Origin: Bordetella genomosp. 11
GTDB lineage: Bacteria; Pseudomonadota; Gammaproteobacteria; Burkholderiales; Burkholderiaceae_B
DNA: 64,000 bases
NCBI RefSeq assembly: GCF_002261215.1
Contig: NZ_NEVS01000001.1
Span: 1-64,000 of the forward strand
Direction of reading: 5' to 3'
Shown piece after piece: positions 1 through 64,000 of the stretch. Below the pieces are notes generated by a model. The model was not told the DNA's origin, made no database searches, and saw only the letters and a list, made by a program, of their open reading frames with translations. Every line of letters begins with the position of its first letter. The stretch's first letter is position 1. The translations under genes were made by a program, and so were the position numbers.

Positions 1-4
1 CTAG

Positions 5-19
5 GGTGTGTTAACAATC
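5..19 (+). repeat. Left terminal inverted repeat of the IS element
   Basis: GGTGTGTTAACAATC is the exact reverse complement of 810-824. The transposase stop codon (18-20 on the minus strand) overlaps its inner edge. Confidence 0.92.
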
Positions 20-769
20 AAGCCAACCAGATATAGGCACAAGCGAGACTGAGCATGCCAAAGAAGTTACGCGCCAGTTTTTCGTATCGCGTGGCGATGC
101 GGCGAAACTGCTTGAGACGACCGAAGAACCGTTCCACCAAATTGCGATCCTTATACACATGACGGTCATACTCTCTTTGCTCCACGCGATTGGCTTTGGG
201 CGGTATAACCGCCTCAATATCGCGCTGCGCAAGGTACTCCAGCACATGATTGGCGTCATAGCCTTTGTCTGCCAGCACGGCATCGGCTTCAAACCCTTCT
301 ATCAATGCCTGCGCATGCGTCACATCGCTTACCTGTCCACCACTGAGCAAACAGCGCAGCGGGTTGCCCAGCGCATCGACTGCCGCATGGATTTTGGTAC
401 TCAGCCCGCCTCTGGAGCGTCCAAGGGCTTGATCGCCTGCTTTTTTTGGGCTCCCGCTGCATGTTGGTGGGCTCTGACGATGGTGCTGTCAATCATGAGG
501 GCTTCCAAATCCTGGTCCACCCCCAGCACGCTCATGATGCCCAGCCATCTGCCGCGTTTGCACCAACGATTAAAGCGCGTGTATGTGCTGTGCCAGTTGC
601 CCAACTCTGTGGGCAGATCACGCCAGGGTGAGCCTGTTCGGGCGATCCACAGAACGGCTTCTATAAATCGCCGATTGTCTGCTGCGGTGACTCCGCTGTC
701 GCTGGCTTTGCCGGGCAACATCGCCTCGATCCTTGCCCATTTGGCGTCACTTAGAAGCTCTCTCGCCAT
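18..769 (-). CDS. IS5-family transposase made by programmed -1 frameshifting
   Basis: DDE transposase that cuts and joins the ends of its own element. The first frame (769 down to 401, 122 aa) holds the N-terminal DNA-binding part and the first catalytic Asp in IDSTIVRAHQ. The second frame continues to 18 and holds the second Asp (VLADKGYD) and the Glu in NLVERFFGRLKQFRR. An A7 run on the minus strand (441-447, codons CAA AAA AAG) lies before the first stop. A -1 slip there joins the frames into the typical IS5 stretch GRSRGGLSTKIHAAVDALG. The product would be about 250 aa, normal for this group. Because the slip site is the standard kind, I read the split as programmed frameshifting rather than decay. 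Confidence 0.88.
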
Positions 770-809
770 TGCACAGATTTGTAGTTTTGCTCCTCAAATC
801 ATAGCAAAC

Positions 810-824
810 GATTGTTAACACACC
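810..824 (-). repeat. Right terminal inverted repeat of the IS element
   Basis: GATTGTTAACACACC is the exact reverse complement of 5-19. It is followed directly by CTAG (825-828), which also occurs at 1-4 as the presumed target duplication. Confidence 0.92.
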
Positions 825-838
825 CTAGGAGTACTGCC

Positions 839-1171
839 ATGCAAGCCAAGACCATCGTTTCCGCTCTGATTCTTTCCTTCGCCGCGATCGGCGCCGCGCA
901 AGCGGCCAACAGCGAGCCCGACAATGTGCCCTTCCAGGGCGTGTACGGGCAAGCGGCCAACAGCGTCAGCCGCTCGCAAGTGCTGGCCGATCTGGCCCAA
1001 GCCCGCGAAGCCGGCCTGACGGCGAATGCCGACAGCGACAACGCGCCGTTCGTGGCGCAAGCCGACAGCGGCGTGACGCGTGCGCAAGTGGCGGCCGGTA
1101 TCGACCACGCCGACACCGCGACGAGCATCGCCTTCGGCGACACGAACAACCAGCCGTTCGAAGGTGCGTAA
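839..1171 (+). CDS. Small exported DUF4148-family protein, copy 1
   Basis: Exported protein of 110 aa with a clear signal peptide (MQAKTIVSALILSFAAIG, likely cleaved after AQA). The mature part has three spaced copies of an N-x-P-F motif (DNVPFQG, DNAPFVA, NNQPFEG) and a middle SRSQVLADLAQAREAGL helix. This matches the DUF4148 family of short periplasmic proteins from Burkholderiales, whose function is not settled. The start at 839 is chosen because AGGAG lies just upstream and the matching gene at 29787 starts at the same residue. The IS element ends 14 bp before this ATG, so the native promoter has been separated from the gene. The gene may be silent or driven from within the IS. Confidence 0.85.
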   Translation: MQAKTIVSALILSFAAIGAAQAANSEPDNVPFQGVYGQAANSVSRSQVLADLAQAREAGLTANADSDNAPFVAQADSGVTRAQVAAGIDHADTATSIAFGDTNNQPFEGA

Positions 1172-1390
1172 GCACCGACGGCGATTCCAGCCACGGGTGG
1201 CGTGATCGCGCGATCGGGAGACCGGTCAGCATCGGGGTCCGGCAAGTGTCGCGGACCGCGCCATCAGGAAGTCCGGCCGTTCATGCCCGCACGGATGAAC
1301 GGTTCCCCCCGGCGAGAGGCGGGGGATGCTGTAAGTGGCAGTCCTCTCGGCGCAGTACATCGGCCCTCCCCGCGAGGGCCGATTTTTTTT
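1172..1390 (+). ncRNA. Conserved 3'UTR, candidate 3'UTR-derived small RNA
   Basis: This gene-free stretch after the DUF4148 stop is nearly identical to 30093-30309, with about three differences in 190 bases. Visible elements in order are an 8-bp hairpin (CCGTTCAT/ATGAACGG, about 1277-1302), a hairpin closed by GAGAGG (1314-1319) and CCTCTC (1343-1348), a GCAGTAC linker, and a strong terminator. The last three elements also follow the more diverged third DUF4148 gene at 24392-24470. The pattern suggests a functional RNA, but no transcript evidence is available. The remaining bases to 1522 show only the upstream region of the next gene. Confidence 0.4.
1359..1390 (+). terminator. Rho-independent terminator after DUF4148 copy 1
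   Basis: Perfect 10-bp stem ATCGGCCCTC/GAGGGCCGAT with a 5-base loop, followed by a run of eight T (1383-1390). Confidence 0.92.
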
Positions 1391-1522
1391 GCGGCTTGCC
1401 GGCGCAGCGTGGGGGTTTTCACTTCAATCGGCGCCGGGCCGGTTAATCGTGGCGGAATGCCGGCTTAAGCAAAAACGACTTCGCGAACGCGTCCGCCGGG
1501 TGCATAGTCCAAGGGTGAACCC

Positions 1523-2395
1523 GTGACGGAGACCATTCGCATGCCGGACGCTGCCGCCCCGCTCGAAGACTGGCTGGACAAGACCGAGACGGTCCAGGAC
1601 CTGATCACCCCTTTTCCCCTGGCTGCGCTGGCGGCGACGCTGGAACGTCCGGATCCGCGCGGCTTGGTGCCGCCGCTATGGCATTGGATGTATTTCCTGC
1701 CGGTGACGCCCATGTCAGAGGTGGGCCCGGACGGGCATGCCAGACGCGGCGGTTTCCTGCCGCCGGTGCCGTTGCCGCGGCGCATGTGGGCAGGCGGCCG
1801 GCTGACCTTCCATGCGCCCCTGCGCGAGGGCGAACGGGCGACGCGGACTTCGACGATCGCGCATATCGAGGACAAGACCGGCCGCAGCGGAAGGCTGGTC
1901 TTCGTGACGGTACAGCATCGCTATGCGGTCGACGGCGAAACGCGGATAGAGGAAGAGCACGACATCGTCTACCGCGATGCCTCGCCACCTTCCGCCGCCG
2001 CGGCGGCCGGGTCCGCGCAACGCCCCGCGCCCGCGCCGCAAGGCGAGGCATGGTCGCGTACCGTGCACCCGGATCCCGTACTGCTGTTCCGCTATTCGGC
2101 CTTGACGTTCAACAGCCATCGCATCCACTACGACCACCCCTATGTGACGGGGGAAGAAAGCTATCCCGGCCTGATCGTGCACGGGCCGCTGATCGCGACG
2201 CTGCTGGTGGACCTGGTGCATCGGCAGCTGCCCGACGCGCGTCTGCGCGGGTTTGCCTTTCGCGCGATGCGGCCCTGCTTCGCGGGCAATGCCTTGACGG
2301 TATGCGGCAAGCCCGGAAGCGAGGGCGAGATTGCCTTGTGGACGCGCGACCATGAAGGAAACCTCGGCATGCAGGCCACCGCCACGGTCGAATGA
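1523..2395 (+). CDS. HTD2/MaoC-like acyl-CoA hydratase (itaconyl- or mesaconyl-CoA hydratase type)
   Basis: Protein of 290 aa resembling the HTD2 / mesaconyl-C4-CoA hydratase group, which adds or removes water on short dicarboxylyl-CoA thioesters. The N-terminal half is a FAS1-like dehydratase domain with the PPLWHWMYF and RRMWAGGRLTF stretches typical of the group. The C-terminal half carries the hotdog motif (LLFRYSALTFNSHRIHYD and PGLIVHGPL). GTG 1523 has AAGGG eight bases upstream; ATG 1541 is a possible later start. It is the first gene of a catabolic run with an acyl-CoA dehydrogenase, a CoA-transferase and an MmgE/PrpD protein, so a dicarboxylyl-CoA intermediate is likely. The exact substrate cannot be read from the sequence. 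Confidence 0.78.
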   Translation: MTETIRMPDAAAPLEDWLDKTETVQDLITPFPLAALAATLERPDPRGLVPPLWHWMYFLPVTPMSEVGPDGHARRGGFLPPVPLPRRMWAGGRLTFHAPLREGERATRTSTIAHIEDKTGRSGRLVFVTVQHRYAVDGETRIEEEHDIVYRDASPPSAAAAAGSAQRPAPAPQGEAWSRTVHPDPVLLFRYSALTFNSHRIHYDHPYVTGEESYPGLIVHGPLIATLLVDLVHRQLPDARLRGFAFRAMRPCFAGNALTVCGKPGSEGEIALWTRDHEGNLGMQATATVE

Positions 2396-2439
2396 CGCCA
2401 TCCCGACGGTCGAATGATCCCATTCTTGAAGAAGCGGCA

Positions 2440-3603
2440 ATGGATATGAACCCACAGGAATCCTTCCAGGACATCCGCGAAGCGGTCCGCGATCTGTGCG
2501 GGCAGTTTCCGCCGGAATACTTCCGCGAGATCGACGAAGCGCGCGGCTATCCCGAGGCCTTTGTCGATGCGCTGACCCGGGCCGGCTGGCTGGCCGCGCT
2601 GATCCCGCAGGAATATGGCGGTTCGGGCCTGGGCCTGACCGAGGCCTCGGTCATCATGGAAGAGATCAATCGTTCCGGAGGCAATGCCGGCGTATGCCAT
2701 GGCCAGATGTACAACATGGGGACGCTGCTGCGCCACGGATCCGACGAACAGAAGCGCGCCTATCTGCCCAGGATCGCCAGCGGCGAGCTGCGCCTGCAAT
2801 CGATGGGGGTGACCGAGCCGACGACCGGCACCGATACCACCCGTATCAAGACCACCGCGGAACGCCGCGGCGACCGTTATGTGGTCAATGGCCAGAAGGT
2901 ATGGATATCGCGGGTACAGCATTCGGACCTGATGATCCTGCTGGCTCGCACGACGCCGCTGGCGGACGTGGCCAGGAAATCCGAAGGCATGTCGATCTTC
3001 CTGGTGGATCTGCGCGAGGCGATCGGCAAGGGCCTGACGGTGCGTCCCATCCGGAATATGGTCAACCACGAAACCAACGAGCTGTTCTTCGAAAACCTGG
3101 AGATCCCGGCGGAGAACCGCATCGGCGAGGAGGGGCAGGGTTTCAGGTACATCCTGGACGGCCTGAACGCCGAGCGCACCCTGATCGCGGCCGAATGCAT
3201 CGGCGACGGTTATTGGTTTGTCGACAAGGTCAGCGCGTATGCGAAGGACCGCGTGGTCTTCGGCCGGCCCATCGGGCAGAACCAGGGCGTGCAGTTTCCC
3301 ATCGCGCGCGCCTATATCAACGTGGAAGCCGCCAGCCTGATGCGCTTCGACGCGGCGCGGCGTTTCGATGCCCACCAGCCATGCGGCGCGCAAGCCAATA
3401 TGGCGAAGCTGCTGGCCGCGGACGCCTCCTGGGAGGCCGCCAATGCCTGTCTGCAGTTTCATGGGGGATTCGGTTTCGCCAGCGAATACGACGTGGAGCG
3501 CAAGTTCCGCGAGACGCGGCTGTATCAGGTGGCGCCGATCTCGACCAACCTGATTCTTTCCTATGTGGCGGAACATGTGCTGGGCCTGCCCCGGTCTTTC
3601 TAG
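2440..3603 (+). CDS. Acyl-CoA dehydrogenase
   Basis: FAD-dependent acyl-CoA dehydrogenase of 387 aa that introduces an alpha,beta double bond into an acyl-CoA. The FAD/substrate segment LQSMGVTEPTTGTDTTRIKT and the C-terminal QFHGGFGFASEYDVERKFRE region are typical. The C-terminal YEGT Glu used by medium-chain enzymes is replaced by VAPIST. A Glu (about residue 245, in LNAER) sits where isovaleryl- and long-chain enzymes keep their catalytic base. ATG 2440 is preferred; an in-frame ATG at 2392 overlaps the previous stop but adds only a low-quality leader, and that leader contains a short duplication. The gene follows the hydratase closely and is probably cotranscribed with it. Confidence 0.86.
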   Translation: MDMNPQESFQDIREAVRDLCGQFPPEYFREIDEARGYPEAFVDALTRAGWLAALIPQEYGGSGLGLTEASVIMEEINRSGGNAGVCHGQMYNMGTLLRHGSDEQKRAYLPRIASGELRLQSMGVTEPTTGTDTTRIKTTAERRGDRYVVNGQKVWISRVQHSDLMILLARTTPLADVARKSEGMSIFLVDLREAIGKGLTVRPIRNMVNHETNELFFENLEIPAENRIGEEGQGFRYILDGLNAERTLIAAECIGDGYWFVDKVSAYAKDRVVFGRPIGQNQGVQFPIARAYINVEAASLMRFDAARRFDAHQPCGAQANMAKLLAADASWEAANACLQFHGGFGFASEYDVERKFRETRLYQVAPISTNLILSYVAEHVLGLPRSF

Positions 3604-3612
3604 GACGTGAAT

Positions 3613-4791
3613 ATGAGACCCCTGGACGGCATCACGGTCATCGCCCTGGAGCATGCCATCGCCGCGCCGTTCTGCACGCGCCAACTCGCCGACCAGGGCG
3701 CGCGCGTGATCAAGATCGAGCGGCCCGGCGTGGGCGATTTCGCGCGCCGCTATGACGAACGCGTGCATGGACAGGCCTCGCACTTCGTGTGGACGAACCG
3801 GTCCAAGGAAAGCCTGACGCTGGACCTGAAGCAACCCGAGGCGCAACGCATCCTGCGCGCCCTGGTGGCCGAGGCCGATGTGCTGGTGCAGAATCTCGCG
3901 CCCGGCGCGGCGGATCGCATGGGATTGGGCTACGAGGCGCTGTCGGAAACGCATCCGCGGTTGATCGTCTGCGATATATCCGGCTACGGCGCCGACGGCC
4001 CGTATCGCGACCGCAAGGCCTACGACCTGCTCATACAAAGCGAATCGGGCTTTTTGTCGGTGACGGGCACGGCCGACGAGCCGGCCAAGGCGGGCTGTTC
4101 CATCGCGGATATCGCGGCCGGCATGTATGCCTACAGCAATATTCTGAACGCGCTGCTGCTGCGCGGCCGCACCGGTCGCGGCTGCCGCATCGATGTGTCC
4201 ATGCTGGAGAGCATGGTGGAATGGATGGGCTATCCGCTTTACTACGCGATGGACGGCCAGCCGCCGCCGCCGCGCGCGGGCGCATCCCACGCGACCATCT
4301 ATCCCTATGGACCATTCCCGACCGGCGATGGCAGGACGGTCATGCTGGGCCTGCAGAACGAACGCGAGTGGAAGTTGTTCTGCGAGGGCGTGCTGCGCCA
4401 GCCGGATCTGGCCGGCGATCCGCGCTTCGCCACGAACTCGGCGCGGTCGGCGGCGCGCGAGGCTTTGCGCGCGCTGATCGTCGCGGCGTTCGCCGGACTG
4501 ACGGCGGCGGAAGTCGTGGAACGGCTGGACGCGGTGGGTATCGCCAATGCGCGGATGAACACCATGCAGGAAGTTTGGGAGCATCCGCAGCTGCGCGCCC
4601 GCGAGCGCTGGCGGCAGGTGGATGCCCCCGGCGGCGCCATCGCGGCGCTGCTGCCGCCCGGGATGGCGCAGGGCGTGCCCGCGCGCATGGATCCGGTGCC
4701 AGCGCTGGGCGAGCATACGGACGCCATCCTGGCCGGGTTGGGCTATGCGCCGGCGGAGATCGCGGCGCTGCGCGCCGCCGGCGTGGTGTGA
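3613..4791 (+). CDS. Class III (CaiB/BaiF family) CoA-transferase
   Basis: Protein of 392 aa of the formyl-CoA transferase family, which moves CoA from a donor thioester to a free acid. The N-terminus LDGITVIALEHAIAAPFCTR and the stretch GADGPYRDRKAYDLLIQ are family hallmarks. Asp138 in AYDLL matches the position of the covalent carboxylate intermediate. ATG 3613 is chosen because AGGA lies seven bases upstream; GTG 3607 is in frame but too close to that site. It lies nine bases after the acyl-CoA dehydrogenase and likely activates the acid that this operon degrades. Confidence 0.87.
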   Translation: MRPLDGITVIALEHAIAAPFCTRQLADQGARVIKIERPGVGDFARRYDERVHGQASHFVWTNRSKESLTLDLKQPEAQRILRALVAEADVLVQNLAPGAADRMGLGYEALSETHPRLIVCDISGYGADGPYRDRKAYDLLIQSESGFLSVTGTADEPAKAGCSIADIAAGMYAYSNILNALLLRGRTGRGCRIDVSMLESMVEWMGYPLYYAMDGQPPPPRAGASHATIYPYGPFPTGDGRTVMLGLQNEREWKLFCEGVLRQPDLAGDPRFATNSARSAAREALRALIVAAFAGLTAAEVVERLDAVGIANARMNTMQEVWEHPQLRARERWRQVDAPGGAIAALLPPGMAQGVPARMDPVPALGEHTDAILAGLGYAPAEIAALRAAGVV

Positions 4792-4863
4792 AGGAAACCG
4801 CACGGCACGGCGGGCGGATGCGATGTGGCAACCCTGTGCCGTGGTTCTTCTTGGAGGAGACCG

Positions 4864-6306
4864 ATGATGTACACCGATCAACGCAGTCCCGGCCAGCCGG
4901 GAATCCGCACGGGCGCCTCCGCGCCCGCCCCGGCCGATCCGGATCATCCCAGCCGCGCGCTGGCGTCTTTCGCCGCCGGGTTGCGTTTCGAGGCGATTCC
5001 CGCCGCGGTGGTGGATCGCGCGGTGAACCTGTACGTGGATTGGCTGGGCTCGGCCCTGGCGGGCAAGGGCGCGCGGCCGGTCGAGAGCATCGCGCGGTTC
5101 GCGCGGGCTTCCGGCGGGCGCGAGGGGCCGTCGGAAATCCTGATCGACCGCGGCGGGGCGCCCGCCTATTTCGCCGCCATGGTGAACGCCGCCGCCTCCC
5201 ATTTCGTCGAGCAGGACGATGTGCATAACGGGTCGGTGCTGCATCCCGCAACGGTGGTCTTTCCCGTCGTGCTGGCGCTGGCGCAGGAATCGGGCGCATC
5301 GGGACGCGAGATGATGACCGCCGCGGTGGCGGGCTACGAGGTGGGCATCCGCATCGGCGAGTACATGGGACGGTCCCACTACAAGGTCTTCCACACGACC
5401 GGCACGGTGGGTACCCTGGCCGCCGCCGCCGCCGCGGGACGGCTGCTGGGCCTGGACGAGGCCGGCATGCTGCACGCCTTCGGTTCGGCCGGCACGCAGG
5501 CCAGCGGCCTGTGGGAATTCCTGCGCGACGCGGCCGACTCCAAGCAGTTGCATACGGCGATGGCGGCGGCCAACGGGCTGATGGCGGCGCGGCTGGCGGC
5601 CGACGGCTTTCGCGGCGCGGCGCGTATCCTCGAGGGCGCGCAAGGCATGGCGGCGGGCATGTCCAGCGACGCCGACCCGGCGCGGCTGCTGGACCGCCTG
5701 GGCCAGCGTTGGGCGACGATGGAAACCTCGTTCAAATACCACGCGGCCTGCCGCCACACGCATCCGGCGGCGGACGCCCTGTTGGCCGTGATCGCCGAAC
5801 ATGGCGTGCGGGTGCATGACATCGTCCATGTGACAGCGCGCGTGCATCAGGGCGCAATCGATGTGCTGGGCAATGTGCGCGTGCCGCACACCGTGCACCA
5901 GGCCAAGTTCAATATGGGCACGGTGCTGGGCATCGTCGCGCATCGCGGCTATGCGGGTGTGCACGAGTTCGAGCAGGGCTACGACGCGCCGGAGATCGCG
6001 GCCTTCCGCGACAAGGTTGCCATGGTCCTGGACGAAGAGGTCGACCGCGCGTATCCCGCGCGCTGGATAGGCAAGGTCAGCGTCGAACTGGCGGATGGCC
6101 GTATCCTGCAGGGGCGCGTGGACGAGCCGAAAGGCGACCCCGGCAATACCTTGTCGCGCGAGGAAATCTCGGCCAAATTCCTGCGCCTGGCCGCGTTCGC
6201 GGGCGGCGCGCAAGCGCCGCAGGCGCAGGCAATGCTGGACCGTGCCTGGGAGATCGCCGCGCTGCCCAACGTCGGCAGCGTGTTCGCGCCGGGGCGGTCC
6301 GCGTAG
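4864..6306 (+). CDS. MmgE/PrpD family protein
   Basis: Protein of 480 aa of the family that holds 2-methylcitrate dehydratase (PrpD) and cis-aconitate decarboxylase. The segments VNLYVDWLGSALAGKG and FKYHAACRHTHPAADALL and the overall length fit. A strong GGAGGA lies just before two adjacent ATG codons (4864 and 4867). With the itaconyl-CoA-hydratase-like gene and the CoA-transferase upstream, a role with a branched dicarboxylic or tricarboxylic acid is plausible. Family membership alone does not separate dehydratase from decarboxylase. It is the last enzyme gene of the module. Confidence 0.83.
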   Translation: MMYTDQRSPGQPGIRTGASAPAPADPDHPSRALASFAAGLRFEAIPAAVVDRAVNLYVDWLGSALAGKGARPVESIARFARASGGREGPSEILIDRGGAPAYFAAMVNAAASHFVEQDDVHNGSVLHPATVVFPVVLALAQESGASGREMMTAAVAGYEVGIRIGEYMGRSHYKVFHTTGTVGTLAAAAAAGRLLGLDEAGMLHAFGSAGTQASGLWEFLRDAADSKQLHTAMAAANGLMAARLAADGFRGAARILEGAQGMAAGMSSDADPARLLDRLGQRWATMETSFKYHAACRHTHPAADALLAVIAEHGVRVHDIVHVTARVHQGAIDVLGNVRVPHTVHQAKFNMGTVLGIVAHRGYAGVHEFEQGYDAPEIAAFRDKVAMVLDEEVDRAYPARWIGKVSVELADGRILQGRVDEPKGDPGNTLSREEISAKFLRLAAFAGGAQAPQAQAMLDRAWEIAALPNVGSVFAPGRSA

Positions 6307-6448
6307 GCCTCGGCACGCCGTTCCGCCGCCGCCTGCCGGCCTGCCGTCCACGGCGGCCGGTGCGGCAACAGGCAGGCATCCCGGCGGCGAATCGTCCGCG
6401 GCCGCTCGGTTACCATGGGGATGTTCCTGTCTACCCCGCCGCGCGGAC

Positions 6449-7360
6449 ATGCACTTCGATTTCGTCGACCTGCGTCTACTCGTCCATCTTGCCGATACCC
6501 GCAACCTGGCGCGCGCGGCCGAGCGCTCGCACCTGTCGCCGCCGGCGGCCAGCAATCGCATCCGCAACCTGGAGCGCGACCTGGGTTTTCCCCTGCTCTA
6601 TCGCACCAGCCAGGGCATGACCCCGACACCGGCGGGCGAAGCCTTCGTCCATCACGCGCGCCTGGTGCTCGAACGGGTCCAGCACCTGGCCGGCGATATG
6701 CAGGAATACGGCGAGGGAATCAAGGGCCACGTGCGCATCTGGGCCAACACCACCGCCATCAGCGAATTCCTGCCTGCCGCGCTCAGCACCTTCCTGCGCG
6801 ATTATCCTGACGTGAACATCGACCTGCGGGAAGTCCTGAGCGGCGAGATCGTCAAGGGCGTGTCCGACGGCGCGACCGATATCGGTATCGTCGCGGGCAA
6901 TGTGCATGCGGGACAGCTGGAGATGCTGCCTTATCTGGACGATCGCCTGGTCCTCGTGACAGCGGCGCGCCATCCCCTGGCGCAGGAGCGGTCGGTGGAT
7001 TTCGCGCAAACGCTGGGCGACAACTACGTCAGCCTGCCGACGTCCAGCGCCATCCACATGTTCATCGACAATGCGGCCCAGGCGCTGGGCGGCCGCATCA
7101 AGCTGCGCATACAGGTCGGCAATTTCGAGGCGGCCTGCCGCATGATCGAAGCCGGTGTGGGCATAGGCGTCGTACCGCAATCGATCGCGCGACGCCACGC
7201 GCGATCCATGTCCATTTCCCTTATCGCGCTGAACGACCCATGGGCCGAGCGCAAGCTGAAGATCTGCGTGCGCGCCCTGGCGGACCTTCCGCCATTCGCG
7301 CGCGCGCTGGTGGAAAGGCTGATGGCCGATGCCGCCGCCGCATCGGCCGAGCGTGCCTGA
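6449..7360 (+). CDS. LysR-family transcriptional regulator
   Basis: Regulator of 303 aa with an N-terminal winged helix-turn-helix (DTRNLARAAERSHLSPPAAS, residues about 15-35) and a substrate-binding-like effector domain (from about residue 90). ATG 6449 fits the normal family start MHFDFVDLRLL, although no strong ribosome site is visible. It lies on the same strand downstream of the CoA-ester module, unlike the usual divergent arrangement. It may control that module, but this is inferred from position only. It converges with the next gene with seven bases between stop codons. Confidence 0.87.
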   Translation: MHFDFVDLRLLVHLADTRNLARAAERSHLSPPAASNRIRNLERDLGFPLLYRTSQGMTPTPAGEAFVHHARLVLERVQHLAGDMQEYGEGIKGHVRIWANTTAISEFLPAALSTFLRDYPDVNIDLREVLSGEIVKGVSDGATDIGIVAGNVHAGQLEMLPYLDDRLVLVTAARHPLAQERSVDFAQTLGDNYVSLPTSSAIHMFIDNAAQALGGRIKLRIQVGNFEAACRMIEAGVGIGVVPQSIARRHARSMSISLIALNDPWAERKLKICVRALADLPPFARALVERLMADAAAASAERA

Positions 7361-7367
7361 CGCGGCC

Positions 7368-8513
7368 CTATGCGGGGAAGGACGGCATGATGTCGGTTTC
7401 CTGGTATTGCAGTATCCCGCTGTCGGTGCCGATATAGAGCTGGGCCGCGTACTGGTGCATGCAGCGCACGGGCAAAGGCGCCAGCCGTGCCGGAAATCCA
7501 TCGCCGGTTTCGATACCCGGCTCCAGCGGTTCCTGGCGCGAGAAGAAAAGGACCTGCCTCAAGGCACTGTCCGATGACGGTTCGTCCTGGCGGGCCGGAC
7601 CGCCCAGGGGCCGAACGGCAAGATAGAAATTCGGCCCGGTGTAGCTGGTCGTGGAAGAAACCGCGATCGCGGTGATATCCGGGTCCACCGCATATTGGGG
7701 TGCGTTCACCAGGGAACCGGGGCCCAGTGTGAACTTGGGGTCGTCGTTGTGCGCCTGCAGCATCCGTATGTTGACGGAATACAGCGCCTGCGGGGCTTGC
7801 GGCGAAAGATAGAGCCAGCTGACCAGATGGTCGAACTGGGCATCGTAGGCATAGTTGACGGTGCTCGTTACGGCGGGGTTGTAGTACGCGATGGTGTCGG
7901 CGGTATCGTCGCCCTCGTAGCAGCACAGCGCCCCCAACGTCGTCCCGATGAACGCCGATGTACGGCCGGGAAAGGCGGCCTTGATATTCTGGATCCGTGC
8001 CTGCGGACGTGGGCCTTTGAGTTTGCCGAACTCCTGGTTGATATAGGCGTGGGGTCGGTAGGTCCGGCCCTTGTCGGTCGAATACAGCACGGTCTCGGGG
8101 CTGGCGATATAGAGCGTTCCCTGGTCGTCGAAACAGGCGTTGTGCTCGGATTGGGCGAACATGGTCATCAGGCCGCTGAATCGCGTTTCCAGCCGGCCGG
8201 ATGCGGGTTGGCTGGCATCGCCTACCCATGCGGCGTTGATGACGCGCGCGTCGACGCCGATCAGGGTGGCGAAGATCGTATCCCCGCTGCTGCAGAAGGA
8301 GTAGCACTCGCGCTTGGGCGCACCGGACTCCGGCGTGGCGATGACAAGCACCTTGCGAAAGTCCTGGCCGTTTCGGTCCTTCCTGTAGAGGCTGGTTCTG
8401 CCGAGCGCATAGAGGCAGTCGTTCCTGGCGTCGTATTGGATGCTGAGGATAGGTTCGCCCAGGTTCCAGCTGCCGGCGGGCGATGCGGTCGTTTCATCGT
8501 GGCCTGGGTTCAT
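7368..8513 (-). CDS. Hypothetical protein, probable beta-propeller
   Basis: I do not recognise this 381-aa protein. It has no signal peptide or membrane segment. It contains repeated blocks of short beta strands with Gly/Asp turns and aromatic residues (LSIQYDARNDCLYALG, LYSTDKGRTYRPHAY, LYIGTDSGILQYQE). These resemble BNR/sortilin-type or YVTN-type propeller blades. The C-terminal RCMHQYAAQLYIGTDSGI looks like a closing blade. It stands alone between two LysR genes and has no obvious operon partner. A cytoplasmic ligand-binding or scaffold role would be a guess. Confidence 0.6.
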   Translation of the reverse strand: MNPGHDETTASPAGSWNLGEPILSIQYDARNDCLYALGRTSLYRKDRNGQDFRKVLVIATPESGAPKRECYSFCSSGDTIFATLIGVDARVINAAWVGDASQPASGRLETRFSGLMTMFAQSEHNACFDDQGTLYIASPETVLYSTDKGRTYRPHAYINQEFGKLKGPRPQARIQNIKAAFPGRTSAFIGTTLGALCCYEGDDTADTIAYYNPAVTSTVNYAYDAQFDHLVSWLYLSPQAPQALYSVNIRMLQAHNDDPKFTLGPGSLVNAPQYAVDPDITAIAVSSTTSYTGPNFYLAVRPLGGPARQDEPSSDSALRQVLFFSRQEPLEPGIETGDGFPARLAPLPVRCMHQYAAQLYIGTDSGILQYQETDIMPSFPA

Positions 8514-8694
8514 GTCGGGGATGCCTTTCCAGCGTGGCGGGATTGGATGGTCCTCGCCAAACTAACACCCCGCGATACGGGCGGCGTTGCAAGGTTACGG
8601 CGCGCTTGCGCGAGTCCATGGTGCCGCCTGTGACGGTCACCGCGCAGGCGGTTGCATGTTGTCCGGATAAATTACGGCCGCGTCCCGTGCGCGC

Positions 8695-9600
8695 CTATTG
8701 CTTCCACGCCGCATCCTTGAACCAGCGCCGCAGGTGTTCGACGAACAGCTTCACCTTGTACGGCAAATGCCGCCGGCTTTGCACGATGGCGTAGATATCC
8801 AGCCCTTCGGGGCGGTACTCGGGCATCACGACCTGCAGCGTGCCGGCGCGCACGGCGCTTTCGACCATATAGCGGGGGTGCATGGAGATCCCGTGGTCCA
8901 GCATCGCGAGGTGCATGATGGATTCGCCCAGGTTGGAGCTGAACGTGCCGGAAACATGGACCACCTGCGTGTTGTCGCGGCGATCGGTGAACGTCCACAT
9001 ATTCGTCGGCGCTTTCAGGCTGTGCACCAGGCAGTTGTGGTTCTCCAGGTCCTTGGGGGTGGACGGCGTGCCATGTGCCTGCAGATAGGCGCGCGTGGCG
9101 ACGATGACCTGCGGAACGACGGTGATCAGGTAGGCGATCTGGTTGGTGTCCTTCAGGCGCGGCGCGATGCGTACCGATAGGTCGAGGTTCTCCGCGATCA
9201 GGTCGCTGCGGCCATCGTCCAGCAGCAGGGATATCTTGATCGCCGGATAACGGCGCAGGAAGTCCTCGATGGCCGGGGCCAGGTGCACCGCGCCAAAGGA
9301 CGGCGGCGTGCCCAGCCGGATGCGGCCGGTCGGCGTGCGCACCGGTCCCTGGACCAGCTCCTTCAGATTCCGTGTGGCCAGCGACAGCGCATCGGCGTTC
9401 TCGAGCAGGAGCCGCCCGCTTTCCGTGAGGCTGACGTGCTTGGTATTGCGGTTGAACAGCTGCACGCCGAAGTAGCCTTCCAGCCAGGCGATCTTCTTGG
9501 TGACGGATGAACGGCTGGATGCGCGGCTTTCCGCGGCCTTGGAGAAGCTGAGGCTTCTGCCCACTTCCTGGAAGACCTCCATGCACTCGATCAGGTCCAT
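8695..9600 (-). CDS. LysR-family transcriptional regulator, divergent from the 9.7-16.3 kb operon
   Basis: Regulator of 301 aa of the CrgA/DmlR-like LysR branch. The helix-turn-helix is SLSFSKAAESRASSRSSVTK (residues 16-35), followed by VQLFNRNTKHVSLTESG and a C-terminal effector domain. It is transcribed away from the iron-alcohol-dehydrogenase gene, with only about 100 bases between the two starts. It probably activates that operon and represses itself. A TTTCC-N5-GGAAA dyad at 9608-9622 lies immediately upstream of its start and is a good candidate site. Confidence 0.88.
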   Translation of the reverse strand: MDLIECMEVFQEVGRSLSFSKAAESRASSRSSVTKKIAWLEGYFGVQLFNRNTKHVSLTESGRLLLENADALSLATRNLKELVQGPVRTPTGRIRLGTPPSFGAVHLAPAIEDFLRRYPAIKISLLLDDGRSDLIAENLDLSVRIAPRLKDTNQIAYLITVVPQVIVATRAYLQAHGTPSTPKDLENHNCLVHSLKAPTNMWTFTDRRDNTQVVHVSGTFSSNLGESIMHLAMLDHGISMHPRYMVESAVRAGTLQVVMPEYRPEGLDIYAIVQSRRHLPYKVKLFVEHLRRWFKDAAWKQ

Positions 9601-9607
9601 ACGTCTG

Positions 9608-9622
9608 TTTCCATTTTGGAAA
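9608..9622. promoter_or_regulatory. Candidate LysR operator (TTTCC-N5-GGAAA)
   Basis: A 15-bp dyad with T-N13-A ends sits in the divergent promoter between the LysR gene (start 9600) and the 9693/9711 gene. Its shape and location fit a LysR binding site close to the regulator's own start codon. Confidence 0.45.
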
Positions 9623-9692
9623 ATATGATTTCGAGGCGCGGCCCTTCTGCGCGCCGTGCGCGCTTACTACACTGGGCGACCCATTTTGCCGA

Positions 9693-10868
9693 ATGCAGCG
9701 CGCGCATCCCATGATCCCAGGCGATTTCGACTACCACCTTTACGGCACCCATGTGCGCTTCGGCGAAGGCGTGGCGAGCGCTGTGGGCGAGGAGCTGCGG
9801 GCGCGTGGATTGGCCCGGCCGGTGGTCCTGCTGCAGGACCGCATCGCCGGCACGCCGGGCTACGCGGCGTTGCTGCAGTCGCTTGACGGCATGGCCGTGC
9901 TGCAGCGCCGCGGCATCCCGCCGCATTCGAGTGTCAGTTTAATCGAAACAATGGCGCCGGAAGTGGCCCGCTTCGGCGCCGACTGCGTGGTGGCCGTCGG
10001 AGGCGGCAGCGTGGCGGATTCGGCCAAGGCCCTGGTGTTGCTGCTGGCCGAGGGAGGCATCCTGGCCGACCATGTCACCGTGTTCCATCCGCCGGCGAGG
10101 ATCGAAATCCCGCGCCGCATCCGGCCGAAGCTGCCCATCGTTGCCGTGCCGACGACGGCATCGGGGGCGGAAGCCACCTCCTCGTTCGGCGTGCGCGACG
10201 GCGAGCACGAAAAGCGCATGTTCTGGAACCGCCAGGTGTCCGCCGCGGCGATCCTTATCGATCCGCTGATGAGCGGTGACGTGCCGCTGGCGACCATGCG
10301 GTATACGGCCATGAACGGCATCGCGCATTGCCTGGAGGGGCTGTATTCCAAGGGCCGCTCCATCGTGTCCGACGGCATGGCGGTGCAGGGGCTGGGCCTG
10401 TTCCAGCAGGCGCTGGCCCGGCCCTTGCCGGACGAGACCGCGCAGCGGCGCCTGATCCTGGCGGCGGGACATTTGTCCGGCATGGTGCTGGCGATGGCAC
10501 GCAGTTGCCTGCATCACGCGATCTGCCATGTATTGGGCGCCCGTATGAACCTGCCGCACGGGCTGGTGAATACGGTCATCCTGCCGCATGCATTGCGGTT
10601 CAACGAGGAGGTTGCCGCCCCGCTGCTGGCGCCCGCCCTGGAGCGCGTGAACACGTTGGCCGGACATCGCCACCCCAGTCTTTCGGAATGGCTGGCGGCT
10701 ACCGCCGACGCGCTGGCGCTGCCGCGTCGCCTGCGCGACATCGGCGTACCCGAGGCCGCCCTGCCCGACATCGCCGCGCACGTCATGGGCGAACGCGGTC
10801 TGGCACTGAATCCCCGTCCTGTCGCGGCCGCGAGCGAAGTGCTCGCCATCCTGCGCCAGGCCTTCTAG
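9693..10868 (+). CDS. Iron-containing alcohol dehydrogenase, maleylacetate reductase-like
   Basis: Protein of 391 aa (385 if ATG 9711 is used) of the group III metal-dependent alcohol dehydrogenases. The nucleotide motif VVAVGGGSVADSAKA and the second segment PIVAVPTTASGAEATSSF are typical. The metal-site stretches NGIAHCLEGLY and CLHHAICHVLG with LPHGLVNTVILPH resemble maleylacetate reductase, which reduces maleylacetate to 3-oxoadipate at the end of some aromatic pathways. No ring-cleavage dioxygenase of the usual type is beside it, so the true substrate is open. It is first in a seven-gene run. Confidence 0.8.
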   Translation: MQRAHPMIPGDFDYHLYGTHVRFGEGVASAVGEELRARGLARPVVLLQDRIAGTPGYAALLQSLDGMAVLQRRGIPPHSSVSLIETMAPEVARFGADCVVAVGGGSVADSAKALVLLLAEGGILADHVTVFHPPARIEIPRRIRPKLPIVAVPTTASGAEATSSFGVRDGEHEKRMFWNRQVSAAAILIDPLMSGDVPLATMRYTAMNGIAHCLEGLYSKGRSIVSDGMAVQGLGLFQQALARPLPDETAQRRLILAAGHLSGMVLAMARSCLHHAICHVLGARMNLPHGLVNTVILPHALRFNEEVAAPLLAPALERVNTLAGHRHPSLSEWLAATADALALPRRLRDIGVPEAALPDIAAHVMGERGLALNPRPVAAASEVLAILRQAF

Positions 10869-10885
10869 ACACAGCAGGAGACACT

Positions 10886-11761
10886 ATGGATATCGTTGGC
10901 AGCGGCGCCACGCTGGGGGCGCGCATCGAAGGCATGGACCTGGCCCGGGCATTGTCGCCGCAGGACTATCGCGCGATCGAGCAGGCATTGGGTCGTTATG
11001 GCGTCGTGTGCTTTCCCCGCCAACGGCTGGACGCCGCCGCCTTGAAGCGGTTCTCCGAAAACTTCGGCACGCTGGAAGTCAATGTGGCGAATCTGTACCA
11101 CGAGCCGGGCATCCCGGAGGTCATGATCCTGTCCAATATCGTGGAGGACGGCAAGCCCATCGGCCTGAGCGACGCGGGCCAGGATTGGCATACGGACATG
11201 TCGTACAGCCGGACCATCGCCTTCAGCAATGTGCTGTACGGCATACGCATCCCCATGCGCGATGGCAAGCCGCTGGGCAACACCGAGTTCTGCAATATGC
11301 ATGCGGCCTATGAGGGATTGCCGCCGGCGCTGAAAAGCGAACTGGACGGCATGACCATTACCCATGACTTCAACAAGTTCTGGGAAATGATGCGCAGGGA
11401 AAAGGGCAGCACGCGTCCGCCGCTGACGGAGGAGCAGCGCCGGCGCAAGCCGCCGGTATCGCATCCGGTTTTCCTGACGCATCCCATCACCGGGCGCAAG
11501 GTGCTGTACGCCAATCCCGGCTATTCGATGCGTATCAATGAAATGCCGGCGGCGCGCAGCGAAGAGGTGCTGGCGTTCCTGTTCCGGCATCAGTTGCAGG
11601 AGCAGTACCGCTACCGCCACAACTGGGCCGAGGGCGACGTGCTGATGTGGGACAACATGGGCACGATCCACAATGCGGTGGCCGATTACCGGCCCGACGA
11701 GCCGCGCCTGATCAAGCGTTGCCAGGTGATGGCGGACAAGTATTTCCCCGAGCTGTACTGA
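10886..11761 (+). CDS. TauD/TfdA-family Fe(II)/2-oxoglutarate dioxygenase
   Basis: Non-heme iron oxygenase of 291 aa that couples 2-oxoglutarate decarboxylation to hydroxylation of a small acid. The iron ligands are visible as WHTD (His and Asp, about residue 103) and a distal His in MGTIHNAVADY, followed by the 2-oxoglutarate-binding Arg in PDEPRLIKRC. ATG 10886 has CAGGAG eight bases upstream. It lies 17 bases after the dehydrogenase. TfdA-type enzymes often release an aldehyde or phenol from an ether or sulfonate, which would suit a linked dehydrogenase, but this is inference. Confidence 0.86.
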   Translation: MDIVGSGATLGARIEGMDLARALSPQDYRAIEQALGRYGVVCFPRQRLDAAALKRFSENFGTLEVNVANLYHEPGIPEVMILSNIVEDGKPIGLSDAGQDWHTDMSYSRTIAFSNVLYGIRIPMRDGKPLGNTEFCNMHAAYEGLPPALKSELDGMTITHDFNKFWEMMRREKGSTRPPLTEEQRRRKPPVSHPVFLTHPITGRKVLYANPGYSMRINEMPAARSEEVLAFLFRHQLQEQYRYRHNWAEGDVLMWDNMGTIHNAVADYRPDEPRLIKRCQVMADKYFPELY

Positions 11762-11886
11762 AAACGGCGGGATAGGACGCACGGGCCGGCGGCGCATCGG
11801 CGGCCCGTGCGATGCGCGACCGGCCGGGCGCCCTTGCGGGCACCGGCCAGGATGGCGGCCATGCCGCCCACAACAAGGAGACAGAC

Positions 11887-12885
11887 ATGAAAACACGATA
11901 CCTGGCCGGCCGGGCACTGGCCGTGGCGCTGGCGAGCACGCTGCTGATGGCGGCGCCCGCGCGCGCCGACGAGTATCCCTCGCGGCCGATACGCATGGTA
12001 GTGGGCTATGCGGCGGGCGGCCCGACGGATGTGGTCGCGCGCGTCATGGCCAAGGAAATGTCCGAGGCATTGGGCGCGTCCGTCGTGGTGGAAAACAAGC
12101 CCGGGGCCAGCGCATCCATCGCGGCCGCCGATGTCATGCGCGCCCCGCCCGACGGCTACAAAGTGCTGGTCACGTCGCTGACGCTGAACGTGAATCCCCT
12201 GCTTTATCCCAAGCGCTACGACTACGATCCGGTCAAGGCTTTCGCGCCGGTCACCAACTTCGCCAACAATCCAATGTTGCTGGTGACGAACTACGACTCG
12301 CCGTACCGGGACCTGAAATCCCTGATCGCCGATGCCAAGGCACATCCCGGCAAGCTGACGTTCGGTTCGTCCGGCGTGGGCGGGTCCGCGCATCTGGCGG
12401 CCGAAATGCTGGCCACCGAGGCCGGGATCAAGATGGTCCATGTGCCGTTCAAGGGCAACGGCCCGGCGTTGCAGGAGATGGTGGCGGGCCGCATCAGCTT
12501 CATGTTCTATCCCAGCGTGGGCATCGCCAACTATGTCGCCGCCAAGCAGCTGCGCGTGCTGGCGGTCGGCACGGAGCAGCCCGAGAAGGATTTCCCCGGC
12601 GTGCCGACCATGGACAGCCTGGGCTTCAAGGGCTTCGAGCAGGGCGCGCCGTGGATCGGCATGCTGGCACCGGCCGGTACGCCCAAGCCCATCGTCGATA
12701 AGCTGAACAAGGCGGCGGTCGATGCCCTGGCCAAGCCGGCGGTGCGCGAGCAACTGGCGCAATTGGGCGCGAAGGTGGTGGCGGACAGTCCCGAGCATTT
12801 CCGCCAGTTCCTGATCGAGGACAAGGCCCGTTGGGCCGACGTCATCAGGAAGGGCAACGTGACCGCGGACGACACCGGCAATTGA
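11887..12885 (+). CDS. Bug/TctC-family periplasmic solute-binding protein
   Basis: Protein of 332 aa with a signal peptide (MKTRYLAGRALAVALASTLL, cleaved near ARA-D). The Bug signature YPSRPIRMVVGYAAGGPTDV follows directly, with the later VPFKGNGPALQEMVAG stretch. Such proteins bind carboxylates or aromatic acids in the periplasm. AAGGAG stands seven bases before ATG 11887. No TctA/TctB membrane genes are nearby, as is common for the expanded Bug set of Bordetella, so its transporter partner is elsewhere or it acts as a sensor. Its place in the operon suggests it binds the operon's growth substrate. Confidence 0.9.
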   Translation: MKTRYLAGRALAVALASTLLMAAPARADEYPSRPIRMVVGYAAGGPTDVVARVMAKEMSEALGASVVVENKPGASASIAAADVMRAPPDGYKVLVTSLTLNVNPLLYPKRYDYDPVKAFAPVTNFANNPMLLVTNYDSPYRDLKSLIADAKAHPGKLTFGSSGVGGSAHLAAEMLATEAGIKMVHVPFKGNGPALQEMVAGRISFMFYPSVGIANYVAAKQLRVLAVGTEQPEKDFPGVPTMDSLGFKGFEQGAPWIGMLAPAGTPKPIVDKLNKAAVDALAKPAVREQLAQLGAKVVADSPEHFRQFLIEDKARWADVIRKGNVTADDTGN

Positions 12886-12911
12886 GCGCCCGCCGCAAGG
12901 ATGCCCGCACC

Positions 12912-14111
12912 GTGAGCAAAGCCGTATTGGACGAGTGTTATTCCATCGATCGCCTGCGCGCGGCGGCGCGCGCCCGGCTGCCGGCGCCGGTCTTCGATTT
13001 CTTCGAGGGCGGCGCCGAGGATGAAATCACCTTGCGCGACAACATGGATGCCTTCCGCCGCGTCCGCCTGGTGCCGCGCGTACTGCGCGACGTGTCCCGC
13101 GTCGACGCGCGCGCCGCTTTGCTGGGCCGCGCCGCGCAGTTGCCGCTGGCCATCGGGCCGACCGGCGCGGTGGGCTTCGGCTGGCGCGGCGGCGACGTGG
13201 CGCTGGCCCGTGCCGCGGCCGGCCTGGACCTGCCTTATGCCTTGTCGACGTCGGCGACCGCATCGATCGAGGAGATCGCGGAACAGGCGCCCGGGCGCCT
13301 GTGGTTCCAGGCCTATATCCTGCAGGACAAGGCGCGCCTGGACGACCTGGTCGGCCGCGCGCTGGCGGCCGGTTACGAAGGCTTGATGATCACGGTGGAC
13401 CTGCCCGTGGGCGGCAAGCGCGAACGCGACCTGGCCAACGGACTGGGCTTTCCCATGAAGATCACGCCGCGCAACTTCTGGCAGTTCGCGCGGCGCCCGG
13501 CGTGGTCGCTGGACATGCTGGTCCGCCGGCCGCCCGTCATGCCCAGCCTGGCGGGCATGAAGAGGGTCGAAAGCGATCGCAAGGCCATGCAGTCCGTGGC
13601 GGGGCGCAATTACGATCCCTCGTTCGACCTGGCCGCGTTGGCGCGCATCCGGGATCGCTGGCCGCGCCGGCTGATCGTCAAGGGTGTCGTGCATCCCGCC
13701 GATGTCGAATCGCTGGTCGGACTGGGCGCCGACGCACTGGTGGTCTCGAATCATGGCGGCCGGCAGCTGGACACCGGCATCGCCACGCTGGACGCGTTGT
13801 CCGGCATCGTCGCGGCGGCCGGCGGCCGCGTGCCGGTGCTGCTGGACGGCGGCGTGCGCCGCGGCAGCGACATCTACAAGGCACTGGCGCTGGGCGCGGC
13901 CGGGGTGATGACGGGCCGCGCGACCTTGTACGGCGTGCTGGCGGGCGGACTGGACGGCGCGCGGCGCGCGCTGGACATCCTGCGCGACGAGTTGACCCGA
14001 ACCATGCAGTTGTGCGGCACGCCGGCACTGGCGGACATCACGCGGGATGTCCTGAGCCTGCCGCATGGCCTGCCCGATTCCATCCGCCGGCATGCAAAGG
14101 AGCCGCAATGA
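12912..14111 (+). CDS. FMN-dependent alpha-hydroxy-acid dehydrogenase/oxidase
   Basis: Protein of 399 aa of the lactate/mandelate dehydrogenase and glycolate oxidase family, which oxidises 2-hydroxyacids to 2-oxoacids using FMN. Visible motifs are the flavin-site ALSTSATASIEEIAEQ, the IVKGVVHP lysine, the catalytic SNHGGRQLD histidine and the phosphate-binding DGGVRRGSDIYKALALGA. The start is GTG 12912 with AAGG upstream; the nearby ATG 12901 is out of frame. Its last codons overlap the next gene by four bases (ATGA). It fits a pathway passing through a hydroxy acid. Confidence 0.87.
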   Translation: MSKAVLDECYSIDRLRAAARARLPAPVFDFFEGGAEDEITLRDNMDAFRRVRLVPRVLRDVSRVDARAALLGRAAQLPLAIGPTGAVGFGWRGGDVALARAAAGLDLPYALSTSATASIEEIAEQAPGRLWFQAYILQDKARLDDLVGRALAAGYEGLMITVDLPVGGKRERDLANGLGFPMKITPRNFWQFARRPAWSLDMLVRRPPVMPSLAGMKRVESDRKAMQSVAGRNYDPSFDLAALARIRDRWPRRLIVKGVVHPADVESLVGLGADALVVSNHGGRQLDTGIATLDALSGIVAAAGGRVPVLLDGGVRRGSDIYKALALGAAGVMTGRATLYGVLAGGLDGARRALDILRDELTRTMQLCGTPALADITRDVLSLPHGLPDSIRRHAKEPQ

Positions 14112-14530
14112 ACGACACCATCAGCTTGTGCCGCAACCAGGTCATGGGGTTTTTCCGTGACCTGGACGATAACGCCTATGACAGCCTGGTCAGCCGTATG
14201 AGCCCGGCCGCGGTGTGGCATCGGCAGGGCAAGGTCCTGCACGGCCGCGAGGCGGTGCTGCAGGCATTGGCAGGCCGCTCGCGCACGATGCGCATCCACC
14301 ATCTGATCAGCAATCTGTTCGCCGATCGGGCGGAGGACGACCGCTGCGTCATGCGCGGCTATATGCTGGTGGTGCGGCACGATGCCGGCGCGCCCCTGGA
14401 GGGCGCGGCGCCGCTTTCCGGCATCGAAAACATAAGGACGATGCACGTGGAGCTGACCTGCATGGAGGGCGCATGGCTGATCGACCGCATGCGCAATGAC
14501 GAACCCAGTTTCGCGAGGACAACGCGATGA
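14108..14530 (+). CDS. SnoaL-like/NTF2-fold protein
   Basis: Small protein of 140 aa with the NTF2-fold pattern: an N-terminal helix (RNQVMGFFRDLDDNAYDSLV), a WHRQGKVLHGREAVLQAL turn, then long strands ending in the short VELTCMEGAWLIDRM tail. Members include isomerases, dehydratases and dioxygenase beta-like subunits. It overlaps both neighbours by four bases (ATGA at 14108-14111 and 14527-14530), so its translation is tightly coupled to theirs. A catalytic role in the same pathway is plausible but cannot be named. Confidence 0.72.
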   Translation: MNDTISLCRNQVMGFFRDLDDNAYDSLVSRMSPAAVWHRQGKVLHGREAVLQALAGRSRTMRIHHLISNLFADRAEDDRCVMRGYMLVVRHDAGAPLEGAAPLSGIENIRTMHVELTCMEGAWLIDRMRNDEPSFARTTR

Positions 14531-15288
14531 AATGGCTACGCTATACGCAGGCCGGCCGTACCGGCTACGGCATTCTGGAAGACGACCGGATCGTCGCGGT
14601 ACGCGGCGATCCCTTCCAGGGCTATGAGAAGACCGGCGACATCGTCCGGCTGGCCGACGTGCGCGTGGAAGTGCCGGTGATCCCGCCCACCTTCTACTGC
14701 GTCGGGCTGAACTACGTCACGCACATCGGCACCGAGGGCCTGAAGATCCCGACGCAGCCGGACGTCGGCTATCGCGCCAACAATGCGCTGGTGGCCCATG
14801 GCCAGGACGTGATCATGCCGGCGGATGCCGGCAAGGTGCATTACGAAGGCGAACTGGTGGTGGTGATCGGCAAGAAGGCGCACAACGTGAGCGAGGCCCA
14901 GGCGCGCGAGTGCGTGCTGGGCTATACCATCGGCAACGACGTCAGCGAACGGGTCTGGCAGGCGTCGGACCGGACGTTCTGGCGGGCCAAGAACAGCGAC
15001 ACCTTCAAGCCGATGGGGCCGTGGATAGAAACCGCGGCCGACGTCGACGCGATGGAAACGGTGGTGTCCGTGAACGGCGAGGAAAGCACACGCTTCCGGA
15101 CCAACGATATGCTGTTCGGCATCGACCGCTTCATCAGCACCATGAGCCGGTACCTGACGCTGTATCCGGGCGATATCCTGTGGATGGGCACGGATGGCCA
15201 TTCGCCGGACCTGCGGGATGGGGACGTCGTGGACATCTCGATAACAGGCTTGGGTACACTGACCAACCGCTTCGTGCGCGGAAACTGA
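14527..15288 (+). CDS. Fumarylacetoacetate hydrolase (FAH) family protein
   Basis: Protein of 253 aa of the FAH family, which hydrolyses, decarboxylates or hydrates 2-oxo or 2,4-dioxo acids with a divalent metal. The motifs FYCVGLNYVTHIG, the acidic HYEGELVVVIGKKA and GYTIGNDVSERVWQ, and the TFKPMGPWI stretch are all present. The acidic residues in these blocks are the metal ligands in known structures. It is the sixth gene of the run and probably acts on a late oxo-acid. Confidence 0.87.
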   Translation: MKWLRYTQAGRTGYGILEDDRIVAVRGDPFQGYEKTGDIVRLADVRVEVPVIPPTFYCVGLNYVTHIGTEGLKIPTQPDVGYRANNALVAHGQDVIMPADAGKVHYEGELVVVIGKKAHNVSEAQARECVLGYTIGNDVSERVWQASDRTFWRAKNSDTFKPMGPWIETAADVDAMETVVSVNGEESTRFRTNDMLFGIDRFISTMSRYLTLYPGDILWMGTDGHSPDLRDGDVVDISITGLGTLTNRFVRGN

Positions 15289-15315
15289 GCACGCCGCCCT
15301 CTTCAGGAGTCGATC

Positions 15316-16302
15316 ATGCGAGCAGCCCTGTATTCCAGGAACGGACCGGCACGGGACGTCCTGCAAGTGACCGACCTGCCCACGCCGGAGCCCGGTCCGG
15401 GCGAAGTGCGGGTGAAGCTCGCGCTGTCCGGCGTGAACCCCTCCGATGTGAAATCGCGCGCGGGCAGCCGGCCGGTGACGCAGGGGTATATCGTGCCGCA
15501 CAGCGACGGAGCGGGCGTGATCGACCGCGTGGGCAGCGACGTGCCGGCGAGCCGGCTGGGCGAACGGGTCTGGATCTGGAACGGCCAGTGGCAGCGTCCG
15601 ATGGGAACCGCGGCGCAATACATTGCGCTGTCCGCGGAACAGGCCGTGCCGCTGCCGGACAATGTCGGGTTCGAGGCCGGCGCGTGCATGGGAATACCGG
15701 GCCTGACCGCGATGCATGGCGTGATCCTGTTGGGGGATGTCGCGGGCAAGACGGTGCTGGTGACGGGCGGCGCGTCGGGCGTGGGGTACTACGCGGCGCA
15801 GATGGCGCGGCTGCGCGGCGCCCGCGTGATCACGACGGTAGGGTCGGCGGAAAAAGCGCGGCGCCTGGAACAGGTGGGCGTGACCGACAACATCCTGTAC
15901 AAGCAGGAGCCGGTCGCCGAGCGCCTGCTGGCGCTGACGGGCGGCCGCGGCGTGGATGCGATCGTCGATATGGATTTTTCCACGACCGCGGGCCTGGTGC
16001 CGGCGGGGGCGGTGGCCGCGCATGGCGTGATCGCGGTGTACGGCTCCAACCAGCGGGGCGATATTCCCTTGAACTTCGGTGCGTGGCTGCCCCGCTCGCT
16101 GAGCCTGCGGTTCTTTCTGGTCTATGACTTGTTGCCGGCGCAACGGCGGGCCGCGGTGGACGCCTTGAGCGCATTGTTGCGGGATGGGGCGTTATCGCAT
16201 CTGGTCGCGCCGGCGTTCGAGCTCGACGATATTGCCGGCGCGCACGAAGCGGTGGAATCGGGCCGGGTCCTGGGCAATGTGGTGGTGGCTTTGCCGGACT
16301 GA
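15316..16302 (+). CDS. NADPH:quinone reductase-like zinc-free MDR oxidoreductase
   Basis: Medium-chain dehydrogenase/reductase of 328 aa. The N-terminal GroES-like part (MRAALYSRNGPARDVLQVTD) is followed by the Rossmann motif VTGGASGVGYYAAQMARLRG at about residues 150-170. The zinc ligands of alcohol dehydrogenases are missing, as in quinone oxidoreductases. Such enzymes reduce quinones or alpha,beta-unsaturated ketones with NADPH. It ends the run that began at 9693 and converges with the LuxR gene. Confidence 0.84.
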   Translation: MRAALYSRNGPARDVLQVTDLPTPEPGPGEVRVKLALSGVNPSDVKSRAGSRPVTQGYIVPHSDGAGVIDRVGSDVPASRLGERVWIWNGQWQRPMGTAAQYIALSAEQAVPLPDNVGFEAGACMGIPGLTAMHGVILLGDVAGKTVLVTGGASGVGYYAAQMARLRGARVITTVGSAEKARRLEQVGVTDNILYKQEPVAERLLALTGGRGVDAIVDMDFSTTAGLVPAGAVAAHGVIAVYGSNQRGDIPLNFGAWLPRSLSLRFFLVYDLLPAQRRAAVDALSALLRDGALSHLVAPAFELDDIAGAHEAVESGRVLGNVVVALPD

Positions 16303-16396
16303 ATGTCTGTCGGCGTTGCGGCTGGCTCCATTGCCGGCGATGGCGGTTGCGTCCACGCCGTTCGCGGGTGTCGCGGGCCGGCGTCGTGCCGCGCGT

Positions 16397-16960
16397 TCAG
16401 TTTTCTCCGGGGCGCATCAGCCTTCCCGCCAGGGCCGAGGAAGTCGTTGTGGAGAACTTCGTCATCAGGCGGGAGCGGTACATTTCCACGGTTCTCGGAC
16501 TCAAATTCAGGTGGCGGGCGACCATTTTGCTGGTTTTGCCTTCGGCGATCAGTAGCGCGATCTCGCGTTCGCGATCCGTCAGCGACGGGGACACCGGATG
16601 CGGCACGCTCAGGTCTTCGAAGGTCCAGAGGCATGATGCGAGCGGATCGCCGGCCGTCAGGGAACGGCCGATCAGGCGGCACCAGAACAGTTCGCCATCC
16701 AGCCGCTTCATGATCCGCTCGCAGGCGTAGATGCCCCTGGCGTTCAGCGCCGACCCGGCGCTTTCGCTGGCGCGCGCGACATCGCGTCCGGAGGGATACA
16801 AGGCGTCGAAGGAGGTGTCGTTCAGCTGTCCGGGCGGATAGCGGAAGATGGCCTCCAGGCGGGCGTTGGCGTGCGCGATGACCCGCCAGCGCGACACGCA
16901 TAGTCCGGCTGGAGCCAGCATGAAGACCTGCTTGTAGTCGAGCTGCGGCTGCACATCCAT
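16397..16960 (-). CDS. PAS-LuxR transcriptional regulator
   Basis: Regulator of 187 aa. The N-terminal 110 residues look like a PAS sensor domain (VIAHANARLEAIFRYPPGQL, then GELFWCRLIGRSL). The C-terminal part is a LuxR/NarL helix-turn-helix (LTDREREIALLIAEGKTSKM and HLNLSPRTVEMYRSRL). It is the last gene of the minus-strand run that starts at 22429 and lies 54 bases after the Bug gene. It may respond to a small molecule related to that pathway. Confidence 0.83.
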   Translation of the reverse strand: MDVQPQLDYKQVFMLAPAGLCVSRWRVIAHANARLEAIFRYPPGQLNDTSFDALYPSGRDVARASESAGSALNARGIYACERIMKRLDGELFWCRLIGRSLTAGDPLASCLWTFEDLSVPHPVSPSLTDREREIALLIAEGKTSKMVARHLNLSPRTVEMYRSRLMTKFSTTTSSALAGRLMRPGEN

Positions 16961-17014
16961 GCGGCCTCCCGGTTTCGCGCCGGGGAGCCGGCGCGTAAGC
17001 CGAAATCTACGCCA

Positions 17015-17995
17015 CTAGTCGCCATTCGTGATATGCGCCTTCTGTATGATTTCACGCGAGGTATCGATCGCGCGCTCAAGGAATTTGGCGTAGTCATCCG
17101 GGCCGCCGCCCGCGGCCTCGAAACCGAGGTCGGCGATATGGCGGGCGGTATCCGGTGCTTTCAATCGCGCGTCGAAGCCCGCGGCCAGTTTTTGCACGAC
17201 GTCGTCCGGCACGCCTTTGGGCGCGATCACCCCGTAGGAGATGACGCCCGCGACGGCGGGCAGGCCGGCTTCCGCGAAGGTGGGGACGTCCGGCAGGGAT
17301 GCCAGCCGGTGCGGGCCGGTGACCGCCAGGGCGCGCAGGCGGCCGGACTGGATATGCGGCAGCACGGTGGACGGGGCGGAGAAGTTGACCTGCGTTTCCC
17401 CGGCGACCACCGCCATGACCGACGGTGCGCCGCCCCGGTAGGGAACGTGGACCAGTCCCGCGCCGGTGACCATGTTGAATTGTTCCCCCGCCAGGTGCAG
17501 CGCCGTGCCGTTGCCCGCGGAACTGAAATTGAGCCGGCCGGGATGGCTTTTGGCCAGTGCGATGAGTTCGGCGACGTTGCGCGCGGGGACGTCCTTGTTC
17601 ACGGACAGCACGATGGGCGATGTGGCCGCCAGGATGACGGCGCGGAAGTCCTTGCGGGTGTCGTAGGGCAGCTTGCCGCCCAGCAATGTCGCGTTGATCG
17701 GAAAGGCGCTGTCCACCATGCCCAGCGTGTAGCCGTTGGGTTGCGCGGTCGCGACGACGTTGGTGCCCGCGACCGACGCCCCGCCCGCGCGGTTTTCGAC
17801 GATGATGCGCTCGCCCAGGCCGCCGCCCGGCGTGCTGGCGAGCAGGCGCGCCACGACGTCGGAGGCGCCCCCGGGTGCGTAGGGCACGATGATGCGTATG
17901 GGCTGCGACGGGAAGGGATCGGCGGCGTGGCTGGCCGGGGCAAGCGCGCAGCATAGCGCCAGAGCCGCGATACGCGGCAGGTTGCGCGGGTTCAT
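17015..17995 (-). CDS. Bug/TctC-family periplasmic solute-binding protein
   Basis: Protein of 326 aa with a signal peptide (NLPRIAALALCCALAPASHA, cleaved before ADPF). The Bug start FPSQPIRIIVPYAPGGASDV and the mid-protein VHVPYRGGAPSVMAVVAGE stretch are clear. It has no linked TctAB transporter genes. It lies between an enolase-superfamily gene and the LuxR gene in the same orientation, so it likely binds the acid that the neighbouring enzymes degrade. Confidence 0.9.
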   Translation of the reverse strand: MNPRNLPRIAALALCCALAPASHAADPFPSQPIRIIVPYAPGGASDVVARLLASTPGGGLGERIIVENRAGGASVAGTNVVATAQPNGYTLGMVDSAFPINATLLGGKLPYDTRKDFRAVILAATSPIVLSVNKDVPARNVAELIALAKSHPGRLNFSSAGNGTALHLAGEQFNMVTGAGLVHVPYRGGAPSVMAVVAGETQVNFSAPSTVLPHIQSGRLRALAVTGPHRLASLPDVPTFAEAGLPAVAGVISYGVIAPKGVPDDVVQKLAAGFDARLKAPDTARHIADLGFEAAGGGPDDYAKFLERAIDTSREIIQKAHITNGD

Positions 17996-18104
17996 GGTGT
18001 CTCCTCGTTTTTATTCGGGGTTCGCGCCGGCGCCTGTCGGCCGGTCGCGTTGGTGTGCCGTGCCGCGGCGCATGCCGCAGCCGGCGGGATCGCCGTCGGC
18101 GCGG

Positions 18105-19202
18105 TCAAGCCGTGGCCGCGTATCGGCGCAGGACCTCCGGATCGGGTTCGAAACCCAGGCCTGGCACGTCCGGCACGCGCACCGTGCCGTTGCGCGGCAG
18201 GGTGGCGCCGCCGGAAAGCTCCACCGGCATTTCGCAGTAGAAGCGTTCCAGTATCGGATCGGTTTCCAGGGTGGAGAGCACGTGCATGGTAGCCAGGAGG
18301 CCGGGGCCGAAGTAGGCGCTGTGCGGCATCAGGCGCACGCCCCGGCGGGCCGCGTCGCGCGCGACTTCCAGCAAGGCGGTGATGCCCCCGGTCTTGATGG
18401 CGCTGGGCTGCGCGTAGGCAATGCCGGTACTGTCCAGCACGCGGCGGAATTCGACCGGGTTGCCGACGTTCTCGCCCATGGCCAGCGGCGTATCGATGCG
18501 GCGCGCCAGCTCCGCCATCGCGTCGAAGTCGTCCACCGGGAACAGCGGCTCTTCCAGCCACATGGGGTCGTAGGGCGCGACGTCCCGGGCGAACTGCTCG
18601 GCCTGGCGCAGGTCGAAGGGACAGTTCAGGTCTACCATCAGGCCCGTGTGCGGGCCGATCGCGGCGCGCGATTCGCGCACGGAAGGCACGTCGCGTTCGT
18701 GCAGCTTGACGTAGCGGTAGCCCTGGTCGACGGCGCGGGCGGCAAAGCGCGCGGCCAGCGCCGGGTCGCGGTACGGCAGCAAACTGGCATAGACGGGGAT
18801 ATCGGCCGTGCGCCGCGGACCGATCAGCGCATGCACCGGCAGGCCGGCGGCCTTGGCGGCGATGTCCCACAGCGCGATGTCGATCGCGGATATCGCGTAT
18901 TGCAGCGGACCGGCGCGGCCGAAGTGATAAAGGGTGCGGACGAGCTTGTCGACGACATCCTCGCGCCGCAGCGCGTCTTCGCCGATGCACAGCGGCGCTG
19001 CCAGCCGATCGATCAACAGGCGCGTGACCGGCCAGATGCGCACGCCGAAGGCATCGCCCCAGCCGACGATGCCGCTATCGGTGGTGACCCTGACGAGCAG
19101 GCTCTCCATTTCGGTGCGAGGTTTGCCGCCCAGCGGCAGCGGTGCGGCGCCGCTATCGTAGGGGACCGCGATGGGCAGGGTCTCGATGGAAACGATCTTC
19201 AT
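18105..19202 (-). CDS. Enolase-superfamily enzyme (mandelate racemase/muconate lactonizing type)
   Basis: Protein of 365 aa. The barrel residues are visible in order: the Lys region YRYVKLHERD, metal ligands at MVDLNCPFD, WLEEPLFP and MGENVGNP, and the distal His in LMPHSAYFGPG. These enzymes abstract a proton next to a carboxylate and often dehydrate or epimerise sugar acids. It is the second such enzyme in this operon; the first is at 20264-21430. The pair, with a D-2-hydroxyacid dehydrogenase between them, points to degradation of a sugar acid or hydroxy-dicarboxylate. Confidence 0.85.
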   Translation of the reverse strand: MKIVSIETLPIAVPYDSGAAPLPLGGKPRTEMESLLVRVTTDSGIVGWGDAFGVRIWPVTRLLIDRLAAPLCIGEDALRREDVVDKLVRTLYHFGRAGPLQYAISAIDIALWDIAAKAAGLPVHALIGPRRTADIPVYASLLPYRDPALAARFAARAVDQGYRYVKLHERDVPSVRESRAAIGPHTGLMVDLNCPFDLRQAEQFARDVAPYDPMWLEEPLFPVDDFDAMAELARRIDTPLAMGENVGNPVEFRRVLDSTGIAYAQPSAIKTGGITALLEVARDAARRGVRLMPHSAYFGPGLLATMHVLSTLETDPILERFYCEMPVELSGGATLPRNGTVRVPDVPGLGFEPDPEVLRRYAATA

Positions 19203-19211
19203 GGTGCGGGC

Positions 19212-20267
19212 TCAATTCCGTGTAGCGGTGGCGCCGTCGCGGGCGGCGGGCGTGGCGTCGTTGGCCAGGGGTTCGCCATTCAGCCAGTGCATGAAATTGC
19301 GCAGGAAGATCTCGTTGAAGCGCGCGGCATTGCCCGGCGAGGCGCCGGCGTTGTGCGGCGATATCCAGGTGTGCGGCGCGGTCCATAGCGGCGAGTCGGC
19401 GGGCAGCGGCTCGGTGGCGAAGACGTCCAGGTAGGCCGAGCGCAGCCGGCCGTCACGCAAGGCGGCCGCCAGCGCGTTCTCGTCCATCAGCTCGCCGCGT
19501 CCGATGTTGGCGACGCCCGCGCGGGGCGGCAGCAGGTCGATGCGCCGGGCATCGAGCAGGTTGCGCGTTTCCGGCGTCAACGGGCAGGCCAGCACCAGCC
19601 AGTCGCATGATGGCAGCAGCCCGTCCAGCGCGTCCAGGCCGCAGACGCGGTCGAAGTGCGGCACCGCGCCGGTGCCGCGCCGCACGCCTATCGTTGCCAG
19701 GCCCACGGCCTTGAGCAGCCGGCCGATCTCTCGCCCGATGGGGCCGAGGCCGACGATGAGCGCCGTCTGTTCATGCAGGTCGCGCGCCATGTGCGCGGCG
19801 GCCAGGGGTTGCCAGCGCCGCTGCGCCTGCGCGTCCAGCCAATACGTGAATCCGCGCGATTGGCAGAGCATGGCGCCGACCACCGTCTGGGCGATCGGGA
19901 CGGCATTGCCGCCCGACGATGTGGTCAGGCGTACCGTGCGCCGCAGCGTGTGCTGGTAGAGGGGGTTATCGATTCCGGCGGAACAGACGTGCAGCCACTG
20001 GGCATGCGGCGCGGCATCGAAGGCGTCGAAGAAGGCCCGGCTGGCCGGGCTGGGCGCGTCCTTGCTGCTGCCCTGCATGATGTCGCGCGAGAAGAAGCCC
20101 AGCCGTATCGATGCCTGGTCCTGCGCGGACAGGGCCAGCCCGGGCTGGCCGGGCGCGACGATCAGGCGCAACGGATGCCCGGCGGCGCGCGCCAGGGCAA
20201 GCAGACGGTCGCCCATCTCGTCGCAAAGGGTTTTCGAAAGCAACAGACCTGCCGGTTCCGTGTTCAT
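19212..20267 (-). CDS. D-2-hydroxyacid dehydrogenase (NAD(P)-dependent, GhrA-like)
   Basis: Protein of 351 aa of the D-isomer-specific 2-hydroxyacid dehydrogenase family. The nucleotide-binding motif is IVGLGPIGREIGRLL (about residue 175). The catalytic regions are ANIGRGELMDENAL and the His in TWISPHNAG. The start ATG (20267) overlaps the stop of the upstream enolase-superfamily gene by four bases, which decides the start over longer open frames. It probably reduces or oxidises a 2-oxo/2-hydroxy acid made by the flanking enolase-superfamily enzymes. Confidence 0.86.
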   Translation of the reverse strand: MNTEPAGLLLSKTLCDEMGDRLLALARAAGHPLRLIVAPGQPGLALSAQDQASIRLGFFSRDIMQGSSKDAPSPASRAFFDAFDAAPHAQWLHVCSAGIDNPLYQHTLRRTVRLTTSSGGNAVPIAQTVVGAMLCQSRGFTYWLDAQAQRRWQPLAAAHMARDLHEQTALIVGLGPIGREIGRLLKAVGLATIGVRRGTGAVPHFDRVCGLDALDGLLPSCDWLVLACPLTPETRNLLDARRIDLLPPRAGVANIGRGELMDENALAAALRDGRLRSAYLDVFATEPLPADSPLWTAPHTWISPHNAGASPGNAARFNEIFLRNFMHWLNGEPLANDATPAARDGATATRN

Positions 20268-21430
20268 GGCGCGATGACCGTATGGCGTCCCGCATAGGCG
20301 CTCAGTGCCTCCGGGTCCGCATCGATGCCGATGCCGGGCGCGTCGTGCAGCGACACGTGGCCGTCCATCGGCGTGGGGAAGCCCGCTGCGCCGAGCGTGC
20401 GCAGGGGATTGGAATTGGCGTCCAGTTCGAGCACGCCGTCGCCGCCCGCGGCGCACAGGACGTGCGCGGCCAGCGCGGCGCCGATATGCGAACCGAAGGC
20501 ATGCGGGCAATAGCGCTTGCCGCGCGCCAAGGTTTCGCGCGCCAGCGGCAGCACCCCGCTGACGCCTCCCCACTTGCCCAGGTCGGGTTGGACCACGTCC
20601 AGCCAGTCGAAGGCGGCGCGGAAGGCGTCCAGTGTCAACAAATTTTCCCCCGCCGCCAGGCGGTGTCCGGCGGCGCGCAGCGCCTGCCATTCCGACGCGG
20701 GGCGTTCGGGGCCGATGGGTTCTTCCACCCATTGCAGCGGCAGCGGCCGGATGCGGTCCAGCGCCCGCCGCGCGGCGTCCACATCCCAGCCGCAGTTGGC
20801 ATCGATCATCGCGCTCTCGCCGGATGCCAGGCCGCCCACGGTTGCCTCCAGGGCATCGAGCGCGCGGTCGTCCGCGAAGCCGGCCTTGAACTTGAAGGCG
20901 CGAAAGCCCCGCTCGCGCAGCGCATCCAGATCGCGTTGCGATATCGCCGGGGACACGCCGCTCGCATAGACGGGCAGGCGGCGCGCCTGGCCGCCCAGCA
21001 AGCGGTACAGCGGTATGCCGCGCGCGCGCGCGGCCAGGTCCCAGAGGGCACAGTCCAGGCCCGCCAGCACGTGGGCGATGGGGCCGGGTTCGCCCGCCAG
21101 CCGCAGCATGGGCAGCATGGCCGTCGCGAGTTCATCCAGCAACGCCGGAATCGCGTCGATCGTCCTGCCCACCGCGCGGGGCGCCACCAGCTTTTCGAGG
21201 ATCGAGGCGCGGTGATACGCGCCGAAGGGCGGATGGCCGCTCCAGATTTCGCCCCAGCCATGATGGCCGGCACCATCTTCCACTTTGACCAGGGTCGAGG
21301 TGCGTTGCGTCGATGTACCGAAGGAGGATTCGACCGCGGGCGGCGCATCGTCCTGGAAAACGTAGACCTGGATGCGCGCGATGTGGACGGCGCTGGGCGG
21401 CATGGCGGGCGGGAAAGACTGTGGGGGCAT
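20264..21430 (-). CDS. Enolase-superfamily enzyme (mandelate racemase/muconate lactonizing type)
   Basis: Protein of 388 aa. The K-x-K general base motif is in RAFKFKAGFADD, metal ligands are in MIDANCGWD, WVEEPIGPE and AAGENLL, and a distal His is in AFGSHIGAAL. This is the mandelate racemase subgroup pattern, typical of sugar-acid dehydratases and racemases. It lies 30 bases downstream of the Bug gene and overlaps the next gene by four bases. Confidence 0.86.
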   Translation of the reverse strand: MPPQSFPPAMPPSAVHIARIQVYVFQDDAPPAVESSFGTSTQRTSTLVKVEDGAGHHGWGEIWSGHPPFGAYHRASILEKLVAPRAVGRTIDAIPALLDELATAMLPMLRLAGEPGPIAHVLAGLDCALWDLAARARGIPLYRLLGGQARRLPVYASGVSPAISQRDLDALRERGFRAFKFKAGFADDRALDALEATVGGLASGESAMIDANCGWDVDAARRALDRIRPLPLQWVEEPIGPERPASEWQALRAAGHRLAAGENLLTLDAFRAAFDWLDVVQPDLGKWGGVSGVLPLARETLARGKRYCPHAFGSHIGAALAAHVLCAAGGDGVLELDANSNPLRTLGAAGFPTPMDGHVSLHDAPGIGIDADPEALSAYAGRHTVIAP

Positions 21431-21460
21431 CGGATATCCTGCGGTTCTGTCGAGCGGCGT

Positions 21461-22429
21461 TCAACGATTGGTCAGGCCGGGCGAGCGCGCGACCACGTCG
21501 GCCCATAGCCGCGATTGCGCCTGCCATTCCTGCTGGAACGCCGCGCTGGATCCTCCGCCCGGCTCCAGCCCGCCGCCGCGCAGCACCGCCTGGATCTCCG
21601 GCGCCGCCAGCGCGCGGTTCAGCGCGGCATTCAGCCGGTCCACGCGATCGGCCGGTACCTGCGACCGGGCGAACATGCCGGCCCATGACGAAATCTCCAT
21701 GCCCGGTACGCCCGCCTCGGCCATCGTCGGAATGTCGGGGAAGGCCGCCGACCGCGCGTGGCCGGTGGTGGCCAGGCGCCTGACTCGCCCGGCGCTGACG
21801 AAGGGCTGGGTAACGGCCTGGGTTTCGATCAGCATGTCGGCGTTGCCGGCCGCGACCCCCAGCGCCGCCGCGGGGCTGCCATTGAAGGGAACCTGGTAGA
21901 TGTCGGCACCGGTCCGTTGCTTCAGGACTTCCGTCGCCAGTTGGGCGGCGCTGCCGGGGCCGCTGTTGGCGGCCACCAGCGCGCCGGGCTTCTGTTTGGC
22001 GCGGGCGATCAGCGCCGCCATCGAATCGATGCCGCTGTCGCTGCGCACGATCAGGAAGAAGTCGGTGGAATAGAGCTTGCCGACCGCCTTCAGGTCCTTC
22101 AGCACGTCGACGGCCTGGCGCGGATAGACGTGCGGATTGATGGCCATGGTGCTGCCCGCGGCAACCAGTACGGTATAGCCGTCCGGCGGGTTCTTCAGGA
22201 CTTCCTGCGCCGCGATCTGGCCATTGGCGCCCGGGCGGTTTTCCACCACCACGGGCTGGCCCAGCGCCTGCGCCATGGCCGGCGCGATCGCGCGCATGCC
22301 GGTATCCGGTGTGGATCCGGCCGGAGAGGCGATGACGAGGGTGATCGTGTGTGTCGGGAAGCCGGGTTCCGCGGCGTGGGTGGCGGCGCATGCCGTCAGG
22401 CAGGCCAGGGTCGATAGCAAACGGCGCAT
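21461..22429 (-). CDS. Bug/TctC-family periplasmic solute-binding protein
   Basis: Protein of 322 aa with a signal peptide (MRRLLSTLACLTACAATHA, cleaved before AEP). The Bug core starts at FPTHTITLVIASPAGSTPDT, a somewhat divergent version of the usual motif. It is the first gene of the minus-strand run (22429 to 16397) and is divergent from a LysR gene at 22616. The run is probably induced by the ligand of this protein through that regulator. Confidence 0.89.
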   Translation of the reverse strand: MRRLLSTLACLTACAATHAAEPGFPTHTITLVIASPAGSTPDTGMRAIAPAMAQALGQPVVVENRPGANGQIAAQEVLKNPPDGYTVLVAAGSTMAINPHVYPRQAVDVLKDLKAVGKLYSTDFFLIVRSDSGIDSMAALIARAKQKPGALVAANSGPGSAAQLATEVLKQRTGADIYQVPFNGSPAAALGVAAGNADMLIETQAVTQPFVSAGRVRRLATTGHARSAAFPDIPTMAEAGVPGMEISSWAGMFARSQVPADRVDRLNAALNRALAAPEIQAVLRGGGLEPGGGSSAAFQQEWQAQSRLWADVVARSPGLTNR

Positions 22430-22615
22430 GGTTGTCTCCTTGCCGGGACGTCGCGCGCCGCAGGATGGGCTCGTCGCGTTCCGGTCGACTATTGCCGCAT
22501 CTTAGGAGGGGTGTCCGCGATGGTCTAATACCAAAATAATCCTGCGCGATACGCGAAGCGTTTCACCGCGTGCGGCGCTGCACTGCAACCGGATCACGGA
22601 CGGCCCGAACCTTCC

Positions 22616-23545
22616 ATGTCGACGCGCGCATCCAATCTGGACCTACGCATGGTCCGGCAATTCCTGGCAGTGGCCGAAACGCTGAGCTTTCGGCGGGCGG
22701 CGGAGCAGATGCACATGGCGCAACCGCCGCTCAGCCAGGCCATCATGCGCCTGGAGGCCCTGGTGCAGGCGAAACTGTTCGAGCGGTCGCCGCGCGGCGT
22801 GCGGCTGACACCGGCCGGCGAGGTTTTCAAGCTGGAAGCCGTGCGGCTGTTGAACCAGGCCGGCCGGGCGCTGGAACGCACGCAGCGCGCCGGTCGCGGC
22901 GAACTCGGCACCGTGCACGTGGGTTTCATCGGGCCCGCCATGATCGCGCTGCTGCCCAAGGTCATACTGGCCTTTCGGGAACGCTTTGCCGGGGTGGAGC
23001 TGGCCTTGCACGAGGGCAGTTCCATGCAGGTCGCCGGGATGATCAATTCGGATATCGTGGATATCGGTTTCCTGGTGACCCCGGCAGACCTGCAGCCGGA
23101 CGTATCGACCGAGGTCATCGTGGTGGACAACCTGGTGGCGGTGCTGCCGGCCGGGCACAGGCTGAGCGGTGAATCGCGCATACGCCTGGAAGACCTGGCC
23201 GACGATGCCTTCGTGCTGTTTTCCGCGCAGGGGGTACCGACGCTTTCGTCGCGCATCGCGGCGCTGTGCCGGCAGGCGGGTTTCGAGCCCCGCATTGCGC
23301 AGGAGGCGGTGCAGATTTCGACGGTACTGGGACTGGTGGCGGGCGGCGTGGGGGTATCCATCCTGCCGGGCTCCATCGTTGCCCTGGCCACTGGCGCGAC
23401 GGCGTGCAAGCCCATCGTCGCCGATGCCGACTTGCTGCGCGTGAGGATCTGCGCGGCGTATCGTGCTGAACGGCTCAGCGATGCGGCGCAGGCCTTTCTG
23501 ATGACGGCTCGCCTGCATGCCACGGGGGCGGCCGGCCCGGGTTAG
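22616..23545 (+). CDS. LysR-family transcriptional regulator
   Basis: Regulator of 309 aa. The helix-turn-helix region is ETLSFRRAAEQMHMAQPPLS with LFERSPRGVRLTPAGE, and the effector domain runs from about residue 95. It belongs to the BenM/CatM-like half of the family by its QPPLSQAI helix. It is divergent from the Bug/enolase-superfamily operon with 186 bases between starts, so it is the likely controller of that operon. Confidence 0.88.
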   Translation: MSTRASNLDLRMVRQFLAVAETLSFRRAAEQMHMAQPPLSQAIMRLEALVQAKLFERSPRGVRLTPAGEVFKLEAVRLLNQAGRALERTQRAGRGELGTVHVGFIGPAMIALLPKVILAFRERFAGVELALHEGSSMQVAGMINSDIVDIGFLVTPADLQPDVSTEVIVVDNLVAVLPAGHRLSGESRIRLEDLADDAFVLFSAQGVPTLSSRIAALCRQAGFEPRIAQEAVQISTVLGLVAGGVGVSILPGSIVALATGATACKPIVADADLLRVRICAAYRAERLSDAAQAFLMTARLHATGAAGPG

Positions 23546-23681
23546 CCGCGGACGGGCCTGTCTGGCCGGGGAGCGGGCGCAGCCGGGCCGTATCGGGTGC
23601 GGTTTTTGCGCGTCATGGGACGCGGCGCCGCGGCGGTGCGCTGGTCACCGTCCGCCGCGCGACCTTGTGCGAGCCCTTGCC

Positions 23682-24392
23682 ATGACCACACGTCCCAAAG
23701 AAGAAAAGCCTGCGCCTTCCAGGGCGGCGGTACCTGCCCGAGCAAAACCCGCCGGCGGCGATGACAGCCTGGCCCAGCCCGCGCAGCAGCCGCGCACGCT
23801 GGAAGAATGCCGCCGCTGCGCCTTATGGCACGATGCGACCCAGCCCGTGCCGGGCCGCGGTCCGAAACGCGCCGCTATCCTGCTGGTGGGCGAGCAGCCG
23901 GGAGACCAGGAGGACAAGGCCGGCGAACCCTTCGTCGGGCCGGCCGGCAACCTGCTGGATCGCGCGCTGGACGAGGCCCGGGTGCGCCGCGACGACGTCT
24001 TCATCACCAACGCCGTCAAGCACTTCAAGTGGTTTCCGCGCGGCAAGCGGCGCATGCACAAGACGCCTGCCCAGCGGGAAGTCCAGGCCTGCCACTATTG
24101 GCTGGAGAAGGAACTGGCGTCGGTGCGACCCCGCGTTGCCGTGGCGCTGGGGGCCACCGCGTTGAGGGCGCTGATGCAGCGTGCCGATGTGCGGTTGACG
24201 GCAATGCTGGGCCAGCCCGTCCGCATCGGCGACCTGACCGTCGTGCCCACCTACCATCCTTCCTTCATATTGCGCGCGCCGGATCCGCGCTCGCGCGAAA
24301 TGGCGTATGCGGCTTTGGTGCAGGCACTGCAGCGGGCGGGACGCATCGCCAGCGATGCCGGCGACGGGCAAACCCCCGCGGCGGGCGCCTGA
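23682..24392 (+). CDS. UdgX-type uracil-DNA glycosylase
   Basis: Protein of 236 aa of the family 4-like uracil-DNA glycosylases. The motifs LVGEQPGDQEDKAGEPFVG and VVPTYHPSFILRAPD are present. The loop GKRRMHKTP carries His126, which matches the UdgX-specific KRRIH loop; in UdgX this His forms a covalent link to DNA after uracil removal. The Cys pattern (CRRC, ACHYW) fits the family's iron-sulfur cluster. The N-terminal 40 residues are a low-complexity Pro/Ala/Lys leader. ATG 23682 gives the family's normal start. The gene converges with DUF4148 copy 3, whose terminator begins at its stop codon. Confidence 0.88.
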   Translation: MTTRPKEEKPAPSRAAVPARAKPAGGDDSLAQPAQQPRTLEECRRCALWHDATQPVPGRGPKRAAILLVGEQPGDQEDKAGEPFVGPAGNLLDRALDEARVRRDDVFITNAVKHFKWFPRGKRRMHKTPAQREVQACHYWLEKELASVRPRVAVALGATALRALMQRADVRLTAMLGQPVRIGDLTVVPTYHPSFILRAPDPRSREMAYAALVQALQRAGRIASDAGDGQTPAAGA

Positions 24393-24425
24393 AAAAGACA
24401 TCGGCCCCGTGAGGGCGGGGCCGAT
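24392..24425 (-). terminator. Rho-independent terminator after DUF4148 copy 3
   Basis: On the minus strand, stem ATCGGCCCC/GGGGCCGAT (24400-24425) with an 8-base loop, followed by a short T tract (24392-24396). It touches the stop codon of the convergent UdgX gene. Confidence 0.85.
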
Positions 24426-24546
24426 GGGTACTGCACGAGAGGAGCACCGGAAGACGCCCCGCCTCTCTTCGGGGCTGCCACCTGCCTTTTGGGCGGGCGG
24501 CCGGTCTGGTCGGCCGGCGTGTCCGCCGGCGCCGCGCCGTTCCGGC
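24392..24546 (-). ncRNA. Conserved 3'UTR, candidate small RNA (third copy)
   Basis: After the DUF4148 stop on the minus strand there is a GC-rich stretch, then a hairpin closed by GAGAGG (24467-24462) and CCTCTC (24442-24437), then GTGCAGTAC, then the terminator. The hairpin pair, the GCGGGG after its 5' arm, the GCAGTAC linker and the terminator match copies 1 and 2. The sequence farther upstream does not, and this is the pattern expected of a selected RNA element. Confidence 0.4.
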
Positions 24547-24876
24547 TTAAACGCCTTGGAACGGCTGGTTATCGAGATCGCCGAAGGCGACGTCGCCATG
24601 CACACCGCCGGCGGCGACCGTGGCGGGCACGGAGGGGACGTCGGCCTGGGCGGTGAACGGGGCATTGTCCACATCGGCATTGCCGGTCAGGCCGGCCGCG
24701 CGCGCTTGCGCCAGGTCTGCCGCGACTTGGCTACGGCTGGCGGCATTGCTGTCGACTTGGCCGTATACGCCCTGGAACGGGGTGTTGTCGGTGTCGCCGC
24801 GGGGCGTACCCGCTTGGGCGCCAGCCACCAGGGCCAGGGACAGGGCGACGGAAGAAACGAGGGTTTGGATTTTCAT
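24547..24876 (-). CDS. Small exported DUF4148-family protein, copy 3
   Basis: Protein of 109 aa with a signal peptide (MKIQTLVSSVALSLALVAGA, cleaved near AQA-G). It shares the family layout with copies 1 and 2: TDNTPFQGVYGQ, a SRSQVAADLAQARAAGL helix, VDNAPFTAQAD and LDNQPFQG near the end. Sequence identity to the other two is moderate, so this is an older paralog. GGAG lies before ATG with the same GTGCCATG context as the other copies. It lies downstream of the histidine kinase in the same direction but has its own promoter region. Confidence 0.84.
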   Translation of the reverse strand: MKIQTLVSSVALSLALVAGAQAGTPRGDTDNTPFQGVYGQVDSNAASRSQVAADLAQARAAGLTGNADVDNAPFTAQADVPSVPATVAAGGVHGDVAFGDLDNQPFQGV

Positions 24877-24960
24877 GGCACTTCTCCATTAGTCGGTTGG
24901 GGGAACGGCGCTGGTTGTGGTGCGCCCTGTTCCCGACGTGTGGATATTGTGCGCGTCAAC

Positions 24961-24979
24961 ATCATAGGGATAAACCCTT
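24961..24979 (-). promoter_or_regulatory. DUF4148 copy 3 promoter with AAGGGTTTATCCCTA element
   Basis: On the minus strand the AGGG-N5-CCCT dyad (24965-24979) is immediately followed by TATGAT (24961-24966), a good -10 hexamer, about 85 bases before the ATG. The same 15-mer lies upstream of DUF4148 copy 2. The surrounding region 24877-25111 is unusually AT-rich for this genome and holds no gene. Confidence 0.55.
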
Positions 24980-25111
24980 GGTCGACGAATTCACTTTTCC
25001 AATTCCAGGACTAATAGAAGAAAGTGTCCGTGTAAAAAAGTATAAATCGATAGTGCTGGTCTATGTAGCCCCGGTCGCTGGTTATTCGTTTATTCAACGC
25101 CGCCACGCGCT

Positions 25112-26569
25112 TCAGGGCGCATTGCGCGCGGCGCGGCCGCTGTCCGCCTGCCCGGGGCCTGCCTGCGCGACCGGCGCCGCGGGGTAGCGCAGCGTGAAGC
25201 GGATATGGCCGTCCGGGGACGATTGCGCCTGGGCGCTACCGCCATGCAGCGTCATGATGGCGCGCACGATGGCCAGCCCCAGTCCACTGGCGTCCGAGCC
25301 CGCGCTGCGTGACAGGTCCGCGCGATAAAAGCGATCGAAGAGTTTGTCCAGGCGGTCGGGCGGGATGGGGGCGCCCCGGTTGTCGACGTGGATACAGACG
25401 GAATCGGGCCAGGTTTCGGCCCGGATCGTGACAGTGCTATCGGCGTCGGCATAACGCACGGCGTTGGCCACCAGGTTGCCGAGCGCGCGGCGGAACAGGA
25501 TGACGTCCGCATGCAGATGGCCGCTTGCGCTGCACTGCAGCCGGATGCCGCGTTCTTCCGCCAGTCCTTCGAAATACTCCGCCACGCGGCGCAGTTCCGA
25601 GGCGAGGTCCAGACGGGTGTGGTCCAGCGCCGATTGCGCGTTGTCCGCGCGCGCCAGGAACAGGATGTTTTCCACCAGCCGCGACAGGCGTTCGAGTTCT
25701 TCCAGGCCGGACGCCAGCACGCTTTCGTAGTCTTCCGGCGTGCGGCGCTGGTAGAGGGCGACCTGGCAGCTTCCCATCAGCGCGCCGATCGGCGTGCGGA
25801 TCTCGTGGGCGAGGTCGGCGGAAAACTGCGTCAGCCTTTCATAGCCGTCGGCCAGGCGGTCCAGCATGGCGTTGAAGGACGCGGCGACTTCGCGCAGTTC
25901 GTGCGGCGTGTCGGCAAGTTTCAGGCGTTGGTCCAGGTGGGCCGGCGTGATCCGGCTGGCCTGGGCCGCCATCGTGCGCAGCGGCCGCAGGCCGCGCCGC
26001 AGCGCCAGGTAGCCCAGCACCGCGATGGACAGGAAGGCCGCGACCGCCGCCAGCGCGACTTGTCCGCGATAGACGCGCAGCATGCGGGCTTCGCTCAGCA
26101 GCAGGTGGGCAGCCTGGACTTCCACCGCCCGGCCGTCCACGGTGCGCGTCATCGCGGCAACGACGCGCATGCGGCCGCCCTGTGCCGTCAGCGCCGGATG
26201 TACGTCGGCCACGGTAAGCGGCCGGTCCTGCGCCACGGGCGTGATCGGCGGCAGGGTCTGCCTGCCGGGATTGATGTCCATGACGGGTTCCGAATCCCGC
26301 ATGCGGAACGTCAGTATGTCCTGCTCGTTGCCCAGCATGTTTTCGAACAGGGCGGGCCGGGCGCGGATCTCGTCCAGCGTCAGCGTGTCGCGCAGCAGCG
26401 TGCGGTAGCGTTCGACGCGTCCGACCAGGCCGACATCGCCGCGCACGATCAGGCTGGCTTCCAGGGATTTGTACAGGTATATGCCCGCCATGCTGACGAC
26501 CAGCGCCGCGAGCAGCGCGAACACCAGCGCGGTGCGCAGGGTCAGGGAGTGTCGGCGTTGTCCGCGCAT
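25112..26569 (-). CDS. Heavy-metal/redox-type sensor histidine kinase (CusS/HprS-like)
   Basis: Membrane sensor kinase of 485 aa. It has an N-terminal membrane segment ([20 protein letters not shown]), a periplasmic loop of about 140 residues, and a second membrane segment ([20 protein letters not shown]). A HAMP domain follows, then the H-box [13 protein letters not shown] with His255, the N-box [11 protein letters not shown] and the G-box [10 protein letters not shown]. The architecture is that of CusS/CopS and HprS. The start overlaps the response-regulator gene by 28 bases. Its signal may be copper or reactive oxygen or chlorine species; the sequence alone does not decide. Confidence 0.9.
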
Positions 26570-27237
26570 TCGCGTACCTCGCAGACGTAGCCGATGCCGC
26601 GTACCGTGTGTATCAGTTTCGGGTCGAAGGGCCGGTCTATCTTGGCGCGCAGGCGCTTGATCGCCACATCGACCACATTGGTATCGCTGTCGAAGTTCAT
26701 GTCCCAGACTTCGGAGGCGATGATGGCGCGCGACAGGACTTCGCCCTCGCGGCGCACCAGCAGATGCAGCAAGGTGAATTCCTTGGCCGTCAGGGCGATG
26801 GCGGTATTCATGCGGACGACGCGCCGCCGCAGTACGTCGATGTGCAGGTCGGCCAGGCGCAGCTGCTCGGCTTCGCGTGCCACGCCGCGCCGCAGCAGCG
26901 TGCGTATGCGCAGGACGAGTTCCGTGAAGGAGAACGGCTTGACGAGGTAATCGTCGGCACCGAGCTCCAGGCCGTGTATGCGGTCCTGCAGGTGGTCGCG
27001 CGCGGTCAGGAACAGCACCGGGACGTCCTGGTGCTTGCGCAGCGTTTCCATGATCTGCCAGCCGTTCATGCCCGGCAGCATGACGTCCAGCACGATGAGG
27101 TCATAGCGCTGCTCCAGCGCCAGATGCAGGCCATCGGCGCCGTGGCGCGCCAGATCCACGGCGTAGCCCGATTCGCCCAGCCCCTTTTTCAGGTATTCGC
27201 CGGTTTTAAGATCGTCCTCGACTACCAGTATGCGCAC
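26542..27237 (-). CDS. OmpR-family response regulator (CusR/CopR/HprR-like)
   Basis: Response regulator of 231 aa. The receiver domain has the acidic pair EDD (residues 7-9), phospho-acceptor Asp51 in [13 protein letters not shown], and Lys in DDYLVKPF. The C-terminal winged helix carries [20 protein letters not shown] and [11 protein letters not shown]. It is the closest to CusR/CopR/HprR, which share similar DNA boxes. It heads a two-gene unit with the kinase and is divergent from the DUF5666-cytochrome-molybdoenzyme operon. A matching box lies between them. Confidence 0.9.
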
Positions 27238-27289
27238 ACCGCACCTCTATTGCCTCGCGCCGATTCTATCGGTTTGGGCCCGGCGCTTC

Positions 27290-27327
27290 ATGACATTATT
27301 GTCATCCTGGCGTCATGTTGGCGTCCT
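27290..27327. promoter_or_regulatory. Candidate response-regulator box between the two-component system and its target operon
   Basis: ATGACA-TTAT-TGTCAT (27290-27305) is a perfect 6-bp dyad and fits the cop box pattern TGACA-N4-T-N-T-N-AT, as I recall it from Pseudomonas CopR. GTCAT recurs at 27301 and 27312, with GTCCT at 27323, an 11-base spacing typical of OmpR-family direct repeats. It lies in the 180-base divergent promoter between 27237 and 27418. Confidence 0.6.
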
Positions 27328-27417
27328 TATGCGAGCGCCACCATAGACCGTCGTCCCTGCGGGGACTTTCCCGGGCGGTCCGGATTCGTGGTCCGCCATA
27401 GCTTGATGGAGAATCGG

Positions 27418-28044
27418 ATGAACAAGCGTTATCGGATCGGAGCGTGGTGTGCCGGCATGCTGCTGGCAGGCGGCATGGCCGCCGCACAGGCGCAGCCGGC
27501 GCCGGCCAACCGCCTGGCTGTACGCGGCAAGATCGAACAGGTGAGCGAGTCGACGCTGGTCGTCAAGGCGCGCAACGGCAAGGACGTGACCCTGGCGATT
27601 CCCGCCAATGTCGCCGTACGCGCGGTGTCGCTGGCCAAGCTCGGCGACATCAAGCCCGACAGCTTCATCGGCACCGCGGCCACGCCGCAGCCGGATGGCA
27701 CCCTCAAGGCGCTGGAAGTGCACGTCTTCGCGGCGTCGCTGCGCGGTTCCGGGGAAGGCAACAGGCCCTGGGAAGGCTCCGACGGCAAGGTCGGACAGAT
27801 GACCAACGGTACCGTCGGCAGCCTGGTCGGCACCAATGGCACGACCATGAAGGTGAAGTACAAGGACGGCGAAAAGACGGTGGTCGTGCCGCCCGATGTT
27901 CCCATCGTCTACATGGAGCCCGGTGACCGTTCCCTGTTGAAGACCGGCGCGCCCGTCCTGGTGTTTCCCACCAAGAACGCCGACGGCAGCCTGACGGCCA
28001 GCACCATCGTCGCGGGCAAGGACGGCACGATTCCGCCGATGTAA
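27418..28044 (+). CDS. Periplasmic DUF5666-like protein
   Basis: Protein of 208 aa with a signal peptide (RIGAWCAGMLLAGGMAAAQA). The mature part has two similar small beta-rich units, VRGKIEQVSESTLVVKARNG and GTVGSLVGTNGTTMKVKYKD, which is the pattern of DUF5666 domains (small OB/SH3-like barrels). The start is supported by GGAG five bases upstream. It is first in an operon with a cytochrome b and a molybdenum oxidoreductase, so a periplasmic redox-repair or metal-handling role is possible. Confidence 0.72.
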   Translation: MNKRYRIGAWCAGMLLAGGMAAAQAQPAPANRLAVRGKIEQVSESTLVVKARNGKDVTLAIPANVAVRAVSLAKLGDIKPDSFIGTAATPQPDGTLKALEVHVFAASLRGSGEGNRPWEGSDGKVGQMTNGTVGSLVGTNGTTMKVKYKDGEKTVVVPPDVPIVYMEPGDRSLLKTGAPVLVFPTKNADGSLTASTIVAGKDGTIPPM

Positions 28045-28161
28045 GGCCGAACGGGCCGCGCATGGCCACGCGCCCCGGCGCGACGGCATCGATGCGCCGC
28101 CCATTCCCTTGCCGCTATGGCGCGCCGGATGTCCCGGCGCGCCGCGCACCGGAGGCTACTC

Positions 28162-28800
28162 TTGTCCTTGAGCTCGTTTCGCGAGGCGGGCGCGCCCGTG
28201 CGCCGCGTCCATCCCCTGTATGTACGGATCACCCATTGGCTGAACGTCTATGCCATGGCCTGCATGTTCATGAGCGGCTGGGGCATCTACAACGCCTCGC
28301 CCATCTTCGGTTTCAGCTTCCCGCAATGGGCGACGCTGGGCGGCTGGCTGGGTGCCGCCACCATCTGGCATTTCTCGGTGATGTGGCTGCTGGTCGGCAA
28401 CGGGCTGGTGTACCTGGCCGGCGGCGTGCTTTCCGGCCATTTGCGGCGGGACATGCTCGATGTGCGTCCGCGTGCCGTGGCCCGCGATGCCGTGGCCGCG
28501 CTAAGGCTGCGCCTGCCCCATACGCCGGGTCGCTACAACGCCGTGCAGAAGGCGTTGTACCTGGGTGTGCTGCTGCTCGGCGTACTGATCGTGCTGTCCG
28601 GCCTGGCGATCTGGAAACCCGTGCAACTGAGCGGGCTGACGGACCTGTTCGGCGGCTTCGCGGCCGCGCGTGTCGTACATTTCTGCGCCATGGCGGGCAT
28701 CGGCCTGTTCGTCGTGGTCCATCTGCTGCTGGTAATCGTGGTGCCGCGCACCTTGCCGCCGATGATTACCGGCCGCGCCCACGGAGGCCGCGATGCCTGA
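28162..28800 (+). CDS. Membrane cytochrome b (b561/thiosulfate reductase-type)
   Basis: Integral membrane protein of 212 aa with four hydrophobic segments. Haem-ligand histidines are visible in YVRITHWLNVYAM, IWHFSVMWLL, VVHFCAMAGIGL and VVVHLLLVIV. TTG 28162 is preferred as start because GGAGG lies six bases before it; an ATG at 28117 would add a 15-residue basic leader without a ribosome site. It overlaps the next gene by eight bases and probably passes quinol electrons to that periplasmic enzyme, as MsrQ does for MsrP. Confidence 0.82.
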   Translation: MSLSSFREAGAPVRRVHPLYVRITHWLNVYAMACMFMSGWGIYNASPIFGFSFPQWATLGGWLGAATIWHFSVMWLLVGNGLVYLAGGVLSGHLRRDMLDVRPRAVARDAVAALRLRLPHTPGRYNAVQKALYLGVLLLGVLIVLSGLAIWKPVQLSGLTDLFGGFAAARVVHFCAMAGIGLFVVVHLLLVIVVPRTLPPMITGRAHGGRDA

Positions 28801-29554
28801 ACGCAAACATCCCCGCCTGGTGCTGGAACCCGCCCAGCGCAGCCAACTGTATCGCGCGCAGCGCCGCCTGCTGCTGCGCGGCGGACTTTCGCTGGGCGCG
28901 CTCGCCATGATGAGCGGCTGCAATATGCAGGATGGCGATACCTTCGACAAGGTGCTGTGGGCCATGTCGCGCTGGAACGACCGCGTGCAGGCCTGGCTGT
29001 TCAATCCGGACAAGCTGGCGCCGACCTACGCGGCGAGCCAGATCACCGATCCCTTCCCTTTCAATGCCTATTACCCCGAGTACAGCGTGCCTGACATCGA
29101 TACCTCGGCCTGGCGCCTGGAAGTATCGGGAATGGTGTCCGACAAGCATGCGTGGACGCTGGAAGAACTGCGCCAGCTGCCGCAGGCCGCGCAGATCACG
29201 CGCCTGATCTGCATCGAAGGCTGGAGCGCCATCGGCCAGTGGAGCGGCATTCCGCTGAAGACCTTCCTGCAACGCGTGGGCGCCGACCTTACCGCACGCT
29301 ATGTCGGCTTCAAGTGCGCCGACCGCTACTACGGCAGCATAGACATGCCGACGGCCCTGCATCCGCAGACCATCCTGGCGATGGATTTCGGCGGCGCGGC
29401 GCTGCCGGCGGACTACGGGCAGCCCCTGCGGCTGCGCGTTCCGACCAAGCTGGGATTCAAGAATCCCAAGCACATCGTGGCGATGTTCGTCACGAACACC
29501 TATCCCGGGGGGTACTGGGAGGACCAGGGCTACAACTGGTTCAGCGGCATCTAG
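28793..29554 (+). CDS. Periplasmic molybdopterin oxidoreductase (YedY/sulfite-oxidase fold)
   Basis: Protein of 253 aa with the oxidoreductase molybdopterin-binding domain. The N-terminus has a twin-arginine-like QRRLLLRGGLSLG and a lipobox ending at Cys43 (MMSGC), suggesting a Tat-exported lipoprotein. Cys140 in RLICIEGWSAIGQW matches the molybdenum-ligand Cys of YedY/MsrP. LRLRVPTKLGFKNPKHIVAM is the typical C-terminal block. It is shorter than MsrP (about 330 aa) and is paired with a dedicated cytochrome b. Methionine sulfoxide repair or another S-/N-oxide reduction is likely, but the substrate is not shown. Confidence 0.84.
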   Translation: MPERKHPRLVLEPAQRSQLYRAQRRLLLRGGLSLGALAMMSGCNMQDGDTFDKVLWAMSRWNDRVQAWLFNPDKLAPTYAASQITDPFPFNAYYPEYSVPDIDTSAWRLEVSGMVSDKHAWTLEELRQLPQAAQITRLICIEGWSAIGQWSGIPLKTFLQRVGADLTARYVGFKCADRYYGSIDMPTALHPQTILAMDFGGAALPADYGQPLRLRVPTKLGFKNPKHIVAMFVTNTYPGGYWEDQGYNWFSGI

Positions 29555-29653
29555 CGGGGCAAGGTGCAATAGCCCGCGTTTATGAATTCAATAGTCGGCG
29601 TAATGGAATAGTGGTGGATTAGTGCGGAATCTGGAAAGATGAATTTCGATTGC

Positions 29654-29668
29654 AAGGGTTTATCCCTA
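29654..29668 (+). promoter_or_regulatory. AAGGGTTTATCCCTA element upstream of DUF4148 copy 2
   Basis: Identical 15-mer to the one upstream of copy 3, here 118 bases before the ATG. The flanking bases are also similar, with a GAATT and CG block shortly upstream in both. It lies in the AT-rich gap 29555-29786, which holds no gene. Confidence 0.5.
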
Positions 29669-29786
29669 GGTCTTGGAAGCGCAGAATGCGTTTCATCGGG
29701 AACAGCAACGGACATCGCGAACTTCCCAACTGAACGAAATCGCGATGTACGGCCCGGATCACTTAACCAGGACTAGGAGTACTGCC

Positions 29787-30092
29787 ATGCAAGCCAAGAC
29801 CATCGTTTCCGCTCTGATTCTTTCCTTCGCCGCGATCGGCGCCGCGCAAGCGGCCAACAGCGAGCCCAACAATGTGCCCTTCCAGGGCGTGTATGGGCAA
29901 GCCGCCAGCAGCGTCAGCCGTTCGCAAGTGCTGGCCGATCTGGCCCAGGCCCGCGAAGCCGGCCTGACGGGCAACCGCGAATCGAACAACGTGCCCTTCA
30001 CCGCGCAAGCCGACAGCGGCGTGAGCCGCGCGCAGATCGCGCTGGGCTCGGATTTCGGTGACACGAACAACCAGCCGTTCCAGGGTGCGTAA
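29787..30092 (+). CDS. Small exported DUF4148-family protein, copy 2
   Basis: Protein of 101 aa. The first 30 residues, including the signal peptide, are nearly identical to copy 1. The mature part has NNVPFQGVYGQ, a SRSQVLADLAQAREAGL helix, NNVPFTAQAD and NNQPFQG. It is nine residues shorter than copy 1 because of a gap before the last motif. AGGAG lies upstream in the same context as the other copies. It lies about 230 bases after the molybdoenzyme gene on the same strand, with a separate promoter element. Confidence 0.86.
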   Translation: MQAKTIVSALILSFAAIGAAQAANSEPNNVPFQGVYGQAASSVSRSQVLADLAQAREAGLTGNRESNNVPFTAQADSGVSRAQIALGSDFGDTNNQPFQGA

Positions 30093-30309
30093 GCACCGAC
30101 GGCGATTCCAGCCACGGGTGGCGTGATCGCGCGATCGGGAGACCGGTCAGCATCGGGGTCCGGCAAGTGTCGCGGACCGCGCCATCAGGAAGTCCGGCCG
30201 TTCATGCCCGCACGGATGAACGGTTCCCCCGGCGAGAGGCGGGGGGTGCTGTAAGTGGCAGTCCTCTCGGCGCAGTACGTCGGCCCCCTCACGGGGGCCG
30301 ATGTTTTTT
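30093..30309 (+). ncRNA. Conserved 3'UTR, candidate small RNA (second copy)
   Basis: Nearly identical to 1172-1390: the CCGTTCAT/ATGAACGG hairpin, the GAGAGG (30234-30239)/CCTCTC (30263-30268) hairpin, GCAGTAC and the terminator. A one-base deletion in a C run relative to copy 1 shifts every frame, so the conservation is not for protein. From 30310 to 30469 only the upstream region of the XdhC gene is seen. Confidence 0.42.
30280..30309 (+). terminator. Rho-independent terminator after DUF4148 copy 2
   Basis: Stem TCGGCCCC/GGGGCCGA with a short loop, followed by a T run at 30304-30309. Confidence 0.9.
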
Positions 30310-30469
30310 GGGGTGCCCGGCGCGGCCTCCACGGCTCGGCATCGACGCTCATGGCCGCCTCTTGTAAAGTAGCCGTTCCCGGCGGCGCCTCGGTAAGGGG
30401 GGCGCCATCACATGTCGTGCCGCGACGCTGGGCGCGGCAGGCTTTAGGGGCCTTTCGGAAGGGCGCTTC

Positions 30470-31462
30470 ATGAATTCCCTGGATATCGATGTATTGCAGC
30501 ACGCACGCGACTGGGTCGCGGAAGGCCATCGCGTACACCTGATTACCGTTGTACAGACGTGGGGCTCGGCACCCCGGCAAGCGGGGGCGTTGGCGGCATT
30601 GCGCGGCGACGGCAGGCTGGTCGGCTCCGTGTCGGGCGGCTGCGTGGAAGACGACCTGATCGCGCGCGCGGTGGCGGGCACGCTGCCGGATATGGCCGAC
30701 CGGGTGACGTACGGCATCACCAGCGAAGAGGCCGCGCGCTTCGGCCTGCCCTGCGGCGGCACGCTGCGCCTGGTGGTGGAGCCGCTGCTGGATACGGTAT
30801 GGCTGGATCCGGTGCTGGCCGACGTGCGCGCCCATCGCCTGGTGATGCGTACCGTCGATCTACAGACGGGGGTCTGTTCATTGGCCCCGGCCAGCCCCAT
30901 CGACGGTCCGGACTTCGATGGCCGCACGTTTCGTTCGGTCTACGGACCGCATTGGCGGTTGCTGATCATCGGCGCCAACCAGACGGCCCGGGTGCTGAGC
31001 GAGATTGCCTCGGCGCTGGATTTCCACGTGATGGTATGCGATCCGCGCGAAGAGTTCTTCGCGGACTGGAACCTGCCGAATGTGACCCTGCTGACATCGA
31101 TGCCGGACGACACGGTGAACGAGATCGGCACGGACGAACGCACCGCCATCGTGGCGGTCACGCACGATCCCAAGCTGGACGATATGGCCTTGCTCGAAGC
31201 GCTGAAGTCGCCCGCCTTCTATGTGGGCGCGCTGGGTTCGGCGCCCAACCAGGCCAAGCGCCGCGAACGCCTGCGCCTGTTCGATCTTTCCGACGAGGAA
31301 ATCGGCCGCCTGCATGGACCGGTGGGATTGCGTATCGCCAGCCGCACGCCGGCGGAGATCGCGGTGGCGATCGCCGCCGAGCTGGTATGGGTGCGCAATA
31401 CGTTGGGCGGCGCTGCGGCGTGCACGCCCAATCCTTCCACGGCGTCGCGCGAAGGCTCCTAG
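30470..31462 (+). CDS. XdhC/CoxI-family protein
   Basis: Protein of 330 aa of the family that sulfurates and inserts the molybdenum cofactor into xanthine-dehydrogenase-type enzymes. The N-terminal part has APRQAGALAALRGDG and GSVSGGCVEDDL. The C-terminal Rossmann-like part has LLIIGANQTARVLSEI and FYVGALGSAPNQAKRRERL. GGAAGG lies before ATG 30470. No xanthine dehydrogenase subunits are adjacent, so its client enzyme is encoded elsewhere. The YedY-like enzyme nearby does not normally need XdhC. Confidence 0.85.
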   Translation: MNSLDIDVLQHARDWVAEGHRVHLITVVQTWGSAPRQAGALAALRGDGRLVGSVSGGCVEDDLIARAVAGTLPDMADRVTYGITSEEAARFGLPCGGTLRLVVEPLLDTVWLDPVLADVRAHRLVMRTVDLQTGVCSLAPASPIDGPDFDGRTFRSVYGPHWRLLIIGANQTARVLSEIASALDFHVMVCDPREEFFADWNLPNVTLLTSMPDDTVNEIGTDERTAIVAVTHDPKLDDMALLEALKSPAFYVGALGSAPNQAKRRERLRLFDLSDEEIGRLHGPVGLRIASRTPAEIAVAIAAELVWVRNTLGGAAACTPNPSTASREGS

Positions 31463-31572
31463 CGCCAAAGACGGCTGGCGTTAACGGCTCCTGGCGTTGG
31501 CGCTTGGCGGTAAAGCCGCTGGGGTAAGGGCACCGGCGGCAAGGCACCGGCAGCTGGCCGTGGCGATACGTG

Positions 31573-32748
31573 TCAACGCGGACCGAGCGCGATCGTGTCG
31601 CCATTGCGCGGCGCCTCGATCACGCGTTCGGGAATTTCCCAGATCAGCAGTTTCGGCGGTGTCTGCTTGAAGGCGGCGCCGCCGAAGTACGCATTGGCGG
31701 CCCCGGCGAAGTCGCCGCCGTCTTTCGCGAAATCGGGAACGCGTGCGTGCAGGTCCCGTTCCAGGTAGGGCACGAAATTGCCGTTGCGCGAGAAGGACGT
31801 GCCGATCAGCGCGGTGTTGGGCAGATTGCTATCGCCAAAAAGATCGTCGGCGCCGCTCGTGCCCGCGGGCTGGGGCGCCTGGGTGAAGACCGATACGCGC
31901 GTGATGTCCGGCGGCGGTTGCAGGGCCGGGGGCAGCCAGTCCAGGCCGGCCAGGCGGATCAGATCGCCCGGCACGGTCTTGATGCCGGTCTGCACGGTCC
32001 AGTCCGTGCGAGGCGACACGTCCACGCCGGTCCGGCGTATTGCCTGGGCCAGCTCGGCGGCGGCCCGCGCCGCGCCGGCTTCGTTCCAATGGGTGTCGGT
32101 GCGCAGATAGGCGCCGGACATATTGCCGCCGTTGCCATCGTTACCGCCAGCGCCATCGACCGCCGCCAGGGCAGGCGCCAGGTTCACGGCGTCCACGCCT
32201 TCGGCGCGCAGTTGCGCGACCCAGCGATCCAGGCGCGGCGCGGATGCCGCGGGCCGCTGCAGGCCGCACAGGCGATCGGCGGCGATGCGGCTTTTGTCGG
32301 GCACCACCGCCACGACCAGCGCGATATGCCGCGCAGCCAATTCGTCCTTGACGCGTCCGACTTCCCGCGCGCGCGATTGCGCGTTGTCTTCCGCGTGCGG
32401 ATAGCGCATGAACTCGTCGGTCAGGAACAGCCACCCCGGGCAGCCCTGGCGGACGCGCGGACCCAGGTCGCCGGCCACGATCCAGCTGAATCCGCGTTCC
32501 AGCCTGGCGGACTCGGCGGGAAGCGGCGCATCGGACAGGGCGTGGGCCAGCGCGCGGGTGGTGTCGCCGTGCATGAAAGCGGGCCAGTTGAAGCCTTGCG
32601 GGAGCAGATCCAGCGTGCCGCGGGCCGCCTGGACGACGGTTGTGACCAGGCCGGCCAGCAGGAAGAGAACCAGCGCCGCGCCGGCCAGTTGGCTTGTCCA
32701 GCGCGCGATGCGGCTGGGATGGTCGATGGGAGGAGCGCTTGGCGTCAT
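31573..32748 (-). CDS. wssI: Cellulose acetylation protein WssI (AlgJ/AlgX-like SGNH)
   Basis: Protein of 391 aa anchored by one N-terminal membrane segment (LAGAALVLFLLAGLVTTVVQ). The AlgJ/AlgX-type SGNH hydrolase domain shows the Asp/His motif YLRTDTHWNEAG and the Ser in LIGTSFSRNGN. In alginate and Wss systems this protein works with the MBOAT protein to transfer acetyl groups to the polymer in the periplasm. It is the last gene of the bcs-wss operon and begins three bases after wssH. No clear terminator is seen in the 110-base convergent gap with XdhC. Confidence 0.85.
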   Translation of the reverse strand: MTPSAPPIDHPSRIARWTSQLAGAALVLFLLAGLVTTVVQAARGTLDLLPQGFNWPAFMHGDTTRALAHALSDAPLPAESARLERGFSWIVAGDLGPRVRQGCPGWLFLTDEFMRYPHAEDNAQSRAREVGRVKDELAARHIALVVAVVPDKSRIAADRLCGLQRPAASAPRLDRWVAQLRAEGVDAVNLAPALAAVDGAGGNDGNGGNMSGAYLRTDTHWNEAGAARAAAELAQAIRRTGVDVSPRTDWTVQTGIKTVPGDLIRLAGLDWLPPALQPPPDITRVSVFTQAPQPAGTSGADDLFGDSNLPNTALIGTSFSRNGNFVPYLERDLHARVPDFAKDGGDFAGAANAYFGGAAFKQTPPKLLIWEIPERVIEAPRNGDTIALGPR

Positions 32749-32751
32749 GGC

Positions 32752-34176
32752 TCAGAACTGGAAGTACAGGAACGGCACGGCGCCGCGGCTGGCGATCAGC
32801 GCGAAGGAAAACAGAAAGCCCATGACCGGCCACAGCGCGCCCGCGGTCAGCACGGCCGGATTCCGGAAGCGCTCCATCCATGGGGCCAGGGCGGGCGCGA
32901 AGGCGCAGAAAACGCCCAGCGCTATCGTCATGACGTGGACGGGCCGTAGCGCCAGCCGCATCTCGTCGCCCAGGGCGATGCCGTGCAGGCCGAACTGGCC
33001 CGCGTACATGGCCAGCGCGCCCTCGAAAGTATGGGCGCGGAAGATGGTCCACGCCAGCATGACGAACAGCAGCGTCAGCACGCGGGCAGGCAGGCGCGGC
33101 AGCGCGGGCAAGCCGCTGTTGATCCACAGGCGTTCGACGCATAGCGCCAGGCCGTGCGCGATGCCCCACAGCAGGAAATTCCAGCTGTCGCCGCCGTGCC
33201 ACAGGCCGGCGATGGCCATGGTCAGAAGAAGGTTGCGGTAGGTGCGCGCGACGCCGTGGCGATTGCCGCCCAGCGGGATGTACAGATAGTCGCGCAGCCA
33301 GGTGGAAAGCGATATGTGCCAGCGCCGCCAGAAGTCCTGGATGCTGCGCGCCAGGTAGGGATGCAGGAAGTTTTCCGGGAAGTGGAATCCCAGCATCAGC
33401 CCCAGGCCGATCGCCATGGCGCTATAGCCGGCGAAATCGAAGAACAGCTGCAGCGTATAGCCCAGGCAGCCCAGCCAGGCATCGGCCAGCGAAGGATGCG
33501 GCAGCGCGAAGGCCGTGTCGACCAGTGGCGCCAGCGTATCGGCGATCAGTACTTTCATGCTGATGCCGATCATGAAGCGCCGCGCGCCCAGCGCGAACTG
33601 CGGCCAGTCCACCGTGCGCGCGATGAGCTCGCGCTTGACCCAGTCGTAGCGGATGATTGGGCCGGCGATCAAGTGGACGAACATCGCCTGGTACGCGCCG
33701 AAGGTCACGAAACTGTAGTCGGCCGGCACCGTGCGGCGGTACACGTCGATCAGGTAGGAGATCGACTGCAGGACGATGAAGGAAAGCCCGATGGGCAGCA
33801 CGACGCGCTGCCAGCCGACGGGATGCCCGCCGGCCGCGCCGATTGCCGTGTTCAGCGTGTCGACCACGATGTTGGCGTACTTGTACCAGCCCAGCGTGCC
33901 CAGCGCGATGCCGATCAGTATCGCCAGCGTCCAGCCGCGGCGGCGTCCGTCGCCTGCCTTGTCGATCAGGATCCCGCCCAGCCAGCCCAGCAGCGTCAGG
34001 GCGATGAACAGGAATAGGAACTCCGGGCTCCACCAGCCGTAGAACACCCAGCTGGATGCCAGCAGCACGGCGTTGCGCCGGTACACGGCGCGGCCACCCC
34101 CCACGCCCGCCAGGACGTAGACGATGAGGAACGCTGGCAGGAACAGCGTCAGGAATTCCAGCGACGCGAAAACCAT
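32752..34176 (-). CDS. wssH: MBOAT acetyltransferase WssH (AlgI-like)
   Basis: Membrane-bound O-acyltransferase of 474 aa with about ten hydrophobic segments. The family's conserved His is in IAGLWHGGDSWNFLLWG, followed by a second His in GIAHGLAL. WRRWHISLSTWLRDYLYIPL is the typical MBOAT stretch preceding it. It moves acetyl groups from a cytoplasmic donor across the inner membrane for cellulose acetylation, with WssF, WssG and WssI. It starts 70 bases after wssG. Confidence 0.9.
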   Translation of the reverse strand: MVFASLEFLTLFLPAFLIVYVLAGVGGGRAVYRRNAVLLASSWVFYGWWSPEFLFLFIALTLLGWLGGILIDKAGDGRRRGWTLAILIGIALGTLGWYKYANIVVDTLNTAIGAAGGHPVGWQRVVLPIGLSFIVLQSISYLIDVYRRTVPADYSFVTFGAYQAMFVHLIAGPIIRYDWVKRELIARTVDWPQFALGARRFMIGISMKVLIADTLAPLVDTAFALPHPSLADAWLGCLGYTLQLFFDFAGYSAMAIGLGLMLGFHFPENFLHPYLARSIQDFWRRWHISLSTWLRDYLYIPLGGNRHGVARTYRNLLLTMAIAGLWHGGDSWNFLLWGIAHGLALCVERLWINSGLPALPRLPARVLTLLFVMLAWTIFRAHTFEGALAMYAGQFGLHGIALGDEMRLALRPVHVMTIALGVFCAFAPALAPWMERFRNPAVLTAGALWPVMGFLFSFALIASRGAVPFLYFQF

Positions 34177-34246
34177 GGAGTGACCGGATGCAGGATAAGC
34201 CCGGGCCGCGGATGGATGGCGGCGGCCCGCGATGTCGCCAGGAAGA

Positions 34247-34924
34247 TCAGCGCGCCAGCGTGTCGTCGACGCGTATCAAGCGGGTGCCGGACGAACCGGG
34301 GATCGCCAGGACGCTATAGCGCTTGCCCGCCTGCAATTGGCCCAGGTCCAGCGGCGCGCCGGCGGGTTGGCCCGCGCAGGCCGCCTGCACCGACAGCGCG
34401 ACGGGGTTGATGGCGCGACGCTTCAGCGTGCCCGTCGCGACGTCGTCGACGATGGCGATGCCCCGCCCCGCCGCCTGCAGGCCGGCATGCGCGCAGGACG
34501 GATCCAGGCTGTAGAAAGCCAGCGACGCTTTCAGGCCGTTGAAGTCGTCCGGTTGTTCGGCCACCGTGACGGTCTTGATGCCGTCCTTGCCGTCGGGCAG
34601 CACGGCCACGGTGGCGAAGGCGCCCGGCGCCACGCGCACCGATACCGCCGCGCGGGCGCTGCCCTGCTCGATCGCGCCGGCGATCGCGCTGTTGGCCTTC
34701 ACCGGCAGGAAGTCGGTGGCCGGCCGGGCCGCGTCCAGCACGATGCGTGTCTGGCGGTTGTCCGGCACCACGGTGACGGGCGTGGCGGTGGCATTGACGA
34801 AGCGCAGGAACGAGGCGTCTTCGGACGGGCCGGTTTCATACAACTGGGTCTCGGCGGCGCTGGCGGCGGCCAGGGGCGCCGCGGCCAGCGCGAGGGCCAG
34901 CACGCAATGGCGGATGGGCTTCAT
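34247..34924 (-). CDS. wssG: AlgF-like periplasmic acetylation protein WssG
   Basis: Protein of 225 aa with a signal peptide (HCVLALALAAAPLAAASA). LYETGPSEDASFLRFVNA right after cleavage is the AlgF family hallmark. AlgF is needed for alginate O-acetylation in the periplasm; WssG is its cellulose counterpart. ATG 34924 overlaps the wssF stop by four bases, which supports this start. Confidence 0.84.
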   Translation of the reverse strand: MKPIRHCVLALALAAAPLAAASAAETQLYETGPSEDASFLRFVNATATPVTVVPDNRQTRIVLDAARPATDFLPVKANSAIAGAIEQGSARAAVSVRVAPGAFATVAVLPDGKDGIKTVTVAEQPDDFNGLKASLAFYSLDPSCAHAGLQAAGRGIAIVDDVATGTLKRRAINPVALSVQAACAGQPAGAPLDLGQLQAGKRYSVLAIPGSSGTRLIRVDDTLAR

Positions 34925-35583
34925 TTTTTCTCCATGCCCTTGACCAGCGGCAGGTCCAGGACGGCCTTGGTGATGGCATCGCCCCACTGCTTGTAGCCGG
35001 GCGCGGTGAAGTGCTGGCCGTCGACCGTGCCCCACTGCCCCGGCTTGGAGAAGTTCAGCGAATCGATATAGACGCACGGCGAGACATTGGCCGCCAGGAA
35101 GCTGGACATCAGCTTGACGCGGGCAAAGGTCTTGCCGAATTTGCCGCCTTCGCTGCCCCAGGCCGGGCCGATCCAGATGCAGGCGGTGTTGGTGGCGGCG
35201 ATATCTCCCGTCAGCGCCGTCACCTGCTGCCACGCCCAGGTCTTGGGGAAGTCCGGCTTGTCATAGGCGGCCATGGTGTCGCCCATGACGATCATGACGA
35301 TGTTCGGCCTGTCGGTGGCGATCAGTTGCTTGATCGGCCGGGTCTGCGGGTTGGCGCCCAGAACCTTGATCGGGCCCTTGTCCACGCGTTCGGCGCCGCC
35401 GCAGGTGCCGGTCGTGACCTTGGTCCAGTCGCCGGCATTCGCGCCGCAGATGCCCAGCGAATGCACGTGCGCGCCCTGTTGCACCAGGTCGTCGTGCAGC
35501 GTGGTGATCAGGTGCGTGGGGACGGTCATGTGGCTGTCGCCCACGATAAGGATGGACAGTCCGGCGAGAACGGCAGGTAGCAT
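34921..35583 (-). CDS. wssF: SGNH-hydrolase-like cellulose acetylation protein WssF
   Basis: Protein of 220 aa with the SGNH blocks: Ser17 in LIVGDSHM, Gly/Asn region ICGANAGDWT, VMGDTMAAYD and the catalytic DGQHFTAPGY near the C-terminus. The hydrophobic N-terminus directly preceding GDSH may serve as a short export signal. In the Wss system this position is held by WssF, thought to present or transfer the acyl group. It lies 64 bases after bcsC. Confidence 0.76.
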   Translation of the reverse strand: MLPAVLAGLSILIVGDSHMTVPTHLITTLHDDLVQQGAHVHSLGICGANAGDWTKVTTGTCGGAERVDKGPIKVLGANPQTRPIKQLIATDRPNIVMIVMGDTMAAYDKPDFPKTWAWQQVTALTGDIAATNTACIWIGPAWGSEGGKFGKTFARVKLMSSFLAANVSPCVYIDSLNFSKPGQWGTVDGQHFTAPGYKQWGDAITKAVLDLPLVKGMEKK

Positions 35584-35647
35584 AAAAATATCTCTCTACG
35601 AAAATAAACAGGAATCCGGCGGCGCGGACGAAACGGTGCGCGGGCCT

Positions 35648-38600
35648 TTACTGCGTGTACGGCGACTTGAAGGTGTTGGCGGGCAGGCTGACGCCGCCCG
35701 GCATGGCGTCGAAGGTATAGCGGGCATACAGGCCGCCCACCCATTGGCGGTAGTCGCGCGCGTTGTCGATGCCTGCCATGCCGCCCAGGAACAACTGCGG
35801 ACCGACCTGGTATTCGGCGTTGGTCGCCAGGCTGTAGCCCACGCCGGTCTTGCTCTGGCCGTCGTAGCGGGCATCCGGCGAACCGGTCTGCCCCTGCGCG
35901 TAAGCGATGGCCGCGGCCGCGTTGGCGGCGCTCTGCAGGCTGCCGCTGGTCGGGAAGTACGGCGATGAACTTGTATGGAAGTACTGCAGGCCCAGCGATC
36001 CGCGCACCTGGTAGCTGAAGTTGCCTTGCCGCTGCGCCCAGTTCACCGGCACGCTGAGCGCGTAGTATTCCTGCGGACTGAAGTAGCCGCCCTGGCCGTA
36101 GGTGAAGTAGCTGAGGTTCTTGTCATAGGACATGGCCATCAGGTTCAGCCCGCTGGTCAGCTGGTAGTTGGTATCGCGCAGCAGGTACTTGTACAGGCCG
36201 ACACCGCCTTCCAGTTTGGTGTTCGATTCGACGTTGCGGCCGTCCAGCGATTGCCAGGATCCATAGCCATATACGCCGTAGTCGCCATAGTCCTGCGTCA
36301 GCTGGAGCCGGACGCCGGTCGCCGCGACCGCGCCCCAGGACTGGCCGGTGCGGGCATCGCGCGCGCCGGCGAAGGAAAGCAGGCTGTCGGTGACCGGGCG
36401 GCGCGACAGCTCGGCCGTATAGGACAGGCCGCTATCGTTGAGCGGGCGATTCAGCTTCACGCCGCCGACCACGTTCGTGTAGCGAAAGCCGATGGGCGTC
36501 GTGCCCAGGTCGGCGGACAGGCCGTTGGTGTCGTAGCCCACGGACAGGCCGACGCCATGGTCGCTTTGCGATCCCGCCGATCCCGTCGTGCCGTTCTGTT
36601 GGGCCAGCGCCGCGGCCGGGCCGCCGCCGAACCGGCTGTTGGCGCCATAGCCCTGGCCGATTGAGCCGGCCTGCAGGGTGGTGGGCGTGACGCGCAAGGT
36701 GAGATTGCCGTCGCCCACCGGCAGGCGGGCTTCGGATGGCGCTTCGATGTCGTTGAGCTTGCCCATGCCCGATTCGCCGTTGCGGTTGCGGCCCAGCAGG
36801 CCGACCTGCGCATAGGGCGTGGCGGTACGCATGAGCTGGTCCAGCTCCTGTTGTATGGAGGGCGGTGCGGCGGGCTGGGCAGCGGGCGCCGCGGCGCGGC
36901 CGCCGCTTGTGCCGGCGGCCTGCGCATATCCGTAGCCGTCCGCGCGCGGCGCCGCATAGCCGGGGGCGGCGGCGTAGCCCGGGGGGGCATAAGCCGGTGC
37001 CGGCGCGTAGCCCGGTGGCGGCGCATAACCCGGTGCGGGTGCGTAACCTGCCGTTGGCGCATAAGCCGGCGTTGGCGCATAACCCGGCGCCGCGGTATCC
37101 GCATAGGCGTATTGCACCGATCCCGCGGGTGCCTGGTAGGGCGCCGGCGGTTGCAGCGACGAAGCCGGGGCGGGAATATAGGCACCCTGGCCAGCGCTGG
37201 TCGCGCCGGCGCTCGCCAGCGCTTCGGGCATCGGCAGCGGCGCCATGCCCAGGGTCGATTGCGTGCGTTGTCCCGGCAGTCCGATGAAGGGATTGCCCGC
37301 CGCGGGCGAGGCGTCCGCCACGCGCGTGCCATTGCCGCCCGATTGTTCCGCCGCCAAGGCGGCTTTCAGCAGTTGGGCGGCCTTCGACGTCTTGCCCTGT
37401 TCGCGATAGATGCGCGCGGCGGAGGCCAGTACGTCCGGGCTATCGGGCGCCAGCGCGATCGCCTTCTGCGCGGCGCTGTCCGCGTAGTCGTAGTCCTTGA
37501 CGCGGTTGGCCATCTGCGCGGCGCCCAGCTGCACGTCGACGTTGCCGGGATCGCTGCGCTGCAGCTTCTTGTACAGATCCAGCGCCTTCGGGTATTCCTG
37601 CGCGCTGGCGTACATGCGGGCCAGCGTGACGACCACCAGGGGGTCGTTGGGGCGCTCCTGCAGGACGGGCGCCAGGATGTCATAGGCGGCGACCAGGTCG
37701 TCGCGTTGGCGCAAGGCTTCGGCCTGCCGCACGATATACAGGACCCGCAGGTTGTCGAAGCTGTCCTGGTCGGCCTGGCTCAGGCGCTGCCGCTGCAGCG
37801 ACCGCAGCACATCGACCAGTTCGGCATCCCGCCCCGTCTTCAGCAGCAGGGACGCGTATTGCAGCGATAGCGCCGGCGGCGGATTGCCGCGCGCCATCGC
37901 GTCGCGCAGCATGGCCGTGCCGGTAGCCGTGTCGCCCGCGTCGACGTAGGCCAGCGCCAGGGCGCCCAGCATGTCGGGGTCCTGTCCGGCGTAGGCGGTG
38001 CTTTGCGCCAGCAGGTTCAGCGCTTCTTTGCGCCGGCCGCTCTTGGCCATGCGCGATGCCAGCGCAGCCTGCGATTGGACCCAGGTGCGGCGCTCCAGCA
38101 GCGCCACGTCGGCAGTGCGTGCGGCTTCCGGGATGCGGCGCAATGCGGCAAGCGCGCGATCCCATTCCTTGGCTTGCGCCGAGACCAGCGCGCTGGCGTA
38201 CAGGGCCTGGTCGTCGCCCGGCCGCGCCGCTGTCAGTTCGTCCATGACGGCGAGCGCGCGCGTTTTATCCCCTGCTTTCAGGTACAGCCGGGCGAGCGAC
38301 ACGCGTATCCATGGGTCGGCCGGATCCTCCTTCACGGCCTGTTGCAGCGCCGCCCGCGCGGTCGCGTCGTCGCCGCGCGCCAGCGCGGCCTTGGCGCGGC
38401 CGTCGTCCAATGCGGCACGCAGGATGTCGGCGTTGCCGACCGCCGTCCGTTGGGCCGGCGTCAGGCCGTCGATCATGCGGCGCGCTTCGCTCTCCTTGCC
38501 GTTGCGGGCCAGCACCGACACCAGTCCGCGCAGGGTATCGGCATCGTCGGGCGCTACCGCCAGCGCGCCGCGATACAGCCGTTCCGCTTCGTCCAGCCTG

Positions 38601-39802
38601 CCCTCGCCGGCCGCGATGGCGGCAAGCTGCGTGGCGGCCGCGGGATCGCGCGGCGACACGTTCATGGCCTGCCGCAGCAGGCGGTCCGCGCCGGCGGTGT
38701 CGCCGGCCTGCCGCGCCGCGTTCGCGCGGGTGACCAGCGTCCAGTACGCGGCGTTCTCCAGCGCGGTCTTCCAGCGCGCGCCGCCGTTGCGCACCGCGCG
38801 TTCCAGCAGCGTCCTGGCGTCGTCGAAGCGCTGCTGGCGCAGTCGCACCACGCCCAGGCCGCCGAGCGCGTCGGCGTAGTCGGGCCGGGCCCGCAGCACG
38901 GCATTGAACTCCGTTTCGGCCGCGGCCATATTGCCCTGGTTCAGGGCGCGCAGTCCGGCATCCGTGCGCGTGCGCAAGGGATCGGCCGGCGTCGCGCCGG
39001 CGGCGGGCGCCTTGCCGATATTGGCGTACTGCTGGCGGATCTCGTCGTCCTCCGGATGCGCCTTCAGGTAGGCCTCGAACAGGGGGGCATCGACCTTGCG
39101 CGGCGGATTGCCCAGATAGCCCAGCGCCTCGCGCCAGCTTTCGGTGGCCGCGCCGCCCACGTCGGGCAGCGTGGACAGCTTTTCCAGGGCCCGTATGCCG
39201 TCCGCGCGCTGCTTCTCGTCCAGCGCCGTGATCTGCGCGATGTTCAGGCGGATTTCGTTATTGCCCGGGTCTTCCTGCGAAAGGCGCTGCAGGTTGCGCA
39301 GAGCCTCCGCGCGTCCCGCCGCCGTATAGCCGAGGCGGCTGTAGTATTCCAGCGCAATGTCGCCCGTCGGGCGCGGGACGTTCTTGAACGCCGCGCGATA
39401 GTTTTCCAGGGCCGTGTTCGGGTCGTTGGACTGTATCGCGAGCCGGGCCTGCTCCAGCCTGCGCTTGCCTTCGCCGCTGCCCAGTTCGATGGCCTGGTTC
39501 AGGCGCGCCACGCGCAGGCTGTCGGGGTCCACCGCGCGCAGCCGATCCAGGTACTTGCGCGCGTCGGCCGGCTTGTTGGCCTTGACCGCGTCGATGCCCA
39601 GGCCGTACAGCGCGTCCGGCTGGTTCGGATCGATGCGCAGCAGCTTTTGCCAGGCCTCGCCGGAGCGCTCCGCATTGTTGCGCTGCTGCCAGTACTGGCC
39701 TTGTTTCACCAGCACGTCGATGGCGCTGTCCTGCGCCCATGCGGCTAGGGGCATGGACGCGGCGAGCAGGCCGGCGGCTAGGGAGCTGAGACGCGGCGGC
39801 AT
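35648..39802 (-). CDS. bcsC: Cellulose export protein BcsC (TPR and outer-membrane barrel)
   Basis: Protein of 1384 aa with a signal peptide (LAAGLLAASMPLAAWAQ). Residues about 25-850 are TPR repeats in the periplasm that are thought to guide the glucan chain. The last 340 or so residues form the BCSC_C outer-membrane barrel (DLGTTPIGFRYTNVVGGVKL, ending near FDAMPG). Between them is an unusual linker, about residues 905-960, made of repeated GYAP/AYAP units. The start overlaps bcsZ by 25 bases. The protein is a little longer than typical BcsC. Confidence 0.92.
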   Translation of the reverse strand: MPPRLSSLAAGLLAASMPLAAWAQDSAIDVLVKQGQYWQQRNNAERSGEAWQKLLRIDPNQPDALYGLGIDAVKANKPADARKYLDRLRAVDPDSLRVARLNQAIELGSGEGKRRLEQARLAIQSNDPNTALENYRAAFKNVPRPTGDIALEYYSRLGYTAAGRAEALRNLQRLSQEDPGNNEIRLNIAQITALDEKQRADGIRALEKLSTLPDVGGAATESWREALGYLGNPPRKVDAPLFEAYLKAHPEDDEIRQQYANIGKAPAAGATPADPLRTRTDAGLRALNQGNMAAAETEFNAVLRARPDYADALGGLGVVRLRQQRFDDARTLLERAVRNGGARWKTALENAAYWTLVTRANAARQAGDTAGADRLLRQAMNVSPRDPAAATQLAAIAAGEGRLDEAERLYRGALAVAPDDADTLRGLVSVLARNGKESEARRMIDGLTPAQRTAVGNADILRAALDDGRAKAALARGDDATARAALQQAVKEDPADPWIRVSLARLYLKAGDKTRALAVMDELTAARPGDDQALYASALVSAQAKEWDRALAALRRIPEAARTADVALLERRTWVQSQAALASRMAKSGRRKEALNLLAQSTAYAGQDPDMLGALALAYVDAGDTATGTAMLRDAMARGNPPPALSLQYASLLLKTGRDAELVDVLRSLQRQRLSQADQDSFDNLRVLYIVRQAEALRQRDDLVAAYDILAPVLQERPNDPLVVVTLARMYASAQEYPKALDLYKKLQRSDPGNVDVQLGAAQMANRVKDYDYADSAAQKAIALAPDSPDVLASAARIYREQGKTSKAAQLLKAALAAEQSGGNGTRVADASPAAGNPFIGLPGQRTQSTLGMAPLPMPEALASAGATSAGQGAYIPAPASSLQPPAPYQAPAGSVQYAYADTAAPGYAPTPAYAPTAGYAPAPGYAPPPGYAPAPAYAPPGYAAAPGYAAPRADGYGYAQAAGTSGGRAAAPAAQPAAPPSIQQELDQLMRTATPYAQVGLLGRNRNGESGMGKLNDIEAPSEARLPVGDGNLTLRVTPTTLQAGSIGQGYGANSRFGGGPAAALAQQNGTTGSAGSQSDHGVGLSVGYDTNGLSADLGTTPIGFRYTNVVGGVKLNRPLNDSGLSYTAELSRRPVTDSLLSFAGARDARTGQSWGAVAATGVRLQLTQDYGDYGVYGYGSWQSLDGRNVESNTKLEGGVGLYKYLLRDTNYQLTSGLNLMAMSYDKNLSYFTYGQGGYFSPQEYYALSVPVNWAQRQGNFSYQVRGSLGLQYFHTSSSPYFPTSGSLQSAANAAAAIAYAQGQTGSPDARYDGQSKTGVGYSLATNAEYQVGPQLFLGGMAGIDNARDYRQWVGGLYARYTFDAMPGGVSLPANTFKSPYTQ

Positions 39803-41016
39803 GATTTTTCCCAGGAAGGTTGTACGGTACCGGCGGTACGGAAGCGGTAGCGTCCTTCGCTCCAGCCCAGGCCGAAGAGCGTCAGGACATAGTCGTAGTA
39901 AGGCGCCTGCGAACCGGTCGCGTCGGCCTTGGCGCGGGCCTGTTCAAGCAGCGCCAGCACGCGTGCGCGCTGCGCGGCCAGCAGGTCCGCCCGGTTCGTG
40001 GCCTGCAGATAGGGCAGCAGCGCCGCGGAGAAGCCGAACTGGCCCGTGCCCTCGGCGACACCGGTGGCCGTGCGGACGGATTCCGGCGGATATCCCAGTA
40101 CGGCGGTCGCGGTGGCAAGCCCGCGCGTCGCCTGGCGCAAAGGCGACGCCAGCGCATCGTCGTCGGGCGTCACGCCCGCCCACAGGTAGGCACGGATGGC
40201 GTCGTAGCTGCCGACGTCGCCCTTGACCGGATCGGTGGCGAAGCGGCCGTGCGGCGCCTTCGCGGCGGACGCGGCGGGCGCGACATAGGCCACCCAGTCG
40301 GGCACGTAGCCAGTGTCCAGGCCGGCGGCATAGACGGCGGGCGTGTTGCGCGCGACGTCATGCCAGACCGCGGCCTGGCCCGCCGTCGCCAGCCTGCGCA
40401 GCACGGGCGGCGGCAGATAGCTGGCGTTCAGGCGCGTGATGCCGCCCGGCAGGACGAAGCCCATCGGGCCGGGAAGCAGCATCTTGCCCAGGCCCGGAAG
40501 ATCCGCGATCTCTTCTTTCTCGATGCGCGCGAGCAGGGCCTGCCCGCGCGCCGCGTAGTCCTTCCTGCCCCACAGCCTGCCGGCTTCCAGCAGGTCGTAC
40601 GCCAGCCACAGGTCGGCATCCGAGGCGGCGTTCGCGTCCAGCACGCGCCAGGTCCCGTCCGGGGCGTGGCCCCAGAACCAGGCCGGCAGGCGCTTGCCGA
40701 TATCGCCGCCCGCCAGGTTGGCTTCGGTCCATTGCCACAGGCGATCGAATGTGGGCTGGTCGCCGGCCACCAGCGCGAAGAACATGCCGTACGACTGTCC
40801 CTCGGAAGAGGTATGCCGCTGCGGGGTGCTGGCGTCCAGCACGCGTCCGTCGGGCTGGATGAAACGCGCCTGGAAGTCTTCCCAGAGCGGCCAGGGCTGC
40901 GCATCGCAGGTCGCGGCGCCGGCGGCCCAGGGCACGCACAGGGCCAGCAGGGCGCACGCGCGCCGCCAGGCGCCGGGCGCGAGCAGGCGATGCGTGCGTG
41001 GCCGTTGCATGTCCAT
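39778..41016 (-). CDS. bcsZ: Periplasmic endo-1,4-beta-glucanase BcsZ (GH8)
   Basis: Glycoside hydrolase family 8 enzyme of 412 aa that trims cellulose in the periplasm during synthesis. The signal peptide is ACALLALCVPWAAGAA. The catalytic acid Glu is in TSSEGQSYGMFFALVAGD, and DANAASDADLWLAYDLLEAG carries a catalytic-site Asp. ATG 41016 shares one base with the bcsB stop (TGATG), which decides this start over a longer open frame. Confidence 0.9.
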   Translation of the reverse strand: MDMQRPRTHRLLAPGAWRRACALLALCVPWAAGAATCDAQPWPLWEDFQARFIQPDGRVLDASTPQRHTSSEGQSYGMFFALVAGDQPTFDRLWQWTEANLAGGDIGKRLPAWFWGHAPDGTWRVLDANAASDADLWLAYDLLEAGRLWGRKDYAARGQALLARIEKEEIADLPGLGKMLLPGPMGFVLPGGITRLNASYLPPPVLRRLATAGQAAVWHDVARNTPAVYAAGLDTGYVPDWVAYVAPAASAAKAPHGRFATDPVKGDVGSYDAIRAYLWAGVTPDDDALASPLRQATRGLATATAVLGYPPESVRTATGVAEGTGQFGFSAALLPYLQATNRADLLAAQRARVLALLEQARAKADATGSQAPYYDYVLTLFGLGWSEGRYRFRTAGTVQPSWEKSCRRVSAP

Positions 41017-43301
41017 CAGCGCTTCAGGCGCCGCTGCGCGCGGGCGTGCAGCGACCAGTACAGCACGGACGCCAGCAGCAGCGCGCCGAGCAGGCAGCAG
41101 GCCAGGAAAACCAGCATATGGCGGCTGAAGAACCATTCCGCGTATTCCACCGGGCCCAGCCGTCCGACGTAATAGCTGTCTTCCGCCAGCAGGCTTTCCG
41201 CCTGTTTGCCGCGCACCAGCGCCAGCGAACCCTTGATGCCGCGGTCGTCGCTGCTGTCGTCCATCAGTACGTCGAGCGCGTCGGACAGGCCCTGCGGCTT
41301 GTTGCCCGACACGACCACCACGCTGCGTCCCGCGGTAAGCGGCGATTCGAATCCGGCCAGCATCGCGTCGGCGCTATCGCTGTTGAAGGAAAGCGTGTCG
41401 CGCGGCTGCGGCCGCGCGCCCAGCCATGACGTCGTGCGATAGACCAGGTCCGATATGCTGAAGCGCTTTTCCTTGCCGTCCATGGAGGCCGGCATGTACT
41501 GGGCCCATTGCTTGAGCAGCGGCTGGTTGTCGCCCGAGGCGATCACCAGCAGGTCCTTGTCCGCCAGCTTGGCTGCCTGACCCGGCTGTGCCACGGTAAT
41601 GCCGGTGGCGGGATAGCCGGTGGAGGCGCCCAGGTGGCCCACCAGGGTCAGGTAGGCGCTGTAGTCGGACTCCGACGGCCGGTCAGGCAGGACCACGGTG
41701 GTCTGCGACAGGTCGGCCATGCGCGTAAACGGGAACCCGGCCTTGTCAAAGGCATTCAGGTCCGGCATCGCGATGAAATGCGGGATATGCGAAATATCGA
41801 TCGTCGAATCCGGATCGATGGCGCCGCGCACGTTGTCCAGCAGCGCGTCCTTGCAGTCGCCCTGTTTCAGCACGTCGTAGGAGTAGTACAGCTGCAGCTG
41901 CGAGCGCGGCGGCAGCAGGAACAGCGGCAGCTCCAGGCGTTTTTCCGCCGGCAGCGTCGAGTCCGGCAGCAGCTTATCGGCGATCGAGGCGGCGGCCACG
42001 GCCGGCAGCGGGATGGCCTGCACGAACTGGTTGTTCAGGCTGACCGTCAGCAGCGACTTGTCGCTGGTCGGCCTGGGCGTATAGCGGTACTTCAGGTCCA
42101 CCGGCACGCGCTTGTTCTGCCAGTTGAACAGGTCCGGCGGCACGCGCAGGTTCAGACGGATCAGGTCCGGGCGATAGCCCGCGACGTTCAGGGCGCGGCC
42201 GTCCGCCAGTTCGCCGAACTTCACCGGGCGGTCGCTGGGCAGCCAGTTCGGCGCGTCGTAAGGCTTGCGGGCCGTCAGGGGCTGCAGCTTGGTGATGGTG
42301 GCCGCCTGGCCCGACAGCGTCTGGCCGCCCAGCACCAGGGCGTTCGCGGCGGTCTTCAAATCGGCGCTGTCGCGCCCCTGGACCAGCAGCAGCTTGCCGT
42401 GCGGATCGTTGGGATTGTCCACCACCGAAACGGTGGGCGCGCTGACGGCGCCGGCTTGCAAGCCCGGCACGGCCGCGCCGCCCGCGATCAGCACGACGGC
42501 ATTGCCGGTCTTCGGCAACTGCCCCAGCGTCGTGGGAAAACGCGCCCCGCGATAATCCGCCAGCGCGCCGAACCACGACGAAAGCGCGCCGGCGGCTTCC
42601 AGCGTGGCGGGATCGGGCGTGCCTGCGAAGACCATGGGCAGCACCAGCCGCCGCACGTCGCGCCGGTCGAAGAACGGCAGCGGCAGGGTCGACAGGTCAT
42701 TGCGCATGCGCAGCGGCGCCACCGTCAATTCCAGCACGCTTTCGTTGCCGACGTTGGCCCACAGGCTGGAGTGCAGCGGGTCTTCGCACTGCATCGTGTA
42801 GTGGCCGATCAGCTGCAGATTCAGCCGGTTGAAGTCGGTGATCAGGCGCGCCGGGATGTCCACGGTGCGCTGCAGGTTCTTCCCGGCATCTTCTTTCGGC
42901 ACGGGGATGCTGTAGGCCACTTCGCCGTTGACCATGACGTTGATGTGCGACAGGTCTGGCAGCAGTGCCGGCGAATAGGCGTAGTCCAGCTTCAACTTCG
43001 CGCCGGTGACGACCTCGTCCGCCCGCACGCTGAACGGCACGCCGTTGGTGCCATCCACGCCCGTCATGTTCAGCGGATACTGCGCGCCCAGTTGCTTCAG
43101 GGTCAGCGAATAGGTGCGCGAGCCATCCGCCGCCGGCGCCCCGGCGGGCGCGGAAGCCGCCGGCGCGGCGGTCCCCGTGGCCGGCACGGGGTCGGACGGC
43201 GCCGCGCCGGCGCTATGGAATGCGCCGGCCAGCAGCGTGCCGGCGAGCGCGCCGCACAGGCCGCGGCGGGCGCGGTGGACGCGATTGTGGAACACGGTCA
43301 T
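41016..43301 (-). CDS. bcsB: Cellulose synthase regulatory/periplasmic subunit BcsB
   Basis: Protein of 761 aa with a signal peptide (GLCGALAGTLLAGAFHSAGA), two repeats of carbohydrate-binding and flavodoxin-like domains, and a C-terminal membrane anchor (HMLVFLACCLLGALLLASVL). The carbohydrate-binding stretches NVMVNGEVAYSIPVPKEDAG and TVSLNNQFVQAIPLPAV are clear. It forms the inner-membrane complex with BcsA. The start overlaps the bcsA stop by four bases. Confidence 0.92.
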   Translation of the reverse strand: MTVFHNRVHRARRGLCGALAGTLLAGAFHSAGAAPSDPVPATGTAAPAASAPAGAPAADGSRTYSLTLKQLGAQYPLNMTGVDGTNGVPFSVRADEVVTGAKLKLDYAYSPALLPDLSHINVMVNGEVAYSIPVPKEDAGKNLQRTVDIPARLITDFNRLNLQLIGHYTMQCEDPLHSSLWANVGNESVLELTVAPLRMRNDLSTLPLPFFDRRDVRRLVLPMVFAGTPDPATLEAAGALSSWFGALADYRGARFPTTLGQLPKTGNAVVLIAGGAAVPGLQAGAVSAPTVSVVDNPNDPHGKLLLVQGRDSADLKTAANALVLGGQTLSGQAATITKLQPLTARKPYDAPNWLPSDRPVKFGELADGRALNVAGYRPDLIRLNLRVPPDLFNWQNKRVPVDLKYRYTPRPTSDKSLLTVSLNNQFVQAIPLPAVAAASIADKLLPDSTLPAEKRLELPLFLLPPRSQLQLYYSYDVLKQGDCKDALLDNVRGAIDPDSTIDISHIPHFIAMPDLNAFDKAGFPFTRMADLSQTTVVLPDRPSESDYSAYLTLVGHLGASTGYPATGITVAQPGQAAKLADKDLLVIASGDNQPLLKQWAQYMPASMDGKEKRFSISDLVYRTTSWLGARPQPRDTLSFNSDSADAMLAGFESPLTAGRSVVVVSGNKPQGLSDALDVLMDDSSDDRGIKGSLALVRGKQAESLLAEDSYYVGRLGPVEYAEWFFSRHMLVFLACCLLGALLLASVLYWSLHARAQRRLKR

Positions 43302-45529
43302 CGATCTCTCGCAGTGCCGGTGGAGGTTTGCGCCGCGACGGCGGGCGTGGCTGCCTCGGCGCGCCGGTGCGCGCGGAAGCGTTCGTGGAAAAAATGGCGC
43401 AGCAGCAGCGCGAAGCCATGCGCGCCGATCTTCGTGACTTCCAGCAGGGCCGCCAGCGGCGCATCGGGCTTGCGATTGCCCCAGCCGGACGCCCAGGTAT
43501 CCGCGCGCGCGAAGGTCAGCTGGGCCAGCTCGACCTGCTGGGCGACGCTTAGCGCATCGAAGCGCAGGCCCACCCTTTCGTCACGGCTGAATACGGCGGT
43601 GGCGGGAAAGACGCCTTCCTCCCGGCCGCGAAAGATCGATATCTGCACCTGTTCGTGCAGCGCCACCCGCGCGCCGCGGGGCAGGACCAGCCCCAGCCCG
43701 GTCTGCGAGAAGTCGCTGGTTTCGCACGCGACGGTCTTGCCATCGGGCAGCCTGACCATGGCGGGCAGCTGCGCGGCAACGCGCGGATCGCCGCGCAGCT
43801 GCCGGTTCTCCGCCGCCACGGCGACGCTCGCGCTGGTGATGACGATGTTGTAGACCGTCCAGGCCAGGTTGATGCAGATGGTGGTCTTGACGTCGGTGTC
43901 GCCGTGTCCGAAGGCCAGTGCCGCCAGGCCGGCGGCCATGCCCGCCAGGTTAAGCAGCAGCAGCACGATATAGGGCCGCGCCATCGTCCAGTCGAAGTAG
44001 GATTGCTCGATCACGCCGCCCTTGGCGGTGACGTTGAATTTACCCAGCTTGGGATTGATCAGCGCCAGCATCACGGGGCGCATGATGTACCACGCCAGTA
44101 CGGATTCGTAGACCTCGTTCCAGAACGAATGGCGAAAGCGCCCCTGTATGCGCGAGTTCGTCAAACTGGCATGCAGCAGGTGCGGCAGCGCGTAGGCGGT
44201 GATCATCAAGGCCGACGCCTGGAACACGTGCGCGCCGAAGAACAGGTAGGCCAGGGGCGCGGTCAGGAAGACGATGCGCGGCAGGCCATAGAAAAAGTGC
44301 AGCATCGCGTTCAGGTAGCACAGGCGCTGGCCGAAGCTCAGTCCTTTGCCGGCCAGGGGATTGTCCACGCGGAAAATCTGCGCCATGCCGCGCGCCCAGC
44401 GTATGCGCTGGCCGATGTGGGCCGACAGGCTTTCGGTGGCCAGCCCGGCCGCCTGCGGAATGCCGAGGAAGGCGGTGTTGTAGCCGGCGCGGCTCAGCTT
44501 CAGGGCGGTGTGCGCGTCCTCTGTCACCGTCTCGACGGCCACGCCGCCCACTTCTTCCAGCGGGCCGCGCTTCAGGATGGCGCAGGAGCCGCAGAAGAAC
44601 GCCGCGTTCCACAAGTCGTTGCCGTCCTGCACCAGCCCGTAGAACAGTTCGCCCTCGTTGGGGACGGCGCGCCCGGTGCGCAGGTTCTTTTCGAAAGGAT
44701 CGGCGGAGAAGAAAAAGTGCGGCGTCTGCAGCATCGCCAGTTTCTCGTCCTTCAGGAACCAGCCCATGCACATCTGCAGGAAGGAGCGCGTCGGCACGTG
44801 GTCGCAGTCGAAGATGGCGACGTACTCGCCCTGCGTCTGCTTCAGCGCCCAGTTCAGGTTGCCGGCCTTGGCGTGGCGGTTGTCTTCGCGCGTGATGTAG
44901 CCCGCGCCGACTTCCTCGCAGAATTCCCGGAAGGCGTCGCGCCGGCCGTCGTCCAGCAGGTATACGCGCAGCTTGTCGGCCGGCCAGTCCATGGTGAGCG
45001 CCGTATAGACGGTTTGCCGCACGACGTTCAACGGCTCGTTGTAGGTCGGAATGAAGATGTCCACCGACGGCCACAGGTTGCTGTCGCGGGGCAGCGGCAC
45101 CGGCTTGCGGCGCAGCGGCCAGGCGGTCTGCAGATATCCCAGCAGCAGGACGGCCAGCGCATAGCATTCGGCCAGCACCAGTCCCCAGCCGAACAGCATG
45201 TCGGTCAGGTTATCGAAGTCCAGGGTGGCGGTCAGTCGCCAGTACATGTAGCGCAGCGATGCCGTGCACGACAGCACGATCAGCGTCAGCACGGTCAGTT
45301 GGCCGGCCACGCGGCGCACGCACAGCGCGAACAGGAAGGTCACCACGCAGAACACCAGTTGCTGTTCCAGCGTCAGCGGGATGACGATCGTCAGCCACAC
45401 GAGCAGGGCCGCCAGCACGGCGATCGCCGCGCGCAGCGGACGGCTTGTCCACACGCCGCGCTGAAGCAGGCGGTCGCCGGGCGCGGGGCCTTCCGGCGGG
45501 TAATGGAAGGATTGCTGCCGGCGCTTCAT
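43298..45529 (-). CDS. bcsA: Cellulose synthase catalytic subunit BcsA (UDP-forming, c-di-GMP-responsive)
   Basis: Membrane glycosyltransferase family 2 enzyme of 743 aa that polymerises UDP-glucose. Visible motifs are VDIFIPTYNEPLNVV, LLDDGRRDAFR, IFDCDHVPTRSF, the TED acid motif in ETVTEDAHTAL and the QRIRWARG finger. A C-terminal PilZ domain has the Arg-rich QLRGDPR and DFSQTGLG (D-x-S-x-x-G), so it should be activated by cyclic di-GMP. Start 45529 overlaps the bcsQ stop by four bases and is preferred over an upstream in-frame start at 45580. Confidence 0.95.
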   Translation of the reverse strand: MKRRQQSFHYPPEGPAPGDRLLQRGVWTSRPLRAAIAVLAALLVWLTIVIPLTLEQQLVFCVVTFLFALCVRRVAGQLTVLTLIVLSCTASLRYMYWRLTATLDFDNLTDMLFGWGLVLAECYALAVLLLGYLQTAWPLRRKPVPLPRDSNLWPSVDIFIPTYNEPLNVVRQTVYTALTMDWPADKLRVYLLDDGRRDAFREFCEEVGAGYITREDNRHAKAGNLNWALKQTQGEYVAIFDCDHVPTRSFLQMCMGWFLKDEKLAMLQTPHFFFSADPFEKNLRTGRAVPNEGELFYGLVQDGNDLWNAAFFCGSCAILKRGPLEEVGGVAVETVTEDAHTALKLSRAGYNTAFLGIPQAAGLATESLSAHIGQRIRWARGMAQIFRVDNPLAGKGLSFGQRLCYLNAMLHFFYGLPRIVFLTAPLAYLFFGAHVFQASALMITAYALPHLLHASLTNSRIQGRFRHSFWNEVYESVLAWYIMRPVMLALINPKLGKFNVTAKGGVIEQSYFDWTMARPYIVLLLLNLAGMAAGLAALAFGHGDTDVKTTICINLAWTVYNIVITSASVAVAAENRQLRGDPRVAAQLPAMVRLPDGKTVACETSDFSQTGLGLVLPRGARVALHEQVQISIFRGREEGVFPATAVFSRDERVGLRFDALSVAQQVELAQLTFARADTWASGWGNRKPDAPLAALLEVTKIGAHGFALLLRHFFHERFRAHRRAEAATPAVAAQTSTGTARDR

Positions 45530-46305
45530 GTCGTGCGGCTCCGCGGATTTTCCAGGCGCGTCAGCACGTGCTGGGCGCATTGCTGTAGGTCGCGCGCGGC
45601 GCGGCCATGGGGGTCGTAGTCCAGCACATTCATGTGGCAGGCCAGGGCCTCGCGCACCGACTCGTCGTCGTGGATCACGCCGACCGTGCGTGTTCCCAGG
45701 CTCTGGCGCATGACCTGGATGACGTCCTTGGCCAACCGGCGCGACTGGTCGACCTGATTGATGGCATAGACGCAGGGCGTTTCGCCGTTTTCATTCTTCG
45801 CGCCGTAGGCTTCGACCATCGATGCGGTGGCCGGCAGCGCGGCGTACGACGCCGCGTCGGCCAGCGTCACGGCCAGCACCAGGTCCGCCGCGGCGATCGC
45901 CTGGCGCGTATAGACCGATGGACCGGGCGGCGTATCGATCAGGACGATGGCGTCGTCGGGCAGGCGCATGTCGCGCAGCCGTGTCGCCAGCAGGGTCGGT
46001 TCGTCGCGCAGCAGGTGTTCGAGTCGCTGGCGGTCCGTTTCCGGCAACTGTCCATGCGGCAGCACGTCCAGGCCGTTCTTGCCGGCCACGCGCGCGTCGC
46101 CCCACGGCCGATGCGACAAGGTGGCGCGGGCCAGCCCGTCCAGGCCGCCCTGCGGGGCGTCGACATGCAGGCGCAGCGCGTTCTGCGGGTCCAGGTCGAC
46201 CGTGACGACGGGATGGCCCATGCGGGCCAGCGCGGCGCCCATGTTGGCGCTGATCGTCGTTTTGCCTACGCCGCCCTTGGCGGATATCACCGCGATCGTT
46301 TTCAC
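45526..46305 (-). CDS. bcsQ: Cellulose biosynthesis ParA/MinD-like ATPase BcsQ (WssA/YhjQ)
   Basis: P-loop ATPase of 259 aa. The deviant Walker A is SAKGGVGKTTISAN at residues 9-22, Walker B-like VTVDLDPQNALRLH follows, and VLIDTPPGPSVYTRQA marks the MinD/ParA fold. It is thought to localise or assemble the cellulose synthase at the membrane. It overlaps both bcsP and bcsA by four bases. Confidence 0.92.
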   Translation of the reverse strand: MKTIAVISAKGGVGKTTISANMGAALARMGHPVVTVDLDPQNALRLHVDAPQGGLDGLARATLSHRPWGDARVAGKNGLDVLPHGQLPETDRQRLEHLLRDEPTLLATRLRDMRLPDDAIVLIDTPPGPSVYTRQAIAAADLVLAVTLADAASYAALPATASMVEAYGAKNENGETPCVYAINQVDQSRRLAKDVIQVMRQSLGTRTVGVIHDDESVREALACHMNVLDYDPHGRAARDLQQCAQHVLTRLENPRSRTT

Positions 46306-46946
46306 GATGACAGCAACCGGTTGAACAAATCGGGCAGGCGCGGCGAGCCGGCCGGCGTGTCATCGCGGGCGGCCAGGCGGCGGAACGGATCGGTGCCGGC
46401 GGCTGGCGCGGGTGCGTCGCCGGAGGCGGCGGGCACGGCCGCTTCGGCGCCGGGGGCAGGGGCGATCGTCGGCTCGGCGCGCAGCGCCGGGGCGGCTGCC
46501 TCGTTGGCGGCTTCGTCGATCGCGGCGGGTTTCAGCAGCGGCGCGACTGCCGTATGCGCGTCCGTATGCGCCGCCCGGGCGGCCGGCGATTCCACCGGCA
46601 CCGGGGCGATCGGCACGAGGAAGGCGTCCGGAATGTCGCGGCTGAACGGCTTGGGCCGTGGCGGCATGAACTGCGCGCGAGGCTTGTCCGCGCCGGCATC
46701 ATGATCGTGCGCGCTTTCGGCCGCGCGCTTTGCTTCGGCTCGTTCCGCTTGCGCGATGACCGAAGTATCGTCCGCGCCCACGGCCGGCGCCGCGATGCCG
46801 GCCAGCGGATCGAAGGTCGACAGCACGGGCCAGCGTGCGCGCGCTTCCCGCGCGGCCGCCACCGTGGCGATCTCCTGGTAGGAGCCGGGGTCGCCGCCGA
46901 ACTGCGCGAACAGCCGGGCGATGTCGTTGTCGTCGTCGGGGTTCAT
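46302..46946 (-). CDS. bcsP: Cellulose biosynthesis protein BcsP (proline/alanine-rich)
   Basis: Protein of 214 aa. The N-terminal DNDIARLFAQFGGDPGSYQE is conserved in BcsR/BcsP proteins, and the rest is low-complexity Ala/Pro-rich sequence ending in SPRLPDLFNRLLSS. BcsP is found in bcs operons of beta- and gammaproteobacteria next to bcsQ and is thought to help synthase placement. ATG 46946 overlaps the bcsD stop by four bases. Confidence 0.8.
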   Translation of the reverse strand: MNPDDDNDIARLFAQFGGDPGSYQEIATVAAAREARARWPVLSTFDPLAGIAAPAVGADDTSVIAQAERAEAKRAAESAHDHDAGADKPRAQFMPPRPKPFSRDIPDAFLVPIAPVPVESPAARAAHTDAHTAVAPLLKPAAIDEAANEAAAPALRAEPTIAPAPGAEAAVPAASGDAPAPAAGTDPFRRLAARDDTPAGSPRLPDLFNRLLSS

Positions 46947-47416
46947 GCCGTGCCACCTTGTTTCGAGAATACGAATCGCAGGCTGCCCGTCCCGGGATCG
47001 GCCTGTTGCAGCCGCACGCGCAGCGCATCGCCCGCCCCGGCCGCCGACATCCATCCTTGATACACGCCTTCCAGGAAAGCCGGCGTCCAGTCGAGATGGG
47101 CTTGGCCGAAGGCCGCGGAGAGCGGCGAGCAGAAATGCTGGATCGCTAGGGCCGCGCTGTCCTGGTCGTCGAGTTCGACCAGGCCCCAGTCCAGGGGCTT
47201 CCATACGGCGTTCATGGCATCGCGCAAATCGGCAATGCTCGCGCATGGTCCCAGCGGGTGAAGCGCGGCGAATCGCAGGCCGACGCGATTCATCAATCCG
47301 CGCAGTTCCGCCGTCGACAGATGCGCGCGAAATTCCTCGGCCTGGGCATGGAGAAAATCCCGCCACTGCGGAATGCATAGGCGACCGTGTAGATATTCAA
47401 GTTCGGCACCCTGCAT
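46943..47416 (-). CDS. bcsD: Cellulose synthase subunit BcsD
   Basis: Protein of 157 aa matching the length of BcsD from Komagataeibacter. The middle MNAVWKPLDWGLVELDDQD and the later FLEGVYQGWMSAAG correspond to the conserved helices of that family. BcsD forms octameric rings in the periplasm that help align glucan chains and marks type I cellulose operons. GAGGGG lies nine bases before ATG 47416. It is the first gene of the operon, so its upstream region should hold the operon promoter. Confidence 0.82.
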   Translation of the reverse strand: MQGAELEYLHGRLCIPQWRDFLHAQAEEFRAHLSTAELRGLMNRVGLRFAALHPLGPCASIADLRDAMNAVWKPLDWGLVELDDQDSAALAIQHFCSPLSAAFGQAHLDWTPAFLEGVYQGWMSAAGAGDALRVRLQQADPGTGSLRFVFSKQGGTA

Positions 47417-47912
47417 CCGAGTTCCCCTCAGCCAGTTGCAAACTACTACCTCACGCTGTCGGCCAAACGGATGAACCGACCACTTATAACGAATTGTGAG
47501 TTAGCAATCTTTGTTTAACAAGACAGACAAAGGGGCAGATTCACAACTTCCTTGTTCTTGTCGATATATGTCTGGTGGCAAGGGGGATGTTGCGCCGCAT
47601 CTACACGAATATGACGGAAGATAACGGATCGATGCGGAGTCTTCCGCTATGTGGCGAAGCCTGTTGTGGTGTGGTACCAACGGCGAACCGCGGGTTTAAG
47701 GCCCGGATCGAGGCAACGGCCGGACCGCCGGGGCCTGCTCGAACCGGCCCGTCTGCAGTTCGGCGATCGTCGATAGGCCGTAGTCCGAACGGCCCGGCGC
47801 CAGCGGTCGCGTGATGGACGCGGGCGGTGTCCGCAAGGATGCCCGGCTTGCCGATCGCAAGGCAAAAAAAACCGTGCCCGCGCATCGCAGGCACGGCTTC
47901 CCTCCCGCTGCA
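47417..47912. promoter_or_regulatory. Upstream region of the bcs-wss operon, no gene seen
   Basis: About 500 bases without a credible gene. The first 150 bases next to bcsD are AT-rich. On the minus strand, TTGTTA-N17-CACAAT is a weak but plausible promoter. An inverted repeat CTTTGT (47509-47514)/ACAAAG (47527-47532) lies upstream and could be an operator. Farther out there is only the terminator of the deacetylase gene. Confidence 0.4.
47864..47896 (-). terminator. Rho-independent terminator after the polysaccharide deacetylase gene
   Basis: On the minus strand, stem CCGTGCC/GGCACGG (47872-47896) followed by a run of eight T (47864-47871), about 20 bases after the stop codon at 47913. Confidence 0.9.
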
Positions 47913-48824
47913 TCAAGCCTTGTCCTGGGGACGGACCATCACGCCGTCCTTGAGCCCCGCGCAGTGGTCGTAGATCTGGCCCGGGCGCGTGAACCACACC
48001 TTGTCCCGCTGCGGATGCTCGACGATGTACTTCAGCGCCCGGCGCAGCGCGCGCAGGCGGTAAGGCTGGCCGACGATCATGGTGTGCAGCGCGATGCCGC
48101 AGACCAGCGGCTGTTTTTCCGACTGCAGCAGCATTTCCTCGAACTGCTCGATGATCATTTGCTCGAAGTCCTGCGCGGTGTGGCGGCGCACCAGCATCTG
48201 CGGGGAGTCGTTGATCTCCAGCGGATACGGCACGGACATCAGCGGGCCCGACCGCGTTGTCATCCACACCGGCTGGTCGTCCGCCGGCCAGTCCATCACG
48301 AACTTATAGCCGGTATCCACCAGCAGTTCAGGCGTTTGCGCGCTCTGGGACATCCACGGGCCCATCCAGCCGCGCACGTCCTGGCCGGTGTGCTTCTTGA
48401 TGGCCTCGCGCACTTCGGTCAGCAGGCGCGCCTCGTCGGCGGGCCACAGGTGGCCCTGGGCTTCGGCGTTGGTGCGGCCGTGGCCGATGATTTCGTCGCC
48501 CCGCTTCAGGATGGGCTCCAGGACCTCGGGACAGTAGTCGAACAGGACCGTGTTCATCAGGTGCGCGGCCGGCAATCCCAGTTCGTCGAACAGGTCCAGC
48601 AGGCGCCAGACGCCGACGCGGTTGCCGTAGTCGCGCCACGCGAAGCCGCGCGCGTCGGGCTGCGGCAGTTCGGTGCCCAGGTGATGGCCCTTGCCGGTCC
48701 CGAAGGCAAAGTGCTCGATGTTCAGGCCCAGATACACCGCCAGGCGCTTGCCTTCGGGCCAGCTGTAGTCCGGGCGCCGTGCGATGGCGCTGTAGGGATA
48801 TCGGTCGTGATAGGGAAGTAGCAT
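47913..48824 (-). CDS. Polysaccharide deacetylase-family protein (PuuE-like)
   Basis: Protein of 303 aa of the NodB-homology family, closest in layout to PuuE-type allantoinases and related cyclic-amide hydrolases. Visible blocks are RLLDLFDELGLPAAHLMNTV, GDEIIGHGRTNAEAQ and GIALHTMIVGQPYRLRALRR. It lies 95 bases after the last ABC-transporter gene on the same strand and ends in a terminator, so it is probably the last gene of the amidase/Liv-type operon. It more likely hydrolyses a small C-N compound than cell-surface sugar. Confidence 0.82.
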   Translation of the reverse strand: MLLPYHDRYPYSAIARRPDYSWPEGKRLAVYLGLNIEHFAFGTGKGHHLGTELPQPDARGFAWRDYGNRVGVWRLLDLFDELGLPAAHLMNTVLFDYCPEVLEPILKRGDEIIGHGRTNAEAQGHLWPADEARLLTEVREAIKKHTGQDVRGWMGPWMSQSAQTPELLVDTGYKFVMDWPADDQPVWMTTRSGPLMSVPYPLEINDSPQMLVRRHTAQDFEQMIIEQFEEMLLQSEKQPLVCGIALHTMIVGQPYRLRALRRALKYIVEHPQRDKVWFTRPGQIYDHCAGLKDGVMVRPQDKA

Positions 48825-48919
48825 GGGATCAATCCGATGATGAAGGTCAACAGGGAAGGGTCACCGCCAAAGGCCGCGCCGAAAGATCGGATGCAAGCCG
48901 CGACGATCCATGGGCCCGC

Positions 48920-49630
48920 TCATACGCCCAGGAACGCGGTCTGTACCTTGGGATCTTCGAGCAGCGCGGCGGACGAATCGTCGAATACCTTTTCGCCCAA
49001 TTGCAGGATGGCCGTGCGCCTGGCCACGCGCATCGCCCAATTGGCGTTCTGTTCGGCCAGCACGAAGGCCAGGCCCTCGCGCTGCTGGATTTCCAGCAGG
49101 ATGTCGCCGATGCGTTCGACGATGATGGGGGCCAGTCCCAGCGAAGGCTCGTCCAGCAGGAACAGCTTGGGGCCGCTCATCAGCGCCCTGCCGATGGCCA
49201 GCATCTGCTGTTCGCCGCCGGACAGGCTGCCGGCGGCCTGCCGCGCCCTTTCCTTCAGGCGCGGGAAATAGCCGAACATTTGCTCCATGCGTTCGCCCAG
49301 GCGGTCGCCGCCGCGGCCGAAGGCACCCATCTTCAGGTTCTCCTGCACGGACAGCGACGGAAACACGCGCCGGCCTTCCGGCGAGAAGCCGATCCCCAGC
49401 TTGACGACCTCCGACGCCGCCATGCCCTTGATGCTTTTGCCATTCCACAGGATGTCGCCGCCGTAGCCGTTGACCAGTCCCGTAATGGCCTTCAGCGTGC
49501 TGCTCTTGCCCGCGCCGTTCGAACCGATCAGCGCCACGGTTTCGGCTTCGCCGATGCTCAGGTTCAACGCGCGCGTACCGGCGACGCGGCCGTAGCGCAC
49601 GTCCAGATTACGCAATTCCAGCAGTGACAT
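48920..49630 (-). CDS. Branched-chain-type ABC transporter ATPase (LivF-like)
   Basis: ATPase of 236 aa. Walker A is GSNGAGKSS, the signature is LSGGEQQMLAIGRAL, and Walker B is LFLLDEPSLGLAP. ATG 49630 is chosen because MSLLELRNLDV is the usual LivF start; it overlaps the upstream ATPase gene by 23 bases. It energises the LivJHMG system encoded upstream. Confidence 0.9.
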   Translation of the reverse strand: MSLLELRNLDVRYGRVAGTRALNLSIGEAETVALIGSNGAGKSSTLKAITGLVNGYGGDILWNGKSIKGMAASEVVKLGIGFSPEGRRVFPSLSVQENLKMGAFGRGGDRLGERMEQMFGYFPRLKERARQAAGSLSGGEQQMLAIGRALMSGPKLFLLDEPSLGLAPIIVERIGDILLEIQQREGLAFVLAEQNANWAMRVARRTAILQLGEKVFDDSSAALLEDPKVQTAFLGV

Positions 49631-50390
49631 TCCTAGTCCCCAGATAAGCCTCGACGACACGCTGGTCGCGCAGCACTTCGTCAGGTTTGCCGCGCGTCAA
49701 TTCCTGGCCGGCCGCCACCACCAGCAGGCGGTCGCACAGGCCGGCGATGAAGCGCATGTTGTGGTCGATGACCATCACGGTCACGCCCGATTCGCGCACG
49801 CGCAGGATGGCGTCGCGCACCTGGTCGGTTTCCTCGGCGCTGAGCCCGGCCACCGGTTCGTCCAGCATCAGCAGCGTGGGCCGCGCGGCCAGCGCAATGG
49901 CGATACCCAGGATCTTCTGCACGCCGTAGGGCAGGCTGCCGGCGGCGGCATCGGCCACGGCGCGCAGCCCCATGCGGTCCAGCAGTTCGTCGACCTGCGC
50001 ATCGGATTCGGCGCGACGGCGGCGCGCGCGCGGCGTGTCGAACAGCGTCGAAAGAAAGCCCGGGTAGCGGGTCAGGTAGGAACCGCGCACGATGTTTTCA
50101 TGCACGGTGCGAGCGCCGTAGACAGCGGTCGATTGGAAGGTGCGCACCAGCCCGCGTTCCGTCAGGCGCGACGGCGCCATGCCGGTTACCGTCTCGCCGC
50201 GGAATGCGACGACGCCGCGCGAAGGCTTGATGACGCCGCTGATCAGGTTTACCAGCGTGGTCTTGCCCGCGCCGTTGGGGCCGATGACGCCCAGGATTTC
50301 GCCTTCGTAGACTTCGAAGGTGACGCCGTCGACCGCCTTCAGGCCGCCGAAGCTGCGGCCGATGGCCTGTACATCGAGCAGTTTGTTCAT
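49608..50390 (-). CDS. Branched-chain-type ABC transporter ATPase (LivG-like)
   Basis: ATPase of 260 aa. Walker A is GPNGAGKTT, the signature is the LivG-type LPYGVQKILGIAIAL, and Walker B is LLMLDEPVAGLSA. ATG 50390 overlaps the permease stop by four bases. With the LivF-like protein it forms the ATPase pair. Confidence 0.9.
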   Translation of the reverse strand: MNKLLDVQAIGRSFGGLKAVDGVTFEVYEGEILGVIGPNGAGKTTLVNLISGVIKPSRGVVAFRGETVTGMAPSRLTERGLVRTFQSTAVYGARTVHENIVRGSYLTRYPGFLSTLFDTPRARRRRAESDAQVDELLDRMGLRAVADAAAGSLPYGVQKILGIAIALAARPTLLMLDEPVAGLSAEETDQVRDAILRVRESGVTVMVIDHNMRFIAGLCDRLLVVAAGQELTRGKPDEVLRDQRVVEAYLGTRNVTAGIA

Positions 50391-51391
50391 GCCCGTGCCT
50401 CCTTGCGTGCGCGGCGCAGGCCGCGCAGCATGGCGGCCAGGCCGGCCATCCCGGACGGGAACGACGCCATCACGACGATCAGCGCGATGCCGAACAGGAT
50501 GCGCTGGATTTCCACGTAGCCGCGCAAAAGCTCCGGCAGCGCCACCAGGAAGGCGGCGCCGATAATGGGCCCGACCACGTGATACATGCCGCCCAGTACA
50601 TTCATCACGACCAGATTCAGCGAATCGGCCATGCCGAAGGTGGTGGGATCGATGTAATGCATGAAGAAGGCCAGCAGCCCGCCCTGCAGTCCCACCAGCG
50701 CGCAGCCGAGCACGAAGACGCCGACCTTCAGCCGCAACACCGGCACGCCCGCGCATTCGGTCAGGCGCTGCGCTTCGCGGGCCGCGTCGATGGCGCGGCC
50801 CGTCTCGGACATCAGCAAACGTACGCACAGCGCGGCCACCAGCACGGCGGCGACCAGGGCGATGTAGTACTGCGCGAGCGGCGAGCTCCAGCCGGCGTGC
50901 AGGTCCGGCAGGTTCGACAGGCCGTTGGAGCCGCCCGTCAGGCTCTCCCATTCCACCAGCACCAGGCGGATGATCTCGCCGAGCAGGAAGGTCACCAGCA
51001 CGAAGTACTTGCCGGTCAGGCGCAGCAGGATGGGACCGACCAGCAAGGCCAGCAGGCCCGAGGCGAGCGCGCCGATGGCCAGGCCGACGAAGGGCGATAC
51101 GCCCAGCTTCAGCACGGACAGCGCGCAGGCATAGGCGCCGACGCCCATGAAGCCGGCATGCGACAGCGAGATGTGGCCGGTACGTATGATCAGGTGCAGG
51201 CTGAGCGCGCCGATGATGTTCAGCAGGATCAGGGCGCCGATCGCCAGGATGAAGGCGTTGTCGGCCACGTGCGGCAAGATGGCCAGTACCGCCGTCGCCA
51301 GTACGCCGGCGCCCAGCGCCGTCGTTCCGCGCGTGGCGCCGCCCGTGACGGTACCGCGCGCGGCAAGTGTGTTCGAGGAAGTATTCGACAT
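50387..51391 (-). CDS. Branched-chain-type ABC transporter permease (LivM-like)
   Basis: Permease of 334 aa with about nine membrane segments. The family blocks RTGHISLSHAGFMGVGAYA and VFVLGCALVGLQGGLLAFF are present. ATG 51391 is preferred over 51418 because GAGG lies eight bases before it and it clears the end of the upstream gene at 51399. Confidence 0.9.
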   Translation of the reverse strand: MSNTSSNTLAARGTVTGGATRGTTALGAGVLATAVLAILPHVADNAFILAIGALILLNIIGALSLHLIIRTGHISLSHAGFMGVGAYACALSVLKLGVSPFVGLAIGALASGLLALLVGPILLRLTGKYFVLVTFLLGEIIRLVLVEWESLTGGSNGLSNLPDLHAGWSSPLAQYYIALVAAVLVAALCVRLLMSETGRAIDAAREAQRLTECAGVPVLRLKVGVFVLGCALVGLQGGLLAFFMHYIDPTTFGMADSLNLVVMNVLGGMYHVVGPIIGAAFLVALPELLRGYVEIQRILFGIALIVVMASFPSGMAGLAAMLRGLRRARKEARA

Positions 51392-51398
51392 GGCGGCC

Positions 51399-52268
51399 TC
51401 AGCGTTCCGGTTTTCCAAGCAGGCCCCAGGGGCGGACCACCAACAGCGCGATCACGACGCCGAAGGAGACGAATGTGGACGTGGCCGACCCGTAGAAGGT
51501 GGACAGGAAGCTTTCGCCGAATCCGAACAGCACGCCGCCCAGCGCGGCGCCGGGAATGCTGCCCATTCCGCCCAGGATCACCACAATGAAAGCCACCATC
51601 AAGGGGCGGTCGCCCATGAAAGGGGACAGCGCGTAGGTCTGCGCATAGATCGCGCCGGCGATGGCGGTCATGAACACCGCCAGGAAGAACGCCAACTGGT
51701 AGATGCGGCGCGTGTTCACGCCCTGCGCCTCGGCGATTTCGATGTCCTCGGAGGCCGCGCGCACGGCCAGGCCGTAGCGGCTCAGGCTCATGAAGGCCCA
51801 GAACGCCAGCAGCACCACGATGGCGATGCCGATGATCATCAGCTTGTCGGCCGGTATCGATACCGGACCGATCGACACCATGGCGTCCACCGCGGCCGGA
51901 ATGGAGCGTTCGTAGACGTCCCATACCAGCACGCTGCCGTAGACGATGGCGATGTCCAGGCCGAGCAGGCCGATCATGCTCTGGAACATCTTCTGGTAGA
52001 AGCGGCGGAATACCAGCCATTCCAGCACCATGCTGGCGGTGGCGACGGTCAGTCCCGCCAGCAGGATGGCCGCCACGTAGGGCAGCTTGAATTCGCCGAA
52101 GTAATAATGCAGCGCATAGCCGCCCAGCATGGCGAAACTGCCGTGGGCGAAGTTGACCACCTTCATGATGCCGAACAACAGCGTGAAGCCCAGCGCGATC
52201 AGGACATAGATCGCGCTAAGGCTCAGGCCGTTGATCAGCACCTGGGTCAGGACCGGTGCGGAAAACAT
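51399..52268 (-). CDS. Branched-chain-type ABC transporter permease (LivH-like)
   Basis: Permease of 289 aa with about eight membrane segments. IALGFTLLFGIMKVVNFAHG and VVILGGMGSIPGAALGGVLF are family hallmarks. It pairs with the LivM-like permease and lies 58 bases after the binding-protein gene. Confidence 0.91.
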   Translation of the reverse strand: MFSAPVLTQVLINGLSLSAIYVLIALGFTLLFGIMKVVNFAHGSFAMLGGYALHYYFGEFKLPYVAAILLAGLTVATASMVLEWLVFRRFYQKMFQSMIGLLGLDIAIVYGSVLVWDVYERSIPAAVDAMVSIGPVSIPADKLMIIGIAIVVLLAFWAFMSLSRYGLAVRAASEDIEIAEAQGVNTRRIYQLAFFLAVFMTAIAGAIYAQTYALSPFMGDRPLMVAFIVVILGGMGSIPGAALGGVLFGFGESFLSTFYGSATSTFVSFGVVIALLVVRPWGLLGKPER

Positions 52269-52326
52269 GCAATCCCCTTGATGGCGGAACGTCCGGCGGG
52301 ATGGCTCCGGACCGGACGTAAAAGGC

Positions 52327-53505
52327 TTATTCCTTGACGGGCGTCAGGGTAGTGATGGTCTGCGGCTTGCCGTCCTTGATCTGCGTGATCCAGAACTTGT
52401 TCAGCAGCTGGCGGTTCACGCCGTACGCCTTCTGGCCGCCCCATACCACCGGGCCATAAATGCCGGCGTCGTAGCCGCCGAGGCTTTCCAGCGCGCCGCG
52501 CACCTTGTCCGTGTCGGTGACCGTGCCGGCATTCTCGAGCGCCTTGAACAGGATCTTCGCCGAGTTGTACCAGCCCGGGGTCTGCGCGTTGATGACGCCG
52601 CCCCAGTGCTTCTTGTACGTTTCGATGAACTTCTGCGCCGAGGGCTCGCGGAAGTCGAACACGTCATAGGACATGAAGCCTTCGGCGTATGGACCGGCGA
52701 TGTCGTTGATCTCGTCGATGCCAGGGCCGCCCACCTGCCAGATCAGGCCCTTGTAGCCGATCTGGCGCGCCTGCTTGACCAGCAGCCCCGCTTCGCCGGG
52801 CGCGTTCAGGTTCAAGTCCAGGATGTCCACGCCCTGCGCCATCATGCGCGTCAGCAGCGGCGTGAATTCCTTGGAACCGCGCTCATAGCTTTCCGACCAT
52901 ACGGTGTAGCCGTTGTCCTTGTAGGTCTGGCCCAGCGTCGGCATCACCACCTGCCCCGTTGCATCGTTGGGGACGATCAGCGCGACCTTCTTCACCGTCG
53001 GATGGGTTTCCTTCAGCCACTTCACCATGGCGGGGCCGAATTCGACGTTGCTGTTCATCGAACGGAAGTTGTAGCCGTTCTGGCCGCCCTGCTTCAGGAT
53101 GTCGGGCGCGTACCCGTTGGACAGCACGATGGTCTTGGCCTGGTTGGTGATGGGTACCACCGCCATGGCCGACGGCGTGCCGATGGGGCCGATGATGAAC
53201 TTCACCTTGTCGTAATTGACCAGGCGTTCGGCGGCGGTGCGGCCGCCCGTGGCGGTGTACTTATCGTCGTACATCACCAGTTCGGGCTTATACGTCTTGC
53301 CGCCGATCTTCAGCCCGCCCTGAGCGTTGGCTTCGTCGATCGCCATCTGCACGCCGCGCTGCACGGCCAGGCCCCAGGCGGTACCGCCGCCCGACAGCGG
53401 CCCGATGCCGCCGATTTTCAGCGTTTCCTGTGCCTGGACGGACAGGGCCACGCCGGCGCCCAGCGCGGTCAGTATCAGGCTTCCCAGCAGTTTCTTCGCA
53501 TGCAT
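52327..53505 (-). CDS. Periplasmic substrate-binding protein (LivJ/UrtA-like)
   Basis: Protein of 392 aa with a signal peptide (KLLGSLILTALGAGVALSVQ). Type I periplasmic-binding fold with KIGGIGPLSGGGTAWGLAVQ at the start and FIIGPIGTPSAMAV. The ligand is probably an amide or amino-acid-like compound, given the amidase gene upstream. It is the second gene of the operon that begins with the amidase. Confidence 0.9.
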   Translation of the reverse strand: MHAKKLLGSLILTALGAGVALSVQAQETLKIGGIGPLSGGGTAWGLAVQRGVQMAIDEANAQGGLKIGGKTYKPELVMYDDKYTATGGRTAAERLVNYDKVKFIIGPIGTPSAMAVVPITNQAKTIVLSNGYAPDILKQGGQNGYNFRSMNSNVEFGPAMVKWLKETHPTVKKVALIVPNDATGQVVMPTLGQTYKDNGYTVWSESYERGSKEFTPLLTRMMAQGVDILDLNLNAPGEAGLLVKQARQIGYKGLIWQVGGPGIDEINDIAGPYAEGFMSYDVFDFREPSAQKFIETYKKHWGGVINAQTPGWYNSAKILFKALENAGTVTDTDKVRGALESLGGYDAGIYGPVVWGGQKAYGVNRQLLNKFWITQIKDGKPQTITTLTPVKE

Positions 53506-53548
53506 GAGTCATTCCCCTTGTTCTGGATACGGTGCGGTTGAAGTGAGG

Positions 53549-54841
53549 TCAGGTGGTTGTACGGTGCGGGGTACCCAGCACCGTTGTGGCAAATCGCGCG
53601 GCGGCCAGCAGGCGGTTGTCCTGCCCATACTGACCGACCAATTGCGCGCCCAGCGGCAGGCCGCCCGGGCCGGTTTCAAGCGGAAAGGACACGCAGGGCA
53701 TGTGCAGCAATGTCCATATCGCGCCGTAGCGCGGCGATCCCGAGTAGGCATGCCCGGCCTCCGCTTCGCCATCGGCCGCCGGGTACAGCAGCACGTCGTA
53801 GTCGTCGAACAGCGAACGGGCGCGGGCGCGCATCTGCGCGACGTGCTGCAACATCCCCGTGTACTCGTCCAGGCCGATGTCGGCGCCGCTTTGCAGGCGC
53901 GCCTGCAGGCGCGGGCTGAGCAGGCTTTCGCTGTTCAGCCTTTCCTGCGCCAGCGTCTGGCGCGCCTCGAAGGCGAACAGCCGCAGTTGCGTTGCCTCCA
54001 GGGCCTCGAACTCGGCCGGCAGCCAGAAGCGCGTCACCCGCGCGCCGGCTTTCTGCAGCGTATCGGCCGCGCGCTCGATGGCGGCAATGGTGGAGGGATG
54101 CGCATAGTCCCATTGGCGCGACAGGCACAGGCCGATGCGCGGACGCAGAATGCTGCCGGACATGACGTCGCGCGCGCCGTGCAGGCCCATGGTGAAGAAG
54201 GCGGCATCGGCGACGTCGCGCGTGATCACGCCTATGGTGTCCTGGGAGGGGCTGAGCGCTTTCATGCCGGCGGTCGCGATCAGGCCGTAGCTGGGCTTGT
54301 AGCCGACGGCGCCGCAATAGATGGCGGGCCGTACGATGGAACCGGTGGTCTGCGTGCCGAAGGCAACGGGCACCATGTAATCGCCCACCGCCGCGCCCGA
54401 TCCGCTGGAGGAGCCGCCGGGCGTGTGCGTTACCCGCAAGGGATTCACCGCCTTGCTGGGCGTCTGCGTGGCGAACTCGCCGGTGGCCACTTTGCCGATC
54501 AACACCGCGCCGCGATGCCGGGCCAGCGCCACGCAGCCAGCGTCGGTGACGGGGCGATGGCCGCGGTAGATGGGCGAGCCGTACTCGGTGGGATAGTCGG
54601 CGGTATCGAAGATATCCTTGGCGGCAAAAGGCACGCCGCGCAGCGGACCGGCCGCCATGGCTTGCGCCTGTTTCGCGCCGGTCAGGGCACGCTGCGGGTC
54701 GCAGGCGACGAAGGCCTGGATCTGGTCATTGCGTTCGGCAATGCGGTCCAGGCAGGCCTGGACGATGGCGGTGGCCGTTGTCTCTCCGCGTTCGATGGCG
54801 GCGACCGCCTCCACGGCGGTCAACTGGTTCAAAGGTTTCAC
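53549..54841 (-). CDS. Amidase signature-family hydrolase
   Basis: Protein of 430 aa of the amidase signature family (GatA/AtzF-like). The catalytic Lys is in VPFAAKDIFDT, the Ser pair is in GGSSSGSGAAVGD, and the nucleophile Ser is in TQTTGSIVRPA. GTG 54841 is chosen because GGAACG lies just upstream; a longer open frame begins at 54952 with an Arg/Pro-rich leader. It is first in the operon and divergent from a LysR gene. It probably hydrolyses the imported amide. Confidence 0.85.
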   Translation of the reverse strand: MKPLNQLTAVEAVAAIERGETTATAIVQACLDRIAERNDQIQAFVACDPQRALTGAKQAQAMAAGPLRGVPFAAKDIFDTADYPTEYGSPIYRGHRPVTDAGCVALARHRGAVLIGKVATGEFATQTPSKAVNPLRVTHTPGGSSSGSGAAVGDYMVPVAFGTQTTGSIVRPAIYCGAVGYKPSYGLIATAGMKALSPSQDTIGVITRDVADAAFFTMGLHGARDVMSGSILRPRIGLCLSRQWDYAHPSTIAAIERAADTLQKAGARVTRFWLPAEFEALEATQLRLFAFEARQTLAQERLNSESLLSPRLQARLQSGADIGLDEYTGMLQHVAQMRARARSLFDDYDVLLYPAADGEAEAGHAYSGSPRYGAIWTLLHMPCVSFPLETGPGGLPLGAQLVGQYGQDNRLLAAARFATTVLGTPHRTTT

Positions 54842-55021
54842 TTCAACGTTCCGTGGGTGTATTCGTGGCGGCCGGGGCAGTCCGTTCCGCGCGATCCAGG
54901 TGCCCCGCGCGGCGGGCATCCGCGCGTGGCCGCGAGGTGCGGTGCGACCCACACGGTGTGTCGCGCCGACAGCCCGGGTTGTTCGGGCCGTCGTCCAGCC
55001 TGAGTACTGTATGGATCGTCA

Positions 55022-55041
55022 ATTGATATGTCTAATACAAT
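55022..55041. promoter_or_regulatory. Candidate LysR operator in the AT-rich divergent promoter
   Basis: ATTG-N12-CAAT dyad in an unusually AT-rich stretch (about 55018-55080) between the amidase and LysR starts. This is the usual location and shape for a LysR activation site. Confidence 0.45.
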
Positions 55042-55089
55042 ATAAAAGACTGATTAAGACAGAATCCGACCTAATAATCCGGGAAAACG

Positions 55090-55977
55090 ATGCCCCTTCT
55101 TTCGCGTGCGCTACGCGCCTTTATCGTGGTGGCCGAGGAGCTGCATTTCGGCCGGGCGGCGATTCGCTTGAACATCAGTCAGCCGCCGCTGAGCCAGTTG
55201 ATCCGCCAGTTCGAGGCCGAAGTAGGCACGGCGTTGTTCGCGCGTTCGACGCGGTCGGTACGGCTGACGCAGGCGGGCGAAGTACTGCTGCACCGCGCGC
55301 GGCGCATGGTGGACGACAACGATTCGATTCTGCGGTCGGTGCGGCGGGCCGGCAGCGGCGACGCGGGCCGTCTGGCGGTAGGCTTCGTGAGTACAGCGGC
55401 CTATCGGGTGTTGCCGGGAGCGATTGCCCGCTACCGCGCGCAGTATCCGGAGGTGGAGCTGGTGCTGTTCGAAGAGTTGACGGGGGTGATTACGGATAAA
55501 TTGATGGCGGGGACCATAGACCTGGCGATTTTTCGTCGCCTGCCTCGCGCCATCGAGCACGATCTGATTTTCGAGCGGGTGCATCGCGAGAAAATGGTGC
55601 TGGCGATGCCGGCCGATCATGCGTATCGCGAGCTGGAGAAGGTGCCGATGGCGAAGCTGGACGGGCAAGCGATGGTGGGTTTCCAGCGTGAGGCGTCTTC
55701 TTACTTCAATGCGGTGCAGACGCGGCTGTTCCGGGACCACAACGTGCGGCCGCGCATTGTTTACGAAAGCGTGTTGCCGACGCTGTTGGCATTGGTCGAG
55801 GGCGGCATGGGGATGGCGCTGGTGCCGGAGTCGGCGGCGGGCCTGCGCAATTCAGTGCTGTACCGGCCGTTGTCGGGGTTGCCGAATGCGTTCGATGTCG
55901 ATCTGTATTGCGCACGCAGGCCGGATAATCTGAACCCTACCGCGCAGGCGTTTGCGCGGATTCTTCAGCGAGGGTAG
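55090..55977 (+). CDS. LysR-family transcriptional regulator
   Basis: Regulator of 295 aa. The helix-turn-helix is EELHFGRAAIRLNISQPPLS, followed by LFARSTRSVRLTQAGE and a C-terminal effector domain. It is divergent from the amidase/ABC operon with about 250 bases between starts, and is its likely activator. Confidence 0.88.
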   Translation: MPLLSRALRAFIVVAEELHFGRAAIRLNISQPPLSQLIRQFEAEVGTALFARSTRSVRLTQAGEVLLHRARRMVDDNDSILRSVRRAGSGDAGRLAVGFVSTAAYRVLPGAIARYRAQYPEVELVLFEELTGVITDKLMAGTIDLAIFRRLPRAIEHDLIFERVHREKMVLAMPADHAYRELEKVPMAKLDGQAMVGFQREASSYFNAVQTRLFRDHNVRPRIVYESVLPTLLALVEGGMGMALVPESAAGLRNSVLYRPLSGLPNAFDVDLYCARRPDNLNPTAQAFARILQRG

Positions 55978-56043
55978 TTGTCTTGGGCATGGGGAACTGA
56001 CGGGTGTGTCGGCGCGTGTTTTGCTGATGCCGATCCGTTGATC

Positions 56044-56284
56044 GTTGCTGTCGGGGCGCGTCTTGCTAATGCCGTCCGGCGGGGGTGGTGCCTGTCGGGG
56101 CCAGCCCGATCGTCCGTCCCGGCGCGCGGGCGCCGGGCACCGCGTCGCTAATCTCGTCCGGCGGGCGTTGGCTTGTGGTGTTCTTGGCGATGGCGTCCGC
56201 GCCACGCCTCCCTTCGATTGCGCTCGCTCGTCCTCAACGGGCTGGCCCCGACAGGCACCACCCCCGCCGGACTCCGGTTTGCCT
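56044..56284 (+). repeat. Left arm of a long inverted repeat
   Basis: About 240 bases nearly identical to the reverse complement of 56965-57205. Similarity continues more weakly to about 56430. Inside this arm a 35-base unit at 56074-56108 is repeated exactly in inverse orientation at 56238-56272, so the arm is itself palindromic. Confidence 0.9.
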
Positions 56285-56483
56285 TAATTACGGTCGCTGC
56301 GACGAGCTGGGTTCTTGCGCTTCGTGGGTGGCGGATGCTGCCGCTGGAAGATTCAGCATTGCACGTCGCATCGAGGCCGCCCAGCGCGGCCCCGCTGCGC
56401 CTACGCCGTAGTTGAGTGCGGCGGGCTGCATGCGAATGGCGGTGGGGATGGGGGCGGCGGTGGAATGCGACGTGCTCGAATGT

Positions 56484-56670
56484 CGCAGACGCAGGAATCC
56501 TGACAGTCCTGTCGGGAGACTGCAGACACAGAAATCCTGACAGTCTCGACACCGCCACAGGATTCTGCGGACACGACGGTCCTGACACCCCGCAAGCTCT
56601 GGATGCCGCGGGCACAAAGGTCCTGACGCCTCGACAGGCTTGGATGCCACGGCTACTCCTCAATCCTGAC
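56484..56670 (+). repeat. Degenerate tandem repeat, about 41-base period, five copies
   Basis: The core TCCTGAC recurs at 56498, 56535, 56580, 56621 and 56664 (spacing 37, 45, 41, 43). In the fuller units it is preceded by GCAGACAC, GCGGACAC or GCGGGCAC. The period is not a multiple of three and no long frame is preserved, so it is not a protein repeat. Confidence 0.65.
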
Positions 56671-56964
56671 AGTGCCGTCCGCGCTCCTGGGCCGCGTCGC
56701 GGCTCGGTCCCCATGTCGCGTATCGTTGACCATCTCGGCTCGTTGGCCATCTTGCCCATGGCTCATGCGAATGTACGCATGCAACGGCATCCACTCCGGA
56801 TGCAAAACCGTCGCACGAAAGCACCCGCGGCATGACGTACCGTGTAGGCGATCGCTGGCCGCGCTGGGCGGCCGGCGATCGACGTGCGCCACAAAATCTT
56901 TCTACGGCAGCATCCGCTGCCGACGAAGCGCAAGAACGCAGCCCGTCCCAGCGAACGGTGAATA

Positions 56965-57205
56965 AGGCAAACCGGAGTCCGGCGGGGGTGGTGCCTGTCG
57001 GGGCCAGCCCGTTGAGGACGAGCGAGCGGAATCGAAGGGAGGCGAGGCGCGGATGCCATCGCCAAGAACACCACAAGCCAACGCCCGCCGGACGAGATTA
57101 GCGTAGCGGTGCCCGGCGCCCGCGCGCCGGGACGGACGATCGGGCTGGCCCCGACAGGCACCACCCCCGACGGACGGCACAAGCAAGACACGCCCCGACA
57201 GCAAC
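56965..57205 (-). repeat. Right arm of a long inverted repeat
   Basis: Reverse complement of 56044-56284 with a small number of changes. The same 35-base unit occurs here at 56977-57011 and, with one change, inverted at 57141-57175. Confidence 0.9.
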
Positions 57206-57207
57206 CG

Positions 57208-58161
57208 TCAACGCAGCGACGTGGCCCCCTGCGTATTCACATACACCGCGTACAGCGACTTCCCCGCCGCCATGAAAAGCCGATTGCGATGCACCCCCCC
57301 AAAGCATAGATTCGCGCAGCGTTCCGGCAGATGAATATGCCCCAGCCGCGTCCCGTCCGGTGCGAATATCGCTACCCCGTCGAGCTCTTCCGATCCCATG
57401 CCCCATCCGCACCACAGATTCCCATCCACATCGCATCGTATGCCGTCGGATGTCCCCGGCCCGCAATCGATAACAACGCGGCCATCGTTTTCCACGCTGC
57501 GTCCGTCCGCGCTGACCTCGTGCGCGGTAATCAGCCGATGCGGCGTGGCGCGCGACTGTACAAGGTACAGGGTCTTCTCGTCCGGCGAAAAGCACAGCCC
57601 ATTGGGACCGTGCGACCCTTCGATCGCCACCGTCAGCGTCCCGCTGTCCGGATCGTAGCGATAAACCTGCGCCGGCACCTCCTGCTTGCCCGGCAGCCCC
57701 TCGTACCAGCCCCCGATACCGAAAGGCGGATCGGTGAACCATACCGAACCGTCGGATTTGACCACCACATCGTTCGGCGAATTCAGCCGCTTCCCCTGGT
57801 AGTTGTCGGCAAGTACCGTAATGGTGCCGTCATGCTCCGTGCGCGTGACCCGGCGCCCTTCGTGTTCGCAGGTAATCAGCCGTCCCTCCAGGTCGCGCGT
57901 ATTGCCGTTGGCGTTGCGCGACGGCTGGCGGAAAGGGCTGAACGAGCCGGTGGCTTCGTCCCAGCGCATGATGCGGTTGTTCGGGATATCGCTGACCAGC
58001 AGATAGCGCCCGTCGCCGAACCACACCGGCCCTTCCGCCCATCGCATGCCGTCGCCCAGCTTCTCGACGGCGGCGGAGAAGATTACATAGCGGGAAAAGC
58101 GCGGATCGATGACTTCGATGCGTGGATCGGGATAGCGTTCACTAGGCTGCCACACGGCCAT
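57208..58161 (-). CDS. SMP-30/gluconolactonase-family lactonase
   Basis: Six-bladed propeller hydrolase of 317 aa. Metal-site and family blocks visible are AEGPVWFGDGRYLLVSDI, RDLEGRLITCEHEGRRVTR, NSPNDVVVKSDGSVWFTDPP and GPNGLCFSPDEKTLY. Such enzymes open sugar lactones. ATG 58161 is chosen; it overlaps the upstream ATPase gene by 20 bases, so the gene ends the second ABC operon. With the enolase-superfamily enzyme at the head of the operon it suggests sugar-acid uptake and breakdown. Confidence 0.88.
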   Translation of the reverse strand: MAVWQPSERYPDPRIEVIDPRFSRYVIFSAAVEKLGDGMRWAEGPVWFGDGRYLLVSDIPNNRIMRWDEATGSFSPFRQPSRNANGNTRDLEGRLITCEHEGRRVTRTEHDGTITVLADNYQGKRLNSPNDVVVKSDGSVWFTDPPFGIGGWYEGLPGKQEVPAQVYRYDPDSGTLTVAIEGSHGPNGLCFSPDEKTLYLVQSRATPHRLITAHEVSADGRSVENDGRVVIDCGPGTSDGIRCDVDGNLWCGWGMGSEELDGVAIFAPDGTRLGHIHLPERCANLCFGGVHRNRLFMAAGKSLYAVYVNTQGATSLR

Positions 58162-58894
58162 GGTCTCCAAAATAGGCCCGCTCCAGGCGCGCGGCCAGGT
58201 CGGGCTCGCGGGTGCCGGCCTGCATGGCGATGCGGCCTTGCGCCAGGGCATAGACGCGATCGGCCAGGGCCAGGGCTTTTTCGACCAGCTGTTCCACCAG
58301 CACGATGGCCGTGCCTCGCTCGCGCAGCTGTCCGGCCACGGTCAGGACACGGTCGACCAGGACAGGCGACAAGCCGGCGGACGGTTCGTCGAGGATAAGC
58401 AAGCGGGGCCGCTTGACCAGGCCCTGCGCGACCACCAGCATCTGCTGCTGGCCGCCGCTCAGCGCGCCGGCGCGATCGTGGCGCTTGGCCGCGATCTCGG
58501 GAAAGAAAGCCAGGGCTTCCTCCACGCGCGCCTTGCGCTCCGCTCGCGGCGCATCGTAGCCCGCCAGCATCAGGTTGTCGATCACGCTTTGCTGGGTGAA
58601 GACGCGATGGCCTTCGATGACGTGGACCAGTCCGGCGCGGGCGGCTTCGCGGGGCGTGGCGCGGCTCAGGTCCACGCCGCCGAAAGCGATGCTGCCCGCG
58701 GCCGGCGTCAGCAGGCCGGATATGGCCCGCATCAGCGTACTCTTGCCGGCGCCGTTGGGCCCCAGGATGGCCACGATTTCGCCGGCCGCCACATCCAGGT
58801 CGATGCCATGCAGAATGCCGATTTTGCCGTAGCCGGCGTCCAAACCGCGCACCGACAATAGCGGCGCGGCTGCGCTATCCGCCAAGGTATGCAC
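58142..58894 (-). CDS. Branched-chain-type ABC transporter ATPase (LivF-like)
   Basis: ATPase of 250 aa. Walker A is GPNGAGKST, the signature is LSGGQQQMLVVAQGL, and Walker B is LLILDEPSAGLSP. It overlaps the fused permease-ATPase gene by 20 bases. Confidence 0.9.
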   Translation of the reverse strand: MHTLADSAAAPLLSVRGLDAGYGKIGILHGIDLDVAAGEIVAILGPNGAGKSTLMRAISGLLTPAAGSIAFGGVDLSRATPREAARAGLVHVIEGHRVFTQQSVIDNLMLAGYDAPRAERKARVEEALAFFPEIAAKRHDRAGALSGGQQQMLVVAQGLVKRPRLLILDEPSAGLSPVLVDRVLTVAGQLRERGTAIVLVEQLVEKALALADRVYALAQGRIAMQAGTREPDLAARLERAYFGDHGRVAA

Positions 58895-60746
58895 TGACCA
58901 CCTCCTTGTGTTCGCGTACCTGCGCCGGCGTCCCGTCGGCCAGGACGCGGCCCAGGTTCAGTACGGTGACGTGATCGCAGATGTCGAAGATCAGGTCGGC
59001 ATGGTGCTCGACCAGCAGGACGCCCGTGCCCTGCCGGCTGATGTGGCGGATCAGGTCGCCCAGGCGGCGGATCTCCTCGGCGGCCAGGCCGGCCGCCGGT
59101 TCGTCCAGCAGCAGGAAGGCGGGCCGCAGCATCAGCGCGCGGGCGATTTCCAGGAAGCGCAGCTCGCTGTGCTGGAGGCGGTCGGCCCGCACGTCCGCCA
59201 CGGCGCCCAGGCCGACGATCTGCAGCGCGGTACGCGCCGCGTCGCGCAGCGCCGCTTCGTCGCGGCCGTGGCGCGGCAAGTGCAGCATCGTCTCGATGAA
59301 AGACGCGCGGCCTTGCAGCGTGCCGCCGATCATCACGTTCTGCAGGACGGATGCTTCGCCGATGATGCGCGGCGTCTGGTAGGTGCGGGCAATGCCGCGC
59401 GGCGCGCGCAGCAGCGGCCGGCCCATGGCCAGCGGCGCCCCGCCCAGGCTCAGCGTGCCGGCCTCCGGCGTGCAATATCCCGAGATGACGTTCAGTGTCG
59501 TGGTCTTGCCGCTGCCGTTGGGTCCGATCAGCCCGTGTATGCGGCCCGGCGCGATGGTCAGGGTCAGTCCGTCGATAGCGCGCACGCCGCCGAAGCTGAG
59601 CACGATGTTTTCCAGCGCGATGCCGCCATGCGCCGGCGTCGCCGTCAGCAACTGGCCCAGCAATCCGGGATTGGGCACGATGGTGCGATCGGCAGGCAAG
59701 GGCCGGCGATTGCGGAAGTCCAGCAGCGCGGCGATGCCGCCCGGCGCGGCCAGCACGATGATCAGCAGCATCAGCGCATAGAGGAAGTTGGACCATGCCG
59801 CCAGCGGCGCGGCGATCTCCGGCAGTACCGTCAGGATTACCGTGCCCAGCAGCGGACCGAGTATGGAACCGCGCCCGCCGATCAGGATGGAGATGAAAAA
59901 CAGTACGGAGAGCTCGAAGGTGAAGGCGTCGGGCGTGATGTAGGTCTGCAGCGAGGCGAACAGGCCGCCGGCCACCGCCGCCAGCACCCCGGCGAGCACG
60001 AAGATCAGCGACAGCAGCCTGACCTTGGATATGCCGCTGGCCTCGGCCGCGACTTCGGCGTCGCGCACCGCGATCAGGCCGCGACCGAATCGGCTGTGCG
60101 CCACGTTGGCGGTCAGCAGCGTGCAGGCGCCCGCGATGCCCAGGCACAGGTAGTACAGGCCCGATTCGCTATCGAAGGGCGCCGGCAGCGCCGGCCCGGC
60201 CAGGCCGATGCCGCCGCCCGTGACGTCCTGCCAGGCCAGCGCGATCTGCGTGACGATGGTGGCGAAGCCCAGCGTCGCCATGGCGAAATAGAAGGTGCGC
60301 AGCCGCAGCGCCGGCAGGCCGACGACCAGGCCGAAGATGCCGCCGCCCACGCCCGCGCACGCCAGCGCCGCGAACGGCGGCAGGGCCGGCAGCACATTGC
60401 CGGCCGCCAGCACGCTGGTGATATACGCGCCCAGGGTCAGCAGGGCCACATAGCCGATGGCCAGCTGTCCGGCGTAGCCCACCACCAGGTTCAGGCCGGA
60501 CACCAGGATCCAGTAGATGGCCGCGCGCGTGGCGATAACCGTCCAGTAGGTGTTGCCGCTGAAGGGCAGCAACGCGGCCAGTATGAAGATCGCCACGAAA
60601 GGCCAGGCGGTGTGCCAGGCCGATGGCGCGCCGCGCACGCCGGCGCGCGCGGCGTGCTTGCCGGGCCTGGGGCTGCCATCTCCGCGCGCCGCGCGGGCGG
60701 CCATGCCGCCGTGGACCTGTCTTTGCAATTCGCTGTCCGCTGCCAT
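58875..60746 (-). CDS. Fused ABC permease-ATPase (LivM-LivG fusion)
   Basis: Protein of 623 aa. Residues about 40-345 form a LivM-type permease with about nine membrane segments (LVVGYAGQLAIGYVALLTLG and ILIGGRGSILGPLLGTVIL). From about residue 375 a LivG-type ATPase follows with Walker A GPNGSGKTT and Walker B FLLLDEPAAGLAA. The ABC signature is degenerate (LQHSELRFLEIARAL instead of an LSGGQ form). Such fusions are known in this transporter group. It shares one base with the upstream permease stop. Confidence 0.9.
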   Translation of the reverse strand: MAADSELQRQVHGGMAARAARGDGSPRPGKHAARAGVRGAPSAWHTAWPFVAIFILAALLPFSGNTYWTVIATRAAIYWILVSGLNLVVGYAGQLAIGYVALLTLGAYITSVLAAGNVLPALPPFAALACAGVGGGIFGLVVGLPALRLRTFYFAMATLGFATIVTQIALAWQDVTGGGIGLAGPALPAPFDSESGLYYLCLGIAGACTLLTANVAHSRFGRGLIAVRDAEVAAEASGISKVRLLSLIFVLAGVLAAVAGGLFASLQTYITPDAFTFELSVLFFISILIGGRGSILGPLLGTVILTVLPEIAAPLAAWSNFLYALMLLIIVLAAPGGIAALLDFRNRRPLPADRTIVPNPGLLGQLLTATPAHGGIALENIVLSFGGVRAIDGLTLTIAPGRIHGLIGPNGSGKTTTLNVISGYCTPEAGTLSLGGAPLAMGRPLLRAPRGIARTYQTPRIIGEASVLQNVMIGGTLQGRASFIETMLHLPRHGRDEAALRDAARTALQIVGLGAVADVRADRLQHSELRFLEIARALMLRPAFLLLDEPAAGLAAEEIRRLGDLIRHISRQGTGVLLVEHHADLIFDICDHVTVLNLGRVLADGTPAQVREHKEVVSAYLGG

Positions 60747-61603
60747 TAGACCCTCCGCGCGGTCGAGCTGCCGAACAGGCCTTGCGGCACCGCCAGCAGC
60801 ACGACGATGAACAGCACGAAGACCGCGATCGACGCGAACACGCCGCCCACCGTGAAATTGGCGGCTTGCTGGAACAGGCCCAGCGCCAGCCCGCCGACCA
60901 GGGCGCCGCGGTTATTGCCCAGGCCGCCCAGCGCCACCGGGACGAAGCCGTAGAAATTCAGCAGCGTGCCGTTGGCGAAGAAGGCCAGCATCAATTGGCC
61001 GCTGGCGAAGCCGGCAATGCCGCCGATGACAGCCGCCAGCACGTAGCTCCATACGCGCAGGCGCCGTTCCGGCAGGCCCAGGGCGCGCGCCGCGAAATTG
61101 TCTTCCGCCACCGCCAGGAAGGCCATGCCCACCAGCGTTCGGCGGTACAGGTATTCCAGGCCCAGCACCACCAGGGCGCAGGCGACGACCGGCAGCCAGA
61201 ACTTCTCGTCCGTGACCCCCGACCCCAGGCCGAACAGGCGCGGAAACGGCTGAGGTTCCGTGCCCCAGCCGATGGCGGTGACCTGCTGCACCATCAACGC
61301 CAGCGCCAGCGTGGACAACACGTACAGGTGCTGATCCAGGCTCTTGAGGACCGGCCGCACCGCGACCAGCTCGGTGATCACGCCCATCACCGCGCAGCCC
61401 GCGAGCGTCGCGATGAATCCCAGCCAGGGCGGCAGGCCCAGCTTCAGGATGAACAGCGAACCCAGCACGCCGCCCAGCATGCCCAGCTGCCCCGCCGTGA
61501 AGCTCATGACCCGCGAGGTGGCGAACATGGTGTTGTAGGTGATGCCGATGAGCGCGTAGACCGCGCCCATCGCCAGGCCGGATGCGATGATGGAAGCGAA
61601 CAT
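60746..61603 (-). CDS. Branched-chain-type ABC transporter permease (LivH-like)
   Basis: Permease of 285 aa with about eight membrane segments. YALIGITYNTMFATSRVMSF near the N-terminus and FVPVALGGLGNNRGALVGGL are the typical blocks. It lies 15 bases after the binding-protein gene. Confidence 0.9.
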   Translation of the reverse strand: MFASIIASGLAMGAVYALIGITYNTMFATSRVMSFTAGQLGMLGGVLGSLFILKLGLPPWLGFIATLAGCAVMGVITELVAVRPVLKSLDQHLYVLSTLALALMVQQVTAIGWGTEPQPFPRLFGLGSGVTDEKFWLPVVACALVVLGLEYLYRRTLVGMAFLAVAEDNFAARALGLPERRLRVWSYVLAAVIGGIAGFASGQLMLAFFANGTLLNFYGFVPVALGGLGNNRGALVGGLALGLFQQAANFTVGGVFASIAVFVLFIVVLLAVPQGLFGSSTARRV

Positions 61604-61618
61604 CGTGCGTCCTCCGCG

Positions 61619-62809
61619 TCAGGCGTAGCCGGGCGCCAGTGCGAAAGTGCCATGCTTGGCGGAATTGGCGGCCGACATGACCACGTCGGCGGTCGGATAG
61701 CCGTTGTGCTGCTCGGGCGTGTAGCTGTAGTTGCCGAAGTAGCCCGGATACGGGTTCAGGCTGTTCCAGTAGGCGATGATTTCCTTGGACGATGCCCCGC
61801 TTTCCTGCACGGCCTTGGCCACCATATGCACCGCGTCGTAGCCTGCCGTCACCCACCAGAACAGGGTGTCGTCGAGGTTGACCTTGCCCTGCACTTTGTC
61901 GACGAATTCCTGCGAGCGGGGCGGCAGCTTGCCGCTGGCGTCGTAGCTGCAGCTGCGGTAGCCCACCGCGTAGACCTTGTCCCAGTTCTGCGGCTTGGTC
62001 AGCAGGCCGCGGATTTCGCCGGATGCCATCGACGGATGGCCGGCGAAAGCCACGTCCCAGCCCATTTCGCCGCGCGCGTTGAACAGCCGCGCCTCCATGC
62101 CCGTGGACACGCTCCAGATGACGATGACTTCGGCGCCGGCATTGCGCGCGCGCGTCATGTCGGGCGTCATATCGGGCTGGGTGGCGTCGATGTTGTTGCT
62201 GTAGACGACGTCGGCGCCGTCGCGCTTGAAGTTCGCCACGCTGGCCTTCAACGCGCTGACCCCATAGCCGGTGGTGTCGCCGATCACCGCTACCTTCTTC
62301 ACCTTCAGCACTTTCAGGCAATAGTTGCGCGTGGCATCGTCCCATTGCTCGTTGGACGGCGCGATGCGAAAGGCATTGGGAAACTTCTTGGGGTCGATCA
62401 GGCTGTCGATCACGCAGGGATGGATATTGGGCGTGCGGGCCCGCGCCATGATGGGCGTGACGGCCAGCGACTCGCCGGAATTGGTCGGCCCCCAGATGGC
62501 ATCCACCTTGATGGAGTTGATCATTTCCTGCGTGGCGTTCACCGCCTTGGTGGGATCGCCCTGCGTGTCGCGGGTGACGATCTCGATCTTGCGGCCCTTG
62601 ACGCCGCCCGCCGCGTTCAAGGTGTCCGCGGCGAAACGCACGCCGCGGTCGAAGCCGACGCCGGGCGCCGAACTGGGGCCGGTCAGCGCGGCCAGCCAGC
62701 CGATGCGCAGCGGCTCGCTGGCCGCCCTGGCGAAGCGCGGTGCGCCGATGGCCGACGCACCCAGTATCCCGGTGGTTCCCAGGACGAAATTGCGACGCGA
62801 TAAAGGCAT
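61619..62809 (-). CDS. Periplasmic substrate-binding protein with Tat signal (LivJ-like)
   Basis: Protein of 396 aa. The N-terminus LSRRNFVLGTTGILGASAIG is a twin-arginine signal, so the protein is likely exported folded. The type I binding fold starts at LRIGWLAALTGPSSAPGVGF. It is the second gene of the operon led by the enolase-superfamily enzyme, so its ligand may be a sugar acid or its lactone. Confidence 0.89.
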   Translation of the reverse strand: MPLSRRNFVLGTTGILGASAIGAPRFARAASEPLRIGWLAALTGPSSAPGVGFDRGVRFAADTLNAAGGVKGRKIEIVTRDTQGDPTKAVNATQEMINSIKVDAIWGPTNSGESLAVTPIMARARTPNIHPCVIDSLIDPKKFPNAFRIAPSNEQWDDATRNYCLKVLKVKKVAVIGDTTGYGVSALKASVANFKRDGADVVYSNNIDATQPDMTPDMTRARNAGAEVIVIWSVSTGMEARLFNARGEMGWDVAFAGHPSMASGEIRGLLTKPQNWDKVYAVGYRSCSYDASGKLPPRSQEFVDKVQGKVNLDDTLFWWVTAGYDAVHMVAKAVQESGASSKEIIAYWNSLNPYPGYFGNYSYTPEQHNGYPTADVVMSAANSAKHGTFALAPGYA

Positions 62810-62857
62810 GGTCTTTCCTTGAAGAGGCCAGAGAAAATGCGCGGGGCGGGCGCTTTG

Positions 62858-63949
62858 TCAGCGCCGTGCGTTTTCCAGCTCGGCGATGCGCTGGGGATCC
62901 AGGGTGAAGCCCCAGCCGGGGCGCTCCGGCACCACGGCATCGCCGTCGACGAATTCCAGGCGTTCGCGGTAGAGCGACGAGAACCAGGGCATGTATTCGA
63001 GGTAGATGGCATTGGCCAGCGCCCCCAGCACCTGGATGCTGGTTTCGGGAAACAGATGGCTCGATACCGGCACGTCGTAGCTTTCCGCCATGTGGCCGAT
63101 GCGCATGAATTCGCTGACGCCGCCCGATCGCTGCAGGTCCGGCATCAGGACGTCGGCGCTGCGCAGCGTGAGCATGCCGCGAAAGCCGTAGCGCGTGTAT
63201 TCGGTTTCGCCGCTGGCGATGGGGGTGTCCAGCGCCGCGGCCACGCGCGCCACGCCTTCCAGGTCCCAGGCGGGCAGCGGTTCCTCGAACCACGTCAGGT
63301 CGTATTCCTCCAGCATGCGGCCCAGCCGGATCGCCTGCGCCTCGTTCAGGCCCTGGTTGGCGTCGGCCATCAGGCGGATGCCCGGGCCGATGGCCTGCCG
63401 CACGGCACGCACGCGTTCGGCGTCCTGCCGCGGGTCCGGCATGCCCAGGCGCATTTTCACGGCCTTGAAGCCCTGGGCCACCATGTCCTGCGCCTCGCGC
63501 GCCAGCGCATCGATATCGCGGTCCAGCCACAGGCCGCCGCTGTGGTAGGCCGGCATGCGGTCGCGCGCGCCGCCCAGCAGGCGGTACAGCGGCATGTTCG
63601 CGGCCTTGCCGGCGATATCCCACAGCGCGCCGTCGATGGCGGAAATCCCCATCACCGGCAAGCCCTTGTGGCCGAAGAAATTGATGTCCTTCCAGGCGCG
63701 CGCCCAGAAGCCGGCGATATGGCCGGCATCGCGTCCGATCACCAGGTCCGCCAGCTCATCCACCATGGCGCGCAGCACGCCGGTGCGCCGGTCGTTCAGC
63801 GTGAAAACCAGGTTCTCGCCGACGAGGCCGTTGTCGGTGTAGGCATACACGAGCACCACGCCGCAGCTGCGTATCGATCCCAGGGCGCTTTCGATGGGCT
63901 TGTCCAGCGGCAGCGCAAACGCGCGGGTTTCCAGGCGTTCTATCTTCAT
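62858..63949 (-). CDS. Enolase-superfamily enzyme (mandelate racemase/muconate lactonizing type)
   Basis: Protein of 363 aa. The Lys motif is in FKAVKMRLGM, metal ligands in LMADANQGLN, WFEEPLPAW and IASGETEYTR, and the distal His in PVSSHLFPE. The pattern fits acid-sugar dehydratases or racemases. ATG 63949 overlaps the stop of a partial upstream gene (ATGA). It heads the visible part of the second ABC operon. Confidence 0.86.
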   Translation of the reverse strand: MKIERLETRAFALPLDKPIESALGSIRSCGVVLVYAYTDNGLVGENLVFTLNDRRTGVLRAMVDELADLVIGRDAGHIAGFWARAWKDINFFGHKGLPVMGISAIDGALWDIAGKAANMPLYRLLGGARDRMPAYHSGGLWLDRDIDALAREAQDMVAQGFKAVKMRLGMPDPRQDAERVRAVRQAIGPGIRLMADANQGLNEAQAIRLGRMLEEYDLTWFEEPLPAWDLEGVARVAAALDTPIASGETEYTRYGFRGMLTLRSADVLMPDLQRSGGVSEFMRIGHMAESYDVPVSSHLFPETSIQVLGALANAIYLEYMPWFSSLYRERLEFVDGDAVVPERPGWGFTLDPQRIAELENARR

Positions 63950-64000
63950 GCGTGCTTCTCCCGGATGACGTGGCGTTCGCCGACGCGGTAGCGCGCCAGC
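63946..64000 (-). CDS. Partial upstream gene, C-terminal end only
   Basis: Only the last 17 codons are visible, ending LARYRVGERHVIREKHA before TGA (63948-63946). The stop overlaps the enolase-superfamily start by four bases, so the two genes are probably in one operon. The fragment is too short to assign a family. Confidence 0.5.
   Translation of the reverse strand, partial: LARYRVGERHVIREKHA

What the first reader, a model, noticed from the sequence alone, without database searches (positions are those of the whole stretch)
1172..1390. Three DUF4148 genes share a structured 3'UTR that looks like a small-RNA family
After all three DUF4148 stops (1172-1390, 30093-30309, and minus strand 24546-24392) the same order occurs: a hairpin closed by GAGAGG/CCTCTC, a GCAGTAC linker, and a strong terminator. 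Copies 1 and 2 are nearly identical, but copy 3 keeps only the structural parts while its surroundings have diverged. A one-base indel between copies 1 and 2 destroys any shared reading frame. The 3' arm (TCCTCTC) is complementary to ribosome-binding sites, which suggests a trans-acting RNA released from the 3' end of the mRNA.
Basis: partly seen in the sequence, partly recalled or inferred. Interest (0 to 1): 0.75.

Follow-up and report, generated by a model that had tools for sequence, protein, structure and literature searches.

The report
Pseudoknot RNA behind DUF4148 genes
Behind each of three copies of a small bacterial gene sits the same folded RNA, a knot-like structure that related bacteria keep in up to 18 copies and in one case without the gene, so it is probably a small RNA that can act on its own.

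Summary
All three DUF4148 genes end in one RNA module: AGUCC or AGACC, a hairpin, an H-type pseudoknot, usually GCAGUAC, then a terminator. The GAGAGG/CCUCUC pairing is real, but GAGAGG is the loop of a second stem (CCCCG/CGGGG), so the helices cross. A covariance model found 44 copies: 3 in the window, 41 in the six held genomes of one Bordetella/Achromobacter-like genus (2 to 18 each). Both helices covary: one S2 pair is A-U, G-C or C-G with no break in 32 distinct copies; three S1 pairs change on both sides. No Rfam family reaches its cut-off. 42 copies follow a DUF4148-type ORF; one lies at a contig edge; one (Achromobacter sp. HZ34) has promoter block, leader and module but no DUF4148 gene. 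That favours an RNA with its own function, most likely a 3'UTR-derived small RNA of RydC-like build. The proposed anti-ribosome-binding-site action is not supported: CCUCUC is paired in every copy, GCAGUAC is in 30 of 44, and pairing with the gene's own leader is at shuffled level. Expression, Hfq binding and targets are untested. Moderate interest.

The parts
839..1171 (+). DUF4148 gene, copy 1 (110 aa)
   Evidence: ORF read; PF13663 E 2.4e-10, 41.1 bits
1268..1304 (+). copy 1: GAAGTCC boundary motif (1268-1274) and 5' hairpin HP1 (1275-1304)
1306..1348 (+). copy 1 H-type pseudoknot: S1 1306-1311/1320-1325, L1 1312-1313, S2 1314-1319/1343-1348, L3 1326-1342
1352..1358 (+). copy 1 GCAGTAC linker
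1359..1390 (+). copy 1 terminator hairpin and eight T
29787..30092 (+). DUF4148 gene, copy 2 (101 aa)
   Evidence: PF13663 E 2.8e-9
30189..30225 (+). copy 2: GAAGTCC boundary motif (30189-30195) and HP1 (30196-30225)
30226..30268 (+). copy 2 pseudoknot: S1 30226-30231/30240-30245, S2 30234-30239/30263-30268
30272..30309 (+). copy 2 GCAGTAC (30272-30278) and terminator (to 30309)
24547..24876 (-). DUF4148 gene, copy 3 (109 aa)
   Evidence: PF13663 just over the cut-off, 27.1 bits against 27
24477..24507 (-). copy 3: AGACC variant of the boundary motif (24507-24503) and HP1 (24501-24477)
24437..24475 (-). copy 3 pseudoknot: S1 24475-24470/24461-24456, S2 24467-24462/24442-24437
24394..24434 (-). 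copy 3 GCAGTAC (24434-24428) and terminator
29656..29668 (+). GGGTTTATCCCTA, core of the conserved upstream (promoter-like) block of copy 2
24965..24977 (-). GGGTTTATCCCTA, core of the same block upstream of copy 3

Best explanation
A self-contained RNA module of about 120 nt (AGUCC or AGACC, hairpin HP1, H-type pseudoknot, short linker, terminator) lies in the 3'UTR of DUF4148 genes in one Bordetella/Achromobacter-like genus. Most likely it accumulates as a stable 3'UTR-derived small RNA: transcription from the DUF4148 promoter, cleavage just 5' of the conserved GAAGUCC, then a pseudoknot-plus-terminator body protecting the RNA, as in the pseudoknotted sRNA RydC. Shown by sequence: the module, its two covarying helices, its borders, its noncoding nature, its copy number, and one copy that keeps promoter block and module without the gene. 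Inferred: cleavage, stability, Hfq or other protein binding, and that GAAGUCC at the new 5' end rather than CCUCUC is the target-pairing part.
For: Pseudoknot: 371 pair cells in 32 distinct copies are 98.9% standard; covariation score 0.174 against 0.067 +/- 0.009 in shuffles, 0 of 500 as high; sliding the partner drops pairing to 44-70%. S2 second pair A-U 26, G-C 4, C-G 2, none broken; S1 has three pairs changed on both sides. Sizes fit an H-type knot: S1 up to 6 bp, L1 2 nt, S2 6 bp, no nucleotide between S2 5' and S1 3', L3 11-17 nt. HP1: 29 of 29 distinct 34-nt stretches before S1 fold into a hairpin ending 0 or 1 nt before S1, with very different sequences, mean z -2.7, 26 of 29 under -1.5. 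5' border: AGWCC in 43 of 44 copies against 2.3% of 20-nt stretches of the window; in 19 non-redundant copies the commonest base has 15-19 of 19 across GAAGUCC but 6-14 of 19 in the 28 nt before it. T-runs: 37 of 44 have at least 5 T in 9 nt after a hairpin. Gene-less copy: in HZ34 (G006:C15:102432-102516) the GGGTTTATCC block and leader run straight into the module, with all S1 and S2 pairs standard and no DUF4148-like reading frame in the 2-kb locus. Noncoding: L3 takes every length from 11 to 17 nt.
Against: No transcript evidence of any kind was available. One of the five covariation measures is weaker: 4 pairs with a change on both sides were reached by 36 of 500 shuffles. Five of six S2 pairs never vary, and the two S2 changes are probably two events (one sequence group with one copy in each of four genomes, and one pair in HZ34). 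GCAGTAC is in only 30 of 44 copies and the T-run is weak in 7 of 44. The gene-less case is single, its T-run is one of the weak ones (3 of 9), two S1 pairs are G-U wobbles, and its module is further from its three nearest copies (84-88%) than these are from each other (90-96%), so slow decay after a deletion is possible. Thermodynamic folding alone does not choose the knot: it picks S1 in three of five cores and the S2 hairpin in two, with energies not unusual against shuffles. No target was found.
Confidence: 0.5

Rival explanations
1. Cis element: hairpin and pseudoknot stabilise the DUF4148 mRNA or bind a protein that controls its decay, and no separate RNA is made.
For: 42 of 44 copies follow a DUF4148-type ORF; the most conserved part is the fold itself, and no unpaired segment looked at except AGWCC is near universal.
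Against: The HZ34 copy keeps the module with no gene to protect; paralogs in the same genomes do with a plain terminator (L179, L184, L189).
Confidence: 0.27
2. One reading: a trans-acting RNA whose CCUCUC arm (with GCAGUAC) pairs with ribosome-binding sites.
For: The CCUC core is invariant in all 44 copies, and Achromobacter DUF4148 3'UTRs carry a CCTCCCC...GTTGTACC block at the same place, without the knot.
Against: The arm is paired with the loop in every copy and changes with it; GCAGTAC in 30 of 44; pairing with the own leader at shuffled level: 39 distinct pairs, z from -2.9 to +1.6, centred near zero. Leaders of other genes were not tested.
Confidence: 0.12
3. Hitch-hiking: a terminator region copied along with a duplicating gene, with no function of its own.
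For: The closest copies (window 1 and 2, G008 arrays) come from duplication of the whole unit. The gene-less copy has a weak T-run and is the most diverged of its group.
Against: Compensatory changes in both knot helices, a hairpin kept with different sequences, a sharp 5' border, and a paired module after loss of the gene.
Confidence: 0.06
4. A metabolite-sensing pseudoknot (riboswitch-like) that acts on its own terminator or on downstream genes.
For: Small H-type knots are a known riboswitch form (recalled); the knot lies just before a terminator.
Against: No helix found overlaps the terminator arms. In the window the neighbours downstream differ: FAS1/MaoC-type dehydratase, a converging uracil-DNA glycosylase, and an XdhC-like gene. 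Neighbours in the relatives were not surveyed.
Confidence: 0.05

Closest known systems
RydC (enterobacterial Hfq-dependent sRNA; eLife 2014, PMC4337610, passages read)
   Same: Pseudoknot and a 3' U-rich tail, with a 5' seed in front; in RydC the knot is needed for stability.
   Different: RydC belongs to Salmonella and E. coli and is an sRNA in its own right (the latter recalled). Here the module carries an extra hairpin, sits behind DUF4148 genes and is multicopy. No homology is claimed.
UTR-derived sRNAs such as CcsR1-4 of Rhodobacter (PMC8625941, abstract and outline seen)
   Same: UTR-derived RNAs, several related copies; RNase E processing is described there for UTR-derived sRNAs.
   Different: That CcsR RNAs lie in a 3'UTR, expose CCUCC-type loops and follow a DUF1127 gene is recalled. 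Here the CU-rich arm is locked in a pseudoknot, the gene family differs, and processing is not shown.
Rfam RF02837 anti-hemB (Burkholderia RNA 7)
   Same: Weak full-length structural match to copy 1: two hairpins then a terminator (19.5 bits).
   Different: Far below the family's gathering score of 49.5; the match is carried by hairpins and T-run, and the alignment shows no GAGAGG/CCUCUC knot.
S17 sRNA of Bordetella pertussis, similar to bdhR1 of Burkholderia (PMC11722255, passages read)
   Same: Betaproteobacterial sRNA ending in a terminator and processed by RNase E.
   Different: S17 lies between BP3151 and coq7 and has a 27-nt invariant region; the passages read mention no DUF4148 gene and no pseudoknot.

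Membership tests
3'UTR-derived small RNA | encoded in the 3'UTR and sharing the mRNA's terminator | tested here: met
   42 of 44 copies follow a DUF4148-type ORF by 35-191 nt; 9 of 9 such proteins given to Pfam, copy 1 included, reach the DUF4148 cut-off; 37 of 44 have a T-run after a hairpin
3'UTR-derived small RNA | a discrete stable RNA species from cleavage or an internal promoter | not testable with these tools
   no expression data; only a conserved 5' border and one gene-less copy point to it
3'UTR-derived small RNA | base-pairs with other mRNAs | tested here: inconclusive
   own-leader pairing not above shuffles; other targets not searched
H-type pseudoknot RNA | two crossing helices supported by compensatory change | tested here: met
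   no probing data
RydC | sequence homology to RydC | tested here: not met
   no Rfam family reached its gathering score in the window or, tRNA apart, in the 20 loci holding 38 of the 41 other copies; that Rfam holds a RydC family is recalled
RydC | Hfq binding and Hfq-dependent stability | not testable with these tools
   needs co-immunoprecipitation or an hfq mutant
Rfam RF02837 anti-hemB | score at or above the gathering cut-off | tested here: not met
   19.5 bits against 49.5 for copy 1
anti-Shine-Dalgarno sRNA | conserved CU-rich segment unpaired and free | tested here: not met
   CCUC(U/C/G)C is complementary to the S1 loop in all 44 copies and co-varies with it

The most novel reading that the evidence does not exclude
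A pseudoknotted regulatory RNA gene that travels as the 3'UTR of a stress-type small secreted-protein gene, is multiplied with it in tandem arrays (18 copies in one genome) so that RNA dose can rise, and can shed the protein gene to become a free-standing sRNA gene, as caught in HZ34.
Probability: 0.32. Interest if true: 0.7.

Novelty: new variant of a known kind. Interest (0 to 1): 0.5.

Why it matters
If true, it adds an RNA family that no Rfam 15 model recognises and gives a case where the step from mRNA 3'UTR to independent sRNA gene can be followed inside one genus: gene with module, tandem arrays, and module without gene. It also gives a pseudoknotted sRNA candidate outside the enterobacteria, testable with simple Northern blots.

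Tried and rejected
Own-gene feedback: GCAGTAC of window copies 1 and 2 is complementary to GTACTGC at their start codons, and GCAGTTCT of the L117 group to its leader, but other groups do not keep this, and duplex energies lie at shuffled level (39 distinct leader/tail pairs from 42 genes, 100 shuffles each). Rejected as a general mechanism.

Mini-ORF: in copies 1 and 2 and the G008 arrays a start codon plus CTG TAA follows the S1 stem, but copy 3 and the LUAb4 group lack it. Rejected.

Wider family: R1 was run on all 46 DUF4148 loci (24, 22; L037 holds no 3' sequence). Only L001 is a strong match; the best of the rest are 11-20 bits, several of them at the Achromobacter 3'UTR block. The scan used two peptide patterns and is no census. 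R1 on the 40 loci (43 DUF4148 matches, also read by eye) found one strong match, L191, already among the 44 as L121:7371. The loci from G001, G005, G006 and G009 in that set were picked mainly because R1 had not marked them. The family scan (268 genomes, stricter filters) gave five extra matches of 23-28 bits; read by eye none shows both helices, though L111 has an S1-like stem.

Rows dropped before counting 44: 11 of the 55 rows, all under 28 bits (L107-L111; two places in G007 seen twice through L101 and L105; L114:11054; L125:2082 minus).

Terminator and HP1 pairs were not counted on an alignment: MAFFT shifted HP1 by one column in some groups (A6), so only per-copy folds are reported. Alignment A3 behind R1 has the tail of copy 3 shifted by two columns, which A5 does not. 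In one search GAGG and CCTC served as anchors; no copy failed them, but those four S2 pairs are not an independent test there, and A5 was cut with the same anchors. The 19 copies were aligned on AGWCC, so that motif's own conservation is partly built in; its presence in 43 of 44 is not.

Literature (one open-licence library): DUF4148 with sRNA, 0 papers; DUF4148 alone, 9 papers, none about its 3'UTR by title or the start of the abstract; Bordetella with 3 UTR, pseudoknot, small RNA, tandem, 0 papers holding four of five terms. In PMC12235514 a search for DUF4148 and similar terms gave no passage.

Full report
WHAT IS THERE. The window carries three DUF4148 genes: 839-1171 (+), 29787-30092 (+) and 24547-24876 (-). 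That is right but incomplete: GAGAGG is itself the loop of a stem, CCCCCG/CGGGGG in copies 1 and 2 and GCCCCG/CGGGGC in copy 3. The CCTCTC strand lies outside that stem, so the two helices cross and make an H-type pseudoknot: S1 6 bp, L1 2 nt, S2 6 bp, no nucleotide between the S2 5' and S1 3' strands, L3 13-17 nt in the window.

RELATIVES. A genome-contig scan with the three proteins gave 46 DUF4148 loci, all named Bordetella or Achromobacter. Only L001 (Bordetella sp. LUAb4) has the module, with loop GGGAGG and tail CCTCCC, a compensatory change. A covariance model R1 from the three window copies and L001 (structure: S1 and terminator, not S2) found the module in 6 of 6 held genomes of LUAb4's GTDB genus. 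In 268 genomes of the GTDB family only those six gave strong matches; five others gave 23-28 bits, and none of these shows both helices. This makes 44 copies with the window (35 bits or more): 3 in the window, 7 in G001 (LUAb4), 3 in G005 (A. aloeverae), 7 in G006 (HZ34), 4 in G007, 18 in G008, 2 in G009.

STRUCTURE TEST. All 44 copies have the loop and tail, and all six S2 pairs are standard in every copy (GAGG and CCTC were anchors). On 32 distinct cores (A5), 98.9% of 371 cells pair. S2 column pair 10:42 is A-U in 26, G-C in 4, C-G in 2, with no exception; the other five S2 pairs never vary. S1 has three pairs with changes on both sides. The covariation score of 0.174 and the percentage paired were reached by 0 of 500 shuffles; the number of further pair types by 1; the plain number of pairs with a change on both sides (4) by 36. 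Sliding the partner by 1-3 columns lowers pairing to 44-70%. Because R1 did not include S2, the S2 pairing was not built in by the model. The S2 changes are probably only two events: one sequence group with one copy each in G001, G005, G006 and G007 (synteny not tested), and a pair in G006.

BORDERS. Directly 5' of S1 every copy has a hairpin HP1 (29 of 29 distinct stretches, ending 0 or 1 nt before S1, mean z -2.7) whose sequence differs strongly between groups. In front of it stands AGUCC (38) or AGACC (5) in 43 of 44 copies, mostly as GAAGUCC; the 28 nt before that are far less conserved in 19 non-redundant copies. After the tail, GCAGTAC is in 30 of 44 copies (GCAGTA in 33), so it is not a defining part. 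37 of 44 have at least 5 T in the 9 nt after a downstream hairpin. Four copies (L118, L123, L130, L051:182) have GTAGTAC-type repeats where others have the terminator hairpin.

GENE AND RNA CAN PART. 42 of 44 copies follow a DUF4148-type ORF, 35-191 nt after its stop; 9 of 9 of these proteins given to Pfam, window copy 1 included, reach the DUF4148 cut-off. One copy lies at a contig edge (L051:182). One, L116 in HZ34, has no DUF4148-like frame in its 2-kb locus: the GGGTTTATCC block and leader run straight into the module. Its knot pairs are all standard, two S1 pairs as G-U. Its module is 84-88% identical to its three nearest gene-bearing copies, which are 90-96% identical to each other; its leader is 68-80% identical to theirs, which are 75-87% to each other (the last bases of the module alignment are shifted by one gap). 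Its T-run is weak, 3 of 9. So the module has outlived the gene, but slow decay cannot be excluded. Conversely, several DUF4148 paralogs in the same genomes have only a plain terminator (L179, L184, L189).

COPY NUMBER. G008 is a relative of the window's organism, 80-91% identical in the longer shared stretches outside the repeats. It carries 18 copies, 15 of them in three arrays (five, six and four copies) with units about 720-880 bp apart.

PROMOTER AND CONTEXT. The 13-mer GGGTTTATCC(C/T)TA is present in 31 of the 46 loci (in L010 it precedes a neighbouring gene), upstream of window copies 2 and 3, and as exact GG(G/C)TTTATCC within 900 nt of 29 of 44 copies (in arrays a neighbour's block may be counted). 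Copy 1 lacks it: an IS5-type transposase region lies upstream and similarity to the G008 units begins at 825. Copy 3 follows a histidine kinase/response regulator pair, and copy 2 follows a cytochrome b561 and an oxidoreductase molybdopterin gene. In an Achromobacter strain an operon encoding a DUF4148 protein is among the most induced by arsenite and antimonite (PMC11719878, one passage read); whether that gene has a related 3'UTR was not checked.

MECHANISM. Best reading, about 0.5: a 3'UTR-derived sRNA with 5' GAAGUCC, HP1, pseudoknot and terminator, similar in build to RydC, where the knot is needed for stability (PMC4337610, passages). Cis stabiliser or protein site: about 0.27. None of the steps of cleavage, binding or targeting has been shown.

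NOVELTY. No Rfam family reaches its cut-off in the window or, tRNA apart, in 20 loci (102,320 bases) that hold 38 of the 41 other copies. The best weak match is anti-hemB, 19.5 bits against 49.5. No paper in the searched library joins DUF4148 with sRNA. I call it a new variant of a known kind: a multicopy pseudoknotted 3'UTR RNA.

Noticed in passing
window 1-824: IS5-type transposase fragments (DDE_Tnp_1 at 18-350 minus, DUF4096 at 401-769 minus) lie directly upstream of DUF4148 copy 1, and the conserved promoter block is missing there, so copy 1 may be silent or driven from the IS.
   Followed up: partly
L112, L113, L114 (G008): Tandem arrays of promoter-DUF4148-RNA units about 720-880 bp apart; 18 module copies in this relative against 3 in the window.
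   Followed up: partly
L181, L185, L190, L118, L123, L130: DUF4148 3'UTRs with short repeats of the type GAAGCACGTAGTACC (15-nt period, 6.9 copies in L181); purpose unknown, perhaps binding sites in series.
   Followed up: partly
L005, L016, L020, L022-L028, L030-L036, L038-L040, L042-L044: Achromobacter DUF4148 genes end in CCTCCCCTTGTTGTACCTTGG just before the terminator (exact in 21 of the 46 loci, changed in L026 and L028) while the flanks differ. One copy in each of 5 Achromobacter genomes tested, none in 3 genomes of the module's genus; with 3 mismatches allowed the reversed control pattern also matched once in two genomes. R1 scores several of these ends weakly (11-20 bits). It looks like a separate, perhaps distantly related sRNA candidate.
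   Followed up: partly
window 24965-24977 (-), 29656-29668 (+), and loci: Strongly conserved upstream block (TGGAAATATCTTTTACCGATATACGGGTTTATCCCTA...GCGCAGAATTCAGTCATCGGGAAACA type) in Bordetella and Achromobacter DUF4148 genes; no regulator was identified, and a text search for its core listed 10 of 32 papers, none on these bacteria by title.
   Followed up: partly
window 56074-57175: A 35-nt sequence occurs four times, twice in each orientation (56074, 56977 direct; 56238, 57141 reversed, one with a mismatch).
   Followed up: no
window 36983-37108: An 18-bp-period repeat array (family D3), perhaps repeats inside a coding sequence.
   Followed up: no
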